DNA of 64,000 bases from an uncultured Flavobacteriaceae bacterium (GTDB lineage: Bacteria > Bacteroidota > Bacteroidia > Flavobacteriales > Flavobacteriaceae). The stretch is taken from the NCBI GenBank assembly GCA_947489085.1, contig CANLCJ010000001.1:124001-188000 (forward strand), in the 5' to 3' direction. The notes beneath the pieces were generated by a model. It had not been told where the DNA came from. It saw only the letters and a program-made list of their open reading frames with translations, and did no database searches. Both the position numbers and the translations under genes were made by a program. Positions 1 to 64,000 of the stretch are shown in pieces; position 1 is the stretch's first letter, and every line of letters starts with the position of its first letter.

Positions 1-363
1 TAAATAACTTAATAGATTGCTTATTTGCTGAGAAATCATGGTAAGATTAAGCACGTCTGATATCATTATAAGCAACATGATATACATGAGCCATTTTATA
101 AATTTTGAAACAATTTTTACGGTATCAAAATTTAAATTTTTACCTTCTACCAATTCAATTTCGTTTAGTTTGTCGTCTAAGCGGTTTGCTTTAGCAATTT
201 TCAATGTTTTCTTTACAATGCGAACCACTAATTTTGTTACAAACCAACCTACTATTAGTATAACTAAAGCGCCTAAAACATTAGGAAATATTTTTGTAAT
301 TTCTATCCACATCGTGTTTAAAGAAGACAAGGCTACGTCTTTCCATTCTATTGCTTTATCCAT
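1..363 (-). CDS. MscS-type mechanosensitive channel, N-terminal part (cut by window edge)
   Basis: The minus strand reads open from an ATG at 363 to the window edge (121 codons). The product begins MDKAIEWKDVALSS and has a long hydrophobic helix around residues 25-47 (FPNVLGALVILIVGWFVTKL), then a charged KKTLKIAKANRLDDKLNE stretch and a second hydrophobic segment (KWLMYIMLLIMISDVL). This order, with a GW/VTK motif in the first helix, is typical of the conserved TM helix that precedes the pore domain in small-conductance mechanosensitive channels, which release solutes during hypo-osmotic shock. The pore and C-terminal domains lie outside the window, so the assignment is by N-terminal pattern only. 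It lies downstream of the 58-aa gene and the sigma factor on the same strand, probably in one transcript. Confidence 0.72.
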   Translation of the reverse strand, partial: MDKAIEWKDVALSSLNTMWIEITKIFPNVLGALVILIVGWFVTKLVVRIVKKTLKIAKANRLDDKLNEIELVEGKNLNFDTVKIVSKFIKWLMYIMLLIMISDVLNLTMISQQISNLLSYL

Positions 364-396
364 AAGTAATTAAAATTTGTTAGGGTTATACTTGGT

Positions 397-573
397 TTAT
401 TTTTTATCTCTTTTACTTATAACTGTTTCTATAACGTGGCCAATATTATAAGAAAATAAAGCAGCAAGTTCCATAATAAGTTTAGCCATTGCAATATCGC
501 TCATTACTTTTGCCTTTAGTTCCTTTGGAACTTCCTTAAGTGGTCGGTCTATTTTTGTAAACGGATTTTCCAT
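397..573 (-). CDS. Small conserved-looking protein (58 aa) between sigma factor and channel
   Basis: An ATG at 573 opens a 58-codon frame ending at a TAA at 397-399. It begins 4 bp after the sigma factor stop and ends about 33 bp before the channel start, so it fits tightly in a same-strand unit. The product starts MENPFTKIDRPLKEVPKELK, continues with a mildly hydrophobic helix (SDIAMAKLIMELAALFSYNI) and ends KRDKK. There is no signal peptide, no Cys, and one amphipathic or membrane-associated helix. The function is not recognised. Its place after an ECF sigma factor could mean a regulatory partner, but it lacks the usual anti-sigma ZAS zinc motif (HxxxCxxC), so that is only inference. Confidence 0.6.
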   Translation of the reverse strand: MENPFTKIDRPLKEVPKELKAKVMSDIAMAKLIMELAALFSYNIGHVIETVISKRDKK

Positions 574-577
574 GGTT

Positions 578-1150
578 TTAAAGGTTATTAGCGTAAATGT
601 CTATTAATTTATCTTTAGCTCTTTTTACTCTCATTTTTACGGCACTTTGCCCAATATCTAAAACAGTTCCTATTTCTTTAATTGTTAGATGGTCTTGATA
701 TTTTAATAATATTATCATTTTCTCGTCTGGCGCTAATAAATCCATTGCTTTTTTTAGCTTATCAACACGCATGCTGAGAAATTCATTGTCTTCTAATTCT
801 GTATCAGAAACATTTTCTATATCTGTATAATCTACAGATTTTTTTTCAATTTTTTTGGCAGTATTTCGAGTTACAAAATTTACGCAATGGTTATAAGTAA
901 ATGCATATAACCAAGTGGAAAATTTCGATTTCCCTTTAAAACTACCCAGTTTAACAAAAAGCTTTAAAAATACATCTTGTGTTAAATCTTTAGCTTCGTC
1001 TTCGTCTCTTGCAAAACCATAACATTTATTATAAACTAATGTTGCATACTTATCGTATAAAACCTCAAAAAGTAATGTGTCGTTACTTTCTACTATAGTT
1101 TTTACCAGATCTTCGTCTGATCTTTCAGCAATGTTATCGAGGGTTTTCAA
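578..1150 (-). CDS. ECF-type RNA polymerase sigma factor
   Basis: This 190-aa protein has the two-domain layout of sigma-70 group 4 factors. Region 2 (about residues 25-95) contains the DEDEAKDLTQDVFLKLF and KFSTWLYAFTYNHCVNF motifs that bind core polymerase and melt the -10 element. Region 4 (about 130-185) carries the helix-turn-helix LTIKEIGTVLDIGQSAVKMR that reads the -35 element. The two are joined by an acidic linker (ENVSDTELEDNEF). No in-frame ATG exists between the upstream stop and region 2, so the start is probably the TTG at 1150. The next two genes follow on the same strand (4-bp gap, then about 33 bp). No obvious anti-sigma factor is adjacent. Family assignment is secure; target genes are unknown. 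Confidence 0.9.
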   Translation of the reverse strand: MKTLDNIAERSDEDLVKTIVESNDTLLFEVLYDKYATLVYNKCYGFARDEDEAKDLTQDVFLKLFVKLGSFKGKSKFSTWLYAFTYNHCVNFVTRNTAKKIEKKSVDYTDIENVSDTELEDNEFLSMRVDKLKKAMDLLAPDEKMIILLKYQDHLTIKEIGTVLDIGQSAVKMRVKRAKDKLIDIYANNL

Positions 1151-1321
1151 GTAGTAGTCTTTACTAATTTAACAGTTGATAGTTTTAAGACACATAACTA
1201 TTTGTATAGTCACATCTTTTACAAAAGAAAATAAAAATTAGTGAAAAAACCTTCTGAGTTAATAATAATTCAACTTTGTTAACAAGTTAAATCTTTCGGT
1301 TGTAATAATTGTATTTTAGCG

Positions 1322-2167
1322 CTATTGAAAGACGTAGGTAGTTCTCACGACTTGAGACAATCTAAAATAACCAAAGGCATAATTATCTGGATTAGAAATA
1401 TTGATACAATTACCTCTTAAAGATGCAGGGATAGTTCCAAAGGGATTGGCTGCACTTTCAAATTGATCTATAAGTATTTCTAAATAATTAAAGTTTTGGC
1501 GCGAAACACCGTGAAACTCTATAAAGGCAACATCTCCGGGGGCAAATTCTCGAATGTTATTGTCTTCATCGTCTTCTTTTTCGAAAAATACTTCTAATCT
1601 GTTACCGTTTGTAAATTCATCAGAGAATGTTAATAGTTCGGGGAGAAGGTCGCCTTGGGCTTCGAATCTAAAAAAATAGAAGTTATCTTCATCTGGAGGA
1701 TCTCTAAAAAAGAGGTCTACGGCAAGCGCTTCGTCATTAAACCCACTTTCTCTGGACTGGCTAATTTCGTCTATATCTGGTACAGAAGTCATGGTTTCTT
1801 CAGCTCTGTAGATTTCTCCTAAGTAGTTTATTTCTAAAGTGTAAGTGTTATTTAAAACAGGTGTAAAATTAGAGGTTGTGTAAGTGCCGTCTTCTTGATC
1901 TGTAAAAACAATTGTTTCGCCAGAGTTAGTGTTGGTAATTTGTACAGAGGCGCCAATTACACTGGTATCTGATAAGTTATCGAAAAAAGGGGTGGATGTA
2001 CTTAGTAAGATAACTTGTTCGTTACCTAAAGAACCCTTTTCCCAGTCTATAGAAGCCTCTACCACTAATCTTGGTGGGGCAGTAGGTACATCTACATCTA
2101 CCACGTCTGTACATGAAAACGTTACCATGGAGAGCATACTTAGTATTATGTAATTAATGATACGCAT
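1322..2167 (-). CDS. DUF4249 family lipoprotein (partner of TonB-dependent receptor)
   Basis: This 281-aa protein starts with a lipoprotein signal (MRIINYIILSMLSMVTFSC, lipidation Cys at residue 19) followed by TDVVDVDVPTAPPRLVVEASIDW. A conserved start of the form V-D-pho-P and a VVEA(S/W)I segment is characteristic of DUF4249 proteins of Bacteroidota. The middle holds a beta-rich region resembling carboxypeptidase-regulatory folds (GASVQITNTNSGETIVFTDQEDGTY). It starts 3 bp after the stop of the TonB-dependent receptor, so the two are co-transcribed. By analogy with other receptor/lipoprotein pairs it may act at the outer membrane as a lid or ligand-capture subunit. The substrate cannot be told. 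Length is at the short end for the family. Confidence 0.82.
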   Translation of the reverse strand: MRIINYIILSMLSMVTFSCTDVVDVDVPTAPPRLVVEASIDWEKGSLGNEQVILLSTSTPFFDNLSDTSVIGASVQITNTNSGETIVFTDQEDGTYTTSNFTPVLNNTYTLEINYLGEIYRAEETMTSVPDIDEISQSRESGFNDEALAVDLFFRDPPDEDNFYFFRFEAQGDLLPELLTFSDEFTNGNRLEVFFEKEDDEDNNIREFAPGDVAFIEFHGVSRQNFNYLEILIDQFESAANPFGTIPASLRGNCINISNPDNYAFGYFRLSQVVRTTYVFQ

Positions 2168-2170
2168 AAG

Positions 2171-4540
2171 TTAAAATTTAAAATTATAAGATACAGAGGG
2201 TACAATACCAAAAATAGCAGTACGAGTAGCTTCGTTTGCACCAGTTTCTCTGTTTTGACCAAAGGCAATCGAAGCTGCATTTCTTCGGTTATAGATATTG
2301 TAAATACCAAAAACCCATTCGCCTTTCCATCTATTATCTGGTTTTTTATTGGGCACGTATGTCGCTGAAACGTCTATTCTGTGATAAGCTGTTAATCTAC
2401 TTTCGTTTCTACTAGAAAAATTAGGTACATTAATACCTTCAAAAACAAACTGCCCATCTGGGAATGTTACTGGGCGTCCAGTTTGATAAATAATATTAGC
2501 TCCAAAATTCCATTTTTTGTTGAATTGGTAACTTCCAGTTAAGGATATGTCGTGTGTTCTATCGTGTGCAGCATAGTACCAATCTCCATTGTTAATTCCT
2601 GGGCCGCCAGCGGCACCTCCGGGGGTTCTTTGTTCTGCTCTAGAAATAGTATAAGCTAACCACCCTGTAAAATCACCTTTAGTTTTTTTAAATAAAAACT
2701 CTAAACCGTAAGCACGCAGTTCGCCATTTAAAATTTCGGTTTCTATAGTGTTTTGCCCAATTAAATCTGAGCCGTCTACATAATCTATTCTATTAGCTAC
2801 TGTTTTGTAGTAAGCTTCAATTTCTAAAGAGTAGGTTTTAGCTTTAAAGTTTCTAAAATAACCAATAGCGTATTGATCGGATAATTGTGGCTTTATAAAT
2901 TTACCGCTAGGTGCCCAAACATCTAAAGGGGTTACAGAAATAGTATTAGATAGCAAATGGATGTATTGTGCTGTTCTACTATACCCTGCTTTTACAGATG
3001 TATTATCGTTAAATTGATATGCCATTGCTAACCGTGGTTCTAAATTATTAAAACGTTCTATGGTTTCGTTAGTATCAAAATCTGTAACGCCAATAACATT
3101 ACCTTCTTCGTAAACGCCTAGAGTTTCGTTGTAAACCACGGGTTGGTTGTTTTCGTAATTAAATAGCGGTTGCCCACCAAGTCTATTAAAATTGCTAAAC
3201 CGCAACCCGAACGTGGCGGTTAATTTTTTAGACACTTTATATTCTGCACTTGTGTATATACCACTTTCTAAGGCACGTTTTGGATCTAATATCAGGCGAT
3301 TTATAGACGATGCGGGGGAGGTAGGGTTAATTTCTCCAGGATTGAAATCGTAATAAATTGAGTTTAAACCAAAATTAAGTTTTAGCTTATTGCTTTTAAA
3401 ATAACTCAAATCGTACTTTATATTATAATTTATAATTTCAGAAAGCCAATCGAAGTCAAAAGCTATGAAATCTAGTTGATAGTCGTAATCGCTATATACT
3501 AAAGACAGGTTAGAAAATAACTTATCGTTAAAAATATGATTCCACCTTAAACTACCAGAAGCATTACCATAGGCACTAAAAAAATTGGCACCAAAATTAA
3601 AGTCATCTCTGCCAAAGTAACCAGATAGATATAATTTGTTTTTGGAATTAATGTTATAATTGGTTTTTAAATTCAAATCGTAAAAAGAAGCGCTGTTATC
3701 TTGATTTGCGGCTTGAAGAAATAAATGTGCATAAGATGCTCTACCTGCAATTAAAAAAGAGCCTTTGTCTTTAAAAACAGGACCTTCCGCAGATAACCGA
3801 CTGGATATTGCGCCTATACCACCGTTAAGCTCGAAGTTTTTACTATTACCGTCTTTTTGTCTAACATCTAAAACGGAAGAGACACGACCTCCAAACTGTG
3901 CGGGAATGCCACCTTTGTAAAGCTTAACATCTTTTATAGCATCTGCATTAAATACAGAAAAGAACCCAAATAAATGCGAGGTGTTGTATATAATGCCTTC
4001 GTCTAGTAATACTAAATTTTGGTCGGCAGCACCACCTCTAACATTAAACCCCGCAGAGCCTTCTCCTGTATTGGTAACACCAGGCAAGAGTTGTATGGAT
4101 TTTATAATATCTACTTCGCCCAGCACTACTGGTATTTTTTTTATGGTTTCAGATTTTAATTTTGAAACACTCATTTGTGGACTTTTTATGTTAACCCGTT
4201 CAGATTCTTCTGCAACAATTACAACCTCTTCAAGCTCGGTAGAGGCCGCTTTAAGTTCTATATTCAGTTTGTTGTTATTTTGTAGTGTAATGGTTTTAGT
4301 AAACGTGGAGAATCCTATATAAGATACAATTATATTATACGTGTTGGCTTTGGCGGTTAGCGAATAAAACCCATACTCGTTTGTAATGGTTCCTGTGCTG
4401 GTGTTTTCTAAAAATACAGAAGCTCCAAAAATAGTTTCTCCATTTTCAGCATTTGTAATTATACCACTAATAGTGTGTTTGTTTTGGGCAAAACTAAGGC
4501 TTACAAAAAGTATAAAATAGCATAATCGAATAGTATTCAT
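2171..4540 (-). CDS. TonB-dependent outer-membrane receptor with N-terminal CarboxypepD-like domain
   Basis: This 789-aa protein has a signal peptide (residues 1-18, ending SLSFAQ), a carboxypeptidase-regulatory-like beta-sandwich (about 22-105, SGIITNAENGETIFGASVFLE...GFYSL), a plug domain (about 120-230, with LPGVTNTGEGSAGFNVRGG and the LLDEG element) and a 22-strand type barrel to the C-terminal aromatic residue (SYNFKF). TonB-dependent receptors of this shape import siderophores, cobalamin, metals or glycans across the outer membrane using proton-motive force delivered by TonB. The partner immediately downstream is a DUF4249 lipoprotein rather than a SusD, so this is not a classical glycan-utilisation pair. 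No riboswitch-like leader or Fur-type box was recognised in the 226 bp upstream, so the ligand is unknown. Confidence 0.9.
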   Translation of the reverse strand: MNTIRLCYFILFVSLSFAQNKHTISGIITNAENGETIFGASVFLENTSTGTITNEYGFYSLTAKANTYNIIVSYIGFSTFTKTITLQNNNKLNIELKAASTELEEVVIVAEESERVNIKSPQMSVSKLKSETIKKIPVVLGEVDIIKSIQLLPGVTNTGEGSAGFNVRGGAADQNLVLLDEGIIYNTSHLFGFFSVFNADAIKDVKLYKGGIPAQFGGRVSSVLDVRQKDGNSKNFELNGGIGAISSRLSAEGPVFKDKGSFLIAGRASYAHLFLQAANQDNSASFYDLNLKTNYNINSKNKLYLSGYFGRDDFNFGANFFSAYGNASGSLRWNHIFNDKLFSNLSLVYSDYDYQLDFIAFDFDWLSEIINYNIKYDLSYFKSNKLKLNFGLNSIYYDFNPGEINPTSPASSINRLILDPKRALESGIYTSAEYKVSKKLTATFGLRFSNFNRLGGQPLFNYENNQPVVYNETLGVYEEGNVIGVTDFDTNETIERFNNLEPRLAMAYQFNDNTSVKAGYSRTAQYIHLLSNTISVTPLDVWAPSGKFIKPQLSDQYAIGYFRNFKAKTYSLEIEAYYKTVANRIDYVDGSDLIGQNTIETEILNGELRAYGLEFLFKKTKGDFTGWLAYTISRAEQRTPGGAAGGPGINNGDWYYAAHDRTHDISLTGSYQFNKKWNFGANIIYQTGRPVTFPDGQFVFEGINVPNFSSRNESRLTAYHRIDVSATYVPNKKPDNRWKGEWVFGIYNIYNRRNAASIAFGQNRETGANEATRTAIFGIVPSVSYNFKF

Positions 4541-4720
4541 AGAAGCAATTTAAGTCCTACAAAACTAAGCAATTATATGGCCTTTAGTTGATTGAAAATT
4601 ATAAAATAATCAATGTTTAACATAGTCTTTGTGTGCTAAAGAAACTATGTTGCGATTTAGGTTTAATTTTTAGAGTTTAGGCAAATACTAATCGCATGCC
4701 ATGCATTTTAATTTGAACAC

Positions 4721-4748
4721 AAAAAAAGCCTACCGAAGTAAGCTTTTT
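4721..4748 (-). terminator. Rho-independent terminator of purA
   Basis: On the minus strand the sequence AAAAAGCTTAC-TTCG-GTAGGCTTTTTTT forms a stem with one mismatch and a TTCG tetraloop followed by seven T residues. It lies 19 bp after the purA stop. Confidence 0.8.
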
Positions 4749-4766
4749 AAAATTGAAAGTAATATG

Positions 4767-6041
4767 TTATTTTCTAAAAATAGTTTGTTTTCGATCTGGT
4801 CCTACAGAAACTATGGTGATTGGAATTTCTAACTCTTTTTCTAAAAAGGAAATATAATCATTTAATGCTTTAGGAAATTGAGAAGCCTCGCTCATTTCTG
4901 TTAAATCTTCACTCCAGCCTTCAAATTCTGTGTATATAGGACTTACGTTTTCAGGCTCTATATTGTAAGGTAGGTGGTGTATAACCTCTCCTTTATACTT
5001 ATAGCCAGTACATACTTTTAAGGTTTTAAAACCAGAAAGCACATCGCCTTTCATCATCATTAACTGTGTTACACCGTTAACTTGACATGCGTATTTTAAA
5101 GCGATTAAATCTAGCCAACCACAACGTCTAGGACGTCCTGTTGTGGCACCAAATTCGTTACCAACTTTTGCCATTGTAGCACCGTCTTCATCAAACAACT
5201 CGGTAGGGAATGGGCCAGAACCTACACGCGTAGTGTATGCTTTAAATATACCAAATACTTCTCCTATTTGGTTTGGCGCAACACCTAAACCAGTACAAGC
5301 TCCTGCGGCGGTAGTATTACTTGAGGTTACAAATGGATAAGTACCAAAATCGATATCTAATAGAGACCCTTGAGCGCCTTCTGCTAAAATGGTTTTCTTT
5401 TCTTTTTGAGCCTGATATACGTATTCTTCAGAATCGATAAACTTTAAAGACTTTAAAACGTCTATGGCTTCAAAGAATTTTTGCTCTCTCTCTTCTAAAT
5501 TGTAATCTATATCCACGTTGTAATAGGCTATCATAGATTCGTGCTTGTCTGCAAGGGTTCTATAACGTTCTTTCCAATCGCTTAATTCTAAATCTCCAAC
5601 ACGCAAACCATTTCTTCCAGTTTTGTCCATGTAAGTGGGGCCAATACCTTTTAGTGTAGAACCGATTTTAGCTTTTCCTTTAGAGGCTTCGCTAGCGGCA
5701 TCTAGTAAACAATGTGTTGGTAATATTATATGTGCTTTTCTTGAAATGAATAAGGTTTTTCTGTAATCTATACCTTGAGCTTCAAGTTTATCTAATTCAT
5801 CTTTAAAAATAACAGGATCTATAACCACGCCGTTACCTACCAAATTGATGGCGTCGTCGTGGAAAATTCCAGAAGGAATAGTATGTAAAACGTGTTTTTT
5901 ACCGTTAAATACTAAAGTATGTCCTGCATTGGGACCACCTTGAAAACGTGCTATTATATTGTAATTATTAGTTAATACGTCGACAATTTTTCCCTTGCCT
6001 TCGTCTCCCCATTGTAATCCTAGTAGTAAATCTACTGCCAT
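4767..6041 (-). CDS. purA: Adenylosuccinate synthetase
   Basis: This 424-aa protein joins IMP and aspartate, using GTP, to make adenylosuccinate, the first committed step from IMP to AMP. Seen in the sequence are the N-terminal GTP-binding loop LGLQWGDEGKGKIVD, with catalytic Asp and IMP/Mg-binding residues, RFQGGPNAGHT with the catalytic His, GIGPTYMDKTGR, and the C-terminal NKxD-like GTP specificity region SVGPDRKQTIF. Length matches the bacterial enzyme. The ATG at 6041 places the GDEGKGK loop at its normal position. The gene lies 12 bp after the Fur-family gene and ends at its own terminator, so it is the last gene of the rdgB-rel-fur-purA cluster. In other bacteria PurA activity is inhibited by ppGpp, which fits the company of a RelA/SpoT enzyme. 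Confidence 0.98.
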   Translation of the reverse strand: MAVDLLLGLQWGDEGKGKIVDVLTNNYNIIARFQGGPNAGHTLVFNGKKHVLHTIPSGIFHDDAINLVGNGVVIDPVIFKDELDKLEAQGIDYRKTLFISRKAHIILPTHCLLDAASEASKGKAKIGSTLKGIGPTYMDKTGRNGLRVGDLELSDWKERYRTLADKHESMIAYYNVDIDYNLEEREQKFFEAIDVLKSLKFIDSEEYVYQAQKEKKTILAEGAQGSLLDIDFGTYPFVTSSNTTAAGACTGLGVAPNQIGEVFGIFKAYTTRVGSGPFPTELFDEDGATMAKVGNEFGATTGRPRRCGWLDLIALKYACQVNGVTQLMMMKGDVLSGFKTLKVCTGYKYKGEVIHHLPYNIEPENVSPIYTEFEGWSEDLTEMSEASQFPKALNDYISFLEKELEIPITIVSVGPDRKQTIFRK

Positions 6042-6053
6042 TGTAATATAAAA

Positions 6054-6524
6054 TTAGTTAGTCTCCTTATCGTTTTCTGGAGATTTTCGATTTCCGTAAA
6101 AATAAAGTGAATGGTTATTTATTTCAATATTGAAGATGTCTTCAATAGTTTTTTTTATAGACTGTATTCTTGGGTCGCAAAACTCAATAACCTCTCCTGT
6201 ATCTGTAAGGATAACATGATCGTGTTGCCTATCAAAATATGATTTTTCGTAATGCGCTTGATTTTGTCCAAATTGGTGCTTTCTAACCAAGCCACACTCC
6301 AAGAGTAATTCTATGGTGTTGTATAATGTTGCTCGAGATACCCTATACTTTTTATTTTTCATATTAAGGTATAGCGATTCTATGTCAAAATGCTCATCGC
6401 TATTGTATATTTCTTGTAAAATAGCGTAGCGTTCAGGCGTTTTTCGATGTTTTTTCGTTTCAAGAAAGGTTGTAAAAACCTTTTTTACAGTCTCTTGATT
6501 TTTATTTTCTGTAGTCGAATCCAT
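6054..6524 (-). CDS. Fur-family transcriptional regulator
   Basis: This 156-aa protein has the N-terminal winged helix of ferric-uptake-type regulators (about residues 20-90, [24 protein letters not shown] and the recognition helix [20 protein letters not shown]) and a C-terminal dimerisation domain with the metal-site segment [17 protein letters not shown] and a later ENDKET tail. Fur-type proteins repress iron, peroxide or zinc response genes. Unlike typical Fur or PerR, the CxxC structural zinc pair is absent: the usual CxxCG position reads LTDTG, and no C-terminal Cys pair is present. It may therefore fold without structural zinc. It sits 26 bp after the RelA/SpoT gene and 12 bp before purA. 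Family is certain, but Fur versus PerR identity is not. Confidence 0.9.
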
Positions 6525-6549
6525 AATTGCGAGGCAAATTTACACTTTT

Positions 6550-8769
6550 TTAAATTCTGGAAACCTTATCTATACCATTAATTTTTTTAAGTTTCTCTAA
6601 TATGCGTTTTAAAAGGGCTTTATTTTTAACAACAAGCTTTATTTTACCTGAAAATAAACCATCGTCTGTCTCAAAATTCAGGCTTTTCATGTTAACGTGC
6701 ATGTTGTTAGAAATAACTGCTGTAATATCGCTAACCAGACCCAATTGGTCTATTCCAGAAATGGTAATTTCTGTAGCGTATTCTTGTTGTGTGGAATCTA
6801 TCCACTTAGCTATCATAATACGATAGGCGTAGTTGGAGCGCAAACTTAGCGCATTAGGGCAGTTGTGTTTGTGTACTTTTATGCCTTCGGATACGGTTAG
6901 GAAACCAAAAACATCGTCTCCAGGTATGGGGTTGCAGCAATTGGAAAGTTTATAATCGAGTTTTTCTTCTTCTTTACCAAAAACAAGAGAATCGTAATTA
7001 GATGTAATTTCTTCTTTATCGAGCTCTTCTTTAGAAATAGACTGTTTTCTAGAAATCTTGTTTTTAATAAAACTCATTAAAACGTTATTTCTAGACGATG
7101 CAAAGTCTTTTAGCATGGTATTGTCTATAGAGCCAATGCCAACGCGATAAAATAAATCTAAACTTGTTTTTAAGTTAAAATGGCGTACCAAATCGTTTAC
7201 GGAAGACTCATTAAGAGTAATTTTAAGTTGTTTTAGTTTGCGTCTTAAAATTTCTTTGCCTTCTTCTCCAACAAGTTTTCGGTCTTCTTTTAGTGCCGAT
7301 TTTATTTTTACTCTGGCTCTAGCTGTAGTGGCATAATTTAGCCAGTTGGCATTTGGTTTTGCGCTGTTAGAGGTTACTACATCTACTTGGTCTCCGCTTT
7401 GTAGCTCGTGGCTTAGCGGTACCAATTTGTTATTTACTTTAGCGCCTCTGGTTTTCATACCAATTTCGGTATGGATGTGGAATGCAAAATCTAATGCTGT
7501 AGCTCCTTTTGGCAACGATTTTAGTTCGCCTTTGGGGGTAAATACAAATATTTCTTTAGCATAGAGATTGAGCTTAAATTGCTCAACAAAATCTACAGCA
7601 TTCATAGTTGGGTTTTCTAAAGCTTCTTGTAACCTGTTTATCCAAGTTTCTAGATTGTCTTCTTTTTCACCTTGTTGCTTGTATTTGTAGTGCGCAGCAT
7701 AGCCTTTTTCGGCAATTTCGTTCATGCGCTCACTACGAATTTGTACTTCTACCCAGTTGCCTTTTGGCCCCATAACAGTAATGTGCAAAGCTTCGTAACC
7801 TGTGCCTTTGGGAGAAGATATCCAGTCTCTAAGCCGAAGCGGATTGGGTCTAAAATGGTCGGTAACTATAGAGTAAATTTTCCAAGCTAAAAACTTTTCG
7901 TTATAGTCTTCGCATTTGTAAATAATTCGAATGGCAAATTTATCGTAAACCTCGTCGAAAGCAACACCTTGGTTAAGCATTTTTCGTCGTATGGAAAAGA
8001 TAGATTTTGGACGTCCTTTTATGGTGTATTCAAAATCTTCTTTATCTAAAGAATTTTTAATAACGCCACTAAACTGTTCTATATACAAATCTTGTTCTTC
8101 TTTACTTTCCTTAATTTTATTAAGGATGTCTTTAAAAACTTCTGGTTCTGTATATTTAAGTGCGAGGTCTTCTAATTCTGTTTTTATGTTATAGAGCCCT
8201 ATTCTATGAGCTAGAGGGGCATAAATATATAAGGTTTCAGAGGCTATTTTAACTTGCTTATCTGGACGCATGGCATCCATAGTTTGCATGTTGTGTAAGC
8301 GGTCTGCTATTTTAATAATAATAACGCGAACATCATCATTTAACGTTAATAGCATTTTACGGAAATTCTCTGCTTGCAACGAGACATCCATGTCCTTTTC
8401 TTTGCTTAAAGACGATATTTTGGTAAGGCCGTCTACAATTCGGGCTACGGTTTCACCAAATAGTTGTTCTATATCGTTAATGGTATAATCATCGCAATCT
8501 TCAACAACATCATGTAAAAGTGCAGCAGCTATAGATGTGGCATCTAAACCAATTTCTTCGGCTACAATTTTAGCAACTGCAAGAGGATGAAATATATAGG
8601 CTTCTCCAGATTTACGGCGCTGTGTCTTATGGCCATCTAGAGCGACTTCGAAAGCTTTTCTAATGAGTTTTTTATCCTCATCGGAAAGTGTAGTATAGCT
8701 TACCTTTAAAAGCTGCTTGTAAGCATTAGCAATTGCTGCATTTTCTTTTTCGATGTATTCTTCAGTCAT
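6550..8769 (-). CDS. Bifunctional (p)ppGpp synthetase/hydrolase, RelA/SpoT family
   Basis: This 739-aa protein has the full long-RSH architecture: an HD hydrolase domain (about 50-200, with HPLAVAKIVAEE, LLHDVVED and RLHNM keeping the metal-binding His and Asp), a synthetase domain (about 240-370, KGRPKSIFSIRRKM and FAIRIIY), a TGS domain (about 400-465, FTPKGELKSLPKGATALDFA), a helical region and a C-terminal ACT domain (about 665-739). Because the HD motif is intact, the enzyme should both make and degrade (p)ppGpp, the stringent-response alarmone. It is probably the main RSH of the organism, though others may lie outside the window. It is transcribed with rdgB upstream and the Fur-family gene and purA downstream, with short gaps (26-43 bp). 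Confidence 0.97.
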   Translation of the reverse strand: MTEEYIEKENAAIANAYKQLLKVSYTTLSDEDKKLIRKAFEVALDGHKTQRRKSGEAYIFHPLAVAKIVAEEIGLDATSIAAALLHDVVEDCDDYTINDIEQLFGETVARIVDGLTKISSLSKEKDMDVSLQAENFRKMLLTLNDDVRVIIIKIADRLHNMQTMDAMRPDKQVKIASETLYIYAPLAHRIGLYNIKTELEDLALKYTEPEVFKDILNKIKESKEEQDLYIEQFSGVIKNSLDKEDFEYTIKGRPKSIFSIRRKMLNQGVAFDEVYDKFAIRIIYKCEDYNEKFLAWKIYSIVTDHFRPNPLRLRDWISSPKGTGYEALHITVMGPKGNWVEVQIRSERMNEIAEKGYAAHYKYKQQGEKEDNLETWINRLQEALENPTMNAVDFVEQFKLNLYAKEIFVFTPKGELKSLPKGATALDFAFHIHTEIGMKTRGAKVNNKLVPLSHELQSGDQVDVVTSNSAKPNANWLNYATTARARVKIKSALKEDRKLVGEEGKEILRRKLKQLKITLNESSVNDLVRHFNLKTSLDLFYRVGIGSIDNTMLKDFASSRNNVLMSFIKNKISRKQSISKEELDKEEITSNYDSLVFGKEEEKLDYKLSNCCNPIPGDDVFGFLTVSEGIKVHKHNCPNALSLRSNYAYRIMIAKWIDSTQQEYATEITISGIDQLGLVSDITAVISNNMHVNMKSLNFETDDGLFSGKIKLVVKNKALLKRILEKLKKINGIDKVSRI

Positions 8770-8811
8770 CTAATAAAAGTAAGATAATCGCCTGTAATAG
8801 GCAATACTGTT

Positions 8812-9390
8812 TTAATAAAATTTGTTAAGAAAGGAAATGAGTTGTGCAGTGGCTTTGCCTCTATGCCCAATACTATTTTTAAGTTCTAAAGCCATTTCAG
8901 CAAAAGTAATACTGTGGCCTTTAGGTTTAAAAATGGGATCGTAACCAAAGCCTTTATCACCGTGCTTTTCCTCTGTAATGTGGCCTTCGCAAATGCCAGT
9001 AAATTGATGGGTTTGGCCTTGTAAACTTAAGGCAATAACGGTTTTAAATTGTGCTGTTCTATCGGTATGAGGTTTTAAATTTTCAAGAAGCAGGTTCATA
9101 TTATCGGAGGCTGCTCTTTGCGGTCCAGCGTAACGTGCAGAGTATACGCCAGGAGCACCATCTAAAGCGGCAACTTCTAAACCCGTATCATCGGCAAAAC
9201 AATCGTAACCATAATTGGTCTTTACGTACTGGGCTTTTTGCAAAGCATTACCTTCTATCGTATCCTGAGTTTCTGGAATATCTTCTAAACAATTGATGTC
9301 TTTTAAACTTAAGAGTGTTATATGCTCTGGTATAAGAGCTTGAACTTCTTTAAGTTTATTGGCGTTATTGGTGGCGAAAACAAGTTGCAT
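8812..9390 (-). CDS. rdgB: RdgB/HAM1 non-canonical purine NTP pyrophosphatase
   Basis: This 192-aa protein hydrolyses dITP, ITP and XTP to monophosphates, keeping deaminated purines out of DNA and RNA. Motifs seen are the N-terminal substrate loop FATNNANKLKEV, the catalytic CFADDTGLEVAALDGAPGVYSARYAG, KGFGYDPIF, and the C-terminal SIGHRGKA that contacts the nucleotide. Length is normal for the family. The ATG at 9388-9390 places the ATNNxxK loop at residue 6. It is the first gene of the rdgB-rel-fur-purA run, 43 bp ahead of the RelA/SpoT gene. The promoter should lie in the gap to 9433, where a dispersed repeat begins. Confidence 0.96.
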   Translation of the reverse strand: MQLVFATNNANKLKEVQALIPEHITLLSLKDINCLEDIPETQDTIEGNALQKAQYVKTNYGYDCFADDTGLEVAALDGAPGVYSARYAGPQRAASDNMNLLLENLKPHTDRTAQFKTVIALSLQGQTHQFTGICEGHITEEKHGDKGFGYDPIFKPKGHSITFAEMALELKNSIGHRGKATAQLISFLNKFY

Positions 9391-9432
9391 GGATTAACAT
9401 TTTGCTTCCAAAAGTAATTCTATTTTATAAAT

Positions 9433-9592
9433 GAATTCATCTTGACTTTTTCTATTTCTTAAAAAATGGCTGAAATTCGCCCGTATTTCGTTACTTTTTT
9501 TGTCCGTAGCGCCACTATGAGCTTCAAAAAGTGCCTCTTCTGGTTAGATTTCAACTCATTTTCAGTTAAAAATGAAAAGTTAAGATGGGTTC
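9433..9592 (-). repeat. 160-bp dispersed repeat, subfamily A, copy 1
   Basis: This 160-bp intergenic block has imperfect terminal inverted repeats: the left end reads GAATTCATCTTGACTTTTT and the reverse complement of the right end GAACCCATCTTAACTTTT. On the minus strand it carries the core TTTTTGAAGCTCATAGTGGCGCTACGGAC. It matches 61108-61267 along its whole length in the same relative orientation, with roughly 80-85% identity by eye. It begins 4 bp after the stop codon of the DCC-family gene, in that gene's orientation, and its far end lies 42 bp from the rdgB start. Confidence 0.85.
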
Positions 9593-9596
9593 AATG

Positions 9597-9980
9597 CTAA
9601 AAACTAATACTACAACTCCTTGATTTTCCAAACCATTTTAAACGATTTTTAGAAGCCGTTTTATAAATAAAGTCGCGTACCAAACGTGGTATAAAAGCCA
9701 ATAAGGCCGACACACGTTGCCATTTAGGGATTTTAGAGGTTATTCTTAAAAAACCGTCAGAATGTGTTTTTACGCCAAATTGATCTATTAAAATAACAGT
9801 ATCTAGTGCCTGCGTAGGAAAACCGTGTTGTTTTAGCAGTTTTTGACCTTCTGGCGATTGAAATGGTATAAAGTGAAACAAATCTTTAGGTGCAAATTTT
9901 AATAACCACCCTACAACACCGTTGCACAGGTTACATTCGCCGTCGAAAATAATAAGATCTTTAGTGGAGGGAGATGTCAT
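9597..9980 (-). CDS. DCC-family thiol-disulfide oxidoreductase-like protein (DUF393)
   Basis: This 127-aa protein starts with a short beta strand and the signature IFDGECNLCNGVVGWLLKF, in which the DxxCxxC of the DCC family is intact (Cys around residues 17 and 20). It continues with HFIPFQSPEGQKLL, a stretch with RITSKIPKW and a hydrophobic ALLAFIPRLVRDFIY region before the basic tail. DCC proteins resemble thioredoxin-fold oxidoreductases and are presumed to act on protein or small-molecule thiols, but no substrate is known. The gene is monocistronic, and a repeat begins 4 bp beyond its stop. Family membership is clear from the signature; activity is inferred. Confidence 0.88.
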   Translation of the reverse strand: MTSPSTKDLIIFDGECNLCNGVVGWLLKFAPKDLFHFIPFQSPEGQKLLKQHGFPTQALDTVILIDQFGVKTHSDGFLRITSKIPKWQRVSALLAFIPRLVRDFIYKTASKNRLKWFGKSRSCSISF

Positions 9981-10063
9981 AATAAATTGATTTAAGTTAC
10001 TTTAACAGACGTATTTATGTTAAAATACTTTCTAAACGTTAAATATTTTAAGGTTTTTTTATG

Positions 10064-10094
10064 ATTTTAGCCTTTATACAAGCAAGGCTAAAAT
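10064..10094 (+). promoter_or_regulatory. Perfect 11-bp hairpin in the leader of the raiA/hpf gene
   Basis: ATTTTAGCCTT and AAGGCTAAAAT pair perfectly around a 9-nt loop, 43 bp before the ATG of the ribosome-hibernation gene. No T-run follows. The gene to the left points away, so this is not an ordinary terminator of a neighbour. It may be a 5' leader structure or an operator-like inverted repeat. Confidence 0.5.
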
Positions 10095-10136
10095 TGTATA
10101 TTAGACATGTAGTTAAATTTTAAATACAGACCAATT

Positions 10137-10436
10137 ATGACAGTAAATTTCCAGTATGTAGGCGTAGATGTAAGCGAATCACTTTCAACATTTACAAAAG
10201 AAAAGTTAGAGAAATTATTTAATCGATACGAATTTTTAATTAGTGCTATGGTCTATTTTAAACAAGAGGGGAGCGACCACGAAGCAGGAAAAATATGCAA
10301 CATAGAATTGAGTTTGCCTGGGCCAAGACTATATGCCACATCTAACGAGCATAATTTTGAAGTTGCGGTAAGAGAAACCATAAGCGATTTAGAACGCCAG
10401 TTAAAAAAACGTAAAGAAGTTTATAAGGTATACTAA
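10137..10436 (+). CDS. Ribosome hibernation-promoting factor / RaiA family (short form)
   Basis: This 99-aa protein matches the short form of the HPF/YfiA fold: an N-terminal strand (VNFQYVGVDVSESLSTFTKEKLEKL), a central variable region and the conserved basic helix DLERQLKKRKEVYKVY at the end. Such proteins bind the 30S decoding channel and dimerise or silence ribosomes in stationary phase. There is no C-terminal extension of the long HPF type. It is followed after 4 bp by the convergent stop of rlmH, so both ribosome-related genes share a terminus. A perfect hairpin lies in its leader. Confidence 0.9.
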   Translation: MTVNFQYVGVDVSESLSTFTKEKLEKLFNRYEFLISAMVYFKQEGSDHEAGKICNIELSLPGPRLYATSNEHNFEVAVRETISDLERQLKKRKEVYKVY

Positions 10437-10440
10437 ATTT

Positions 10441-10914
10441 TTAACGGTGGTGGTAGGGTTCGTTTTTTAAAATAGTAAACCCTCTATACAATTGTTCGAT
10501 AAAAAATAAACGTACCATTTGATGGGAAAATGTCATTTTAGATAATGCTATTTTCCCATTTGCTTTTTTATAAACCTCGCTAGAGAACCCATAAGGTCCG
10601 CCAATAACAAAAACCAAGCGTTTTAATCCAGAATTCATATGCTTTTGCAAATACCCAGAAAAGCCTACAGAATCGAAAGTTTTACCATTTTCGTCTAATA
10701 GAATAAGTGTGTCCGAAGGTTGAATTTTTTTAAGAATAAGAGCACCTTCTTTCTGTTTTTGTTCTGTTTCACTCAAGTTTTTCGCTTTTTTTAAATCTGG
10801 AATCACCTCAAAATCAAACTTTACATAATGTGAAAGCCTATTTTTGTAAACCGTTATTAAAGTGTTAAGTTCCTTATTATCAGTTTTGCCAACCGTTATT
10901 AGTGCTATTGTCAT
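10441..10914 (-). CDS. rlmH: 23S rRNA pseudouridine1915 N3-methyltransferase
   Basis: This 157-aa protein is a SPOUT-class methyltransferase that methylates pseudouridine 1915 in helix 69 of 23S rRNA. The C-terminal trefoil-knot motifs are clear: LLDENGKTFDSVGFS, the SAM-binding FVIGGPYGFSSEV, and the terminal ALSKMTFSHQMVRLFFIEQLYRGF...NEPYHHR, which carries the catalytic and dimer-interface residues and the invariant YHH ending. Length equals that of other RlmH proteins. The gene converges on the raiA/hpf gene, with stops 4 bp apart. Confidence 0.97.
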   Translation of the reverse strand: MTIALITVGKTDNKELNTLITVYKNRLSHYVKFDFEVIPDLKKAKNLSETEQKQKEGALILKKIQPSDTLILLDENGKTFDSVGFSGYLQKHMNSGLKRLVFVIGGPYGFSSEVYKKANGKIALSKMTFSHQMVRLFFIEQLYRGFTILKNEPYHHR

Positions 10915-11000
10915 GGCGTAAAATTACAATTTCCTTTTTTACGATATTTGTATTTAGAAGCATTAAAACTAAAAAATTCGTAAATTAATATTCCATTTAT

Positions 11001-11008
11001 TATTTTTG
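11001..11008 (+). promoter_or_regulatory. Candidate Bacteroidetes -7 box (TAnnTTTG) of nadC
   Basis: TATTTTTG matches the Bacteroidetes housekeeping -7 consensus TAnnTTTG and lies 16 bp before the nadC ATG. No good -33 TTG was found at the expected distance, so support rests on the -7 element alone. Confidence 0.4.
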
Positions 11009-11024
11009 CTCAAATTTCCTTAAC

Positions 11025-11885
11025 ATGATTACTAAAGACTATTTTGAAAAAGAAGTAACCTACATTATTGAAAATGCCATTAGGGAGGATGTTGGAGATG
11101 GAGACCACAGCTCGTTAGCTTGTATTCCAGAGAATGCGAGAGGAAGAGCAAAACTTCTTGTAAAAGATAAAGGTGTTATAGCAGGTGTTGCCTTTGCGCA
11201 GCGTGTATTTAACTTCGTGGATAAAAACCTGAGAGTAGATGTTAAAATAGAGGATGGTACAGCGGTGTCTTATGGTGATGTTGTTTTATATGTTGAAGGG
11301 TCTTCCCAATCCATACTAAAAGCAGAGCGCACAGTATTAAACGCTATGCAGCGTATGAGTGCCATAGCTACAAAAACAAGAAACTTTGTAGATTTACTAA
11401 AAGGAACTAAAACAAAAATTTTAGATACACGTAAAACCACACCAGGGATTAGAGTTCTAGAAAAATGGGCGGTTAAAATAGGCGGTGGCGAAAACCATAG
11501 GTTTGCATTATACGACATGATTATGTTAAAAGATAATCACATCGATTTTGCAGGAGGTATAACCAAAGCTATAGATTTAACTAAAGAATATCTGTCTGAA
11601 AATGAAAAAGATTTGCGAATAATTGTAGAAGCCAGAGATCTTACCGAAGTAGAGGAAATTTTAAAAAGTGATGGTGTGTATCGTATATTAATTGATAATT
11701 TTGATTATGAAGATACTAAGAAGGCTGTGGCTATGATTGGCAATAAGTGCTTAACAGAGTCTTCTGGAAACATAAACGAGGCTACTGTACGGCATTATGC
11801 TGAATGCGGCGTAGATTACATTTCTTGTGGCGCCTTAACACATTCTGTACACAACATGGATTTAAGCCTAAAAGCCGTTAACTAA
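11025..11885 (+). CDS. nadC: Nicotinate-nucleotide diphosphorylase (carboxylating), quinolinate phosphoribosyltransferase
   Basis: This 286-aa protein converts quinolinate and PRPP to nicotinate mononucleotide, CO2 and PPi in de novo NAD synthesis. The N-terminal domain begins with the typical AIREDVGDGDHSSLA. The alpha/beta-barrel domain shows LNAMQRMSAIATKTR, RKTTPGIRVLEKWAVKIGGGENHRF and MLKDNHI, which contribute the quinolinate and PRPP-binding Arg, His and Lys residues. The C-terminal part has the IDNF and SGNI motifs. Length is standard. nadA and nadB are not in the window. Confidence 0.97.
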   Translation: MITKDYFEKEVTYIIENAIREDVGDGDHSSLACIPENARGRAKLLVKDKGVIAGVAFAQRVFNFVDKNLRVDVKIEDGTAVSYGDVVLYVEGSSQSILKAERTVLNAMQRMSAIATKTRNFVDLLKGTKTKILDTRKTTPGIRVLEKWAVKIGGGENHRFALYDMIMLKDNHIDFAGGITKAIDLTKEYLSENEKDLRIIVEARDLTEVEEILKSDGVYRILIDNFDYEDTKKAVAMIGNKCLTESSGNINEATVRHYAECGVDYISCGALTHSVHNMDLSLKAVN

Positions 11886-11965
11886 ACATTTTATTTATAC
11901 CAAAAACGAGACCTAATGCGACTTATTTTTTAACTTGCACTTAAGTAAGTAAATTAAAAGCATTA

Positions 11966-12904
11966 ATGACGAAGCTTATAGAAGACAAACTAGAAAAAAT
12001 ACCAATATTACGTATTCTAGTTAGGTTTTTAAAACGATTTAAGTTACCAGGTTTAGAGGGGTTATCTTTTTACGATTTAATAGAGTTATACGTTATAGGG
12101 ATTGCCAAAGGCGCATTAACAGCTAGAGCAAGTGCTATTGCATTTAGTTTTTTTACAGCGCTGTTTCCCTTTTTACTCTTTGTTTTAATAATTATACCTT
12201 ACATACCTATAGAAGGCTTTAAAGGAGAGTTTTTAGAATTTCTAGAGTCTTTTTTACCTCCTACAACTTCAGATTTTTTCTTTGATAATATTTTTGGAAA
12301 CATAGACCAAAATAAACGGGGTGGGTTGTTATCTTCTGTATTTGTGCTGTCTATAGCACTAATGGCCAATGGTGTAAATGCTGTGTTTTCTGGATTTGAG
12401 AGTTCTTACCATGAACAATTAACCCGAAACGTTTTCAAGCAATACCTTTTTGCATTAAGTATAGCATTGATACTTGCTTTTCTGTTAATTGTTACCATAG
12501 CCGTTTTGGGCTATTTTGAAATTTACGTTATACAAGAAATACTTGAAGCGCTAAGACAACACGAATACGGTATAGGTGCAGACGATGTTTTTTGGTTTAA
12601 CATTGCCAAATATGTGTTTTTTGTACTTATGGTATATTTAGCCACAGCAACATTATATTACTTTGGTACTACAGAAGGGAGGGATTCTAAATTCTTTTCT
12701 GTAGGAGCATTATTTACAACGTTTTTAATTATTCTAACCTCATACTTATTTGGGGTATATATAGAAAACTTTAGCCAGTACAATAAGCTCTATGGCTCAA
12801 TAGGAGCGCTTTTAATACTGCTATTGTATCTTTGGTTAAATGCTAATATTTTGCTTTTAGGCTACGAGTTAAATGCATCTTTAAATAAATTAAGAAAGCA
12901 ATAA
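11966..12904 (+). CDS. YihY/virulence factor BrkB family inner-membrane protein
   Basis: This 312-aa membrane protein has about six hydrophobic helices after an amphipathic N-terminus. It carries the family hallmarks ARASAIAFSFFTALFPFLLF, the central GVNAVFSGFESSYH, and the C-terminal YGSIGALLILLLYLWLNANILLLGYELNA. The family was once called ribonuclease BN, but that name was an error; the function is unknown and it may be a transporter or flippase-like protein. The gene ends 4 bp before priA, so the two are likely co-transcribed. Confidence 0.9.
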   Translation: MTKLIEDKLEKIPILRILVRFLKRFKLPGLEGLSFYDLIELYVIGIAKGALTARASAIAFSFFTALFPFLLFVLIIIPYIPIEGFKGEFLEFLESFLPPTTSDFFFDNIFGNIDQNKRGGLLSSVFVLSIALMANGVNAVFSGFESSYHEQLTRNVFKQYLFALSIALILAFLLIVTIAVLGYFEIYVIQEILEALRQHEYGIGADDVFWFNIAKYVFFVLMVYLATATLYYFGTTEGRDSKFFSVGALFTTFLIILTSYLFGVYIENFSQYNKLYGSIGALLILLLYLWLNANILLLGYELNASLNKLRKQ

Positions 12905-12908
12905 TAGT

Positions 12909-15359
12909 ATGGGGTATTTTATAGATGTAATATTACCAATACCATTACAAAAGCTGTTTACGTATAGCATAACAGCCGCCGAAGCAGAATACCTAAAACC
13001 CGGTATGCGCGTATCTGTACCGTTTGGTAAATCTAAAATGTACACAGGTTTGGTATACCAAATCCATACCACAGCCCCTGTAGTATATGAGGCCAAAGAG
13101 ATACATCAAATTCTAGATGAAATTGCCATAGTAACGCCGTTACAATTAAAATTTTGGGAATGGATATCTAATTATTACATGTGTACCATGGGAGATGTAA
13201 TGCGAGCAGCTTTACCTAATGCTTTTATTTTAGAAAGCGAAACCATGCTTACCAAAACAGAGGTAAAACTGGATGAAAGTGATTTTAAAGACGACGAGTT
13301 TTTGGTTTACGAAGCCTTGCACCACCAATCTTCTTTAAAGGTGCACGACGTTATGGCAATTTTAGATAAAAAAAGTGTGCTGCCAGTTATAAAACGTTTA
13401 ATAGATAAAGACGCTATAGCTGTTAAGGAAGAAGTTTTCGAGAAGTATAAGCCTAAATTAGTGCGTTACGTTAAATTAAGTGATAAGTACACGTCTGAAG
13501 CTAAGTTACAACAACTTTTAGAAGATTTGTCTAGAGCGCCAAAGCAACGCGAAGTCGTACTTAACTTATTTTCTTTAGCAGCAAAAACTCGAAAACCTGT
13601 AAAAGTAACAGATTTAAAATCTGCTAGTAATACGTCTTCAGCAATTATTAAAAGTCTTATAGATAAGACTGTTCTAGAAGCGTATTTTATTCAAACAGAC
13701 CGTGTAAACTATTCTGGAGCAACAACCGAAAGTTCTAAGGTTTTAAATACGCACCAAGAAAAAGCGCTTTTAGACATTAAAGCCACATTTAAAACACACA
13801 ATACAACCTTACTGCATGGCGTAACATCTTCTGGTAAAACAGAAATTTACGCTAAATTAATAGAAGAAACTTTAGCGGCGCAAAAACAAGTATTGTACTT
13901 ATTACCTGAAATTGCATTAACAACACAGTTAGTGGGGCGTTTGCAAAATTATTTTGGTGCTCAGGTCGCACTATTTCATTCCAAATACAGTTCTCACGAG
14001 CGTGTTGAGGTTTGGAATAACGTATTGCAAAACGAAAAGAAAGCGCAGATTATATTAGGGGCACGCTCTTCGGTATTTTTACCTTTTAAAACATTGGGGC
14101 TTATAATTGTAGACGAAGAGCATGAGCAGTCTTTTAAACAGTTCGACCCTGCACCACGTTACCATGCCAGAGATTCTGCTATAGTTTTAGCGCACATGCA
14201 CCAGGCAAAAGTACTTTTGGGTTCGGCAACGCCTAGTTTAGAAAGTTATTTTAATGTACAACAAAACCGTTATGGTTTTGTTGCCTTAAAGCATCGTTAT
14301 AATGCGGTTTTAATGCCAGATATTGAGTTGGTAGATATAAAAGATAAGCACAAACGCAAGTGTATGAAAGGACATTTTAGCGATAGGCTTATAGAAGAAA
14401 TGGCAGAAACTTTAGATGAGGGGCACCAAATTATTCTGTTTCAAAATAGAAGGGGATTTTCTCCAATTATAGAATGCAATACCTGTGGCCACGCCACACA
14501 ATGTCCTAATTGCGATGTAAGTTTAACATATCACCAATACCGAAAGCAATTGCGTTGTCATTATTGTGGGTACAACACAGTAATGCACAAGCAATGCGAA
14601 GCCTGTGGCAGTCCAGAACTCGATAATAAAGGCTTTGGGACAGAGCAAATAGAAGAAGAGGTAAAAATACTATTCCCTAAGCATAAAGTAGTGCGTATGG
14701 ATTTAGATACTACCAGAGGCAAATACGGTTACGAAAAAATAATTACGGCATTCGAGCAGAAAGAAATAGATATTCTTGTAGGCACCCAAATGCTAACCAA
14801 AGGTTTAGATTTTAGAAATGTAAAATTGGTAGGTGTTATGAATGCAGACAATATGCTTAACTTTCCAGACTTTAGAGCACACGAGCGCAGTTTTCAGCTT
14901 ATAGTACAGGTAGCAGGTCGAGCAGGCCGTACCGATAAACGTGGTAAAGTTTTGGTGCAAACCTATAATCCCTATCACAATATTTTACAACAGGTAGCAG
15001 CTAACGATTACGAGTCTATGTACAAGGAGCAAATGGACGAGAGGTACAATTTTAATTATCCGCCAGTATATAAGCAAATAAAAATTACATTGAAACATAA
15101 GGATTATAATAGGGTAGAGCAGGCTTCGAATTGGTTGGCCAAATCGCTGCGCCAAGTGTTTAAAACAAACGTGCTTGGCCCCGAATCTCCATCTGTAGGT
15201 CGCATTAGAAATCAGTTTTATAAAAATATTTTAATAAAAATACCAAAGCAACAATCATTAGGAAAAACGAAAAAAGCTATTATTAAGATAAATAATAGCT
15301 TCTCTAATGTAAAAGAGTTTCGGTCAGTACGAATAGTTTTAAATGTAGATAACTTTTAA
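12909..15359 (+). CDS. priA: Primosomal protein N' (replication restart helicase)
   Basis: This 816-aa protein reloads the replicative helicase at stalled or collapsed forks. In order it has an N-terminal DNA 3'-end binding domain (about 1-105), a winged helix, and a superfamily 2 helicase core with Walker A-like GVTSSGKTEIY (about residue 304) and the DEEH box IIVDEEHEQSFKQ. The zinc-binding insert has four CxxC-type pairs (CNTCGHATQCPNC...CHYCG...CEACG), and helicase motifs GLDFRNV and QVAGRAGR follow before the C-terminal domain. All eight zinc cysteines are present. The ATG at 12909 follows the yihY stop by 4 bp and matches the normal N-terminal length. Confidence 0.97.
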   Translation: MGYFIDVILPIPLQKLFTYSITAAEAEYLKPGMRVSVPFGKSKMYTGLVYQIHTTAPVVYEAKEIHQILDEIAIVTPLQLKFWEWISNYYMCTMGDVMRAALPNAFILESETMLTKTEVKLDESDFKDDEFLVYEALHHQSSLKVHDVMAILDKKSVLPVIKRLIDKDAIAVKEEVFEKYKPKLVRYVKLSDKYTSEAKLQQLLEDLSRAPKQREVVLNLFSLAAKTRKPVKVTDLKSASNTSSAIIKSLIDKTVLEAYFIQTDRVNYSGATTESSKVLNTHQEKALLDIKATFKTHNTTLLHGVTSSGKTEIYAKLIEETLAAQKQVLYLLPEIALTTQLVGRLQNYFGAQVALFHSKYSSHERVEVWNNVLQNEKKAQIILGARSSVFLPFKTLGLIIVDEEHEQSFKQFDPAPRYHARDSAIVLAHMHQAKVLLGSATPSLESYFNVQQNRYGFVALKHRYNAVLMPDIELVDIKDKHKRKCMKGHFSDRLIEEMAETLDEGHQIILFQNRRGFSPIIECNTCGHATQCPNCDVSLTYHQYRKQLRCHYCGYNTVMHKQCEACGSPELDNKGFGTEQIEEEVKILFPKHKVVRMDLDTTRGKYGYEKIITAFEQKEIDILVGTQMLTKGLDFRNVKLVGVMNADNMLNFPDFRAHERSFQLIVQVAGRAGRTDKRGKVLVQTYNPYHNILQQVAANDYESMYKEQMDERYNFNYPPVYKQIKITLKHKDYNRVEQASNWLAKSLRQVFKTNVLGPESPSVGRIRNQFYKNILIKIPKQQSLGKTKKAIIKINNSFSNVKEFRSVRIVLNVDNF

Positions 15360-15445
15360 AATGTATCCAGAGTATGTACGACAGTTGTTAATAATAGCGA
15401 GTATTTTTTTGTGAAAAACTAAAGGGGTTTATTTATAATTTGGAG

Positions 15446-16141
15446 TTATATGTTATTTAACGCATCTACAAGCTGCGTTTTTTTGTTTCTACTTAGAGGT
15501 ATTTCGTAAGCACCAACCTCTACGTTTTTACTGTTAAAACGATCTATTTTATCAAGATTTACAATATAAGATTTATGGATACGTAAAAATTTATTCTCCG
15601 GCAACTCAGCCTCAAAGGCTTTCATAGTAGAAAGTACAACAAGGCTCGTTTCTTCTGTAACAAGCTTTACGTAATCTCCAAGAGCTTCTATCCATTTAAT
15701 ATCTTTTATATAAACCTTACGTTTTTTAAGATTACTTTTCACAAATATATGTTCACCTTCTTCCTCGTGGTAATCCATTGTTAATTTGTGTTGTTCTAAA
15801 GCCTTTTCTACAGAGGTATTAAAACGATCTCTTGTAATAGGTTTATGTAAATAATCTGTAGCATCGTAATTAAATGCTTTAAAAGCATATTCAGTTTTAC
15901 CAGTAACAAATATTATTTGTGGTTTTTTGTTTAACACATCTAGAAGCTCAAAACCATTTAGCACTGGCATTTCAATGTCTAAAAAGATTAAGTCTACTTG
16001 GTGTGTGTTTAAACCATTTTTTGTTTCGAGAGCACTGCTATACTCAGCAATTAAGTTTAGCGAAGGATGATTTTCGACTAACTTAACTATGGAGAGACGC
16101 TGTATTGCTGAATCGTCTACTACTACACAATTTAAAGTCAT
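15446..16141 (-). CDS. LytTR-type response regulator
   Basis: This 231-aa protein has an N-terminal CheY-like receiver (about 1-120, VVVDDSAIQRL, phospho-acceptor Asp55 in LIFLDIEMPVLNG, and the conserved Thr/Lys in FVTGK) and a C-terminal LytTR DNA-binding domain (about 135-231, IFVKSNLKKRKVYIKDIKWIEALGDYVKL... and FLRIHKSYIVNLDKIDRF). It should bind promoter repeats when phosphorylated by a membrane kinase of the LytS/YehU type. No such kinase is adjacent, so its partner lies elsewhere. It converges with priA and is divergent from the rpsF operon. Confidence 0.93.
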   Translation of the reverse strand: MTLNCVVVDDSAIQRLSIVKLVENHPSLNLIAEYSSALETKNGLNTHQVDLIFLDIEMPVLNGFELLDVLNKKPQIIFVTGKTEYAFKAFNYDATDYLHKPITRDRFNTSVEKALEQHKLTMDYHEEEGEHIFVKSNLKKRKVYIKDIKWIEALGDYVKLVTEETSLVVLSTMKAFEAELPENKFLRIHKSYIVNLDKIDRFNSKNVEVGAYEIPLSRNKKTQLVDALNNI

Positions 16142-16277
16142 AACATTTTATATTATTTCGGTTAAGATATCGACAATAGTACAATAAATTCCGCTAAAAA
16201 CCAAAAATCATCGGTAAACTGTTTATTTTAACATATTGTTAACGCCTATAGATTTGTTAATTTTCGCTAGTTAAACA

Positions 16278-16307
16278 TTGTATTATAATAAAAAATGATT
16301 ACTTTTG
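16278..16307 (+). promoter_or_regulatory. Bacteroidetes-type promoter of the rpsF operon
   Basis: TTG at 16278-16280 (-33) and TACTTTTG at 16300-16307 (-7) are separated by 19 bp. This is an exact match to the Bacteroidetes consensus TTG-N17-23-TAnnTTTG, 33 bp ahead of the rpsF ATG. Confidence 0.8.
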
Positions 16308-16339
16308 CAGCCAATTTTTAATAATTAAATAGATTTTTT

Positions 16340-16678
16340 ATGAATCATTATGAAACTGTTTTCATCTTAAATCCCGTTTTATCTGACGATCAGATAAAGG
16401 AAACAGTAAAGAAATACGAAGATTTTCTTGTTTCTAAAGGAGCTAAGATGATATCCAAAGAAAACTGGGGGCTTAAAAAGTTAGCTTACCCAATTCAAAA
16501 CAAAAAAAGTGGTTTTTACCATTTATTTGAATATCAAGTAGAAGGAGACGCAATAGAGTCTTTAGAAGTAGAGTTTAGACGTGATGAGCGTTTTATGCGT
16601 TACTTAACAGTGTCTTTAGATAAACACGCTGTATCTTGGGCAGAGAGAAGAAGAGAAAAACTTAAAGTAAAAGCGTAA
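16340..16678 (+). CDS. rpsF: 30S ribosomal protein S6
   Basis: This 112-aa protein is a central-domain 30S protein that forms a heterodimer with S18. It begins [21 protein letters not shown], the typical S6 opening, and continues with [23 protein letters not shown] and a basic C-terminus. It lacks the poly-Glu tail of E. coli. It heads an rpsF-rpsR-rplI operon with its own clear promoter upstream, and rpsR begins 3 bp after its end. In E. coli this operon also holds priB, which is absent here. Confidence 0.98.
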
Positions 16679-16680
16679 TC

Positions 16681-16980
16681 ATGGCAACATCTATAGAGCA
16701 ACAATCTAAAGGAAAAAAAGACGGAGAAATTAGATATTTAACTCCGCTTAACATAGAAACAAACAAGCAAAAAAAATACTGTCGTTTTAAAAAGTCTGGT
16801 ATCAAGTATATCGATTATAAAGACCCAGATTTCTTATTAAAGTTTGTAAACGAGCAAGGTAAAATTTTACCAAGACGTTTAACAGGTACTTCTTTAAAAT
16901 ACCAAAGAAAAGTATCTGTGGCTGTAAAAAGAGCACGTCATTTAGCTTTAATGCCTTACGTGGCCGATTTATTAAAATAA
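16681..16980 (+). CDS. rpsR: 30S ribosomal protein S18
   Basis: This 99-aa protein pairs with S6 on the 30S platform. The core motif [20 protein letters not shown], followed by [40 protein letters not shown], is diagnostic. The first about 22 residues ([22 protein letters not shown]) are a longer N-terminal tail than in E. coli. Start at the ATG 3 bp after rpsF. Confidence 0.98.
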
Positions 16981-16993
16981 AACAATCATAGCA

Positions 16994-17443
16994 ATGGAAC
17001 TTATATTAAAACAAGACGTTGAAAATTTAGGATTTAAAGACGATGTTGTAACAGTTAAGAACGGTTATGGTAGAAACTTTTTAATTCCTCAAGGGCAAGC
17101 TGTATTAGCGACACCTTCTGCTAAAAAAGTTTTAGCAGAGAACTTAAAGCAACGTGCTTTTAAAGAGAAGAAAATAGTAGACGATGCTACTAAAATAGCA
17201 GAAGCTTTAAAAGCTTTAGATATTAAAATTGCATCTAAAGTTGGTTCTGGAGACAAATTATTTGGCTCTGTAAACAATATTGATGTGGCTGCTGCCTTAG
17301 ATAAAGAAGGGCACGCTATAGACAAGAAATTTATTACTGTAGCTGGTGGAAATGTAAAACGTTTAGGCAAATACAATGCTGTTGTTCGTTTACACAGAGA
17401 AGTGTCTGCAGATTTAGAATTTGAAGTTGTAGCACAAGCTTAA
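16994..17443 (+). CDS. rplI: 50S ribosomal protein L9
   Basis: This 149-aa protein is the two-domain L9 of the 50S subunit. The N-domain MELILKQDVENLGFKDDVVTVKNGYGRNFLIPQGQA binds 23S rRNA. A long helix then joins it to the C-terminal domain (KVGSGDKLFGSVNNIDVAAAL). Last gene of the rpsF operon, 13 bp after rpsR, closed by a strong terminator. Confidence 0.98.
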   Translation: MELILKQDVENLGFKDDVVTVKNGYGRNFLIPQGQAVLATPSAKKVLAENLKQRAFKEKKIVDDATKIAEALKALDIKIASKVGSGDKLFGSVNNIDVAAALDKEGHAIDKKFITVAGGNVKRLGKYNAVVRLHREVSADLEFEVVAQA

Positions 17444-17470
17444 TACTTAAAATTCAATACAATTTTTAAG

Positions 17471-17501
17471 AACCGTTTAGACATGCTCTAAACGGTTTTT
17501 T
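17471..17501 (+). terminator. Rho-independent terminator of the rpsF-rpsR-rplI operon
   Basis: AACCGTTTAGA and TCTAAACGGTT form a perfect 11-bp stem with a 5-nt loop (CATGC), followed by further T residues, 27 bp after the rplI stop. Confidence 0.9.
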
Positions 17502-17529
17502 ACATTAATAAAGATTATACCCTTAGCTC

Positions 17530-18000
17530 ATGAAGTACAGAAGATTAACAAAAGAGCAATTTGAAGAGTTACACCAAGAATTTATAAACTTTCTAGCAAC
17601 GCAGTCTATAACAGCAGACGAGTGGACAAATTTAAAGCAAAACAAACCAGACTTGGCAGAAATGGAGCTAGATGTATTTAGCGACCTTATCTGGGAAGGC
17701 GTTTTAAACTCGGCTCAATATTTAGAACATTTTGCACCACAGCACATGTACCTATTCCATTTAGATGAAAATAACATGCATGCCATTGTAATAAATGTTA
17801 AAAATAAGGCTATAGATATTACAACAAAAGCAGGGTACAATTGGTTGCGCGAAAATCTAATGGACGAAACTGTAGAGTTTCTTCAGGCCGATAAGGAGTA
17901 TGGAGACGATAAAAATGCCGATAAATTTAAAATGATAGAGCAAGGAGCATCTATAACTAAAGGCGAATTGTACCACTATTTTAACGCACTTATCAATTAA
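17530..18000 (+). CDS. Conserved flavobacterial protein of unknown function (DUF6495-like)
   Basis: This 156-aa soluble, acidic protein has no signal peptide and no membrane segment. It begins MKYRRLTKEQFEELHQEFINFLATQSITADEWTNLK and contains DVFSDLIWEGVLNSAQYLEHFAPQHMYLFHLDENNMH. Proteins with this opening are common in Flavobacteriia and are annotated only as hypothetical or DUF6495. The match to that family is from memory of the opening motif. No catalytic residues are recognised. It lies alone between the rpsF operon terminator and hisS, with 130 bp to hisS. Confidence 0.7.
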   Translation: MKYRRLTKEQFEELHQEFINFLATQSITADEWTNLKQNKPDLAEMELDVFSDLIWEGVLNSAQYLEHFAPQHMYLFHLDENNMHAIVINVKNKAIDITTKAGYNWLRENLMDETVEFLQADKEYGDDKNADKFKMIEQGASITKGELYHYFNALIN

Positions 18001-18056
18001 TAAGATTGGCTAAATACGCTCAGCAAAAGAGACACTACAAATTAATTAGAAACCGT

Positions 18057-18064
18057 TATTTTTG
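18057..18064 (+). promoter_or_regulatory. Candidate -7 box of hisS
   Basis: TATTTTTG matches the TAnnTTTG consensus 65 bp before the hisS ATG. No convincing -33 TTG was found at normal spacing. Confidence 0.35.
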
Positions 18065-18128
18065 TCACACCACTTAAAATCTATTCAATAATTATTAAAA
18101 CACTATCCTTCTATTTAAGGAAGTTATT

Positions 18129-19502
18129 ATGGCGCAAAAACCAAGTATACCAAAAGGGACAAGAGATTTTAATCCAGAACAAGTAGCAAAACGCAATTAT
18201 ATATTTAATACCATTCGTAGTGCGTTTCAAACCTTTGGATTTCAACCTATAGAAACACCAAGTTTTGAAAACTCGAATACCCTTATGGGGAAATACGGAG
18301 AAGAAGGCGACCGTTTAATTTTTAAGATTTTAAATTCGGGAGATTATCTTAAAAAAGCAGATGAAAAAGCATATAGCGGTAAAAATTCTAATGCACTAAC
18401 ATCAAGTATTTCAGAAAAAGCATTGCGCTACGATTTAACAGTGCCTTTTGCGCGCTATGTTGTGCAACATCAAAATGAGATAGAATTTCCATTTAAGCGC
18501 TACCAAATACAGCCCGTTTGGAGAGCTGATAGACCACAAAAAGGACGATTTAGAGAGTTTTACCAATGCGATGCAGATGTTGTTGGTAGCGACTCACTGT
18601 GGCAAGAGGTAGAGTTTATACAGCTTTACGATACCGTGTTTTCTAGTTTACAGCTAGAAGGCGTAACTATAAAAATAAATAATCGTAAAATATTATCTGG
18701 TATTGCAGAAGTAATAGGCGCAAGCGATAAACTTATAGATTTTACGGTAGCCTTAGATAAGCTAGATAAAATAGGAGAAGACAAAGTAAAAGCTGAAATG
18801 CTGGATAAAGGCATACCGCAATCTGGAATAGATAAACTACAACCTTTGTTTGCCTTATCAGGAAGTTTCGAAGCACAAATTGAAGCCTTAAAAACAATTT
18901 TAGAATCCTCTATCGAAGGAAAAAAAGGCATCGAAGAGTTGTCTTTTATAAATGAGGCCATATCAACATTAGGGCTTACAACCGCAAATTTAAAGTTAGA
19001 TGTTACATTGGCTCGAGGCTTAAATTATTACACAGGCGCTATTTTCGAAGTAGCCGCCCCAGAAGGTGTAAGCATGGGGTCTATAGGTGGTGGTGGTCGT
19101 TACGACGATTTAACAGGTGTTTTTGGTATGAAAGGGGGGAGCGGTGTAGGCATAAGCTTTGGTTTAGATCGTATTTATTTAGTATTGGAAGAGTTGCAAT
19201 TATTTCCAGACACTATAGCTAAATCTATAGATGTTCTCTTTATAAATTTTGGAGATAAAGAAGCCTTGTTTAGTCTAAAAGCCATAAAACAACTAAGAGC
19301 TCAGGGCATTCGTGCAGAATTATATCCAGATGCTGCTAAAATGAAAAAACAAATGACACACGCTAATAAGCGTCATATTCCATACGTAGTTTTAGTTGGA
19401 GAAGAAGAAATAAACACTCAAACTTACACGCTAAAACAAATGAATACAGGAACACAAGAAAAAGTATCCTTAGAAGCACTTATAAAGACTATAGAGTCTT
19501 AG
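18129..19502 (+). CDS. hisS: Histidyl-tRNA synthetase
   Basis: This 457-aa class II aminoacyl-tRNA synthetase charges tRNA-His. It begins with [14 protein letters not shown], and motif 1 is in [32 protein letters not shown]. Motif 2 reads [27 protein letters not shown], the HisA signature reads [14 protein letters not shown], and motif 3 is in [14 protein letters not shown]...[17 protein letters not shown]. The C-terminal anticodon-binding domain follows ([22 protein letters not shown]). The length fits the longer HisRS form of Bacteroidota. Confidence 0.98.
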
Positions 19503-19735
19503 CTAGTTTTTGGAGTAAATATATAACACTTTGAGAAAAAAAGAGGTATCACATATGTAATTGGACGCAATTATTGCAGGATGCATGATGCATCAGAACA
19601 GTTATTTTTCGTTTTAAGGTTAATTTGCGTTACCTTTAAATATTCAAAAAATAATGAACAAATTATAATTTCTCAAAACATAGTTTGTAGTCAAGTATAA
19701 CATACAATAGATAAAAAAATATTAAGGACACAAGA

Positions 19736-22711
19736 ATGAAAAACATTTTAAAATTCAATGTATCAATTTTAATGCTGTTACTTACTTTAACCTCATGTAG
19801 TAAAGGAGCAGCAATAGGTACTACTGATGGTGAGACAGTACGTACAGTCTACAATTTAAATCCAGATTGGAAATTTATTAAAGACGATGTTAATAATGCT
19901 AACAAAGTGTCTTTAGACGACTCTACTTGGAGCACTGTAAGCTGTCCGCATACGTTTAACGATATAGATACTTTTGACGATTTGAGTCACGGCCACCACG
20001 ATGGCGAAGACAACCATTGGAGAGGCACTGTATGGTATCGTAAACATTTTAAATTAGCACCAAAAGATGCTGATAAAAAAGTATTTTTAGAATTTGAAGG
20101 CGTACGTCAAATTGCAGACGTATATTTAAACGGTAAACATTTGGGACAAAACCAAACAGGGTTTATACCATTTGGATTCGATATAACACCATATCTTAAT
20201 GCAAACGGGGATAATATTATTGCCGTAAAAGTGAATAACGATAGGGGAGACCACTTTAGAAAGAATTTTCCATTAGTGTGGCACCACGAACATTGGCACC
20301 CTAATCATGGTGGTATTTATAGAAATGTTTTTTTGCACGTAACAGATCCCTTACACATAACATTACCTATTTACGATAATTTAAAGACTGTAGGTACCTA
20401 TGTTTATGCCGAAAATATAAGCAAAGAGAATGCAGATGTTACGGTAACTGCAGAAGTGCAAAATGAATACCCTACAGCTAAAGATGCTACATTAGTGGCT
20501 CAAATTTTAGATGCAGAAGGTAACGTTGTAGCCACGTCTCAAATAGCACAAAGTATAAAAGCTGGAGCTAAGTTAGTACTAGAAACAAATACAGCTGTTA
20601 AAAACCCAAAGCTTTGGTACACTAGATACCCCTACATGTACACTGTAAAAACTATTTTAAAAGTAGCAGGAGAGGTTGTGGACGATTACACTACACCCTT
20701 AGGTATTAGAAATTTTAAGTTTGATAAAGATTCTGGGTTTTCAAATAATGGCGAACATGTAAAATTACACGGTTGGGGACAAAAACCAACAAATTCTTGG
20801 GCAGGCCTAGGCTCTGCATTACCAGATTGGCTTAGAGATTACACTTATATGTTAATGGATGAAGCTGGTGGTAATTTTATACGTTGGGGGCATTGTGCAG
20901 GATCGCCAGCCGAAATTGAAATGGGCGACAAGTACGGATTTGTAACTTTAATGCCGGGCGTAAGTGGAGAGTCTGAAGATGAAGGTGAAACGTGGGACAT
21001 TCGTATAAAAGCGTTCAAAGACATGATTGTGTATTACCGTAATCATCCCTCAATATTTATTTGGGAAGGCGGTAATTGGGCAGAGACAGAAGCCCACTAT
21101 AAAGAAATTTTGGAAATTATTGATACGTTCGATCCTAAAGGCAAGCGCCTTATGGGACACAGAAGAGCTGATGTGAAAAACGATTCTGAAGGTTATGTAT
21201 CTATAGAAATCGGTACAGAAGGTTGGGAACGTGAATACCCAGACCTACCACTTATAGAAAGTGAATACAATAGAGAAGAGGCTCCAAGACGTATTTGGGA
21301 TAAATACTCTCCAGACGACAATTTTTATAGCCATCCAAATATAAAGAAGAATACCTATAAGCTAAATTCTGAAGAGTTTGCAGTATCTCAAGCAAAACAT
21401 TGGTGGGATAAAATGGGTAGAAAAGCCTACCATGTAGGTGGTGCAAATTGGATATTTTCAGACGGGCCACATGGAGGGCGCTGTCCAACAGAAGTTACCA
21501 GAGCAAGTGGAGAAGTAGATGCAGTTCGATTGCCTAAAGAGGCATTTTATGCTTTAAAAGCCATGTGGAGATCAGAGCCCCAAGTGCATGTTGTAGGGCA
21601 TTGGAATTACGAAGCAGGAGTTAAAAAGGATATGTATGTTATTTCTAACTGCGCAGCAGTAAAACTTTATGTAAACGGAAAATTGATAGGCGAAAAAAAT
21701 ACGCCTGAAAAAGGTTATGTATTTAAATTTGATAAAGTAGCTTGGGAAAAAGGAAATGTTAAAGTAGAAGGTTACGTAAAAGGAGAACTTAAAGCTACGC
21801 AAACCAAAATTACAGCAGGTGAACCAGTAGCACTTAAGCTTACGCCCATAACAGGGCCAAAAGGATGGCAAGCCGATGGTTCTGATATTGTTTTGGTAGA
21901 TGTAGAAGTGGTAGATGCAGAAGGACAGAGATGTCCATTGGCCACAGGTCGTGTGGATTTCGAAATTACAGGACCAGCAGTTTGGCGCGGTGGTTATAAT
22001 AGTGGTAAACCAAATTCAACAAACAATATGTATCTGGATATGGAAGCGGGTATAAACCGTGTAGCCATAAGATCGAAATTAAATGCAGGTACAGTAACTT
22101 TAAAAGCAACACAGCCTGAATTAAAAGTTGCTAGTATAGAATTGAAGAGTTTACCAGTAAATATTAAAAATGGCTTATTAGCAGAGTTGCCTCAGGTTTA
22201 TGAAAATGTTATAAAAGAAGAACCACTACCAATACATACTCCTAAAATTCCAGAGTACGTGCCAGGTATAAAAAACAGGAGTAAGCTATTTACTAAATTC
22301 AGTTATACAGGAGATGGTAAAGCAGTGCTGAGAACTAATATGCATTGGGGTAAAAAGTCTCATACAGATTTAGAACATAATTACACGCATTTGCCTAAAT
22401 ATTTAAATGGATCGGAATATGTTAGAACACCAAATTCTGATAAAAAATACTGGGCAAGAGATCAACTACAATTTATAGCAGGGCAAAAAATGCATATTTA
22501 TGTACTGCATGACGATAGAGTACCTAGACCAGAATTTTTATTAAAAGATTATAAAGACACGGGAGATGATGTAAAGTTAGACAAAGCAGTAATGTCTGTT
22601 TTCCATCGTATTGCAGAAGCAGGAGAAAGTATTATTATGGCAGGGAATAGTGATGGCGATGTTCCAGACAATGCTAAAATGTATACTGTAATGGCAAAGC
22701 CATTTAAATAA
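19736..22711 (+). CDS. Glycoside hydrolase family 2 lipoprotein (beta-galactosidase/glucuronidase-like)
   Basis: This 991-aa protein has a lipoprotein signal (Cys21 in LTLTSCSKG). A GH2 sugar-binding domain (about 40-205, with RGTVWYRKHF and VYLNGKHLGQNQTGFIPF), an Ig-like domain, a TIM-barrel catalytic domain (about 335-640) and C-terminal beta-sandwich domains follow. The nucleophile is probably Glu510 in LPLIESEYNRE. The usual acid/base motif W-S-x-G-N-E is replaced by HPSIFIWEGGNW (residues 437-448), so the acid/base could be Glu444 or another residue. GH2 enzymes remove beta-linked galactose, glucuronate or mannose. A nearby secreted sulfatase suggests a sulfated algal glycan, but the substrate is inferred. 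The last about 150 residues are unassigned. Confidence 0.87.
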   Translation: MKNILKFNVSILMLLLTLTSCSKGAAIGTTDGETVRTVYNLNPDWKFIKDDVNNANKVSLDDSTWSTVSCPHTFNDIDTFDDLSHGHHDGEDNHWRGTVWYRKHFKLAPKDADKKVFLEFEGVRQIADVYLNGKHLGQNQTGFIPFGFDITPYLNANGDNIIAVKVNNDRGDHFRKNFPLVWHHEHWHPNHGGIYRNVFLHVTDPLHITLPIYDNLKTVGTYVYAENISKENADVTVTAEVQNEYPTAKDATLVAQILDAEGNVVATSQIAQSIKAGAKLVLETNTAVKNPKLWYTRYPYMYTVKTILKVAGEVVDDYTTPLGIRNFKFDKDSGFSNNGEHVKLHGWGQKPTNSWAGLGSALPDWLRDYTYMLMDEAGGNFIRWGHCAGSPAEIEMGDKYGFVTLMPGVSGESEDEGETWDIRIKAFKDMIVYYRNHPSIFIWEGGNWAETEAHYKEILEIIDTFDPKGKRLMGHRRADVKNDSEGYVSIEIGTEGWEREYPDLPLIESEYNREEAPRRIWDKYSPDDNFYSHPNIKKNTYKLNSEEFAVSQAKHWWDKMGRKAYHVGGANWIFSDGPHGGRCPTEVTRASGEVDAVRLPKEAFYALKAMWRSEPQVHVVGHWNYEAGVKKDMYVISNCAAVKLYVNGKLIGEKNTPEKGYVFKFDKVAWEKGNVKVEGYVKGELKATQTKITAGEPVALKLTPITGPKGWQADGSDIVLVDVEVVDAEGQRCPLATGRVDFEITGPAVWRGGYNSGKPNSTNNMYLDMEAGINRVAIRSKLNAGTVTLKATQPELKVASIELKSLPVNIKNGLLAELPQVYENVIKEEPLPIHTPKIPEYVPGIKNRSKLFTKFSYTGDGKAVLRTNMHWGKKSHTDLEHNYTHLPKYLNGSEYVRTPNSDKKYWARDQLQFIAGQKMHIYVLHDDRVPRPEFLLKDYKDTGDDVKLDKAVMSVFHRIAEAGESIIMAGNSDGDVPDNAKMYTVMAKPFK

Positions 22712-22731
22712 AAGCCATACGTTGCATAAAC

Positions 22732-22777
22732 AAAAGCCCAAGTACCTCTAAAGTATTTGGGCTTTTTAAGTTTAAAG
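22732..22777 (+). terminator. Rho-independent terminator of the GH2 gene
   Basis: AAAAGCCCAAGTAC and GTATTTGGGCTTTTT form a long stem (one mismatch) ending in a T-run, about 20 bp after the stop. Confidence 0.85.
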
Positions 22778-22851
22778 GAAATGTACTTTGCGATACATTA
22801 ATGAGGTATAGTTATATTTTACAACCAATTTTTTGAAGATAATGACACAAT

Positions 22852-23013
22852 GCAGTGATTTAAACTTTTTTGATTCTAGCGAAAATTCTAGATTTTTTGT
22901 TCAATTGAAGTATTTTTTGAAGTTCACAGCAGTGCCATGGACTGAGAAAAAAGACAAAAATGGTATGAAAAAGAAGATTTTTATAGCGAATTGGAAAAAG
23001 TTCAAATGACTTC
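22852..23013 (+). repeat. ~160-bp dispersed repeat, subfamily B, copy 1
   Basis: This 162-bp block begins GCAGTGATTTAAACTTTTTT, and the reverse complement of its right end reads GAAGTCATTTGAACTTTTTC, forming terminal inverted repeats. The centre carries TTTGAAGTTCACAGCAGTGC. It matches the reverse complement of 52157-52316 along its whole length at roughly 90% identity by eye. Its right end lies 12 bp before the small membrane-protein gene, so it occupies that gene's promoter region. Confidence 0.88.
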
Positions 23014-23025
23014 AATACTAATCTT

Positions 23026-23223
23026 ATGACTAAATTTTTAATTTTTGTGAGCTTAATTTTAACGCTTAGTGCCCTGTTTCTTGGTATAAAGGACACTGTA
23101 TTTACAATTAATGTTCACGATACTTATTATGTAATTAGACATATTGATCTTATTTTGAGTACCATTGGTTTGCTGTTAAGTTTTATCTTAATTCAATGTT
23201 TTTTTAAAGGTAGACAAGGTTAA
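23026..23223 (+). CDS. Small two-helix membrane protein with a HDTYYVI motif
   Basis: This 65-aa protein has two hydrophobic helices (about residues 4-20 and 43-60) separated by TINVHDTYYVIRHID (27-41), and ends with a basic KGRQG. The HDTYYVI-x-H segment resembles the loop and start of transmembrane helix X of heme-copper oxidase subunit I (HDTYYVVAHFHYVL), though here the HFH metal-ligand pair reads HID. The similarity is a pattern seen by eye and could be chance or a small stand-alone family. It stands alone after a dispersed repeat. Coding is supported by the sensible topology only. Confidence 0.55.
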   Translation: MTKFLIFVSLILTLSALFLGIKDTVFTINVHDTYYVIRHIDLILSTIGLLLSFILIQCFFKGRQG

Positions 23224-23512
23224 GCCTTAAAGAAAACGATACTAACAATAGTCTATTTGTTATTACAGACGGAACACCCTACATAATGTGCCCTATGAAG
23301 TAAAAGCAAAGTACAGCTAATAAAAGGATGACTTATTTCGATTGAGAAGTAGAAAGTTTTGAGTTGAAATTTGAAGATTTTAAAACAAAGCCTCCGCATT
23401 AAACGGAGGCTTTATAAGTGTAAAATGGTTTGTGCAAAAAATAAATAATTTAAGTGCAGTTTCCTTGTGTCTATGGCACTCAAAAAAATACCGCACATTG
23501 GATTTATAAACC
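23224..23512. other. Non-coding gap with a GC-rich hairpin
   Basis: AAAGCCTCCG (23388-23397) and CGGAGGCTTT (23404-23413) form a perfect 10-bp stem with a 6-nt loop. It lies 100 bp beyond the end of the minus-strand LamG/T9SS gene and may terminate it or the small plus-strand gene. No other structure was recognised in the gap. Confidence 0.6.
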
Positions 23513-26500
23513 TTAATTCACAATAATTTTTTTAGATAACTTACCATTTATAGAATTTACTGTAACAATATAAATACCAGAACTAATTTTGGGTATTGTG
23601 TTACTAATAAGCGCTTTATTATTTGAAATAATGGTTTTATTTACAAGTTGTCCTACGCTGTTAAAAGTTTCAATAGAATTAATGGCTATACCATTGGGGT
23701 TGTGTATTACTAAGTTTTTAGAATCGTTTAAGTAGTTAACTTGTAAATTCTCTGTGTTATTAGCAGTTGTGCTTAATGTAGCAGGGCTATTAAATGCAAG
23801 TTCAAAACGTTCGTTATAAGTACCACGATCCAGAAAAATTTCAAAATCAGACGCTCTTAAGTCATGATAGTTGTCTGTTTCGGTATCATGAATAAACAGA
23901 GGTAAATTGGCACTCACATTATTTAATTCATCCAAGGCAATTACAGCAATGCCTGCTCTGTTTATTTTTAAACCTAAAGGTAAAGCTTGGGCATCTCTAA
24001 AACTATTAGTGGCTTGAATTACAAGATTATCAGTAGGGATTACCCAATACATATCCTCCAAGTTGTCTTCTATTAAACGCGCATCGTAACCTAAGTCGTA
24101 TTCGGGAGTAGAAATACTATCTTCGCTAACTAAAATTTGGCGGTGGTAACCATCTGGAGAATTTAGCACTAGCTTTATTTTTTGTCTGAGGTCTTCAGTA
24201 TTAGTACTACTCAAATTTTTGCCTTGTTGCGTGCTTTTAGCAAAAACAGAGGCAGAAGTGCCTTCTTTTTTAAAGGTACGTTGGCTGTTTTTAAAAGCTA
24301 CATTACCACCCTCATCAGCAACTACAAAAAAGCCTTGACCTACTGGAATATATCGTCCAGGCACTTTTGTTCCTAATACACCTGTGGCATTTATTCTCAC
24401 ATCGTTATTTATAGCAACAATACCACCAGCAAGTGTATAAGTAGCATATCCACCTTCGTAACTAGAAAGTCTGTGAGAGCCACCTCCAAAATGGTCCCAG
24501 AAATAGAGTGTGCCATCTATAATATTACCTGAGGCGTTACCACCATTAGCGCTTATATTGTCTAATATAAAAGCATTAGCGTCTATGGCAGATGCGTATG
24601 GATTACCTACTAAATAGTCGTTCCCAGCAGAAAGGGGAAGCGTAACGTTGCCGTTATTGGGTTTACCGTCGAAAACATAATTTTGAGTTTGCGATACCTG
24701 TCCTCCCGTGTCTTCTACACCTTTCATAGTAAAGCCCTCTCCAACATTAATAATACCATCGCTTCTTACTTGCACCCAAGCTGTAAAATCGTTGCTGTTA
24801 GCATTTGTAAACTTCCATACCCAATAATCTGCTATACCAATGACGTTACCAGAAACATTACCATTAAAAGAGTTTCTAATAAAGTTTATAGTAGTAGGGT
24901 TCGAAGCATCGGTACCATTTTTTAAAATATCATCATTGAGTCTATATTGGGTATTATTAGTAGCGCCATTAACAAAACCTACAGGTGAACACCAATAATT
25001 ATAGGTGTATAAATCTCTGGTGCCTTGTTGGTCTTTTTCTAAAGTACCTGTACTTGTTACATCTAGATCACTGCCTTCTTCTTGTATAAGCTGAGATTCC
25101 CCTTCCAAATCGATAACCCCGTCAAGTTTTAAGTAATGCGATATAGTAAGTGCATAACCAGCATGAGAGGCATTATCTCCTGTTACGGTTAGTTTACCAC
25201 CACTATTTACGGTTAGTCCTAACAAGGTACGGTTTCCATCTCTACTATTAGGAATTAAAGTCGTGTTGGCGTTGTTCATAGTAATTTCATGGTTTATAAC
25301 AGCAATATTATAGTCTATGGTTTCAGCGGCATCTAAATAAGAATCTATCCCGGGCAAGTATTGTACATTGCCATTTAGCCATGTGCTAGGGGTATCCCAG
25401 TCTCCGTTTTGTGTGGTTTGGTAAGGAATAGGAGCTGTTTGCATATCTATATCGCTAAAATTTATCATAGAGGCATCGTTATTGTATTGAGAGGCATCTT
25501 TTATGCTACCAAATACAAAATTACTCATGGGGTAATACGCCACTAAATTTGCCCAAGGTACAGGGTTGATATCGTTTCGTGTAATGGCTGTAGGGAGTAA
25601 TTTACCATCAGCAAAATTAGAGTTATTCTCTATTTCTTGGTTCATGATGTAACGTATTTGGTTGGGGGTTAAAGCTACGCTCCATACCCGAACCTCATCT
25701 ACAGTTCCTCTTGCGCGTTGTTGTCTGTTAATATGGTGTGCTGCTCCAATTAAGAAATGAGAATTTGAAGGCGTGTTCATAGGGTTTAATGTATCGTCAC
25801 TATCCTCTTCAAAACCATCAATGTAGAGGCGTGTTGTATTAGTAACAGCATTGTAAGAAGCAGCAATATGATGCCACTCGTTTTCGGGTATGGTAGCAGA
25901 GGTTTGTAAAACATTGTTAGACGTGTCGTCTGGATCTCTCCATACCATTCTAAATTGACCATTGGAGTTTATTCTAAAAGCATAACCATGCGTATAAAAA
26001 CCATCAGGATTTGTAGGAGAGTTTTGATTGAAATAATTACGTTTAGAAATAATATCGAATGTATCGGCACCAGCGTTGCGTTTTACCCAGGCACTTATGG
26101 TAAAATCGGTATTTGCTAGGTCGTTAACATTACCAGCGGTTAAATACTTATCTGTACCATCGAAAGATACTGCTCTGGAGAAGGCTACAGATTCTTGTGT
26201 AGCTCCAAAAGTAATGTATTTTGTGCCTTCAAAATAAAAGTCTACTTCTAGATTTGTGCCAACAGTTTCCATTGTAGCAGAGGTTACATTGCTTGTAAAA
26301 GCAGGATCGTCTGCAACAATCATAATATAAGTCTCTCCACCAGGATTTGTAGCGGTTACCATACTTTCAGGAATAGACAATTTTACAGTAGGCACAGAAT
26401 CGGTAACAACCAATTTCCATGTTCTAGAAATAGGGGTTGCACTTAAGTTGGTGGTTATGCCAGTATTTGCTCCAAAATCTTTAGTAATAGCTGTCCCAGC

Positions 26501-28669
26501 AGTAGTAGCCCCGTTATTATGCCCCCACATTAAAAATGTTTTGTCGGCAAAAAAGTTGGTTGTATTGTTTGTGTTAGTATTTGCTATTGTTGCAATTCCA
26601 ATGGTAATATCGTCTGTTGTATTGCTGCTTCGAGATTGCTTTTGTAATAATTCTGAAGCATCGTCTCTACCTATGCCTGTAACATTATAATTGTGTCCGC
26701 TATTTAAAGCCTGATCCCAAATCACAAATCCATCAGAATCTACATAATTTTGAGACGTACCGTTTGTGCCTAACGTTATCCCGTATTTTAAAGCCAAATA
26801 CGATTCTATTCTATGGCGTTCTGTTGCTGTAATAGCACCATTATAAATTAAAACTTCTGCAATGCTGCCATTCCAACGTCTGGAAGTGTTTGTTGGGTGA
26901 CTACCAATTCCAGCAGTTAGAGTTGCAGATAATGTATTTGCATTTGTCGCGGCTGTACCTTGGGTTACACCGGCATTAAAAAGCTGAGAATTAGAACCCG
27001 CTACAAAATCGTAATTTAAAAGAAAAGGGACGCCATCTGCCACAGTTGTACTTACAACACCAGTTGGAGCACTACCATCAAAATACCTACTCTGTAATGT
27101 AGTAGCTCCTGTTTGTTCTAGTGTAACAGCGCCATTACCTCCACCATTAAGGTTTAAAATGTTTCGCGTAGTACCAGGGTAAGTACCTTCGCCAACAGCA
27201 AAAATTGTCATGGTATTGTTGGAGGGTATATTTGCAGCCATATCATGATTAACCCCATCAAAATCTATAACAGGATTAAAATTAAGACCATTATCTGTAT
27301 AAATGGGTTGATGCGCTGTAGTGCCTTGCGTAGCATTACGATTATTGCCGCTACTATCTAACCAGCTTAAAACAGTGTCTGTGTTTTCAGCAGTATTTCC
27401 ACCTGTGTCTACTACACCAGCATTAGCTTTAAGCCAAAGATTTACATTTGCTGTAATAGCAGCAGGACCTTTTATAGGCTTTACAAAATTGACAACTTGT
27501 AATTCCGTACGTATAGTCGAAGACAAGCTCCCAGAACGGTGCGTCCAAACTTCTACCTCTGTTGGAGAAGTAAAACTATAGTTTTTCCATCCACGTCCAT
27601 ACCCTTGTCCACTACCACTATGAAATGTAGAGCCCATAACCATGGCTTGGTTAACATCTGTTAATCCAGAGGATGTTATATCTATCAGTTCACTTTTACC
27701 AAAACCTGTATCTGTATACCTACTTACTGTAATATCGATATTATTTAATACATGCACAAAGTGTCTGTTGGTGCCGTCTGAATCGTGAGTGCTAAAAAAA
27801 GTCCAATCTACAGTGTTGTTGGAAGTACCAGGTACTACAGTTGGCCAGTTGTCTGAATGTGAGTCGTTAGTGCCCAATGGATCTGTATCACCTCTGTGCT
27901 GTGCGAAAATAAAAGCATTAGACCAATCGCTAACACCAGTTGAGCTTCCAGAACTCCCGTTAGCACTACTATTTAATGTTATACTGCCACTATCAGCAGC
28001 TACGTTATTAGAATCGCCATGTAAAACAGTCCAATTGCTACCTGTAAACTCTACCAAGGTAATGTAAACACTAACGTTTGGAATTATTGAGCCTCCTTTT
28101 TCAACTCTTAGGTTGGTATTACTTGTTAAGTAGGCTATTGCTGTACCAGAATCGGCATCGTCTATACCAGAACTGTTTAAAATTCCTGATATAAAAGGAA
28201 TACACTTATCTTGGTTAACAATACCAGAAACGGTTTGATTAGCCGTATAAGTACTGCCATTTAAACTTACAATGTAGCGGCCGCGTACAATCATTTCGTT
28301 TGGGCCACCAGGAACACCTGTATATTCCCAAACCGATGTATTAAATCGATTATTTTCTGCTGTAGAGCCAGCCTCTCTGTAATACGTAAGTGTATTAATA
28401 CCTGTAAGCACACGAGCACCAGACATATCGTTACCCTCTTTGCTGCCATCGTCTCCATCTGGACCAGCATGAGTTTTTCGATTATTTGTTGGTATTGCAA
28501 AAGCAGTGTTAAGGGAAGCAACAGGAGATAATGCATTGTTTGTGCCTCCAAGATTATCAATATCGTCTTCGATGTGTTGTATCCTAAAGTCTTGAGATGT
28601 ACACAGTAAACTATGTACAGCAAAACATAAAAAGAGAATAGTTTTAAAAGGGTTAAATTTAGTATTCAT
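23513..28669 (-). CDS. Large secreted LamG-domain surface protein with T9SS type A sorting domain
   Basis: This 1718-aa protein has a signal peptide (ending about LLCTSQ, residue 26), an N-terminal beta-rich domain (about 30-395) and a LamG-like domain beginning VNLWLKANAGV (about 405-640) that includes WLDSSGNNRNATQ. A segment with GIGRDDASELLQKQSRSSN follows (about 660-720), then a second LamG domain (about 840-1000, FTISAWVKRN, EWHHIAASYN, TRLYIDGF). A long beta-rich part follows, and a C-terminal sorting domain (about 1635-1718, VTVNSINGKLSKKIIVN) closes it. Such proteins are exported by the type IX system and anchored on or released from the surface. LamG modules bind glycans or proteins. 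No catalytic domain is recognised, so an adhesin or carbohydrate-binding role is inferred. It is divergent from the sulfatase. Confidence 0.88.
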   Translation of the reverse strand: MNTKFNPFKTILFLCFAVHSLLCTSQDFRIQHIEDDIDNLGGTNNALSPVASLNTAFAIPTNNRKTHAGPDGDDGSKEGNDMSGARVLTGINTLTYYREAGSTAENNRFNTSVWEYTGVPGGPNEMIVRGRYIVSLNGSTYTANQTVSGIVNQDKCIPFISGILNSSGIDDADSGTAIAYLTSNTNLRVEKGGSIIPNVSVYITLVEFTGSNWTVLHGDSNNVAADSGSITLNSSANGSSGSSTGVSDWSNAFIFAQHRGDTDPLGTNDSHSDNWPTVVPGTSNNTVDWTFFSTHDSDGTNRHFVHVLNNIDITVSRYTDTGFGKSELIDITSSGLTDVNQAMVMGSTFHSGSGQGYGRGWKNYSFTSPTEVEVWTHRSGSLSSTIRTELQVVNFVKPIKGPAAITANVNLWLKANAGVVDTGGNTAENTDTVLSWLDSSGNNRNATQGTTAHQPIYTDNGLNFNPVIDFDGVNHDMAANIPSNNTMTIFAVGEGTYPGTTRNILNLNGGGNGAVTLEQTGATTLQSRYFDGSAPTGVVSTTVADGVPFLLNYDFVAGSNSQLFNAGVTQGTAATNANTLSATLTAGIGSHPTNTSRRWNGSIAEVLIYNGAITATERHRIESYLALKYGITLGTNGTSQNYVDSDGFVIWDQALNSGHNYNVTGIGRDDASELLQKQSRSSNTTDDITIGIATIANTNTNNTTNFFADKTFLMWGHNNGATTAGTAITKDFGANTGITTNLSATPISRTWKLVVTDSVPTVKLSIPESMVTATNPGGETYIMIVADDPAFTSNVTSATMETVGTNLEVDFYFEGTKYITFGATQESVAFSRAVSFDGTDKYLTAGNVNDLANTDFTISAWVKRNAGADTFDIISKRNYFNQNSPTNPDGFYTHGYAFRINSNGQFRMVWRDPDDTSNNVLQTSATIPENEWHHIAASYNAVTNTTRLYIDGFEEDSDDTLNPMNTPSNSHFLIGAAHHINRQQRARGTVDEVRVWSVALTPNQIRYIMNQEIENNSNFADGKLLPTAITRNDINPVPWANLVAYYPMSNFVFGSIKDASQYNNDASMINFSDIDMQTAPIPYQTTQNGDWDTPSTWLNGNVQYLPGIDSYLDAAETIDYNIAVINHEITMNNANTTLIPNSRDGNRTLLGLTVNSGGKLTVTGDNASHAGYALTISHYLKLDGVIDLEGESQLIQEEGSDLDVTSTGTLEKDQQGTRDLYTYNYWCSPVGFVNGATNNTQYRLNDDILKNGTDASNPTTINFIRNSFNGNVSGNVIGIADYWVWKFTNANSNDFTAWVQVRSDGIINVGEGFTMKGVEDTGGQVSQTQNYVFDGKPNNGNVTLPLSAGNDYLVGNPYASAIDANAFILDNISANGGNASGNIIDGTLYFWDHFGGGSHRLSSYEGGYATYTLAGGIVAINNDVRINATGVLGTKVPGRYIPVGQGFFVVADEGGNVAFKNSQRTFKKEGTSASVFAKSTQQGKNLSSTNTEDLRQKIKLVLNSPDGYHRQILVSEDSISTPEYDLGYDARLIEDNLEDMYWVIPTDNLVIQATNSFRDAQALPLGLKINRAGIAVIALDELNNVSANLPLFIHDTETDNYHDLRASDFEIFLDRGTYNERFELAFNSPATLSTTANNTENLQVNYLNDSKNLVIHNPNGIAINSIETFNSVGQLVNKTIISNNKALISNTIPKISSGIYIVTVNSINGKLSKKIIVN

Positions 28670-29003
28670 ACGAGATGATTTTGGTTTATAAAGCGGATTA
28701 TCTAGGTCAAACTTAAAGAATTATTCTATAAAACGCAAGAAAATACGACGAAATACATTATATTTTATATTTATATTCTTACAAAATTTAATATTCTAGC
28801 TCAGTTATATTAATGGTTAAACATATGTTTATCCCTTTGTATGCGTGTATTTGCGCTAAATAGATTCATATACAAATGCTTGAAGAAATGCTATTTTTTT
28901 CGGCTAATCTATTTACAACATGTGATTTAAATACTACTAAACATGTAATTTTTTAAGAAAATTCTTTCTATATTGCTATGTTTAATACTCTAAATCTATA
29001 AAC
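28670..29003. other. Divergent intergenic region between surface protein and sulfatase
   Basis: These 334 bp must hold the promoters of both the LamG/T9SS gene (minus) and the sulfatase gene (plus). The sequence is very AT-rich. No exact TTG-N19-TAnnTTTG match was found; TATGTTTA, 26 bp before the sulfatase ATG, is the nearest. Nothing else was recognised. Confidence 0.4.
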
Positions 29004-32000
29004 ATGAAAACAACCAAAAATTTATGTTTGTTGCTATTCTTACACATTTCTCTCTTCATTTTTTCGCAAAACCCTAACGTTATTGTTATTATAGCAGACG
29101 ATATGGGGTGGTCTCAAATTAGTACAGGACTAACTAATTTGAACCATCCTAGTGATTTTTATGAAACTCCAAATTTGGATGCTATGGCATCTCAAGGTAT
29201 TGCATTTCCATTCGGCTATGTAAATGGTGCTAACTGCGCCCCAACCCGATCTGCTATTTTAAGTGGACAGTACGCTTCGAGACCTACAAATAATATTTGG
29301 GCGGTAGATAATTTAAATAGAGGTGGTAATAATACATTATTAGTTGGACCGTCTCAAGGGTTGCCCTCAGGCATTGACGAGTTACCTGCAACAGCGATTA
29401 CCATTGCAGAAACTATGAAAACAGCAGGGTATGCTACTGTGCATCTCGGAAAGTATCATGTTGGTGAAGACGAAAGTACTAATACAACCAATAATGCAGC
29501 GACAGACCAAGGTTTCGATTTTAATTATGGAGGAGGTACAAAAGGTAATCCAGGGAATTATTTTGCCTCATCTAGTGCCCCCTACACATTTAACGCAAAC
29601 ATTGGGCCTGAATTAGATGTATATGCAGCACCGTATACAGCTGCAGAGTCTATGGCCTTGGCTGGAAATACTTCTTTAACGGGTACAAAAAAACACGTTA
29701 CAGATGCTATGGCAGATGCTGCTATAGACTGGATGGAGCTCAATAAAACAACCCCCTTTTTTATGCATTTTAGCAATTATGCTATCCACGGCCCTTTTAA
29801 TACGGCTAATGGAAGACCAGATTTAGTGGCAAAATATCAAGCTAAAACACCAAGCCAAATAGGACATAACAACATAGGCCAAGCTGCCATTGCAGAAGGG
29901 ATGGACCAAACCATAGGCCGATTGATCGATTATTTAAAAACCACAGCAGATCCTAGAAATCCGGGAGCTACGCTATCAGAAAACACTTTGGTCTATTTTA
30001 TTTCAGACAATGGTGGTGCAATAAGTTCGAACGATAGCGGCCCATTACGTGCAATGAAAGGTGAATTATACGAAGGGGGGATACGCTCAATTACCATAGC
30101 ATGGTCTGAAGCGCCTTGGTTAGCTAATAAAGGCACAATTAATACAACGCCCGTTATGGCTTTCGATTTATATCCTACTATAGCAGAGCTTGGTGGCGCG
30201 ACTTTACCTAGCAATGGCTACGCTATCGATGGGGTAAGCCAATGGCAAATGCTTACCAATGGTGCAGCATTAAATAGAGATGCATTGTATTGGCATTTTC
30301 CGGGTTATTTAATAGATAGTAAAAGAGATCAACGCCCTGTTTCAATTATTAGAAAAGGCGATTACAAATTAATTCACAATTACGAAACAGCATCTTACGA
30401 ATTGTATAACTTAATAACAGATATAAGTGAAACTACGAATTTGTTGTCGGGAAATCCAGATCAAGCATTATTAACTATAGCTAACGCTATGAGTACAGAT
30501 CTGCAGAATCATTTGGTAGCCATTTCTGCACCGTTACCAACGTTTAGGAGCAATGGGCAAACGGTACCATTACCTTACATTATTACTAATGAAGGAGGAA
30601 CACCAAATACTACTGCTGGTTGCCAAGCAGTAAGTGGTTACCAGGCCTATTGGAATTTTAATAGCGCTAGTGGCGCTAATGATGTTTCTGACAACGCGCA
30701 TCATCCAACAGCAGCAATTGCGACTTCAATTACTTTTGATGTGACAGACTTTAAGGAAGGCGATCAATCGGTTGTTTTTAATGGTACAGATGCCATTCAA
30801 TATGCAACCAATTCTACAGTGCCTAATACCTTTTTAAATTCGGAAACAAATTCTCGAACAGTTATGGCATGGATTAAACCTAGTGGATTGTCTGGCATAC
30901 AGAATGTATATGATGAAGGTGGAAAAAATCGAGGCATTGCTATAAGGCTTAATGGTAGCAATTTGGAATCTATTGTAAGAGAAAATAACGTGGCTATATC
31001 CAATCAACTTACTGCCAGTTTCCCTAACGATGGTAATTGGCACCATATTGCTTTAATATACGATGGTGTAAACACAAGCCATACACTTTATCTTGATGGT
31101 GTTCAGGCAGCTACAAGTAATACAGCACCTTCTAGTATTGCAGATCATTTTAGTTTTGGGGGAATAGGAGGTAAGCTAAGCGGTAACGATAGTTTCGAAA
31201 ATTCTGCTGATGCTTATTTTACAGGGAAAATGGATGCTTTTGCAGTGTACGATACAGTGTTAACAGCTTTAGATGTACAGATTTCAGCATGTGAAAACCA
31301 GCAAGTCGTTGCCAATGCCGGGCTAGACGTTACAATATGTGAAGGAGATAGTACTGTGTTATCAGCTTCTGGCGGCAGTACTTATTTATGGAGCACAGGA
31401 GAAGCAACAGCCAGTATTGTGGTAAACCCCAACGTTAGTACAACATACGTAGTTTCGGTTTCCGATGGTTCAATTACAGATACAGATGAGGTTACGGTAA
31501 ATGTAAATACACTACCTGTAGCCAATGCGGGTCCAAATGTAACCATAGATCAAGGCAACTCAGCACAATTAACAGCTGCCGGTGGTGGTGATTACCTTTG
31601 GAGTACGGGAGCAACAACGGCCAGTATTACAGTAACCCCTTCGTTAACCACATTATATACTGTTACTGTTACAACAAATGGTTGTAGTACAACCGACGAT
31701 GTAGAGGTTACTGTTAACCAAACAGGCGGTTGTATGTATACTGTTTTAAATGCCGAAGGTTTTGAGTCTGGATGGGGAATATGGAACGATGGCGGATCGG
31801 ATGCAAGTAGAGATAGTACAGCTGCATACGCTACTTCGGGAACTTACAGTATGCGTTTACGCGATAATACCTCCACATCTGTTGGAACCACAGATAATTT
31901 ATATTTATCTAATTTTAATGAGATTAGCGTAGATTTTGGATATTACTGCCGCAGTATGGATAATAGTAGTGAAGATTTTTGGTTGCAATTGTCTACAGAC

Positions 32001-32510
32001 GGCGGTGCTACGTTTACCACTGTGGAAGAGTGGAATAGAGACGATGAATTTGTAAACGATGTATTTTACACAGATGTTGTAATTATTCCAGGGCCTTTTA
32101 CGGCGAATACAAAATTGAGATTTAGAGCAGATGCTTCTGGAAACCAAGATTGGGTGTATATAGATGATATAGTAATTAGCGGTTGCAGTACGTCAGGCAG
32201 TGCCAAAGTACTTTCCATATCGACCCCCAAAGGCAGTACTGTGGCTAACGAAAGTGCAGAAACAGCTAAACTTATAAATAGTACATTATATCCGAATCCA
32301 TTTGTAGATAAAATTAATATTAGCGTAGACGGTAATTATAATGTTATAGACATACAAGTGTTTAATCTTCTGGGGCAAGTTGTTTTTAGTAAACAATTTG
32401 TAAATAATGCACCTATAGAGATACCAACGCAGCAATTTAAAAGCGGACAATACAATATAAGAATTAGTGTAGATGGCAAACGCGTCTTAAAGCGAGCAGT
32501 TAAAAATTAA
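29004..32510 (+). CDS. Secreted S1-family sulfatase with LamG, PKD-like and T9SS domains
   Basis: This 1168-aa protein has a signal peptide (about 1-21) and an arylsulfatase-type domain (about 24-505). Metal-ligand ADDMGW and the formylglycine motif C78-A-P-T-R82 followed by SAILSGQYA are intact, as is GKYHVGE. A LamG domain (about 545-765), two PKD/Ig-like repeats (VANAGLDVTICEGDSTVL and VANAGPNVTIDQGNSAQL, about 770-905), a beta-sandwich with GFESGWGIW (about 910-1060) and a type A sorting domain (about 1095-1168, YPNPFVDKINI) follow. It should remove sulfate esters from an extracellular glycan after the active-site Cys is matured. The maturase is not in the window. Modular fusion of sulfatase and T9SS signal places it on the cell surface. 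Confidence 0.93.
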   Translation: MKTTKNLCLLLFLHISLFIFSQNPNVIVIIADDMGWSQISTGLTNLNHPSDFYETPNLDAMASQGIAFPFGYVNGANCAPTRSAILSGQYASRPTNNIWAVDNLNRGGNNTLLVGPSQGLPSGIDELPATAITIAETMKTAGYATVHLGKYHVGEDESTNTTNNAATDQGFDFNYGGGTKGNPGNYFASSSAPYTFNANIGPELDVYAAPYTAAESMALAGNTSLTGTKKHVTDAMADAAIDWMELNKTTPFFMHFSNYAIHGPFNTANGRPDLVAKYQAKTPSQIGHNNIGQAAIAEGMDQTIGRLIDYLKTTADPRNPGATLSENTLVYFISDNGGAISSNDSGPLRAMKGELYEGGIRSITIAWSEAPWLANKGTINTTPVMAFDLYPTIAELGGATLPSNGYAIDGVSQWQMLTNGAALNRDALYWHFPGYLIDSKRDQRPVSIIRKGDYKLIHNYETASYELYNLITDISETTNLLSGNPDQALLTIANAMSTDLQNHLVAISAPLPTFRSNGQTVPLPYIITNEGGTPNTTAGCQAVSGYQAYWNFNSASGANDVSDNAHHPTAAIATSITFDVTDFKEGDQSVVFNGTDAIQYATNSTVPNTFLNSETNSRTVMAWIKPSGLSGIQNVYDEGGKNRGIAIRLNGSNLESIVRENNVAISNQLTASFPNDGNWHHIALIYDGVNTSHTLYLDGVQAATSNTAPSSIADHFSFGGIGGKLSGNDSFENSADAYFTGKMDAFAVYDTVLTALDVQISACENQQVVANAGLDVTICEGDSTVLSASGGSTYLWSTGEATASIVVNPNVSTTYVVSVSDGSITDTDEVTVNVNTLPVANAGPNVTIDQGNSAQLTAAGGGDYLWSTGATTASITVTPSLTTLYTVTVTTNGCSTTDDVEVTVNQTGGCMYTVLNAEGFESGWGIWNDGGSDASRDSTAAYATSGTYSMRLRDNTSTSVGTTDNLYLSNFNEISVDFGYYCRSMDNSSEDFWLQLSTDGGATFTTVEEWNRDDEFVNDVFYTDVVIIPGPFTANTKLRFRADASGNQDWVYIDDIVISGCSTSGSAKVLSISTPKGSTVANESAETAKLINSTLYPNPFVDKINISVDGNYNVIDIQVFNLLGQVVFSKQFVNNAPIEIPTQQFKSGQYNIRISVDGKRVLKRAVKN

Positions 32511-32548
32511 AAAGGGTCTATCTTACCCTTTAAGACATATGCAAATTA

Positions 32549-32578
32549 AAAAAGCCACCCGAGTTAAGGGTGGCTTTT
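32549..32578 (+). terminator. Bidirectional terminator between sulfatase and the peroxiredoxin operon
   Basis: AAAAAGCCACCC and GGGTGGCTTTT pair around GAGTTAA. It has A-rich and T-rich flanks on both sides and lies between convergent genes. Confidence 0.85.
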
Positions 32579-32606
32579 CGCTAAAAATCAATTCTTCTTT
32601 TTCGTA

Positions 32607-32864
32607 TTAAGAATCTATAGAGCCCATAACACGTTGCATAAACGTATTTAAAGCTTCTTTTTTTGTTGTGCCATCTTTAGTCATTTTATTAACTTCAATA
32701 GCACCATACATATTAGAGATGAGTTCGCCTATTACATCAAGCTCCTCGTCTTTTAGCGAAGGTACTTCTGTAAGCGCTTCTAGAGTTTCAATGGTTTCAA
32801 CGATATAGTCTTCATCATTGGCTTCTATAAAATTTGTTAAATGCTTAATTACTGGTAACTTCAT
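32607..32864 (-). CDS. DUF6952 family small protein
   Basis: This 85-aa acidic protein begins MKLPVIKHLTNFIEANDEDYIVETIETLEALTEVPSLKDEELDVIGELISN and ends with a short helix (NTFMQRVMGSID). It is all-helical by pattern, with no Cys and no signal. It overlaps the thioredoxin gene by 20 nt, so translation is coupled, and it is the last gene of a peroxiredoxin-thioredoxin unit. I recall proteins of this type beside thioredoxins in flavobacteria as DUF6952; their role is unknown. An accessory function in thiol redox control is inferred from position. Confidence 0.8.
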   Translation of the reverse strand: MKLPVIKHLTNFIEANDEDYIVETIETLEALTEVPSLKDEELDVIGELISNMYGAIEVNKMTKDGTTKKEALNTFMQRVMGSIDS

Positions 32865-33159
32865 TTACTAAATTTTTTAAAACGTCGAACTTATTTGTTT
32901 GTACTTGGTTGATAAAAGCACCACCTTTAAAAGTGGCAAATGTTGGTAAATTATCTACAGTAGCTAATTTTCTGGATTCAGGAAATTTTTCTGCATCTGC
33001 TATAATAAAGGTAACGTCTTCAAGCTCTGAAGCTAATTTTTTTACCTTAGGTTTCATTATACGACAATTACCACACCATGATGCAGAATATTGAACAACT
33101 ACAGTATCATGCTCTGCAATTAAGTTTTGTAAGTTATCTTGATCTAATTCTTTTACCAT
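32845..33159 (-). CDS. Thioredoxin-family protein (CGNC active site)
   Basis: This 104-aa protein has the thioredoxin fold with active site ASWCGNCRIMKPKV (Cys at about residues 28 and 31) and the cis-Pro segment DNLPTFATFKGG. The CGNC dipeptide differs from the CGPC of classical thioredoxin, which usually shifts redox potential. It lies 45 bp after the peroxiredoxin gene and overlaps the next gene, so it is the likely reductant of the peroxiredoxin. Cytoplasmic (no signal peptide). Confidence 0.92.
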   Translation of the reverse strand: MVKELDQDNLQNLIAEHDTVVVQYSASWCGNCRIMKPKVKKLASELEDVTFIIADAEKFPESRKLATVDNLPTFATFKGGAFINQVQTNKFDVLKNLVNEVTSN

Positions 33160-33204
33160 AAGTACTCAATTTTTATAATTAAAAAATGTGTTAAGAAGTG
33201 CTTT

Positions 33205-33846
33205 TTAAACGTTTGCTGCTAAATATTCAGCAACGCCTGTTCTGTTAGCATTCATAGCATCTTTACCTTCTTCCCAGTTTGCAGGACATACTTCTCCTTT
33301 TTCTTGTACGTGAGTTAAGGCATCTACTAAACGTAAATATTCTTGAACGTTTCTACCTAAAGGCATGTTATTGATACTTTCGTGTTGTACCACACCATCT
33401 TCGTCTATAATGTAAGTAGCTCTATATGTTACATTATCTCCTTCTACAGTTACAACACCGCTTTCTTCATTATAAGTTTCGTTTGTAATGTCTAAAATAC
33501 CTAAAGTAGAAGCAAGGTTTCTGTTAGAATCTGCTAAAATAGGATAGGTTACACCTTCTATACCACCGTTATCTTTTTCTGTGCTTAACCACGCAAAATG
33601 TACCTCAGGAGTATCACAAGAAGCTCCAATTACTATTGTATTTCGCTTCTCAAATTCACCTAAAGCGGCTTGAAAAGCATGTAATTCCGTTGGACATACA
33701 AAAGTAAAATCTTTTGGATACCAAAATAACACTACTTTTTTCTTGTTTTTTACTGCCTCGTCCAAAACATTAAGTTTGAATGTATCCCCTAAATCATTCA
33801 TCGCGTCTACACTTAAATCTGGGAATTTTTTTCCTACAAATGCCAT
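33205..33846 (-). CDS. 2-Cys peroxiredoxin (AhpC/Prx1 type)
   Basis: This 213-aa protein reduces hydrogen peroxide and organic peroxides. The peroxidatic Cys51 is in KDFTFVCPTELHAF. The resolving Cys187 is in GEVCPANWEEG near the C-terminus, typical of dimeric 2-Cys Prx1/AhpC enzymes. Length matches AhpC. It is the first gene of a peroxiredoxin-thioredoxin-DUF6952 operon, so electrons probably come from the adjacent thioredoxin rather than an AhpF. No Fur-family box was recognised in the 343-bp upstream gap. Confidence 0.96.
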   Translation of the reverse strand: MAFVGKKFPDLSVDAMNDLGDTFKLNVLDEAVKNKKKVVLFWYPKDFTFVCPTELHAFQAALGEFEKRNTIVIGASCDTPEVHFAWLSTEKDNGGIEGVTYPILADSNRNLASTLGILDITNETYNEESGVVTVEGDNVTYRATYIIDEDGVVQHESINNMPLGRNVQEYLRLVDALTHVQEKGEVCPANWEEGKDAMNANRTGVAEYLAANV

Positions 33847-34189
33847 AATAATATATTTTAAAATTTATTTTTAAATCTAATTTGCTGCGAAATTAATGTA
33901 TGAACTGGTGTGTGAAAATAGATTGCAATTATTAATTCTTATTAAGTGATAGTAATTGCGTATCGATAAAAAAAACAAGTATTGTTTTTTAGAATATTGA
34001 AAAAATAATCAGCTAGAATAACTAATTTGATAAAGCTGTGGTTTTTATTGTTAGATGTTTTGGAAAATCTAAGATCTCATTAAAATTACTACAGAAATAG
34101 ATGCTTAGCGCAATTTTATAACTGTATGTCTTACTTAATTTAAGTTGGAGTGTGCTCAAATTTTAAGTAATTCATTCACTTTAAGGATA
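33847..34189. other. Intergenic region upstream of peroxiredoxin operon
   Basis: These 343 AT-rich bp separate the peroxiredoxin ATG from the stop of the NhaC gene, which is transcribed the same way. The region must hold the peroxiredoxin promoter; TAATTTCG on the minus strand about 45 bp ahead of the ATG is one mismatch from TAnnTTTG. No repeat or clear terminator was recognised. Confidence 0.35.
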
Positions 34190-35680
34190 CTAAATTGTTT
34201 TACCTTTAGTATCTGCGGCCAATTGCTTGATTTTTATGTTTAAAGCGGCATATAGTAATGTAGTTAGCGGACTTAACCAGTTAAATATGGCATAAACAAA
34301 GTAATCGCTAACGTTAACACCAAGCACTCCAGCTTGATAAGCGCCACAGGTATTCCAAGGAATAAGTACCGAGGTTACTGTTCCAGAATCTTCTAAAGTT
34401 CTACTTAAGTTTTCTGGGGCTAATCCTTTATCCTCGTAAGCTTTTTTAAACATTTTACCAGGAATTACAATGGCTAAATATTGGTCTGAAGCTATAATAT
34501 TTAAACCTAAACAACTCAATACTGTACTTGCAAATAAGCCAAAAACAGATGTTGCAACTTCTAATAGTAGCTTTGTTAGTTTAGAAAGTGCGCCTATAGC
34601 GTCCATAGCGCCTCCAAAAATCATAGCTGCAATAATTAGATAAATTGTAGACAACATGCCTTTTACGCCTCCAGAAGAAAATAGATTGTCTAGTATATCA
34701 TTATTGGTGTTAAATGCCACATCGCTAAACACAGCAGTAAATAGGGCATTAGGGGCAGAATGAGAAATATGTAATAAACTGTTTTTTTGGAATATATAAG
34801 CAACTATTAATGCAAGCACAACACCTGTACCTAAAGCAAATAAAGGTTTGGTTTTAAAAAAAATTAATACGATAACAACTGCAGGTACAATAAATAAAAA
34901 AGGCGTAATGTAAAATGTTTGCTTTATTTTAATTAAAAGCAAGCTAACATCTGTAATGCCGGCGCTGTCTATATTGTAATTTATAATGCAAAACACGACA
35001 AGGGTAATACCTATAGTAGGTATTGTGGTTAAGCTCATATACTTAATGTGTGTAAACAAATCTGCTCCAGCCATGGCAGGGGCTAAGTTAGTAGTATCAC
35101 TTAAGGGAGACATTTTATCTCCAAAATAAGCACCAGAGATTACGGCTCCAGCAACTATGCCAGTAGGCATGCCTAAGGTTTCCCCTATACCAATTAATGC
35201 AATACCTACAGTTGCAGAGGTTGTCCAAGAACTGCCAGTAGCAACAGATATAATAGCAGATATAATTAGGCATGCAGGTAAAAATATAGTAGGATCTAAA
35301 ATTTTGAGACCGTAATACACCATAGAAGGTATAATACCGCTTACCAACCACGTTCCAGAAAGCGCACCAACTAAAAGAAGTATAAGAATAGGAATACCTA
35401 TGCTTTTAATATTTTGCCAAACTTCTAGTGCAATTTCTTTCGAAGTTACTTTTCTGTAAATACCCATGCTAATAGCAATGGCCGCTGCGATTAATAGAAT
35501 AATTTGGTTAGAGTAAGAACCGAGTAACTCACCGTTTTTAAATGTTATATTCCAAAACAGTGTTACAGTAAGGAAAAGTACAGGTATTACAGCTTCAATA
35601 ATTGTAAGCTCTTTTTTTAGGGGCGTTTTTACTTTCGGTATCATACAAGGAACACTATCTGTTATACAACTAATTACCAT
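34190..35680 (-). CDS. nhaC: NhaC-type Na+/H+ antiporter
   Basis: This 496-aa inner-membrane protein has about 11-12 hydrophobic helices. It carries family motifs SGTWLVSGIIPSMVYYGLKIL, GSSWTTSATVGIALIGIG and AGAVISGAYFGDKMSPLSDTTNLAPAMAG, the last being the highly conserved ion-binding region with Asp, Lys and Ser/Thr. It also has GLNIIASDQYLAIVIPGKMFKKAYE and LIPWNTCGAYQ. It exchanges cytoplasmic sodium for protons, useful in seawater. The ATG at 35680 adds an unusual Cys-containing leader (MVISCITDSVPC). The Met at 35644 (MIPKVKTPLKKEL) may be the true start. Confidence 0.93.
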   Translation of the reverse strand: MVISCITDSVPCMIPKVKTPLKKELTIIEAVIPVLFLTVTLFWNITFKNGELLGSYSNQIILLIAAAIAISMGIYRKVTSKEIALEVWQNIKSIGIPILILLLVGALSGTWLVSGIIPSMVYYGLKILDPTIFLPACLIISAIISVATGSSWTTSATVGIALIGIGETLGMPTGIVAGAVISGAYFGDKMSPLSDTTNLAPAMAGADLFTHIKYMSLTTIPTIGITLVVFCIINYNIDSAGITDVSLLLIKIKQTFYITPFLFIVPAVVIVLIFFKTKPLFALGTGVVLALIVAYIFQKNSLLHISHSAPNALFTAVFSDVAFNTNNDILDNLFSSGGVKGMLSTIYLIIAAMIFGGAMDAIGALSKLTKLLLEVATSVFGLFASTVLSCLGLNIIASDQYLAIVIPGKMFKKAYEDKGLAPENLSRTLEDSGTVTSVLIPWNTCGAYQAGVLGVNVSDYFVYAIFNWLSPLTTLLYAALNIKIKQLAADTKGKTI

Positions 35681-35969
35681 TTGCCAACAGAACTAATTCT
35701 AGCAAAACGTTTTTCCTTTTCAACTTTAGAAGCAAGAAACTAGTAGTTCCGTTAAGGTCGTTTCAATTAGCAAACGGTATTTAATAGTAAAGGTATTAAA
35801 ATAATATTGTCCGCAATACCTTTGGGTCTTATCTAGACTTGAAAGCGATTTTTAGACTATCAACCTCGACTTATAAAATTTATGTAGCTTAATACAGAGT
35901 TAAAATGTTAAAAAAGACCTTTAAGCAAGCAATGTTTACATTTAAACGAAAATTAATAAACAAAATGTA

Positions 35970-36419
35970 ATGAAAAACATTTTTTTCGATCTAACTGTTG
36001 TAATTAATTTTAATAGTAATGTTATGAAGCTACCCTCGGCACTTAGATATACTTACAAAAGTTTTTCCCTAATTAACAAGGTGTTATCCAAAAACACAAA
36101 GCATTTGTATAATTGTATACATTTCATTTCAGGACCTAATCCAACAAAAACTACAGAACAATTAACAACAAGAACTACATCTCCAAACTTTGAGGTTGAA
36201 ACAATAAAAACGAAATTAGAAGATTATAATTTTCAATTGAACAGAAGTTTAAAAACTCTAGAATATGTTCAGCTTATGGAAAACAGCACAAAAAATAGTA
36301 CTGTTAAACATCATTTTGGGGAGCTATTTAGTCTAAAAACAAGGTTGGAAAAACAAATCTTAAAAGCAAGTCAAAAAATTTCTCATTACAAATTATTATT
36401 AGAAACTTCTGTTGCTTAA
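35970..36419 (+). CDS. Hypothetical helical protein (149 aa)
   Basis: An open frame of 149 codons. The C-terminal two-thirds look like a coiled-coil or four-helix type (VETIKTKLEDYNFQLNRSLKTLEYVQLMENS and ELFSLKTRLEKQILKASQKISHYKLL). There is no signal peptide and no recognised domain. The N-terminal 18 residues are atypical, and the Met at 36024 (MKLPSALRYTYKSF) may be the true start. It stands between a divergent NhaC gene and the DUF457-type gene, 40 bp upstream of the latter. A real gene seems likely from length and residue use; function unknown. Confidence 0.55.
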   Translation: MKNIFFDLTVVINFNSNVMKLPSALRYTYKSFSLINKVLSKNTKHLYNCIHFISGPNPTKTTEQLTTRTTSPNFEVETIKTKLEDYNFQLNRSLKTLEYVQLMENSTKNSTVKHHFGELFSLKTRLEKQILKASQKISHYKLLLETSVA

Positions 36420-36459
36420 GCCAATACTCTAGACATTAATTGTATTTTTATCCATTTAT

Positions 36460-37482
36460 ATGGATTCTCTTACTCAAATTATTTTAGGTGCAGCGTGTGG
36501 CGAAGCTGTACTTGGAAAAAAAATAGGCAACAAAGCATTACTCTTAGGCGCCATAGGTGGTACCATTCCAGATTTAGACGTTATTCTGGGTAATTTTATT
36601 TACAACAACCAGATAGACGCAATGCTATTTCATAGAGGATTCATGCATTCTATATTTTTCTCGATTGGTTTTACTCTTATTTTTGGTTGGCTTTCCTTAA
36701 CGTTACATAATTGCAAAAACCTAACTGTTACAATTACTTTAAAACGCTGGTTTTTATTTTGGTTTTTAGCATTATTTACACATCCTGTTTTAGATTGTTT
36801 TACACCCTACGGCACACAGTTGTTTGCCCCTTTTTCTAATTACCGAGTAGCATTCAATACTATAGCAGTGGCCGACCCCTTGTATACTTTGCCTTTTTTA
36901 GTATGCTTATGTGTAGTAATGTTTTATAAAAAAACGTCGTTTAAGCGGCAATTGTGGTTAAACATAGGTTTAGGTATAAGTTCTTTGTATCTGCTTTTTA
37001 CTGTGTTTAATAAGTTTTATATAGATTGTATTTTCGAAAAATCGCTAAAACAACAGCACATTGCATATTCACGATACACTGTGCAACCCACTATTTTAAA
37101 TAAAATACTCTGGTATGGAATTGCAGAAACTGAAACAGGATACTACAATGCAGAATATTCGTTTTTAGATAGAGAAGTTGTATTTAAAGACTTTGTGTAC
37201 CTTCCAAAAGTGCGAGCCTTAAAAAAGGACAATTTTAACGACCTTAAACAGCTTTCCTGGTTTAGCAATCACTATTACAATTTGTATCCAAAGGCCAATG
37301 GTTATTACGTTTATAACGATTTAAGATATCCTATGTTAGACAAATCTAAACCCAACACCTCTGTGTTTCGTTTAAAATTATATAAAGAAGGTAATAGATT
37401 GAATATGCAACCTTTCGAGCCCCAAACAGATAATTTGAAAAATCTATTTCAAAATTTATGGCTACGTATTAAAGGCATTTAA
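36460..37482 (+). CDS. YdjM/DUF457-type membrane-bound metal-dependent hydrolase
   Basis: This 340-aa protein has the LexA-binding membrane-hydrolase signature: MDSLTQIILGAACGEAVLG, GAIGGTIPDLDVILG and DAMLFHRGFMHSIFFSI, with Asp and His residues placed as metal ligands, then several transmembrane helices and HPVLDCFTPYGTQLF carrying a further His and Asp. The C-terminal about 140 residues are soluble and less conserved. The family is predicted to be metal-dependent hydrolases at the inner membrane; the substrate is unknown. Homologues are common in flavobacteria. Confidence 0.87.
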   Translation: MDSLTQIILGAACGEAVLGKKIGNKALLLGAIGGTIPDLDVILGNFIYNNQIDAMLFHRGFMHSIFFSIGFTLIFGWLSLTLHNCKNLTVTITLKRWFLFWFLALFTHPVLDCFTPYGTQLFAPFSNYRVAFNTIAVADPLYTLPFLVCLCVVMFYKKTSFKRQLWLNIGLGISSLYLLFTVFNKFYIDCIFEKSLKQQHIAYSRYTVQPTILNKILWYGIAETETGYYNAEYSFLDREVVFKDFVYLPKVRALKKDNFNDLKQLSWFSNHYYNLYPKANGYYVYNDLRYPMLDKSKPNTSVFRLKLYKEGNRLNMQPFEPQTDNLKNLFQNLWLRIKGI

Positions 37483-37542
37483 AAAATATATAGCTTAAAA
37501 CCAATTTAAAAACGGATATTAACAACTTACTACATTTAAGGT

Positions 37543-38175
37543 ATGCCTAAAAAAAAATTATATAATAGATATATTGAGTTATTAATAACTTTTGTCATAA
37601 TACCAGTTAGTTACGTGCTACCTTACCCAGTTGGCGTAAAACTTTTAATTGGAGGCATAGGGTTGCTATATATTGTATATGTACTTTTCAAAACACAATG
37701 CTCAACTGTAAAGTATGTAAAAACTATAGATTGGAATGTTTTTTGGCGTGAAACAGCTATAAAATTTGTGGTAATAGCTATAGTTACTACAGTGTTTGTC
37801 TTTTGCACAGATAGATTAGCGCTCTTTAAAGTTGTAATGCAGTATCCTTTAAAGTGGGTAATGTTTATATGTATTTATAGTCTTTTTTCAGTATACCCTC
37901 AAGAGCTTGTTTACCGCACTTTTTTCTTCAGAAGGTATCAAACATTATTTAAAACCAAATATGCTTTAATTTTTAGTAACGCGCTTTTGTTTGCGTTGGC
38001 GCATCTGTTTTTCGAGAGTGTTTTAGTACTTGTATTAACGTTTATTGGGGGGCTTTTATTCGCTGTTACTTATTTAAAAACAAAATCTATAGTATTGGTG
38101 TGTATAGAGCACGCCATCTATGGCAGTTGGTTATTTACCGTAGGAATGGGGCAGATGTTAGGTTTTCCCGTATAA
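37543..38175 (+). CDS. CPBP-family intramembrane metalloprotease-like protein with altered Glu motif
   Basis: This 210-aa polytopic protein (about six helices) has the layout of CPBP/CAAX-like proteases: motif 1 reads YPQELVYRTFFFRRY (residues 118-132), motif 2 ALAHLFFE with His154, and motif 3 CIEHAIYGSW with His190. The usual motif 1 is EExxxR, but here the first Glu is Gln120, followed by Glu121 and Arg125. In the MmRce1 structure the first Glu takes part in catalysis, so this protein may be inactive or may use Glu121. Function in bacteria ranges from bacteriocin immunity to unknown. The gene sits between two unrelated genes with gaps of 60-75 bp. Confidence 0.8.
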   Translation: MPKKKLYNRYIELLITFVIIPVSYVLPYPVGVKLLIGGIGLLYIVYVLFKTQCSTVKYVKTIDWNVFWRETAIKFVVIAIVTTVFVFCTDRLALFKVVMQYPLKWVMFICIYSLFSVYPQELVYRTFFFRRYQTLFKTKYALIFSNALLFALAHLFFESVLVLVLTFIGGLLFAVTYLKTKSIVLVCIEHAIYGSWLFTVGMGQMLGFPV

Positions 38176-38251
38176 AAATCAGAGATAAAACGCACGCAAT
38201 TAAATCTTTTTGTTATTTTTAGCCCAGCTATTATTAATTAAACTCATTCGT

Positions 38252-38779
38252 ATGAAAAAAATCGGGCCCACACTATTGGGCATAATCATTGGTGCATTAG
38301 GAACTTATTTTGGAGTACCTAACTTAACAAATACAACACCTAACACTCCAATTGAAACTGCTCTAGAAGACAAAGGCAAACCAATGGATACTATAACTAT
38401 AGCAAAAGCTATAAAGTTAAGTGATAATTGGACAACATTTAGAAAACCAGCAGTAGACTCTTGTGCGCAAGCTCATGGACAAAAAGTAGACGACCGCTCT
38501 GTAACATGGGATTTAAAAGGCTTACAACGTTATTTAAGGTATGCCAAGCGAGAATCTAAAAAATTAGGTTATGAAATGACTGGTATATGCGTACACTTGG
38601 GCGTATACGGCCCTCATGAAGTGCCTGAATGCAGAAACTTAACAACTATGTTTATAGAGCCTATTGGGCACCAAGTTATATCTAAAGCCAGTACCTTAAA
38701 TTTTGGCATGTTTAGCCGAACTGGAATTCCACTTCCTCCTTATAATAATGGTGAGGGCAGTAATCGCCAATACAGGTAG
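38252..38779 (+). CDS. Unknown secreted or membrane-anchored protein (175 aa)
   Basis: The ATG at 38252 gives a 175-aa product with an N-terminal hydrophobic helix (KIGPTLLGIIIGALGTYFGV) that is a signal anchor or signal peptide. A soluble domain then contains WDLKGLQRYLRYAKRESKKLGYEMTG and ends in a Gly/Pro/Asn-rich tail (SRTGIPLPPYNNGEGSNRQ). Two Cys residues (CAQAHG and GICVH) and PECRNLTTMF suggest an extracytoplasmic fold. Similar proteins exist in Bacteroidota as hypotheticals. No function can be given. A further 14 codons upstream are open from a TTG, but the ATG fits better. Confidence 0.68.
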   Translation: MKKIGPTLLGIIIGALGTYFGVPNLTNTTPNTPIETALEDKGKPMDTITIAKAIKLSDNWTTFRKPAVDSCAQAHGQKVDDRSVTWDLKGLQRYLRYAKRESKKLGYEMTGICVHLGVYGPHEVPECRNLTTMFIEPIGHQVISKASTLNFGMFSRTGIPLPPYNNGEGSNRQYR

Positions 38780-38791
38780 CTTTATAATTCA

Positions 38792-39514
38792 ATGAAAGAT
38801 TTTTTTATAAATAACTATATTATTTTGACGCACTCTGTAGAAATTGCGGCTGCTCTAACTGGTGTTTTATCGTTAAAAAAATATAGGCACACCAATATAA
38901 AATATTTTGTATATTTTCTTGTAATTATCACAGTTTGCGATATCATAGGCGGATACACAATGTTTGTATATAAGGGTAAATTTTTAGAATGTTTAATAGG
39001 TACTAAGATTGCTGATAATTATTGGTTCTCAACGTTGTTTTGGAATTTGGGTGCAATAATTTTTTTTGCTTACTATTACAAGACTCTTTTGAGAAATGAA
39101 ATATTCAAAAAAATCTTAAATTACAGTACAATCCTTTTTCTTGTTTTCTCTCTCATATATATAATAATTCATTGGGATGCTTTTTTTATCAGTTATTTTC
39201 CTATAATTAGTGTTTTAGGAGCTGTTATAATCTTTCTGTGTTCTTCTTTTTATTTTTATGAAATTTTGAGTGGTGAAAATATCTCGTATTTTTATAAATC
39301 TATAAATTTTTATATAAGTGCTGCCATTTTTATATGGTGGTTAATCATAACGCCAATCGTTTTTTTTGATGATTATACCTTTTATGTAGTAGGTAGTCCT
39401 GTAATAGATTTTGAGTATATTAATCTTAGAAGATACATTTATCTGTTTTCTAATATATTTATGTATTTAACTTATACCTTTGCTTTTATATGGTGCAAAC
39501 CGGAGAAAATTTAG
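38792..39514 (+). CDS. Polytopic membrane protein A (paralog of the gene at 40324)
   Basis: This 240-aa protein has about seven predicted transmembrane helices and no known domain. It shares with the 242-aa protein at 40324 the motifs LKKY near residue 29, VYFLV, IGTKIxxNYWxxTLFW, IFIWW and the ending MYLTYTFAFIWC-x-P-x-K. It is strongly AT-rich. The stop overlaps the start of the histidine kinase gene by 25 nt, which indicates translational coupling and suggests it is a sensor or partner of that kinase. Function unknown. Genes of this type are often found just ahead of NarL-type two-component genes in flavobacteria. Confidence 0.8.
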   Translation: MKDFFINNYIILTHSVEIAAALTGVLSLKKYRHTNIKYFVYFLVIITVCDIIGGYTMFVYKGKFLECLIGTKIADNYWFSTLFWNLGAIIFFAYYYKTLLRNEIFKKILNYSTILFLVFSLIYIIIHWDAFFISYFPIISVLGAVIIFLCSSFYFYEILSGENISYFYKSINFYISAAIFIWWLIITPIVFFDDYTFYVVGSPVIDFEYINLRRYIYLFSNIFMYLTYTFAFIWCKPEKI

Positions 39515-40296
39515 TCAGTACTGCATCCGAACGCTACTTGTTGGTGTACATGATAGTAGTACTTATTGTTATAACCAGTTTAGTAGTTTTATTCTTTGTG
39601 GTTTTTCAAAAGCGAAAAAACAAATTGCTTTTAGATAAAATGGAACAACAGCGCGCTTTCGAACAAGAAATAGTACAGGTGCAAACAGAAGCACAAGAGC
39701 AAACCCTAAAGAATATTGGCTGGGAGTTGCACGATAATGTAGGCCAACTGTTATCTTTTGCAAGCATGCAATTAAGCATTTTAAAAATGCAGTTGGATGC
39801 AGACATGAAAAATAAATTCAAAGACACATCAGAAGCATTAAGTAACGGTTTAAAAGAAGTTAGAGCCTTATCGAAGACTTTAAATAATGAAGTAATTTTA
39901 AATATAGGCTTCGAAAAATCCATCACCAACGAGTTGGACCGCTTAAAGCGCATGAAGTTTACAACAGCCGAGCTTAAACTTACAGGAGATAAAGTAGGCT
40001 TTAACGATAAGAAACACGAGATTATCATTTTTAGAATACTTCAAGAGTTTTTATCAAATTCTGTGAAATATTCTGAAGCAAAAAATTTGAATATTACTAT
40101 TACTTATCAGAGCAATCAGATACTAATAACGGCTAAAGACGATGGTAAAGGTTTTGATACAACATCGGTAGAAAAAGGTTCTGGTTTGATAAATATGAAA
40201 AGTCGAGCAACACTTATAGGTGCAAATTTAAAATTAGAATCTGAACCCAGCGAAGGCGTTACCTTAGAATTAAACTATCCTTTAAAAAGCACTTGA
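39490..40296 (+). CDS. NarX/LiaS-type sensor histidine kinase (HisKA_3), orphan
   Basis: This 268-aa protein has a short N-terminus, one transmembrane helix (about 18-39, LLVYMIVVLIVITSLVVLFFVVF), a coiled-coil linker and the HisKA_3 dimerisation helix with the phospho-acceptor His81 in GWELHDNVGQLLSF. A HATPase_c domain follows (N-box ILQEFLSNSVKYSEAKNL, G1 DDGKGFD, G2 GSGLINMKSRA). It overlaps the upstream membrane-protein gene by 25 nt. No LuxR-type response regulator is adjacent, although kinases of this class usually have one. The signal may be sensed by the coupled membrane protein. Confidence 0.9.
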   Translation: MVQTGENLVSTASERYLLVYMIVVLIVITSLVVLFFVVFQKRKNKLLLDKMEQQRAFEQEIVQVQTEAQEQTLKNIGWELHDNVGQLLSFASMQLSILKMQLDADMKNKFKDTSEALSNGLKEVRALSKTLNNEVILNIGFEKSITNELDRLKRMKFTTAELKLTGDKVGFNDKKHEIIIFRILQEFLSNSVKYSEAKNLNITITYQSNQILITAKDDGKGFDTTSVEKGSGLINMKSRATLIGANLKLESEPSEGVTLELNYPLKST

Positions 40297-40323
40297 AGAT
40301 GAAATTTGAGATTTTTTACCTAA

Positions 40324-41052
40324 GTGCTTGAATTTATTTTAAGTCATAACGCTTTTCTAATATGGTTATTAGAAGTTACAGCAGCTACAACAGGAATTTA
40401 CTTTTTAAAGAAATATAAGAGGAATTCTGAAACAGTATACTTTGTTTATTTTTTGGTATATATTGTTGTATTCGAATCTTTATCTAGTTACGTAAATTAC
40501 GTAAAAATAGATAGGCCATTAAGCTTTTTAATAGGCACTAAAATAGAAAAGAATTATTGGTTAACTACCCTGTTTTGGGATGTAGGCGCAGTATCCTTTT
40601 TTTCATTTTATTTTTATAAAGTACTCCAAAAACCAAGCTATAAAAAAATAGTGCGGTTTTTAGGTGTAGTTTATACTATTTTTTCAGGGCTATACATACT
40701 ATTACATCTGGACCTTTTTTTTGCACATTTTTTAATTGTTCTTAATTTATTGGGAGCGCTAGTCGTTCTTCTTTGCTGTGCGCTTTACTTTATCGAATTA
40801 TTACTTTCTGAAACGATACTACGCTTTTATTACGCTTTTGAATTTTACGCCGCTACTGTGATCTTTATCTGGTGGATAGTAACTACCCCACTAGCTTTTT
40901 TTGACGTATACTACACTTATGAAATTGTGGAGCATTATAGAGATAAAGAATTTGTGTTTGTTAGGTTTTTAATCTTTCTGTTTGTAAACATACTAATGTA
41001 TTTAACCTACACTTTTGCTTTTATATGGTGCCAACCAAACAAAACAAATTGA
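40324..41052 (+). CDS. Polytopic membrane protein B (paralog of the gene at 38792), GTG start
   Basis: This 242-aa protein has about seven hydrophobic helices and aligns with the 240-aa protein at 38792 along its whole length: LKKYK at the same position, YFVYFLV, LIGTKIEKNYWLTTLFWDVGA, IFIWW and the ending MYLTYTFAFIWCQPNK. No ATG lies near; the GTG at 40324 gives an N-terminus that lines up with the paralog, which supports it. It starts 28 bp after the histidine kinase stop. The function is unknown, and the pair looks like a duplication that brackets the kinase. Confidence 0.78.
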   Translation: MLEFILSHNAFLIWLLEVTAATTGIYFLKKYKRNSETVYFVYFLVYIVVFESLSSYVNYVKIDRPLSFLIGTKIEKNYWLTTLFWDVGAVSFFSFYFYKVLQKPSYKKIVRFLGVVYTIFSGLYILLHLDLFFAHFLIVLNLLGALVVLLCCALYFIELLLSETILRFYYAFEFYAATVIFIWWIVTTPLAFFDVYYTYEIVEHYRDKEFVFVRFLIFLFVNILMYLTYTFAFIWCQPNKTN

Positions 41053-41107
41053 ATATGCAAAATACCAAAAACAAATTAGCATTAACTAGGCTTAATTATT
41101 TAAAGGC

Positions 41108-41803
41108 TTAGCAAGCATTCCAGAGGGCATCGTTTGGTAAGGCAGCTGTTATATTTACAGATTCATTTTTAACAGGATGTACAAAAGAGATGCATCTGGC
41201 ATGCAAATGTATACTAGCATCCTTATTACTTCTATTAAAACCATATTTTAAATCTCCTTTAATTGGCGCACCAATGGTAGATAATTGCGAGCGAATTTGG
41301 TGGTGTCTCCCAGTTTCCAACTGTATTTCTAGTAAAGTATAGTTGTCTAATTTTTTGAGTACCTTATAATGTAAAATAGCTTTTTTACTGTTTTTAACTT
41401 CCGCTACAAAAGCTTTAGATTTATTGTTTTTTGGATTTTTTTTCAACCAATGCACCAAAGTATCAGCTGGTTTTATAGAGCTATTTTTTACAATGGCCCA
41501 ATATGTCTTTTGTATAGTCTTATTTAAAAACAGTGCATTGAGTCTGGTAAGTGCTTTGCTGGTTTTTGCAAAAACAACAATTCCTGTGGTAGGCCTGTCT
41601 AAACGATGTACTGTACCAAGAAAAACGTTTCCGGGTTTATTGTATTTATGCTTAATATAGGCTTTTACAATATCGTTTAAAGGTGTGTCTCCTGTTTTAT
41701 CTCCTTGTACAATATCTCCTGCACGCTTATTAACAACAATAATATGGTTGTCTTCGAAAAGTATTTGCAAGTTATTTGGGTTAGAAATTATTTTTCCAGA
41801 CAC
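41108..41803 (-). CDS. RluA-family pseudouridine synthase (GTG start)
   Basis: This 231-aa protein isomerises uridine to pseudouridine in rRNA or tRNA. It has the RluA catalytic motif GTVHRLDRPTTGIVVFAKT with the catalytic Asp (about residue 68), the motif QILFEDNHIIVVNKRAGDIV near the start, ETGRHHQIRSQL and the terminal SFVHPVKNES. It lacks the N-terminal S4 domain, which places it with the short RluA/TruC group. The first codon is probably GTG (41803), as no ATG exists before the conserved LFEDNHI segment. The target site cannot be told. Confidence 0.92.
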   Translation of the reverse strand: MSGKIISNPNNLQILFEDNHIIVVNKRAGDIVQGDKTGDTPLNDIVKAYIKHKYNKPGNVFLGTVHRLDRPTTGIVVFAKTSKALTRLNALFLNKTIQKTYWAIVKNSSIKPADTLVHWLKKNPKNNKSKAFVAEVKNSKKAILHYKVLKKLDNYTLLEIQLETGRHHQIRSQLSTIGAPIKGDLKYGFNRSNKDASIHLHARCISFVHPVKNESVNITAALPNDALWNAC

Positions 41804-41852
41804 TGTAAAAGTATAAAAGTATTAAACAAAGCGTACGTAAACCAAACACAAA

Positions 41853-42671
41853 TTAGTACTGTTCGTTTTCGTTAGGAAAATCTTTAGACTTTACGTCGGT
41901 AACGTATTGCGAAATGGCAGAGGTCATTTCTTCATATAAATTAAGATAACGTCTTAAAAACCTAGGATGAAATTCGTGTGTCATACCAATCATGTCATGG
42001 AGTACTAAAACCTGACCATCGACCTCACTTCCCGCTCCAATACCTATTATTGGAATATTAACGCTATCAGCAACCTTTTTAGCGAGTTTAGCAGGTATTT
42101 TTTCTAACACAATAGCAAAGCAACCTATTCTTTCTAACATTTTAGCGTCCTCTAATAACCTTTCTGCCTCTTGTTCTTCCTTGGCGCGAACGGTGTAAGT
42201 TCCAAACTTATAGATAGATTGAGGTGTTAGCCCCAAATGTCCCATAACAGGAATTCCAGCATTGATAATACGTTTAATAGAATCCTTAATTTCTTTTCCA
42301 CCTTCAAGCTTAACAGAATGCGCTCCACTCTCTTTCATAATTCTAATCGCAGAACGAAGTGCTTCTTTAGGGTCGCTCTGGTAACTTCCAAAAGGTAAAT
42401 CTACGACAACCAATGCCCTGTAAATGGCTCTAATTACAGAAGAGGCATGGTAAATCATTTGGTCTAAAGTGATAGGTAAAGTAGTTTCATGCCCAGCCAT
42501 TACATTACTAGCAGAGTCTCCAACTAAAATAACATCTATACCTGCACCATCCACAATTTTAGCCATGGTGTAATCGTAAGCAGTAAGCATAGAAATTTTT
42601 TCACCAGTAGCTTTCATATCAACTAGTGATTTTACAGTAACACGTTTGTATTCTTTTTTAGCAGTAGACAT
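41853..42671 (-). CDS. panB: 3-methyl-2-oxobutanoate hydroxymethyltransferase (ketopantoate hydroxymethyltransferase)
   Basis: This 272-aa protein transfers a hydroxymethyl group from 5,10-methylene-THF to 2-oxoisovalerate, forming ketopantoate in pantothenate and CoA synthesis. Family motifs are seen in [41 protein letters not shown] (Mg-binding Asp), [29 protein letters not shown] and [25 protein letters not shown]. Length is normal. panC and panD are not in the window. It lies 50 bp upstream of the RluA-type gene on the same strand. Confidence 0.97.
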
Positions 42672-43365
42672 TATTTTACATTTAGATTGTGGGTAAAAGT
42701 AATAAATAAACGAGATACAGATTAATTTTTATACCATTTAGGTTTTACAGAGTCAGATTAAAAGCAGTATCAACCTTTGCAGATACAACTAAAAGTTAAT
42801 TAAAGCCCGTATAATTAAGATGATAAATCCTTCGATAATATTGAAATTCTATTGTAGCATGAGGTTTTATTTTTTGAAAAAAATAAGATAACATTACGTG
42901 TAGTGCAATAGTTGTTTTACTGTTTTAGAAAAACATCGCCAGAGTTTTTACTGGTGTTTTTCTGTTTTTTATAAAACTATTTCTCATCGTTAAAGCCCAT
43001 AAACAATTCAATAACTCCAATTTTTTCAATTCAATAAATTGAGCTTTAAGATAAATTTACGACCTATTTGTACTTGACGAAATGTTAAAATTTACTTTTT
43101 AAAAGAAAAAAAAGGATTTATAAATAATTGACTGTCAGAAAAATATGTTAATTCTTATAAAAATTAACATTTTGAAATCCTGCAGCTTGTAAGAAATAGA
43201 ATTAGTTAGACACTAAGAGTTTGTAAATGTTATAGAGCATTATTCTCTAGTCTTTACATTGTAAGTTTGGCCAAAACTAACAAAAGTTGAATATAGAATT
43301 CTTAACAAGAATTAAAATAAAAGCTAACGTGTATTCAATAAAAAATTAACCTTTAAAAAATTGAA
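42672..43365. other. Long non-coding region between panB and a surface lipoprotein
   Basis: In these 694 bp no ORF with a protein-like composition was found. A hairpin (GAAAAACATCGCCAG at 42928-42942 pairing with CTGGTGTTTTTC at 42951-42962, T-rich afterwards) looks like a terminator, but no gene precedes it on the plus strand. The inverted repeat TTTGGCCAAA is at 43266-43275. The rest is AT-rich with nothing recognised. Confidence 0.5.
43266..43275 (+). promoter_or_regulatory. TTTGGCCAAA inverted repeat upstream of lipoprotein
   Basis: A perfect 10-bp palindrome, 91 bp before the 43366 ATG. The same 10-mer appears at 45002-45011, ahead of the next lipoprotein. It may be an operator, as identical sites precede two adjacent genes; the regulator is unknown. 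Confidence 0.4.
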
Positions 43366-44697
43366 ATGAAAAATTTAAAAATAAGTGCTTTAGCACTATT
43401 AATGTCTGGCTTTTTTGCAGTGTCTTGTGATGACTCAGACGATAATCAAGAACCAGAACAAGAACAAGAAGTAGCACCTTCGGCATCAGTATTACTGTTA
43501 AATAGTATTAGAGAAGATGGAGGTATACCATACAATGTAAACAACCCAGTGTTAACGTTTACAGATGCTCAGAATGTATTTTTACCTAGTGTGTTAGGTA
43601 TCGATTTTAGAATAGATAGAACTGTTGTGCCAGAAGGGCCTACAGCCAGATTCCCTTTATTTCAAGGTTGGGAAACATTAGACGATGGTACAGTAAGAGA
43701 GCTGTATTATGTAATTACAGAAGCATCAGATGCAAATTTAGCAAGAGAGTTAGGTGTCATCTTTTCTCCTAGAATGGAAGCTTCTATAGGTTCTGGAGGA
43801 GAGCAATCTTCAAGATGGACACCAGATGGTAGATTAATTTTTGAAGGTTCTGTAGATTTTTCACCTAAAAGGTCTTTAATTGCAGGAGAGCCTTCAGATG
43901 ACGGTTTATTGTTAGGTTTCCCTCCAATACAAGCAAATCCAGGCGCTATTGCAAACGAAGATTGGTCGTCTTATGTTGTATTGCCAGATACAGATATCGT
44001 AATCAATGCACAACCAATGGCTAACAGTACAGGTATTCACGATAGAATCCCTCATCCAGATGGAAATGGTCCAGAACAAGAGGACGATTTAAATAACCCG
44101 AATTTAGCAACAGACCAAGCTTCTGTAGTATTACAGTTGTTAGATGGATGGCACGCTGGAAGGCCATATTACTTCCACATTGTTACAGATACGTCTGATC
44201 CAGGACCAGCAACAATAGAATTAGGTGTATATGCACCAAGGTTAAACAGCCTACCTACGTTTGGCGTATTTCCTGGAGGTTCTATGTTACCATTTAGCCC
44301 AACAGCAAATGGAAGAACAACAGATACAGATGGTTTAGGAGTACAAGGGCTTAATACAGCGTCTTTAAGCGACCGCCAAGTACAAGATCCTACAAACACG
44401 TTCCCAATAGACCCTTCAGATACAAGGTATGCACCAATGTGGGATGCACACGTTACAGAGTTTACTGTACCAGAAGACCAACGTCCTATTCTTACAAGCT
44501 TTGGTCAAGTAAATCAATTATTGGAAGAAGGTATACTTATTCCCTTTAGAGGTAATGGTAACCTAACTCCATTACAAAACGAATTATCTAGTTTGTTAAC
44601 AGCAACACGCGCTATAATTAACTGCCCTGTAATTACACAGCCAGATGCAAGTGTAATTAGTGCAGGTATGCAAATTGGGGAGCCAAGAAATAGATAA
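43366..44697 (+). CDS. Surface lipoprotein of unknown function
   Basis: This 443-aa protein has a lipoprotein signal (MKNLKISALALLMSGFFAVSC, Cys21) followed by the acidic DDSDDNQEPEQEQE segment, a pattern that in Bacteroidota directs lipoproteins to the cell surface. The mature part is rich in beta and Pro/Gly, with motifs WETLDDGTVRELYYVITEA, SSYVVLPDTDIVINAQP and LLDGWHAGRPYYFHIVTDTSDPGPATIELGVY. It ends with INCPVITQPDAS. No enzyme signature or known domain was recognised. It shares an upstream TTTGGCCAAA site with the next gene and is likely co-regulated with it. Confidence 0.8.
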   Translation: MKNLKISALALLMSGFFAVSCDDSDDNQEPEQEQEVAPSASVLLLNSIREDGGIPYNVNNPVLTFTDAQNVFLPSVLGIDFRIDRTVVPEGPTARFPLFQGWETLDDGTVRELYYVITEASDANLARELGVIFSPRMEASIGSGGEQSSRWTPDGRLIFEGSVDFSPKRSLIAGEPSDDGLLLGFPPIQANPGAIANEDWSSYVVLPDTDIVINAQPMANSTGIHDRIPHPDGNGPEQEDDLNNPNLATDQASVVLQLLDGWHAGRPYYFHIVTDTSDPGPATIELGVYAPRLNSLPTFGVFPGGSMLPFSPTANGRTTDTDGLGVQGLNTASLSDRQVQDPTNTFPIDPSDTRYAPMWDAHVTEFTVPEDQRPILTSFGQVNQLLEEGILIPFRGNGNLTPLQNELSSLLTATRAIINCPVITQPDASVISAGMQIGEPRNR

Positions 44698-44728
44698 TTT
44701 CTTCTCCCAAACTTAAAATAAAATTCAA

Positions 44729-44760
44729 AGGCTATTAAATTTAATTTAATAGCCTTTTTT
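44729..44760 (+). terminator. Rho-independent terminator after lipoprotein gene
   Basis: AAGGCTATTAAAT and ATTTAATAGCCTT pair as a long stem followed by TTTTTT. Confidence 0.85.
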
Positions 44761-45068
44761 ATGTAGTAAAATTACTATTTTTTAGACAGCACTCTTGTCA
44801 GGATCGTTATTTTAAATCAATTTTAAATGTTAAATTAAGGTTAAACCAGACAATGTTGTTTTAAGTTAAATAATTGATTTTTAATACCTTGTGTTTTTTG
44901 TTTTTGATTGAAACAGATTTGTAAAAAAATACGCCATGTAAGTTACAAGTGCATTGCCTCACTAATTTTCTATTAAAATGTGAGTTTTAAATAAACATTG
45001 TTTTGGCCAAACCGATGTGACTAATAAAAAGAGACAATCAACTCAAAAATTAATACCAAAAAAACGCA
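44761..45068. other. Intergenic region with TTTGGCCAAA site
   Basis: These 308 AT-rich bp contain the palindrome TTTGGCCAAA at 45002-45011, 58 bp before the ATG of the next gene, and no other recognised signal. The same site is found ahead of the previous lipoprotein gene. Confidence 0.4.
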
Positions 45069-46436
45069 ATGAAAAATTTAAGACATAGCCTTTTAGGGCT
45101 ACTAACAGTGGCTAGTATAGTATCGTGCAGTGACGATGACGATAATAATTCCGTTCCCGATCAAGAGCTTCCCGTAGTAGGAGCCGTTTATGCCATGACA
45201 AATGGTGATGGGCAAGTAGAAGGTAACATACAAGGACCGAATAACATAATAGCCTATGGAAGGCGAGCAGATGGAAGTTTAACTCCCATAGGCCCATTTG
45301 CTACAGGGGGTAATGGTGGCGATTTCGATGGAGGAGAAGGACTAGATCCCTTAATATCGGCTTATGCACTTACCAAAACAGACGATAATACATGTTTACT
45401 GGCAGTAAATGCAGGAAGCAATACTATTACATCATTTAATATAAATAGTGACTTTTCGCTAAGTGTTGCAGGTACACCACAACCAACAGGAGCAATAGGC
45501 CCTAACAGTATCGCGTTTTCAGAGCGTAACATTGAAGGGCGAAAAGGATTAGTATATGTTACAAACATATCACGACCAGAGTTTTTAGCACAGGGCGAAC
45601 CTGCCCAGCAAGGCACAGTAACAGGATATTGGTTGTTAGAAGACGGGACGCTTTCTCCAATACCAGGATCTACAAGAAATTTGCCAATTCGTCCTTCTGG
45701 AGTACAATTTTCTCCTAACGGAAATTGGTTAGTGGTAGGTGCTATAAATTCTGGAGCAGCAGCATTAGCATCTGGAAGCGAAGATGAAATTACACTATTT
45801 AGAGTAGAAGAAAATGGCATGTTGAGCGAGCAACCCACAGACGTTGCCACATCGACATTGAGAGATAATGCAGAAGAAAGAAACCTGCCTTCGGCAATTG
45901 GTTTCCAGATAGTTGGGAATAACTATGTTGTGGTTACAGAAGCACGAGAGTTTAGATCAAATGGTATGCCACCAGCATTTACAGCACTTCAAGACGGCTC
46001 AGTATCTACCTGGCAAATACAACCAGACGGTACACTAACAGCAATAAGTCAAGATGTTAGATCTGGAGAAGGAAACACAGGCCGTACAGCTTGTTGGTTA
46101 GATTTTACAGCAGATGGAAGTGCATTTTTCGTATCGAACGCTATCGAAGCAGGCTTAGCCTCGTTTAGTTTTAACAATGGAGTTGTAGCTTTAATAGATC
46201 AAAATGCAGCTACGGGAACAGGTACAGGGCCTACCACAAACCCAGCAGAAGGATTTGCAAATACAGAAGGTTGGATAGACATGTGGATATCAGACGATGG
46301 GCAGTTTCTATACCAATTGTACGGTTTAGATGGTACAATAGGCATTTTTAGAATTAATGGTACCTCTCTAGAGCCTTTAGGCGAAGAGTCTGGAAATTTA
46401 CCAGAAACAAACACACAAGGTATAGTGGCTATTTAA
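45069..46436 (+). CDS. Lactonase-like beta-propeller surface lipoprotein
   Basis: This 455-aa protein has a lipoprotein signal (LTVASIVSC, Cys20) followed by SDDDDNN, a typical surface-export signal. The mature part has repeating beta-propeller blades: VYAMTNGDGQV...NIIAYGRRADGSLTPIG, NTCLLAVNAGSNTITSFNINSDFSL, NGNWLVVGAINSG, SVSTWQIQPDGTLTAIS and YQLYGLDGTIGIFRINGTSLEPLG. This pattern is that of the 6-phosphogluconolactonase/YncE-like propeller family. Real lactonase activity is not shown by sequence; many members only bind ligands. Terminator follows directly. Confidence 0.82.
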   Translation: MKNLRHSLLGLLTVASIVSCSDDDDNNSVPDQELPVVGAVYAMTNGDGQVEGNIQGPNNIIAYGRRADGSLTPIGPFATGGNGGDFDGGEGLDPLISAYALTKTDDNTCLLAVNAGSNTITSFNINSDFSLSVAGTPQPTGAIGPNSIAFSERNIEGRKGLVYVTNISRPEFLAQGEPAQQGTVTGYWLLEDGTLSPIPGSTRNLPIRPSGVQFSPNGNWLVVGAINSGAAALASGSEDEITLFRVEENGMLSEQPTDVATSTLRDNAEERNLPSAIGFQIVGNNYVVVTEAREFRSNGMPPAFTALQDGSVSTWQIQPDGTLTAISQDVRSGEGNTGRTACWLDFTADGSAFFVSNAIEAGLASFSFNNGVVALIDQNAATGTGTGPTTNPAEGFANTEGWIDMWISDDGQFLYQLYGLDGTIGIFRINGTSLEPLGEESGNLPETNTQGIVAI

Positions 46437-46458
46437 AATTAACCAGTACTACATATAG

Positions 46459-46493
46459 AAAACGCCAAGAGTATTTTGCTCTTGGCGTTTTTT
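46459..46493 (+). terminator. Rho-independent terminator after propeller gene
   Basis: AAACGCCAAGAG and CTCTTGGCGTTT form a perfect stem around TATTTTG and are followed by TTT. Confidence 0.88.
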
Positions 46494-46497
46494 GTGT

Positions 46498-46542
46498 ATG
46501 ACACTGTGTCATGCATATTGTCTTGGCACAATGATTGACAAT
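46498..46542 (+). promoter_or_regulatory. Inverted repeats and sigma-54-like element upstream of dnaK
   Basis: A perfect 15-bp palindrome (ATGACAC-T-GTGTCAT, 46498-46512) and an inverted repeat ATTGTC (46517-46522) / GACAAT (46537-46542) lie 50-95 bp before the dnaK ATG. Within the second, TTGGCAC-AATGA-TTGACA resembles the -24/-12 sigma-54 element TGGCAC-N5-TTGC, with GA in place of GC at -12. Heat-shock control is plausible but not shown. Confidence 0.4.
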
Positions 46543-46592
46543 TGTTACATGAAAATAGAAAATAATATTCAACACAATAAATAAAAATAATT

Positions 46593-48506
46593 ATGAGTAA
46601 AATTATTGGAATCGATTTAGGAACAACTAACTCTTGCGTTTCAGTAATGGAAGGTAACGACCCAGTGGTTATTCCAAATGCTGAAGGTAAACGTACTACG
46701 CCATCTGTAATCGCATTTGTAGAAGGCGGAGAAATAAAGGTTGGAGATCCTGCAAAGCGTCAAGCAGTAACAAACCCTACAAAAACGGTTTATTCTATTA
46801 AGCGTTTTATGGGGAACAAGTATAGCGAGTCTACTAATGAGGCAGAACGTGTACCTTATAAGGTAGTTAAAGGAGATAACGATACACCAAGAGTAGATAT
46901 CGATGGCAGATTATATACGCCACAAGAATTATCTGCAATGATTCTTCAAAAAATGAAGAAAACTGCAGAAGATTATTTAGGACAAGACGTAAGCAGAGCC
47001 GTAATTACTGTACCTGCTTATTTTAACGACAGCCAGCGCCAAGCTACTAAAGAAGCAGGGGAAATTGCTGGTTTAAAAGTAGAGCGTATTATTAACGAGC
47101 CTACTGCTGCGGCATTGGCTTACGGTATGGATAAAAAAGGTACCGACCAAAAAATAGTAGTTTTTGATTTTGGTGGTGGTACGCACGATGTATCTATACT
47201 AGAATTAGGAGATGGTGTTTTTGAAGTATTATCTACAGATGGAGATACGCACCTTGGAGGAGATGATGTTGATGAAAAAATCATTAACTGGTTGGCAAAC
47301 GAGTTTAAGGCAGAAGAATCTATGGATTTACGTGAAGACCCAATGTCTTTACAACGTCTAAAAGAAGCAGCAGAAAAGGCTAAAATAGAATTATCGTCTT
47401 CTGCACAAACTGAAATTAACTTGCCTTACATTACAGCTACAGCTAGTGGTCCAAAACACTTAGTACGCACACTAACACGTTCTAAGTTTGAGCAATTAAT
47501 TGACGATTTAGTAAAACGTACCATAGAGCCATGTGAGTCTGCTTTAAAAGCTGCTGGTTTAAGTAAGAGCGATATCGACGAAGTTATCTTAGTAGGTGGT
47601 TCTACGCGTATTCCTGCAGTACAAGAAGCTGTTGAGAAGTTCTTTGGCAAAGCACCAAGCAAAGGTGTAAACCCAGATGAGGTAGTGTCTTTAGGAGCAG
47701 GTATACAAGGCGGCGTATTAACAGGAGATGTTAAAGATGTATTACTTTTAGATGTAACACCGTTATCATTAGGTATTGAAACTATGGGTAATGTATTTAC
47801 AAAACTTATAGAAGCAAATACAACAATTCCTACTAAGAAATCTCAAGTATTCTCTACAGCAGCAGACAACCAACCATCGGTAGAAATCCATGTATTACAG
47901 GGAGAGCGTGCTATGGCTGCAGATAACAAAACTATTGGACGTTTCCATTTAGATGGCTTACCACCAGCAAAACGTGGTACACCACAAATTGAAGTAACGT
48001 TCGATATTGATGCAAATGGTATTATTAAAGTATCTGCAGAAGATAAAGCTACAGGTAAAAAACAAGATATTAGAATTGAAGCCTCATCTGGATTAACAGA
48101 AGAAGAAATCCAAAAGATGAAGGCAGATGCAGAAGCAAATGCAGAATCTGATAAAGCTGCTGCCGAAACAGCTCAAAAATTGAACGAAGCAGATTCTATG
48201 ATTTTTCAAACAGAAAAGCAATTAGAAGAGTTTGGGGATAAATTATCAGACGATAAGAAAAAACCAATAGAAGCCGCTTTAGAAGAGTTGAAAAAAGCTT
48301 ACGAAACTAAAGATTTAGCTGTAATTACTCCAGCTTTAGATAAGATTAATGAAGCGTGGAAAGTAGCCTCAGAAGAAATGTATAAAGCACAAGCAGAAGG
48401 GCAACAACCAGGAGGAGCACAGCCAGGACCAGATGCAGGCGCAGGAAATCAAGCTAGTTCTGAAGGCAGTGATGTCGAAGACGTAGATTTTGAAGAAGTG
48501 AAGTAA
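46593..48506 (+). CDS. dnaK: Molecular chaperone DnaK (Hsp70)
   Basis: This 637-aa protein is an ATP-driven chaperone that works with DnaJ and GrpE on unfolded proteins. The ATPase domain begins [21 protein letters not shown] and has [33 protein letters not shown] and [11 protein letters not shown]. The linker [16 protein letters not shown] and the peptide-binding domain follow. The C-terminus ends with a Gly/Gln-rich tail and the acidic motif [11 protein letters not shown] typical of DnaK. It is monocistronic here, with no grpE or dnaJ next to it, and has its own terminator. Confidence 0.98.
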
Positions 48507-48541
48507 TTACGATTAATATCAATTACTAAAACAGTAGTAAA

Positions 48542-48575
48542 AAGCAGTAAACTAATGGTTTACTGCTTTTTTTTT
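48542..48575 (+). terminator. Rho-independent terminator of dnaK
   Basis: AAGCAGTAAAC and GTTTACTGCTT form a perfect stem around TAATG, followed by a run of T residues. Confidence 0.9.
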
Positions 48576-48988
48576 AAATTTTAATAGACTTAATTATGGG
48601 TATTTATTAAAATGTAAGTTCTAAAAGATGATTTCACTTTATTATTTTAAATGTTTCTCTTTGCTTAGTAGCTAAACTTTCGATATATGTTGCTATAACT
48701 TATTACACTAATAAAAACAGCGTATACTACTTTAGTAAAAGAAAAAAATGATTTAAAAGAAGGTATTAATAGTACAAATGATTTTTCTCTAAAAACCCAA
48801 AAACGGAAGCCTATTTTAAAGATTGGTTAAAGAAATAAATAGACATTAACACATTTATATAAATACATACTTATGGCTTTATGTTTTTGTAATTATATAC
48901 ACTTATAACTTTGTATATTTATACAAATGCACATTTATACTTTTGTATAAGAAGACAAACTATACATTACGCCTGCCGCTAGGGCTCA

Positions 48989-49050
48989 TTTTAAAAATAA
49001 TCTGATTTTTTTAGTATTGCTATGAAGAAAAAATCAAATTATTTTAAAAA
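48989..49050. repeat. Long AT-rich hairpin, possibly a shortened relative of the dispersed repeats
   Basis: TTTAAAAATAATCTGATTTTTT is mirrored by AAAAAATCAAATTATTTTAAAA around a 13-16 nt loop (TAGTATTGCTATGAAG). The reverse complement of the loop (CTTCATAGCAATACTA) resembles the TTCATAGCAGCGCTA core of the 160-bp repeats, which is the basis for the suggested relation. Confidence 0.45.
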
Positions 49051-49057
49051 CGGAAAA

Positions 49058-49149
49058 TACAAGAGTAAAATTTACTCTTGTATTTACTACAGAGGTAAAT
49101 TTTAACTATATTTACCCTCGTTAATAAAACGTGAGTAATTATTACCCTT
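49058..49149 (+). promoter_or_regulatory. Array of alternating GAGTAAA-type half-sites ahead of fic (putative operator)
   Basis: Three inverted pairs lie in 92 bp. The first is a 25-bp palindrome at 49058-49082 (TACAAGAGTAAA / TTTACTCTTGTA around one base). The second is GAGGTAAAT (49092-49100) with ATTTACCCTC (49110-49119). The third is GAGTAAT (49133-49139) with ATTACCCTT (49141-49149). All share a GAG(G)GTAAA-like half-site. The last pair ends 8 bp before the fic ATG, a position suited to repression. The winged-helix tail of the Fic protein is a candidate binder. Confidence 0.55.
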
Positions 49150-49156
49150 GCTCAAA

Positions 49157-50242
49157 ATGACAGATTTTAATAGAGATACGCCATACAATAGCTTACCGCT
49201 ATTACCTCCAAGTATAACGTTAGAAACGACAAAAGTTTTACGTAAAACTATTGACGCCAGTAGAGCATTAGCGCAGCTTAATGGTATGCTAACTAATTTA
49301 CCAAATCCAACGTTATTTTTAGATACAATCCATCTACAAGAAGCAAAAACAAGCTCCGAAATAGAAAACATTATTACAACTAACGATGATTTATATAAAT
49401 CTTTAGTTGCTGATAAAAAGTTTGATAACCCAGCTACAAAAGAAGTACTAAGCTATAAAGAAGCACTTTGGAATGGCTTGCATGATATAGAAAAACGCCC
49501 TTTTATAAGTACAAATTTATGTATAGATATTGTACAAAGCATTAAAAAAAACACCGCGGGTATTAGAACAACTCCAGGAACTACTTTAAAAAATACCAAA
49601 GGAGAAATAATATATACACCACCAACAGGAGAAACTATAATACGTGAAAAGTTATCTAATTTAGAAACTTTTATTAATGAAAACAACACCATAGACCCTT
49701 TAATAAAAATGGCATTAATGCATTATCAATTTGAAGCCATACACCCATTTAGTGATGGTAATGGTAGAACTGGGCGTATTTTATTATTACTCTATTTAAA
49801 AATAGAAAAACTATTAGATATTCCTGCAATTTATTTAAGTGAGTATATCATAAGAAACAAAGCAGATTATTACAAAAAGTTGCGAGAAGTTACTGAAAGC
49901 AATAATTGGGAATCTTGGATATTATATATGCTTGAAATGGTAGAATATACTGCTAATAAAGGGTTGCAAAGACTAAAGGAAGTAACAGCGCTAATGGATA
50001 AAATTGGAGCAGAAATAAAAGAAGCTTTACCTAAAGTATATAGCAAGGAATTAATTGAAATTTTATTCAGATTACCATACACCAAAAAACAATTTTTAAT
50101 TGATGAAAAATTAGGAACATCTAAAACAGTAGGTAATTATTTAATAGCCCTAGAAAAAGCAGGTTTTCTAATTTCTGAAAAAGTAGGGAAAGAAAAATTA
50201 TACCTTAATCATAGATTAATGGCTGTTTTAGAACAAGCATAA
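49157..50242 (+). CDS. Fic-domain AMP-transferase with C-terminal winged helix
   Basis: This 361-aa protein has a Fic_N-type N-terminus (PYNSLPLLPPS). It carries an inhibitory helix motif matching (S/T)xxxE(G/N) as S66-xxx-E70-N71 in KTSSEIENI, and the Fic core with HPFSDGNGRTGR (196-207), all catalytic residues present. A C-terminal winged-helix domain (about 300-361, KKQFLIDEKLGTSKTVGNYLIALEKAGFLISEK) follows. Fic proteins transfer AMP or other nucleotidyl groups to target proteins; the N-terminal Glu normally blocks ATP, giving a class II autoinhibited enzyme. The start is set at the ATG at 49157; a TTG at 49148 is also in frame but lies in the half-site array. A truncated hsdM follows, and Fic genes are often found beside type I restriction genes. 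Confidence 0.9.
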   Translation: MTDFNRDTPYNSLPLLPPSITLETTKVLRKTIDASRALAQLNGMLTNLPNPTLFLDTIHLQEAKTSSEIENIITTNDDLYKSLVADKKFDNPATKEVLSYKEALWNGLHDIEKRPFISTNLCIDIVQSIKKNTAGIRTTPGTTLKNTKGEIIYTPPTGETIIREKLSNLETFINENNTIDPLIKMALMHYQFEAIHPFSDGNGRTGRILLLLYLKIEKLLDIPAIYLSEYIIRNKADYYKKLREVTESNNWESWILYMLEMVEYTANKGLQRLKEVTALMDKIGAEIKEALPKVYSKELIEILFRLPYTKKQFLIDEKLGTSKTVGNYLIALEKAGFLISEKVGKEKLYLNHRLMAVLEQA

Positions 50243-50265
50243 GTATTAAAAAAGATTAAAAATAA

Positions 50266-50373
50266 ATGACAAGCAACAACCAAAGAGCCGAATTACAAAA
50301 TCAAATTTGGAAAATAGCCAACGATGTACGTGGTTCTATCAGGGCAAACGCATTAAACTTTTATAAGATTTAA
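50266..50373 (+). pseudogene. Truncated type I restriction methylase gene (hsdM), first 25 codons only
   Basis: An ATG at 50266 starts MTSNNQRAELQNQIWKIAND, then VRGSI. This is the hallmark N-terminus of type I modification methyltransferases (usually followed by DGWDFKQYVLG). After codon 25 (50340) the homology stops exactly at CAGGGCAAACGCATTAA, which looks like the terminal sequence of an ISAs1-type element. The frame then runs through ten unrelated codons to a TAA at 50371-50373. The rest of hsdM, and any hsdS or hsdR, is absent. It lies 23 bp after the fic stop, so it was probably part of a fic-hsd operon. Confidence 0.8.
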
Positions 50374-50577
50374 GACTTTTATTAAATAGTGATTATCCCA
50401 TCCAGCCTTAAGTCTTCTGCTTTTGACTCCTACTTTACTTGATTTTTCATTTTTAAGTAGATTCAAAGCAATTTTGTTGAGTATAGAGAAATTTTGAGCA
50501 GCATAATTAGTTCTTTTTCTAGAAGCACCTTCGCCAAAGGCAACATCCAAAGTCCAATGTAATTTATTTTCAATATA
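50340..50577 (-). mobile_element. Remnant of an ISAs1-family insertion sequence (C-terminus of transposase)
   Basis: The minus strand encodes IENKLHWTLDVAFGEGASRK, then RTNYAAQNFSILNKIALNLL and a C-terminal GVKSRRLKAGWDNHYLIKVL. This is the typical end of ISAs1-type DDE transposases (IENxLHWxLDVxFxED...LxxNxxxxRRIALNLLK...GWDxxYLxxVL). It stops at 50353-50355, and the terminal repeat begins CAGGGCAAACGCATTAA at 50340. Upstream of the Ile codon at 50574 the frame is broken by a stop, so roughly the last 75 codons are left of a gene normally near 370 codons. The other element end was not found in the window. Confidence 0.82.
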
Positions 50578-51049
50578 CTTTCAATGGCATTGTTAGTAAG
50601 TATAACGGGAATAAATATGTTCGACATTTTACTTATTGGAGTTAATTACGTTGTATGCACTTTGGACAGCTTACAAACTGTAATATCTAAAATAAACTCT
50701 TAAAACAATGTTTTCCTACTGTTTTCTTAGAATAAGTAAACGCTGAGGTTAAGAATAACCAACAAGTTTCCTTACTCTTACGTGAATACCTTTAGACAGT
50801 AATTAGAGTTATACAAAAAATACAAGCCTAATGTCAAAAATAAAGACGTTTAAAACCACTATCCATTTAAAACTGAAGACACACATTTTAGAAGTATAAA
50901 CCGTTAAAAATTTACGCCATCACACGCATTAATTCACATGACTTAATAGTTTTATAAAAATGTCTGAAAAGGATGTAAGTCTAAAAGTTTTTTAGAGACT
51001 ACAAGCTTACCAAACACAAAATTAATTAACGACCAAAACCACATACAAA
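50578..51049. other. Non-coding remainder of the degraded island upstream of gap
   Basis: No protein-like frame of useful length was found. On the minus strand a short frame beginning MSNIFIPVILTNNAIESI starts at about 50630 and runs into the IS remnant, which could be the N-terminus of another interrupted gene. The gap promoter must be near the right end; no exact TAnnTTTG box was seen. Confidence 0.4.
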
Positions 51050-52048
51050 ATGAAAATTGCAATTAACGGAATGGGACGCATCGGAAGAGCTGCGCTCAAA
51101 GTAATTTTAGAAAATCCAGAATTAGAACTAGTCGCGGTAAATGATATTGTTGCTATCGAGAACGTAAGCTATCTTTTGAACTATGATACCGTGTACGGAA
51201 AATATGAGTACAAAGTAACACACACTGATAAGGCGTTAGAAATAAATGGAAAAACCATCCCATTTTACAGCGAGCGTAGCCCAGAAGAACTGCCTTGGAA
51301 AGCACATAAAGTAGACTTAGTTATAGAAAGTACAGGTGTTTTTACAGGCTATGAAGATGCAGAACGCCATATTAAGGCTGGAGCAAAAACAGTTATTATT
51401 TCGGCACCTACAAAAAGTGTTGAAGCGCCTACGGTTGTACACGGTGTAAACACGGAGGCAGGACATACCTCTGTATTCTCTTGCGCCAGTTGTACCACGA
51501 ATAACATCAGCCCAATTGTTGAAATTTTAGGAAGACGACTTGGAATCAAAAAAGCCATAATGACAACTGTTCACGCCTATACTGCATCGCAAGCAGCAGT
51601 AGATGGTCCTAGCAAAAAGAACTTTAGAATGGGACGTGCTGGAGCGGCAAATATCATCCCAACAACAACGGGAGCAGCAATCGCTACAACAAAAGCATTA
51701 CCAGAATACGAAGGAAAATTTGATGGTATTGCCATTAGAGTTCCTATTCCTGTAGGCTCTTTATCCGACATGACTTTCGTGATGGATAAGGCAGTAACTA
51801 TTGAACAAGTAAATACCATTTTAGAGGAAGAAGCAAAAACAGATCGTTATAAAAATGTTATCGATACAACCTATGATCCTATTGTATCTTCAGACATTAT
51901 AAAAAGTCCTTTTGCATCTACTGTAGACTTAAGTATGACTCGCGTGGTAGATGGAGATTTATTAAAAGTAATGACTTGGTATGATAACGAATGGGGATTT
52001 ACAAACCAAATGATAAGACAGATTATTGACATTAAAAATAATAAGTAA
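51050..52048 (+). CDS. gap: Glyceraldehyde-3-phosphate dehydrogenase
   Basis: This 332-aa protein oxidises glyceraldehyde-3-phosphate to 1,3-bisphosphoglycerate in glycolysis, or the reverse in gluconeogenesis. The Rossmann motif INGMGRIGRAALK, ND32 for NAD preference, LLNYDTVYGKY, the active site SCASCTTN with catalytic Cys148, TTVHAYTASQ with the catalytic His175 and the C-terminal WYDNEWGFTNQM are all intact. The opening NGMGRIGR differs slightly from the usual NGFGRIGR. The gene is isolated between an IS remnant and a repeat, away from other glycolysis genes, so it may be a second copy. Whether another gap exists cannot be seen from here. Confidence 0.96.
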   Translation: MKIAINGMGRIGRAALKVILENPELELVAVNDIVAIENVSYLLNYDTVYGKYEYKVTHTDKALEINGKTIPFYSERSPEELPWKAHKVDLVIESTGVFTGYEDAERHIKAGAKTVIISAPTKSVEAPTVVHGVNTEAGHTSVFSCASCTTNNISPIVEILGRRLGIKKAIMTTVHAYTASQAAVDGPSKKNFRMGRAGAANIIPTTTGAAIATTKALPEYEGKFDGIAIRVPIPVGSLSDMTFVMDKAVTIEQVNTILEEEAKTDRYKNVIDTTYDPIVSSDIIKSPFASTVDLSMTRVVDGDLLKVMTWYDNEWGFTNQMIRQIIDIKNNK

Positions 52049-52077
52049 TGCGTTAAGGGGAGGTTTTAAACGAGCAA

Positions 52078-52125
52078 ATCACTTTTCTGTACCATAATAT
52101 AACAATGATGCTGCAGAAAAGTGAT
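52078..52125 (+). terminator. Putative terminator hairpin after gap
   Basis: ATCACTTTTCTG and CAGAAAAGTGAT form a perfect 12-bp stem around a 24-nt loop; AAAAA follows on the plus strand rather than T, so a different role cannot be ruled out. Confidence 0.45.
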
Positions 52126-52156
52126 AAAAAATGTAACGTAAGACAGTCTTAATAAT

Positions 52157-52316
52157 GAAGTGATTTCAACTTTTTTCAATTCGCTATAAAAATCTTCTTT
52201 TTCATTCAATTTTTATCTTTTTCTTATTCCATAGCGCTGCTATGAACTTCTAAAACACTTCAATTGAACAAAAAATCTAGAATTTTCGCTAGAATCAAAA
52301 AAGTTTAAATCACTTC
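52157..52316 (-). repeat. 160-bp dispersed repeat, subfamily B, copy 2
   Basis: The left end reads GAAGTGATTTCAACTTTTTT and the reverse complement of the right end GAAGTGATTTAAACTTTTTT, so the terminal inverted repeats match in 19 of 20 positions. On the minus strand the core reads TTAGAAGTTCATAGCAGCGC. It is the reverse-oriented partner of 22852-23013, roughly 90% identical by eye. It lies 109 bp after gap in the opposite orientation. Confidence 0.9.
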
Positions 52317-52753
52317 AATGCTACAGAATTATTTATAAAAAGAGAGTCTAAAGCTGCACATTCTTGAGCAATGTGCAGTATTTTGACACTAAAACATGGT
52401 GGTTGGCCTCTGCGTTTCACTTTGCATTCTAATACAACAGAAACGTTTAATGCGCCATCAGATTAACTCAATTTTAGGAATCCTATAAGCGCTAATACGG
52501 CCATTGAGAAAGGGCACACCGCATGAAATATTTAAGCTAAAACAATACGTAATGCGTGTAACGCATATGTAATACTTGTTTCTCGGAGAAAATCAGCCTA
52601 CTTACTATAAATATTCCATATTAATTTTCAAATTATTCTCATTAAGAAACTACTCATAAATATGCTTTCGAAAAGGCATTTGAAGCACTAAAAAAATACT
52701 ATTTAAAATACAATTTATGGTAGAGGTGCTTGAGCAAAAACTAACTTAGTACA
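52317..52753. other. Non-coding stretch before the protease gene
   Basis: A 9-bp perfect hairpin (CTGCACATT / AATGTGCAG, 52354-52378, 7-nt loop) is the only clear structure. The remainder shows no protein-like frame and no recognised promoter box. Confidence 0.4.
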
Positions 52754-53848
52754 ATGAAAAATCTTATTAAAATCATCATTTTCTTGCTCGTAACAAGCGT
52801 TGTGGCACAAGAAAAAAAACATGTACAACCCTTAAAACGTGTTATACCTGTAAACATCTCTTCTGCAGAAAGAAGTGTAGCCACTGTTTACGAAAAAGCA
52901 TTACCAGCAGTAGTAACTATATTTACATCGAGTACAGCGCCTTCAGAAAAAGGATTACGTAAAGGTAACGGTTTGGGCTCTGGTGTATTAATTTCAAACG
53001 ACTGCCACATCCTTACAGCAGCACACGTCGTAGCTGGTAATTCAGACATCTTGGTAAAAACTCAAGACGGCAAAATGCGTAAAGCAATCGTGCTTTTTAG
53101 TGAGGAAAACGCAGATATTGCTTTACTTAAACTAGACATACCAGATAGTACACTTGTACACGCAACCCTTGGGGATTCAGACAAGCTAGCAGTGGGACAA
53201 AATATTTATGCCATAGGCAGCCCTTATGGAATGGAAAATTCATTTTCGTCAGGTATTATTTCTGCTTTTAGAGGCTTTAATAAAATTTATGATGGTACGG
53301 TTAAAGTAGAGTTTATACAGACAGATGCGGCTATAAACTCAGGTAATAGTGGTGGGCCACTTTTTAACTCTAACGGAGAAGTTATAGGTATTGCTTCCAG
53401 TATCCTTACCGTTTCAGGCGGTTTTCAAGGTATCGGTATGGCTGTTACTATTAACACGGCTAAAGATTTATTGTCTTTTGAAAATAGACCTTGGATAGGT
53501 GTAAACGGTTTACTGCTTGTGCGTAAAGAACTAGAGCACCTCTTTAACCATTCCTTAGAAGGAGGTGTACTAGTACAAAGTGTAGCTATAGGCAGTCCAG
53601 CCCATAAAGTTGGACTTAGAGCAGGAGACATCAAAGCAGTCGTAAATGGTCGCGAGTTGTTTTTGGGAGGAGATCTCATTGTGTCTATAGAAAACCATAA
53701 CACCTGCCATATAGATTGTATGGAAGCTACAAGACATTTACTCCAAGATAAAGATAATCTGGAAATCAAGTATATGAGAGACGGCCAGATGTTAACTGCG
53801 GTTCTGGATGTTTCGGAATCTCGTAAAAACTTTTTAGAAAAAAAGTAA
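52754..53848 (+). CDS. Trypsin-like serine protease with PDZ-like C-terminal domain (Deg/HtrA type)
   Basis: This 364-aa protein has a signal peptide (MKNLIKIIIFLLVTSVVAQ) and a trypsin-like domain with the catalytic triad His91 (LTAAHVV), Asp121 (NADIALLKL) and Ser199 (NSGNSGGPLF). A PDZ-like domain (about 260-350) then has the segment VAIGSPAHKVGLRAGDIKAVVNG but also an unusual insert with CHIDC. HtrA proteases degrade or refold damaged periplasmic proteins; this one has a single PDZ-like domain. The gene is alone, with long non-coding gaps on both sides. Confidence 0.9.
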   Translation: MKNLIKIIIFLLVTSVVAQEKKHVQPLKRVIPVNISSAERSVATVYEKALPAVVTIFTSSTAPSEKGLRKGNGLGSGVLISNDCHILTAAHVVAGNSDILVKTQDGKMRKAIVLFSEENADIALLKLDIPDSTLVHATLGDSDKLAVGQNIYAIGSPYGMENSFSSGIISAFRGFNKIYDGTVKVEFIQTDAAINSGNSGGPLFNSNGEVIGIASSILTVSGGFQGIGMAVTINTAKDLLSFENRPWIGVNGLLLVRKELEHLFNHSLEGGVLVQSVAIGSPAHKVGLRAGDIKAVVNGRELFLGGDLIVSIENHNTCHIDCMEATRHLLQDKDNLEIKYMRDGQMLTAVLDVSESRKNFLEKK

Positions 53849-54597
53849 AATCACCATTGTAAAACCAAACAGATGCATACTGCCCAACAAAGCAACATTA
53901 CTGTTGGTGTATATATGCACAGTAACAGAGGAGCTAGTTTCTAGTTTGTAACTAGTATCGAGTTGGAGTAAGCAAGCAGAACATCTATAAGAAACACTTT
54001 TACATAATTGTAAAAGTGTTTTGTGTTTTACACGGCCTTTGTTAGGAAATTTAGCAATACCGTTAAGCCCTTTTAGTATTATTGGGGCTTTTAGAAGCTC
54101 TCTATCTTCCGTTTCTCCGAGTTAATAGCCGCCAGTAGCCTCCAATGCCTCAGTCCGTTTTTTAATCATATCAACATTAGGTTGTACTTCATCTGGTTTT
54201 AAAAATTAATTGTTACGATATATCGATTCAAGCAATCAAGGAGATTCAAAGATAAAATTACATGTTAATATTAAAGGACGACTTAACGACTGTTTAGGAG
54301 TCATTTTTTTGTGATAAGATCTAATAGTTTTAAGGTATGTTTTGACATTTAAGCTCAAGCAAAACAAATAATTTTTAACTGTAATGTGCTGTAGTTTTAC
54401 GAGATGTGTGTTTTAAGAAAACTGTAAAATACGAACCCAATCAATGCATATAATGTAGCGTTTCGCATAGTAGTTTGCAATATATTTAGCATTTGTATCT
54501 AAAATAAAAACAAGTACTTCGGGAGATAACGTATTGAACATCGTAATACAATAAATTTTTGGTCCTTTAAATTGTAACAGGTGCATACTTTAGTGGT
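53849..54597. other. 749-bp non-coding region with terminator and faint gene relic
   Basis: A 13-bp perfect hairpin (AAACACTTTTACA / TGTAAAAGTGTTT, 53992-54021) with TTTT after it on the plus strand looks like a terminator about 145 bp after the protease gene. On the minus strand near 54140-54215 a short frame ending KRTEALEATGGY resembles the C-terminus of a lost protein. No other structure was recognised. Confidence 0.45.
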
Positions 54598-55503
54598 ATG
54601 ACATCAAAAAAACAATTCTGGACAGGTATAGCAATAGGAGTATTAGGAGTAGTACTCTTTTCTTCAAAAGCAGTTATGGTAAAATTGGCATATAAGTACA
54701 ATGTAGATGCCATAAGTATTTTATTATTAAGAATGCTCTTTGCGTTTCCTTTCTACGTCGTAATAGCGCTATATCAAAAAACAAAAACACCAAAGCAGAA
54801 CACAATTACAAAACGCGACTACATGTGGTTGGTGTGCTTTGGTGTTGTAGGCTATTATTTGGCAAGTTACTTCGATTTTGTAGGGCTAAAGTATATAAAA
54901 GCGAGTTTGGAGCGTATTATTTTGTTTTTATATCCCACCATTGTATTGCTGCTTAACAAAATTGTTTTCAAACAAAAAATAAATAGATTACAAACCCTAG
55001 CTATAGGTTTAACTTACGTAGGAATAGTTATTGCGTTTTGGGATGAGTTAAAACTATCTGGAATACAATCGCTAATAGGAGGTGCTTTTATTGTATTAAG
55101 TGCATTTACCTATGCATCTTATTTAGTAGGCAGTGGTTGGCTAATACCCAAATTTGGTGTAGTTAAGTTTACAGCCTATGCCATGTTAGTGTCCTGTTTA
55201 TGCGTATTTATACATTACAGTATTATAAGTACATTAAATTTATTTAACCTAGAAAAGGAAGTCTATATCTTAGGCTTTTTAATAGCTGTTTTTGCAACTG
55301 TTATACCATCGTTTTTGGTATCAACATCCATAAAAATGATTAATTCATCCAATTTTGCTATTGTATCAGGTATGGGACCTATATCTACCATTATTTTAGC
55401 TTCTATTTTTTTAAGTGAAACCTTAACACTGTTACAATCTGTAGGCGCATTAGTTGTAATTGCAGGCATACTTATTGTGTCTTTAAATAAGTCTGAAAAC
55501 TAA
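54598..55503 (+). CDS. EamA-family drug/metabolite exporter (DMT superfamily)
   Basis: This 301-aa inner-membrane protein has ten hydrophobic helices arranged as two EamA repeats. The first starts FWTGIAIGVLGVVLFSSKAVMVKLAYKY, and the second contains GAFIVLSAFTYASYLVGSGWLIPKFG and ends with SGMGPISTIILASIFLSETLTLLQSVGALVVIAGILIV. Such carriers export amino acids, sugars or drugs, but the substrate cannot be predicted. It stands before parE without close coupling (119 bp). Confidence 0.93.
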   Translation: MTSKKQFWTGIAIGVLGVVLFSSKAVMVKLAYKYNVDAISILLLRMLFAFPFYVVIALYQKTKTPKQNTITKRDYMWLVCFGVVGYYLASYFDFVGLKYIKASLERIILFLYPTIVLLLNKIVFKQKINRLQTLAIGLTYVGIVIAFWDELKLSGIQSLIGGAFIVLSAFTYASYLVGSGWLIPKFGVVKFTAYAMLVSCLCVFIHYSIISTLNLFNLEKEVYILGFLIAVFATVIPSFLVSTSIKMINSSNFAIVSGMGPISTIILASIFLSETLTLLQSVGALVVIAGILIVSLNKSEN

Positions 55504-55622
55504 ATCTAAGCACCTTAATACACGATTTTAAAAGGTATTGTTAATTACTTTGTAAATCTGCTTTTTTATTTTTTAATTGGTTGTGCTATATTAGCGTACA
55601 ATCCGCAAACCTACATCTCTTT

Positions 55623-57476
55623 ATGGCAGAACAAACAAAATACACCGAGGATAATATACGTTCATTAGACTGGAAAGAGCATATTAGAATGCGGCCAGGA
55701 ATGTATATAGGAAAACTTGGTGATGGATCTTCTCCTGATGATGGCATCTACATTCTCTTAAAAGAAGTTTTAGATAACTCCATAGACGAATTTGTCATGG
55801 GAGCAGGAAAAACAATAGAAATTTCCATCCAAGGCAGTAAAGTAATTGTTAGAGATTACGGGCGGGGGATACCATTAGGAAAGGTTGTAGATGTAGTATC
55901 TAAAATGAATACAGGTGGAAAGTACGATTCTAAAGCCTTTAAGAAATCTGTAGGACTAAATGGAGTAGGTACAAAGGCCGTAAATGCACTTTCCAACTAT
56001 TTTAGAGTAGAATCTAACAGAGACGGAAAATCGGCATCTGCAGAATTTGAGCAGGGTAACCTTACTAACCAAGAACTTTTAGAAGACACATCGCGTAGAA
56101 AAGGCACAAAAGTAACCTTTGTACCAGATGAAACTATTTTTAAAAACTATAAATACCGTAACGAATACATCGTAAAGATGCTGAAAAACTATGTGTACCT
56201 AAACCCAGGGCTTACCATAGTTTTTAATGGCGAAAAATATTATAGCGAAAACGGCTTAAAAGATTTATTGGCAGAAAAAATAAACGAAAGCGATTTACTA
56301 TACCCAATAATACATTTACGCGGCGACGATATAGAAATAGCATTAACCCATAGCAAAACACAATACAGTGAAGAGTACAACAGCTTTGTAAATGGACAAA
56401 ATACAACGCAAGGAGGTACGCACTTAACAGCCTTTAGAGAAGCCATAGTAAAAACCATAAGAGAATTTTATGGAAAAACCTACGATGCCTCAGACGTTAG
56501 AAAATCTGTAGTTAGTGCCATAGCAATAAAAGTTATGGAACCAGTGTTTGAGAGCCAAACCAAAACAAAATTAGGCTCTACAGATATGGGAGGCGAATAC
56601 CCCACAGTAAGAACCTATATTAACGACTTTGTAAAAACCAATTTAGACAACTATTTGCATAAAAATGCAGATACAGCAGAGAAGTTACAGCGAAAAATAT
56701 TGCAAGCAGAGCGCGAACGTAAAGAACTATCTGGTATACGAAAGCTTGCCAAAGACCGAGCAAAAAAAGCAAGCCTACACAACAAAAAATTAAGAGACTG
56801 CCGTGTGCATTTTGGAGACACAAAAAACGAGCGTAATTTAGAAACTACATTGTTCATTACAGAGGGCGACTCGGCATCAGGAAGTATAACAAAATCCAGA
56901 GATGTTAACACCCAAGCCGTGTTCAGCTTAAAAGGAAAACCCTTAAATTGCTACGGTTTAAGTAAAAAAATTGTTTACGAAAACGAAGAGTTCAACCTTT
57001 TGCAAGCCGCTTTAAATATTGAAGAATCTCTAGAAGACTTAAGATATAATAATGTGGTAATAGCCACCGATGCCGATGTAGATGGAATGCATATTCGTTT
57101 ATTGCTCATTACCTTCTTTTTACAATTTTTTCCAGAAGTTATAAAAGAAGGCCATCTTTACATTCTGCAAACACCCTTATTTCGTGTACGTAACAAGAAA
57201 GAAACTATATATTGCTATACCGAACAAGAACGTGTTAATGCTATAGAAAAATTAAAACCTAAGCCAGAAATTACAAGATTTAAAGGTTTAGGTGAAATTT
57301 CTCCAGACGAATTTCAACATTTTATAGGAGACGATATAAGACTAGACCCTGTAATGTTAGACGATAACATGTCAATAGACGAATTACTGGCATTTTACAT
57401 GGGCAAAAATACCCCAACGCGACAAACTTTTATCATAGATAATTTAAAAGTAGAGTTAGATTTAATTAAAGAATAA
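55623..57476 (+). CDS. parE: DNA topoisomerase IV subunit B
   Basis: This 617-aa protein is the ATPase subunit of topoisomerase IV (gyrase-type), which decatenates chromosomes after replication. The start is the ATG at 55623 ([30 protein letters not shown]). The GHKL ATPase motifs [18 protein letters not shown] and [12 protein letters not shown] are seen, and the Toprim motif EGDSASGSI and [12 protein letters not shown] follow. The C-terminal part ends in LDLIKE. It is shorter than many ParE proteins, as in other Bacteroidota. A phytanoyl-CoA dioxygenase-like gene begins at the base after its stop, between it and parC. parE rather than gyrB is chosen from the parC neighbour. Confidence 0.94.
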
Positions 57477-58427
57477 ATGATATTAAAGCAGTACAAAATA
57501 ATAACTCAACTTTACAACCTGTTTAACAAGAAATATTTGAAACATAATATTCCCTTATTTAAAAAATATGGCTTAGATAAAAAATACTACTCTTCAATTT
57601 CAAGCCAAGACTTTAAAGGGCTTCAAGAAGATTTAAATATCTACGATGTTAACAACTCTAAGGATTTACTGCATAAAGACCCTAATTTTATGCGTTTAGA
57701 AACGCATATTCAAAAAGCAATATTAAATTGGTCAGACAATGGATATGCTATAATTAGAAGTTTTTTTTCACGAGAAGAAGTAGATACTATTAACAACGAA
57801 ATAGAAGATTTAATAGATACAGGAAAACTAAAGATAACTTACGATAAGAGCAGATACATGTTTGCCAATCGATTGTCTAAGTTTATAGACAATCTTGCAA
57901 AACACAGAATGCAACCAATATTAGAAGTTTTGTTGAAGAAAAAGATAACACTTTTTCAAACTATAAATTTCAAAACAGGAAGCGAACAAAGCACGCATTC
58001 TGATTCTATTCACATGACAACTTTCCCCAAAGGTAACCTCATCGCAGTTTGGGTAGCGCTTCAAGACATAACAGTAGAAGATGGCCCTTTGCACTACTAT
58101 CCAGGATCTCATAAACTCGATTATATAATGAACGAGGATTACGATAATTCGGGAACACGCTATAAGTTAGGAAATAAAACATATTCCAATTACGGAGAAA
58201 AAATACAAGAGGTTATAGATTCAAGTAAAATTGAAAGAAAACAATTCTTGGCCAAAGCAGGAGATATTCTTATCTGGCATGCAAACCTTTTGCATGGAGG
58301 CGATAAGATTAATGTAGAAGGTAATACAAGAAAAAGTATGGTGTTTCATTATTATGCAGACGATGTTATATGTTACCATGAAATTACTCAAAGACCCACT
58401 TTAAAAGGTAAATTAAATCACAACTAA
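57477..58427 (+). CDS. Phytanoyl-CoA dioxygenase (PhyH) family Fe(II)/2-oxoglutarate oxygenase
   Basis: This 316-aa protein has the PhyH double-stranded beta helix. The 2-His-1-carboxylate iron site is THSDSIHM (HxD) and WHANLLHGG (distal His), followed by RKSMVFHYYAD with the 2-oxoglutarate-binding Arg. The segment VWVALQDITVEDGPLHYYPGSHKL is diagnostic. PhyH oxygenases hydroxylate lipids, amino acids or secondary metabolites. The start is the ATG immediately after the parE TAA (TAAATG), so it is translationally coupled to parE, and parC begins 25 bp after it. Substrate unknown. Confidence 0.9.
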   Translation: MILKQYKIITQLYNLFNKKYLKHNIPLFKKYGLDKKYYSSISSQDFKGLQEDLNIYDVNNSKDLLHKDPNFMRLETHIQKAILNWSDNGYAIIRSFFSREEVDTINNEIEDLIDTGKLKITYDKSRYMFANRLSKFIDNLAKHRMQPILEVLLKKKITLFQTINFKTGSEQSTHSDSIHMTTFPKGNLIAVWVALQDITVEDGPLHYYPGSHKLDYIMNEDYDNSGTRYKLGNKTYSNYGEKIQEVIDSSKIERKQFLAKAGDILIWHANLLHGGDKINVEGNTRKSMVFHYYADDVICYHEITQRPTLKGKLNHN

Positions 58428-58452
58428 AAATTACAGGTTTACACAATAAATA

Positions 58453-61104
58453 ATGATAGAAGAAGACAACGACGACTTAACAAACGCACAAAACGACGAA
58501 CCACAAGAAACCATAACCCGTGTAACGGGTATGTACAAAGATTGGTTTTTAGATTATGCCTCTTATGTTATTTTAGAACGTGCAGTGCCAGCAATCGAAG
58601 ATGGCTTTAAGCCTGTACAACGTCGTATCATGCATTCTATGAAAGATTTAGACGACGGACGCTATAACAAAGTAGCAAACATTGTGGGGCACACCATGCA
58701 ATACCACCCCCATGGCGATGCTAGTATAGCAGATGCCATGGTACAAATAGGGCAAAAAGATTTATTAATAGATACCCAAGGTAACTGGGGTAACATACTA
58801 ACAGGAGATAGTGCAGCAGCATCCAGATACATAGAAGCTAGGATTTCTAAATTTGGATTAGATGTTGTGTACAACCCAAAAATAACAGAATGGCAAGCCA
58901 GTTACGATGGGCGTAGAAAAGAACCTGTAAACTTACCAGTAATGTTTCCGCTACTATTGGCACAAGGCGGAGAAGGTATAGCAGTAGGTTTATCTACTAA
59001 AATACTACCTCATAACTTTATAGAACTTATAGAAGCCTCTATAAAGCACCTTAAAGGAAAGCGATTTACCATTTTACCAGATTTTCCAACTGCAGGGATC
59101 GCAGATTTTTCAAATTACAATGATGGTAATCGGGGGGGAAAGGTACGTATACGCGCCAGAATAGCACAAAAGGATAAAAATACCTTGGTAATAACAGAAT
59201 TACCTTATGGTACAACCACCACATCTTTAATAGATTCTATTTTAAAAGCCAACGACAAAGGCAAAATTAAAATAAAGAAAATAGAAGACAACACCGCTGC
59301 AAAAGTAGAAATATTAGTGCATTTGCCATCAGGACTGTCACCAGATAAAACAATAGACGCCCTTTACGCTTTTACAAGTTGCGAATCTTCAATATCCCCT
59401 TTAGGCTGTGTTATAGAAGATAATAAACCACTATTTATAGGTGTTTCTGAAATGCTGCGCCGCTCTACAGATAATACAGTTCAGCTTTTAAAACAAGAGT
59501 TGGAAATAAAGTTAGGCGAGTTCGAAGAACAATGGCATTTTGCTTCGCTAGAACGTATTTTTATAGAAAATAGAATCTATAGAGACATAGAAGAACAAGA
59601 CACTTGGGAAGGTGTTATCGCAGCTATAGACAAAGGGTTACAACCACATATCAAGCATTTAAAACGTGCAATAACCGAAGATGATATTGTGCGCTTAACC
59701 GAAATTAGAATAAAACGCATCTCTAAATTCGATATTGATAAAGCACAGCAAAAAATAGATGCTTTAGAAGCTCAAATAGCAGAAGTTAAACACCATTTAG
59801 AACATCTAATAGATTACGCTATAGCTTATTTTACAAGACTTAATAAAGATTATGGCGAAGGCAGAGAACGCAAAACAGAAATAAGCATTTTCGACGATGT
59901 AGATGCTACCAAAGTGATTATAAGGAACACAAAACTATACGTAAATAGAGAAGAAGGTTTTATAGGCACATCTTTACGTCGCGACGAGTATGTTGGAGAT
60001 TGCAGCGATATAGACGATATAATCGTGTTTACCAAAGACGGTAAAATGGTGGTTACAAAAGTAGATTCCAAAACATTTATAGGTAAAGATATTATACACG
60101 TAGCCGTATTTAAGAAAAAAGACAAGCGTACCATATATAATATGATTTACCGAGATGGCAAAAAAGGCCCTTCGTACATTAAACGCTTTGCAGTTACAAG
60201 TATAACGAGAGATCGTGCTTACGATTTAACTAATGGAAATAAAGGATCTGTTTTATTGTATTTTACAGCAAACCCCAATGGAGAAGCAGAAGTTGTATCC
60301 ATAAATTTAAGGCAAGCCGGAAGTATAAAAAAGCTGAAGTGGGACATCAACTTTGCAGATATTTTAATTAAAGGGCGAACATCTAAAGGAAACTTAGTTA
60401 CAAAGTACCCCATTAAACGAATAGAATTAAAAGAAAAGGGCGTATCTACATTAAAACCAAGAAAAATATGGTTCGATGAAACTGTACAACGAATTAATGT
60501 TGATGGAAGAGGAGAACTTATAGGAGAATTTAAAGGAGAAGATCAACTTCTTGTGATACAGCAATCTGGAGTGTTAAAAACAGCCGTTCCAGAAGTTACC
60601 ATGCATTTCGATAAAGATATGGTAGTGCTAGAAAAATGGAATCCTAAAAAGCCCATATCTGCCATATATTACAATGGAGAAAAAGAGATGTACTACGTAA
60701 AACGCTTTTTAGTAGAGCACGAAGGTAGAGAAGAACGTTTTATTCCAGAGCATCCAAACTCACAATTAGAAATAGTATCAACAGACTGGAGGCCTGTTGC
60801 AGAAGTTGTTTATGCTAAAGAACGAGGCAAAGACCGAAAAGAAAATCTAGAAATTGATTTAGAAGCATTTATAGATGTAAAAGGAATCGCAGCGCAAGGA
60901 AATCAATTAACAAAAGATAAAATAAACCAAATAAACCTTTTAGAACCTTTGCCGCAAGAGACAGAAGAAGAGGAAGACTCTAATATAGAAGCTGAAAACC
61001 AAATAAATACTACAGATACAGCAGATTCAAATCAAAAAGCCCAAGACGATCCATCAAATACCAACGAAGATCCAGAGGATGATGGGCAAACGGCATTATT
61101 TTAA
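58453..61104 (+). CDS. parC: DNA topoisomerase IV subunit A
   Basis: This 883-aa protein is the DNA-breaking subunit of topoisomerase IV. The winged-helix region shows FKPVQRRIMHSM and HPHGDASIADAMVQIGQ, and the active-site Tyr is Tyr126 in AASRYIEAR. The beta-propeller C-terminal domain follows, and a long acidic tail (EEEEDSN...DPEDDGQTALF) ends the protein. The residue corresponding to the quinolone-contact Ser80 of E. coli ParC is Ala90. The gene ends 3 bp before a 160-bp repeat. Confidence 0.95.
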   Translation: MIEEDNDDLTNAQNDEPQETITRVTGMYKDWFLDYASYVILERAVPAIEDGFKPVQRRIMHSMKDLDDGRYNKVANIVGHTMQYHPHGDASIADAMVQIGQKDLLIDTQGNWGNILTGDSAAASRYIEARISKFGLDVVYNPKITEWQASYDGRRKEPVNLPVMFPLLLAQGGEGIAVGLSTKILPHNFIELIEASIKHLKGKRFTILPDFPTAGIADFSNYNDGNRGGKVRIRARIAQKDKNTLVITELPYGTTTTSLIDSILKANDKGKIKIKKIEDNTAAKVEILVHLPSGLSPDKTIDALYAFTSCESSISPLGCVIEDNKPLFIGVSEMLRRSTDNTVQLLKQELEIKLGEFEEQWHFASLERIFIENRIYRDIEEQDTWEGVIAAIDKGLQPHIKHLKRAITEDDIVRLTEIRIKRISKFDIDKAQQKIDALEAQIAEVKHHLEHLIDYAIAYFTRLNKDYGEGRERKTEISIFDDVDATKVIIRNTKLYVNREEGFIGTSLRRDEYVGDCSDIDDIIVFTKDGKMVVTKVDSKTFIGKDIIHVAVFKKKDKRTIYNMIYRDGKKGPSYIKRFAVTSITRDRAYDLTNGNKGSVLLYFTANPNGEAEVVSINLRQAGSIKKLKWDINFADILIKGRTSKGNLVTKYPIKRIELKEKGVSTLKPRKIWFDETVQRINVDGRGELIGEFKGEDQLLVIQQSGVLKTAVPEVTMHFDKDMVVLEKWNPKKPISAIYYNGEKEMYYVKRFLVEHEGREERFIPEHPNSQLEIVSTDWRPVAEVVYAKERGKDRKENLEIDLEAFIDVKGIAAQGNQLTKDKINQINLLEPLPQETEEEEDSNIEAENQINTTDTADSNQKAQDDPSNTNEDPEDDGQTALF

Positions 61105-61107
61105 ATA

Positions 61108-61267
61108 GAACTCATCTTAACTTTTTGTTTTTAACCGAAAATGAGTTGAAAATTTAACCAGATAAGGCACTTTTTGAAGTTCATAGCAGCGCTACGGACG
61201 AAAAAGTAACGTAATATAGGTGAATTTCAGCCATTTTTTAGGAAATAGAAAAAGTCACGACGAGTTC
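61108..61267 (+). repeat. 160-bp dispersed repeat, subfamily A, copy 2
   Basis: It begins GAACTCATCTTAACTTTTT, and the reverse complement of its right end reads GAACTCGTCGTGACTTTTT. The core reads TTTGAAGTTCATAGCAGCGC. It aligns over the full length with the reverse complement of 9433-9592. It starts 3 bp after the parC stop, in the same orientation, and may act as the parC 3' end. Confidence 0.88.
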
Positions 61268-61477
61268 ATAGTATAGTATTGCCTTAAATGAATAGATTTT
61301 AAAAATATATTTCTCAGTACTAGGACAAATGCAACAAATATGTAGAATTTGAATCATTTGTTTTACGCCTTTTTTACTCATATACAATAGTTTAGCCAAA
61401 AGTAGTGTCGCAAAAATCACGTTAAAAAAGAGATTTTTAGTGGCAAACTATAATTAACTAAATACAAATCAATTAAT
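61268..61477. other. Intergenic region upstream of the T9SS protein gene
   Basis: The 210 bp between the repeat and the next gene are AT-rich, with no exact promoter match and no repeat recognised. Confidence 0.35.
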
Positions 61478-62311
61478 ATGAGAAAAATTACTTTACTAGT
61501 TTTAGTAGCAGCTACAACTTTGGCAAATGCACAAACCGTATTGTTTAATTACGAAGATGTAGGAACAGATTTTCAATTTTGTTTCGATGCTCCAGACCCA
61601 GACCAATGTACATCGAATGCGCCACAGGTAAATAACGATACAACTGGCGCAAACCCAACCGCAAATTTTTTCGAAACCACAGCCCCTACCACAGGGGGCG
61701 ATTTTAGTTATGGTTTCCAAGCGCAACTTTTGGGAGGCGATTCAAACCAAGCAGGTTTACCAACTATAGACGGTAATGGCGCCTTTTTAACCATAGCATT
61801 TCGAGCAAGTTCCAACCCTACAGGAGATATCCCATTAGTGGCTCAACTTATAGGTCCGGATGAAGCTGCAAGAATAGATGCTTTTAATTCGTATACAGCC
61901 ACAGATGGTTCTTGGCAACTTATTGAGTTTGATTTTACAGGGGGTATTATAGCCAATGGTTTTACTAATGCCACACCAATTCGTCGTGTCGGTTTTTTTG
62001 CCGCTCAAGGCGCAGCAAACGGTTTAACTTATGGTGTGGATGAAGCTATATTAAATACCGAAGCCACCTTATCCTCTAACGATTTTAGCATTAGCGAATT
62101 TACAGTTTGGCCAAATCCAGGAACATCAACATTACATATAGGCGGTAACGTTAGTAACGAAACAGTAAGTATTTATGATGTAAGAGGCGTGCAAATAAGT
62201 TCGAAAGTAATATCAGGACGTTTAAACACTGTAGATATAAGCGCACTTTCAGAAGGGGTTTATGTCTTAAAGTTTCAAAGCGGGACATCCTATAAATTTA
62301 TAAAGCAGTAA
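61478..62311 (+). CDS. Secreted protein with T9SS type A sorting domain
   Basis: This 277-aa protein has a signal peptide (MRKITLLVLVAATTLANAQ), a beta-rich central domain (about 22-195, with FNYEDVGTDFQFCFDAPDPD and WQLIEFDFTGG), which could be a carbohydrate-binding-like sandwich, and a C-terminal sorting domain (about 205-277, FTVWPNPGTSTLHIGGN and LSEGVYVLKFQSGTSYKFIKQ). It is exported through the type IX system to the surface. The central domain is not assigned to a known family. A terminator follows. Confidence 0.85.
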   Translation: MRKITLLVLVAATTLANAQTVLFNYEDVGTDFQFCFDAPDPDQCTSNAPQVNNDTTGANPTANFFETTAPTTGGDFSYGFQAQLLGGDSNQAGLPTIDGNGAFLTIAFRASSNPTGDIPLVAQLIGPDEAARIDAFNSYTATDGSWQLIEFDFTGGIIANGFTNATPIRRVGFFAAQGAANGLTYGVDEAILNTEATLSSNDFSISEFTVWPNPGTSTLHIGGNVSNETVSIYDVRGVQISSKVISGRLNTVDISALSEGVYVLKFQSGTSYKFIKQ

Positions 62312-62331
62312 ACACAACCAGCTAAATAGCT

Positions 62332-62367
62332 AAAAGGGTAGTATTGAAATAACAATACTATCCTTTT
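62332..62367 (+). terminator. Rho-independent terminator after the T9SS protein gene
   Basis: AAAAGGGTAGTATTG and CAATACTATCCTTTT pair almost perfectly around AAATAA, with T residues after. Confidence 0.8.
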
Positions 62368-62561
62368 ACTTTTTATAAGATTTGGTGCTTTATTAAAACA
62401 GCATTGGGTACAGCACGTAAATTTACAAGCGCATAAAATGGGTTAAATTGGCAAGCACGAACACTTTTTGAAGCTGAGGTTTTATTTTGCTAAAATATGC
62501 TGTGCTTTTAGTTTTTTTATAAGGCTTAAACCTATACTTTTATGCGTTTATTTGCTAACAG

Positions 62562-63791
62562 ATGTTATTTTCAGAAAACATAAAATGTGACTATACGCCA
62601 AAACGTTTGGCTGTAAAGCTAAATGCCAAAGGCGAGCAGTTTGTACTTAAAGGGCATCCTTGGGTATTTTCAAATAACATTGTAAAAATAAATGCTTCGG
62701 CAGCATCTGGAGATCTTGCTATTATTTTCAATAAAAATAAGAATAAGGTAATTGGTTTGGGGCTGTACGATGCGGCATCTCCTATTCGAATAAAAATGCT
62801 ACACAGTAGCACCGAAAAAGCAGAGATTAATCAAGATTTCTTTCAAACAAAAATACATCTCGCTTATAAAAAACGCGAATCACTTTTAAAGACGCAGACT
62901 AATAGTTACCGTTTGTTATTTGGAGAAAACGATGGTTTTCCTGGAATGATAGCAGATGTTTACGATACTGTTTTGGTGGTAAAGTTATATTCTGAAATGT
63001 GGTTACCGTATTTACAAATGCTGCTGCCACTTTTACAAAACGAAACAAGGGCTAAAACTGTAGTAATACGATTAAGTAGAAGCCTTTCTCAGTCAAATAC
63101 TCACCAATTAGAAGATGGCTGTGTGGTTTACGGAATCTTGGAAAACGAAGTTGTTAAATTTATAGAGCATGGCGTTCGCTTTTCTGCAAATGTTATTAAG
63201 GGCCATAAAACAGGTTATTTTTTAGACCACCGTGCAAATAGAAAACAAGTGGGATTGTGGAGTAAAGGAAAAAAAGTCTTAGATGTGTTCTCTTATGCAG
63301 GTGGATTTTCGGTACATGCCTTATACAATAGCGCCACAGAAGTTACGAGTTTAGATATAAGCAAGCAGGCTTTAGAAATTGCTTTACAAAACGGTAAACT
63401 CAACGCTTATACGGGTACACATAAAACTTTAGCTGGAGATGCTTTCCAGGTATTGCGTGCACTTATAAAGAAAAATACAGTTTTCGATGTTGTTGTTATC
63501 GATCCTCCTAGCTTTGCAAAACAAGCCTCTGAAATTGAATTGGCGAAGAAAAAATACGCACAACTCGCCGAATTGGGTGCTAAGTTAACTGCCAAAAACG
63601 GGCTTTTAGTTTTGGCTTCCTGTTCCTCAAGAATTGTAACCCAAGCGTTTTTTGATATTAATAGTACTGTACTTACTGCTCAATCTCGCAACTTCGATAT
63701 GGTAAAAAAAACCTTGCATGATACAGATCATCCCGTAACATTTCCAGAAGGTGCTTACCTTAAGTGCGGGTATTACCGTTTTTTAGATTAG
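62562..63791 (+). CDS. RlmI-type 23S rRNA methyltransferase (class I SAM-dependent)
   Basis: This 409-aa protein has an N-terminal PUA domain (about 12-95, GEQFVLKGHPWVFSNNI), a middle beta domain and a C-terminal Rossmann methyltransferase. The latter has motif I LDVFSYAGGFSVHAL, the acidic SAM ribose residue in VTSLDISKQALEIA, and motif IV VVVIDPPSFAKQ. A final LASCSSR segment has the conserved Cys. E. coli RlmI methylates C1962 of 23S rRNA at C5, and this is the likely reaction. The full-length match makes the family secure; the exact base is inferred. Confidence 0.9.
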   Translation: MLFSENIKCDYTPKRLAVKLNAKGEQFVLKGHPWVFSNNIVKINASAASGDLAIIFNKNKNKVIGLGLYDAASPIRIKMLHSSTEKAEINQDFFQTKIHLAYKKRESLLKTQTNSYRLLFGENDGFPGMIADVYDTVLVVKLYSEMWLPYLQMLLPLLQNETRAKTVVIRLSRSLSQSNTHQLEDGCVVYGILENEVVKFIEHGVRFSANVIKGHKTGYFLDHRANRKQVGLWSKGKKVLDVFSYAGGFSVHALYNSATEVTSLDISKQALEIALQNGKLNAYTGTHKTLAGDAFQVLRALIKKNTVFDVVVIDPPSFAKQASEIELAKKKYAQLAELGAKLTAKNGLLVLASCSSRIVTQAFFDINSTVLTAQSRNFDMVKKTLHDTDHPVTFPEGAYLKCGYYRFLD

Positions 63792-63921
63792 TCCTTATCA
63801 TGTCATTTATTATGCATGCATAATATTTAGTATATTTGTTAGACAGGCAATCTAATTTTTGTGTCTATTTAATAGATATTACATTTTTTTGCCTTTTTAG
63901 CAATGCAAAATTATTAGACCT

Positions 63922-64000
63922 ATGGATACCAAATTGACACAGCTTTTAGGAATTACCTACCCCATAATACAAGCACCTATGTTTTTGGTGTCTAACGTAG
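63922..64000 (+). CDS. Nitronate monooxygenase-like flavoprotein, N-terminus (cut by window edge)
   Basis: An ATG at 63922 opens a frame to the window end (26 complete codons) beginning MDTKLTQLLGITYPIIQAPM and FLVSNV. L-x-I-x-YPIIQAPM is the characteristic opening of nitronate monooxygenase and 2-nitropropane dioxygenase family FMN enzymes, in which the QAPM segment is near the FMN site. Only the start is visible, so the call is by pattern. Confidence 0.75.
   Translation, partial: MDTKLTQLLGITYPIIQAPMFLVSNV

Follow-up and report, generated by a model that had tools for sequence, protein, structure and literature searches.

The four interspersed repeats in the stretch of flavobacterial DNA analysed here (64,000 nucleotides, hereafter the window) are, judged by their sequence, MITEs, that is gene-less jumping DNA hairpins of ~160 bp. 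The account that best explains them, and one that is very probably right, is that they are mobilised by IS5-family transposases and that their interior represents an independent conserved hairpin of a long-lived satellite lineage with changing ends. The preliminary description had suggested either a mobile non-autonomous element or a structured element. Mobility is borne out by 3-bp target duplications, an empty site for copy 3 and an end type shared with IS5-family elements, and structure by a 58-pair hairpin with covarying pairs. The repeats are neither restricted to the four copies and devoid of a fold nor part of a gene, either of which had been named beforehand as speaking against such an element. 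They combine dispersed copies, inverted repeats, target duplication, an empty site at one locus and ends of the same type as those of an autonomous element with the lack of a transposase gene, for which 160 bp is too short.

Copy 1 (9433..9592, minus strand, 160 bp) belongs to subfamily 1, with GAACTCATCTTGAC-type ends, and lies 4 bp past the stop of a DCC1-like gene and ahead of a purine NTP diphosphatase gene, in the same orientation as the two genes. Copy 2 (22852..23013, plus strand, 162 bp), flanked by convergent ORFs, carries the GAAGTGATTTAAAC-type ends of subfamily 2, to which copy 3 (52157..52316, minus strand, 160 bp) also belongs, the latter having a GAPDH gene on one side and a DegP/HtrA-type protease gene on the other in the orientation opposite to both. 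Copy 4 (61108..61267, plus strand, 160 bp), again of subfamily 1, is found 3 bp past the stop of the DNA gyrase/topoisomerase IV subunit A gene and is co-oriented with both of its neighbours. The coordinates, strands and lengths (160, 162, 160 and 160 bp) reported earlier were reproduced when the copies were re-located, and no convincing fifth copy was found with the covariance model in the 64-kb window, the next distinct match having E = 0.028. Identical 3-bp flanks occur on both sides of all four copies, being ATT on the minus strand for copy 1 (9430..9432 and 9593..9595), AAT for copy 2 (22849..22851 and 23014..23016), ATT on the minus strand for copy 3 (52154..52156 and 52317..52319) and ATA for copy 4 (61105..61107 and 61268..61270).

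The division into two sequence subfamilies, made originally by eye, was upheld by computed identities of 88.1% between copies 1 and 4 (earlier estimated at ~80-85%) and 91.2% between copies 2 and 3 (earlier ~90%), against 75-80% of aligned bases between the groups. With nhmmer inside the window copies 1 and 4 were linked at ~2e-30 to 3e-30 and copies 2 and 3 at 1e-27 to 2e-30, with the best link between subfamily 1 and subfamily 2 at E = 1.1e-5. The central core described for all four copies is present, and in copy 4 the apical core CATAGCAGCGCTACGG (61182..61197, plus strand) forms the hairpin apex and is common to both subfamilies. Terminal inverted repeats are likewise present, with 15-18 of 19 positions matching in each window copy; those of copy 4 lie at 61108..61126 (left, plus strand, 19 bp, of the same type as the termini of a 913-bp IS5-family element from genome G136) and 61249..61267 (right, minus strand). 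The single end form proposed for the whole set, GAAxTxATxTxAACTTTTT, held only in part, the outer GAA and inner CTTTTT being shared while the middle differs between the subfamilies, where it is subfamily-specific yet still largely complementary between the two ends. All four copies are located between ORFs and, as had been noted, no protein is encoded, the best frame being stop-free in just 8 of 159 copies; their position and the lack of any frame kept open rule out that the repeats are part of a gene or yield a protein product.

A search of the whole 3.65-Mb assembly found 14 full-length copies and one truncated copy of subfamily 1 and 11 full-length copies of subfamily 2, such that the 25 full-length copies represent two related lineages kept in one genome, as previously proposed. 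Deleted forms of 77-97 bp that retain both ends were matched at five places, while no plasmid match was found for either subfamily and no phage match for subfamily 1, the subfamily searched. Across the host genome, its genus and its family, 102 of 112 copies are 158-162 bp long, a count affected by the picking of ends for the 43 own-genome and genus copies, which favoured lengths near 160. The 112-copy set leaves out L054, L065, L067, L085 and L087, the ends of which are unclear, together with L139, L141 and L144. A scan for exact subfamily-1 ends in named genomes (at least 107 stretches, of which 80, L174-L253, were used) gave 96 matches. A partner end lies at 150-172 bp for 55 of them, and the remaining 41 belong to copies that are deleted, enlarged or cut or are ends standing alone. 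Lone exact 19-bp ends that have an unrelated interior and no convincing partner (L181:814, L193:7635, L194:752, L203:5117, L208:1503, L221:6222, L226:2019, L231:3722 and L249:4912) are possibly relics, or ends reused near genes.

Exact 3-bp target duplications were found in the flanks of 63 of the 112 copies, compared with 12.2 expected from mispaired flanks, leaving 49 copies without an exact duplication. Shifting the flanks by 1-5 bp gave 1-8 matches and a 4-bp match was seen in 1/112. In a second set, comprising exact-end copies in named genomes, 30/58 have a 3-bp duplication, as do 16 of 28 copies outside the family, often TTA or TAA. An empty site was found at one locus, that of copy 3 in the congener G001, where both flanks align and the sequence is 163 bp shorter, corresponding to 160 + 3 bp; a few substitutions are seen at the junction itself, so the argument rests on the length. 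The downstream flank of copy 4 has no match in G001, G009 or G003 in which an empty site could be read. Copies with matching flanks occur in different species (L138 in G004 and L139 in G008; L059 in G000 and L051 in G001) and some insertions are therefore inherited rather than recent.

IS5 subgroups, IS1031 and ISL2 among them, generate 3-bp target duplications, and IS5-family elements of ~900-930 bp with the same type of 19-bp ends as the MITE, which we take to be IS1031/ISL2-like, are present in the same bacterial family. A search by ends (2 mismatches) revealed no autonomous copy at IS spacing in the genus of the host, while an end search in ten genomes identified the 913-bp element of G136, which has subfamily-1-type ends and a broken transposase gene, the first frame scoring above the PF13340 cut-off and below that of NF033580 and the second matching NF033580 weakly. 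No exact 3-bp duplication was detected in the flanks of this element. Related IS copies of ~904-929 bp occur in G136, G052, G307, G373 and others, with two products of ~290 aa exceeding the cut-offs of NF033580 (IS5 family transposase, transpos_IS5_3), PF13340 and PF01609. Exact 3-bp duplications flank 11 of the 18 IS copies and relics that could be delimited by their GAA/GAG-type termini. The ~904-929-bp copies end in GAAGTGATTTAAAC on one side and mostly in GAACTC(A/G)TTTAAAC on the other, with GAGGTGGTTTAAAC in G052; IS5-family elements in which the transposase frame is open have ends of TTTAAAC type, and the two with CTTGAC-type ends are broken. A decayed relic of 680 bp with subfamily-2 GAAGTGATTTAAA(T/C) ends is present in the host genome itself (contig 8, outside the window), having no exact duplication; this relic and the G136 element, neither of which has an exact duplication, are the two IS copies of greatest weight for the pairing. 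A 538-bp relic in G083 is flanked by an ATT duplication and carries GAAGTCATCTTGAC on one side. From these shared ends we infer that an IS5 transposase moves the MITE in trans.

The IS ends often differ by side, with GTGA at one and CTCA or CTCG at the other, whereas no pair mixing GTGA with CTC is found among the 40 commonest MITE end pairs listed, such that no single IS simply accounts for the MITE ends. Of the 91 copies bounded by GAA, at least 31 have the same 11-nt end box on their two sides. Relatives of the IS were detected in 17/397 family genomes (E <= 1e-20) and the MITE is present in 8 of these 17 compared with 72 of the 380 others (Fisher p = 0.0098). At the same threshold 72 of the 80 MITE carriers have no detectable IS relative, which counts against a simple MITE-IS pairing; the MITEs may outlive their partner IS or may use further IS5 members beyond those searched. 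The IS elements carry a ~290-aa transposase and have nothing convincing in common with the MITE interior. Derivation of the interior from an IS by internal deletion was rejected when five interiors were compared with 12 IS by best local score, each set against the highest of 30 plain shuffles, as only 2/60 scores beat the top shuffle. One IS5 element (L319:1458-1506) has an inverted repeat of its own, GGGTTGC...GCAACCC, ahead of the transposase gene.

The 58-pair hairpin was derived on alignment A2 (43 copies, G-U allowed; L032, L051, L065, L085 and L087 left out), in which 90.3% of cells are paired, while RNAalifold alone on A2 gave 23 pairs, 20 of them with double changes. In alignment A3 (63 rows, 62 of them new to the structure, with L154 and six G136 copies left out) 93.5% of the hairpin cells are paired, a figure that leans towards the hairpin because the model used to find these rows was itself derived from A2, compared with 43-56% for slid versions of the hairpin. 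On A3, 38 pairs show double changes against 25.8 in shuffled alignments and the number of double-change cells is 508 against 187. Within the family, 53/63 rows of A3 have U-A as the pair closing the internal loop below the apex and 42/63 have GA/AAA or GA/GAA as the loop, while the two pairs next to the closing pair are Watson-Crick in about half of the rows (31/63 and 33/62). Rfam gave 0 gathering matches in the window and none on the element in four loci at E <= 5. A sub-threshold match to the Rfam family Flavo-1 (L081:992-1060, minus strand, 35.5 bits with a gathering cut-off of 42, E = 1.6e-4) lies ~400 bp from a MITE copy in G010.

With the covariance model the MITE was detected in 80 of 397 sampled genomes of the family and in 60 of 237 genera, which are lower bounds because at most 7 candidates per genome were scored. 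Among the matches listed, exact subfamily-1 ends occur in named genomes of Aquimarina, Snuella, Flavivirga, Lutibacter, Galbibacter, Maribacter, Kordia and Tenacibaculum, as well as others. Of 395 class genomes sampled, 25 gave the element, two from its own family and 23 from 10 other families, and 28 copies could be read from 22 of these 23 genomes. Their ends differ, for example GAGCCTGTTTAAA or GAAGTTGTTTAAA, though the core is recognisably the same, a likeness that is partly a condition of being found because the search used a model of the element. In alignment A5, which holds 25 of the 28 copies (L403, L404 and L406 left out), the hairpin comprises 1106 Watson-Crick and 83 G-U cells of 1435, compared with 816 and 140 after shuffling. 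That the inner core is kept in many families of the Bacteroidia suggests that it does something.

On a quick tree of the interiors, made without a shuffled control from 160 copies with short interiors (115 labelled by end type), at least 10 switches of end type between CTTGAC and TTAAAC were counted, and different ends are found on interiors as much as 87% identical. There seems to have been one old satellite lineage, in which the transposase partner changed and the structured core was kept. While MITEs are usually viewed as short-lived debris of one IS, here a single satellite lineage with a folded core seems to be class-wide, with repeated changes of transposase partner.

In the mechanism favoured here IS5-family transposases would act in trans on the 19-bp inverted ends, consisting of GAA, a variable box and CTTTTT, and transposition would duplicate 3 bp of the target. 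The two subfamilies would correspond to two end types of the partner IS, with the satellite lineage switching end types as it follows different transposases. The inner ~122 bp is not a deleted transposase gene but an independent conserved hairpin of nearly fixed length, presumably kept since a folded single strand renders the insertion harmless or useful, this strand most likely being RNA made when a neighbouring gene is transcribed. The covariation could, however, stem partly from template-switch repair between the arms of a palindrome. An ordinary IS5-mobilised MITE whose interior is neutral filler, with a hairpin that is an old palindrome symmetrised by template switching during replication and an unselected core, is a rather unlikely alternative. 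In its favour, G-U pairs show no excess over A-C mismatches relative to shuffles in the own-genome interiors (17 vs 29, ratio 0.59, shuffled 0.80) and, within the family, it is only the loop closing pair that is well kept, the neighbouring two being retained in about half of A3. There is also precedent in the Bacteroidia for MITEs that have IS5-type ends and lack any remnant of a transposase, namely BrickBuilt and MITE464 of P. gingivalis (PMC4596501). Neutral filler would not, however, predict a core that stays recognisable in the 28 copies from 10 other families despite their differing ends, nor a length held at 158-162 bp in 102/112 copies, and there are conserved unpaired letters beyond what template switching explains. 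The GA/GAA internal loop below the apex is found in 23 of the 25 class-level copies and its closing pair covaries, being C-G in 18, U-A in four, A-U in one, U-G in one and C-A in one, and hence C-G, U-A or A-U in 23/25. A search with a model of the element may favour copies with a kept core and loop, though it would not favour a change of U-A to C-G.

A different emphasis would make the interior a functional structured RNA, either a cis-acting mRNA element or a small RNA, with the IS5-type ends as its vehicle and the plus strand as the working one, a reading to which somewhat less than an even chance is given. Where the neighbouring genes lie in tandem, the element points the same way as they do in 48 cases and the opposite way in 17 (p = 1.5e-4), which suggests that the core may work as RNA. 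A second set gave 21:13, which is not significant alone (p = 0.23), and the copies counted are not all independent. This second set was drawn from 116 matches, from which 43 duplicates on the second strand and 8 matches that were short, cut or irregular were removed to leave 65, and a further 7 already counted to leave 58 copies, 57 of which entered the G-U/A-C count. The plus strand folds more stably than the minus strand in 38 of 43 copies, these being related to one another, and the GA/GAA loop is rich in purines on the plus strand alone, an asymmetry indicative of a single strand of plus sense. In family copies found with the model, G-U pairs exceed A-C mismatches in the interior (91 vs 19, ratio 4.79, shuffled 2.06) and not in the terminal inverted repeats (21 vs 19), although model-found copies may be biased towards G-U. 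The excess is smaller in exact-end copies (67 vs 39, ratio 1.72, shuffled 1.29) and in genus copies (14 vs 9, ratio 1.56, shuffled 1.50) and is reversed in the host genome, while a strand-neutral count on A2 gave 227 G-U against 173 A-C, close to base composition. Taken together, the G-U/A-C counts are mixed, the strong excess of one set having failed to recur cleanly in the others. The element also has no Rfam match. It is less likely than not, though quite conceivable, that the MITEs form a class-wide lineage of structured RNA travelling as a transposon satellite, in which a plus-strand core of ~120 nt works as RNA and the ends are exchanged between IS5 transposases; the core RNA would then sit in the mRNAs of adjoining genes or act as a free RNA, giving a mobile noncoding RNA in which vehicle and cargo evolve independently. 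An element of the REP/RAYT or IS200/IS605 type, for which a tyrosine (HUH) transposase works on single-stranded hairpins, would fit a repeat that is a hairpin throughout and the finding of 0/170 copies inside a reading frame (frames called by a simple rule and not by a gene finder). The HUH mechanism is not known to make target duplications or terminal inverted repeats, and because of the 3-bp duplications it was set aside; as terminal inverted repeats are present and IS5-family elements with matching ends exist, such an origin is highly improbable.

Several known bacterial repeats invite comparison with the IS5-mobilised hairpin favoured here. ERIC is a short palindromic element of near-fixed size (~127 bp) with a TA duplication, and the Correia elements of Neisseria, similar in size to the 160-bp element, have a TA target and other ends. 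ERIC differs from the element described here in sequence and in the taxa that carry it and the Correia elements likewise occur in other taxa. ERIC is, as here, a mostly intergenic MITE spread over families, in that case of enterobacteria, and when transcribed can influence mRNA stability, while Correia elements are hairpin MITEs the transcripts of which are cut by RNase III (PMC10969869). Closer in lineage, BrickBuilt and MITEPgRS/MITE464 of P. gingivalis, also in the Bacteroidia, have no transposase remnant and have the ends of the IS5-family elements ISPg1, ISPg4 and ISPg9, their GAG... termini resembling many of the class-level copies, and BrickBuilt is intergenic as are the elements here (PMC4596501). 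The P. gingivalis interiors differ in consisting of tandem repeats of 23 nt (BrickBuilt) or 41 nt (464/PgRS) with no BLAST matches outside P. gingivalis, and the consulted part of that account, with which comparison was made by description only, describes no 160-bp hairpin or shared core (PMC4596501). A MITE of Cardinium, also in the Bacteroidota, is likewise thought to be kept by its parental IS but is an IS982-family derivative reported in one strain (PMC9769881). No description of the 160-bp element was found in the literature searched, which comprised top-ranked titles and the openings of abstracts, most subscription journals being outside its coverage. The element stands as a candidate mobile noncoding RNA without an Rfam family match, and the natural range of ends and interiors among its copies could be used to study which ends a transposase selects.

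Some observations concern individual loci. The segment at 57467-58451 of the window, with a 316-aa ORF (57477-58427), lies just before the topoisomerase subunit A gene and has no match in G001, G009 or G003, though both flanking sides align there. Enlarged copies of the MITE were seen at L223:1781-2084 (304 bp), the apex of which holds an inserted palindromic repeat bounded by the direct repeat AGCATCGCT, and at L236:1271-2022 (752 bp). L085 and L087, both from G009, are alike in having one arm extended by some 60 bp of similar sequence, and two Aquimarina copies (L174:4373-4563 and L227:3808-3997) have a common added segment of ~30 bp, also in one arm. The right ends of subfamily 1 contain ATGAGTTC, because of which several downstream frames start within the element (distance -8), and insertion of a subfamily-1 copy may supply a start codon.
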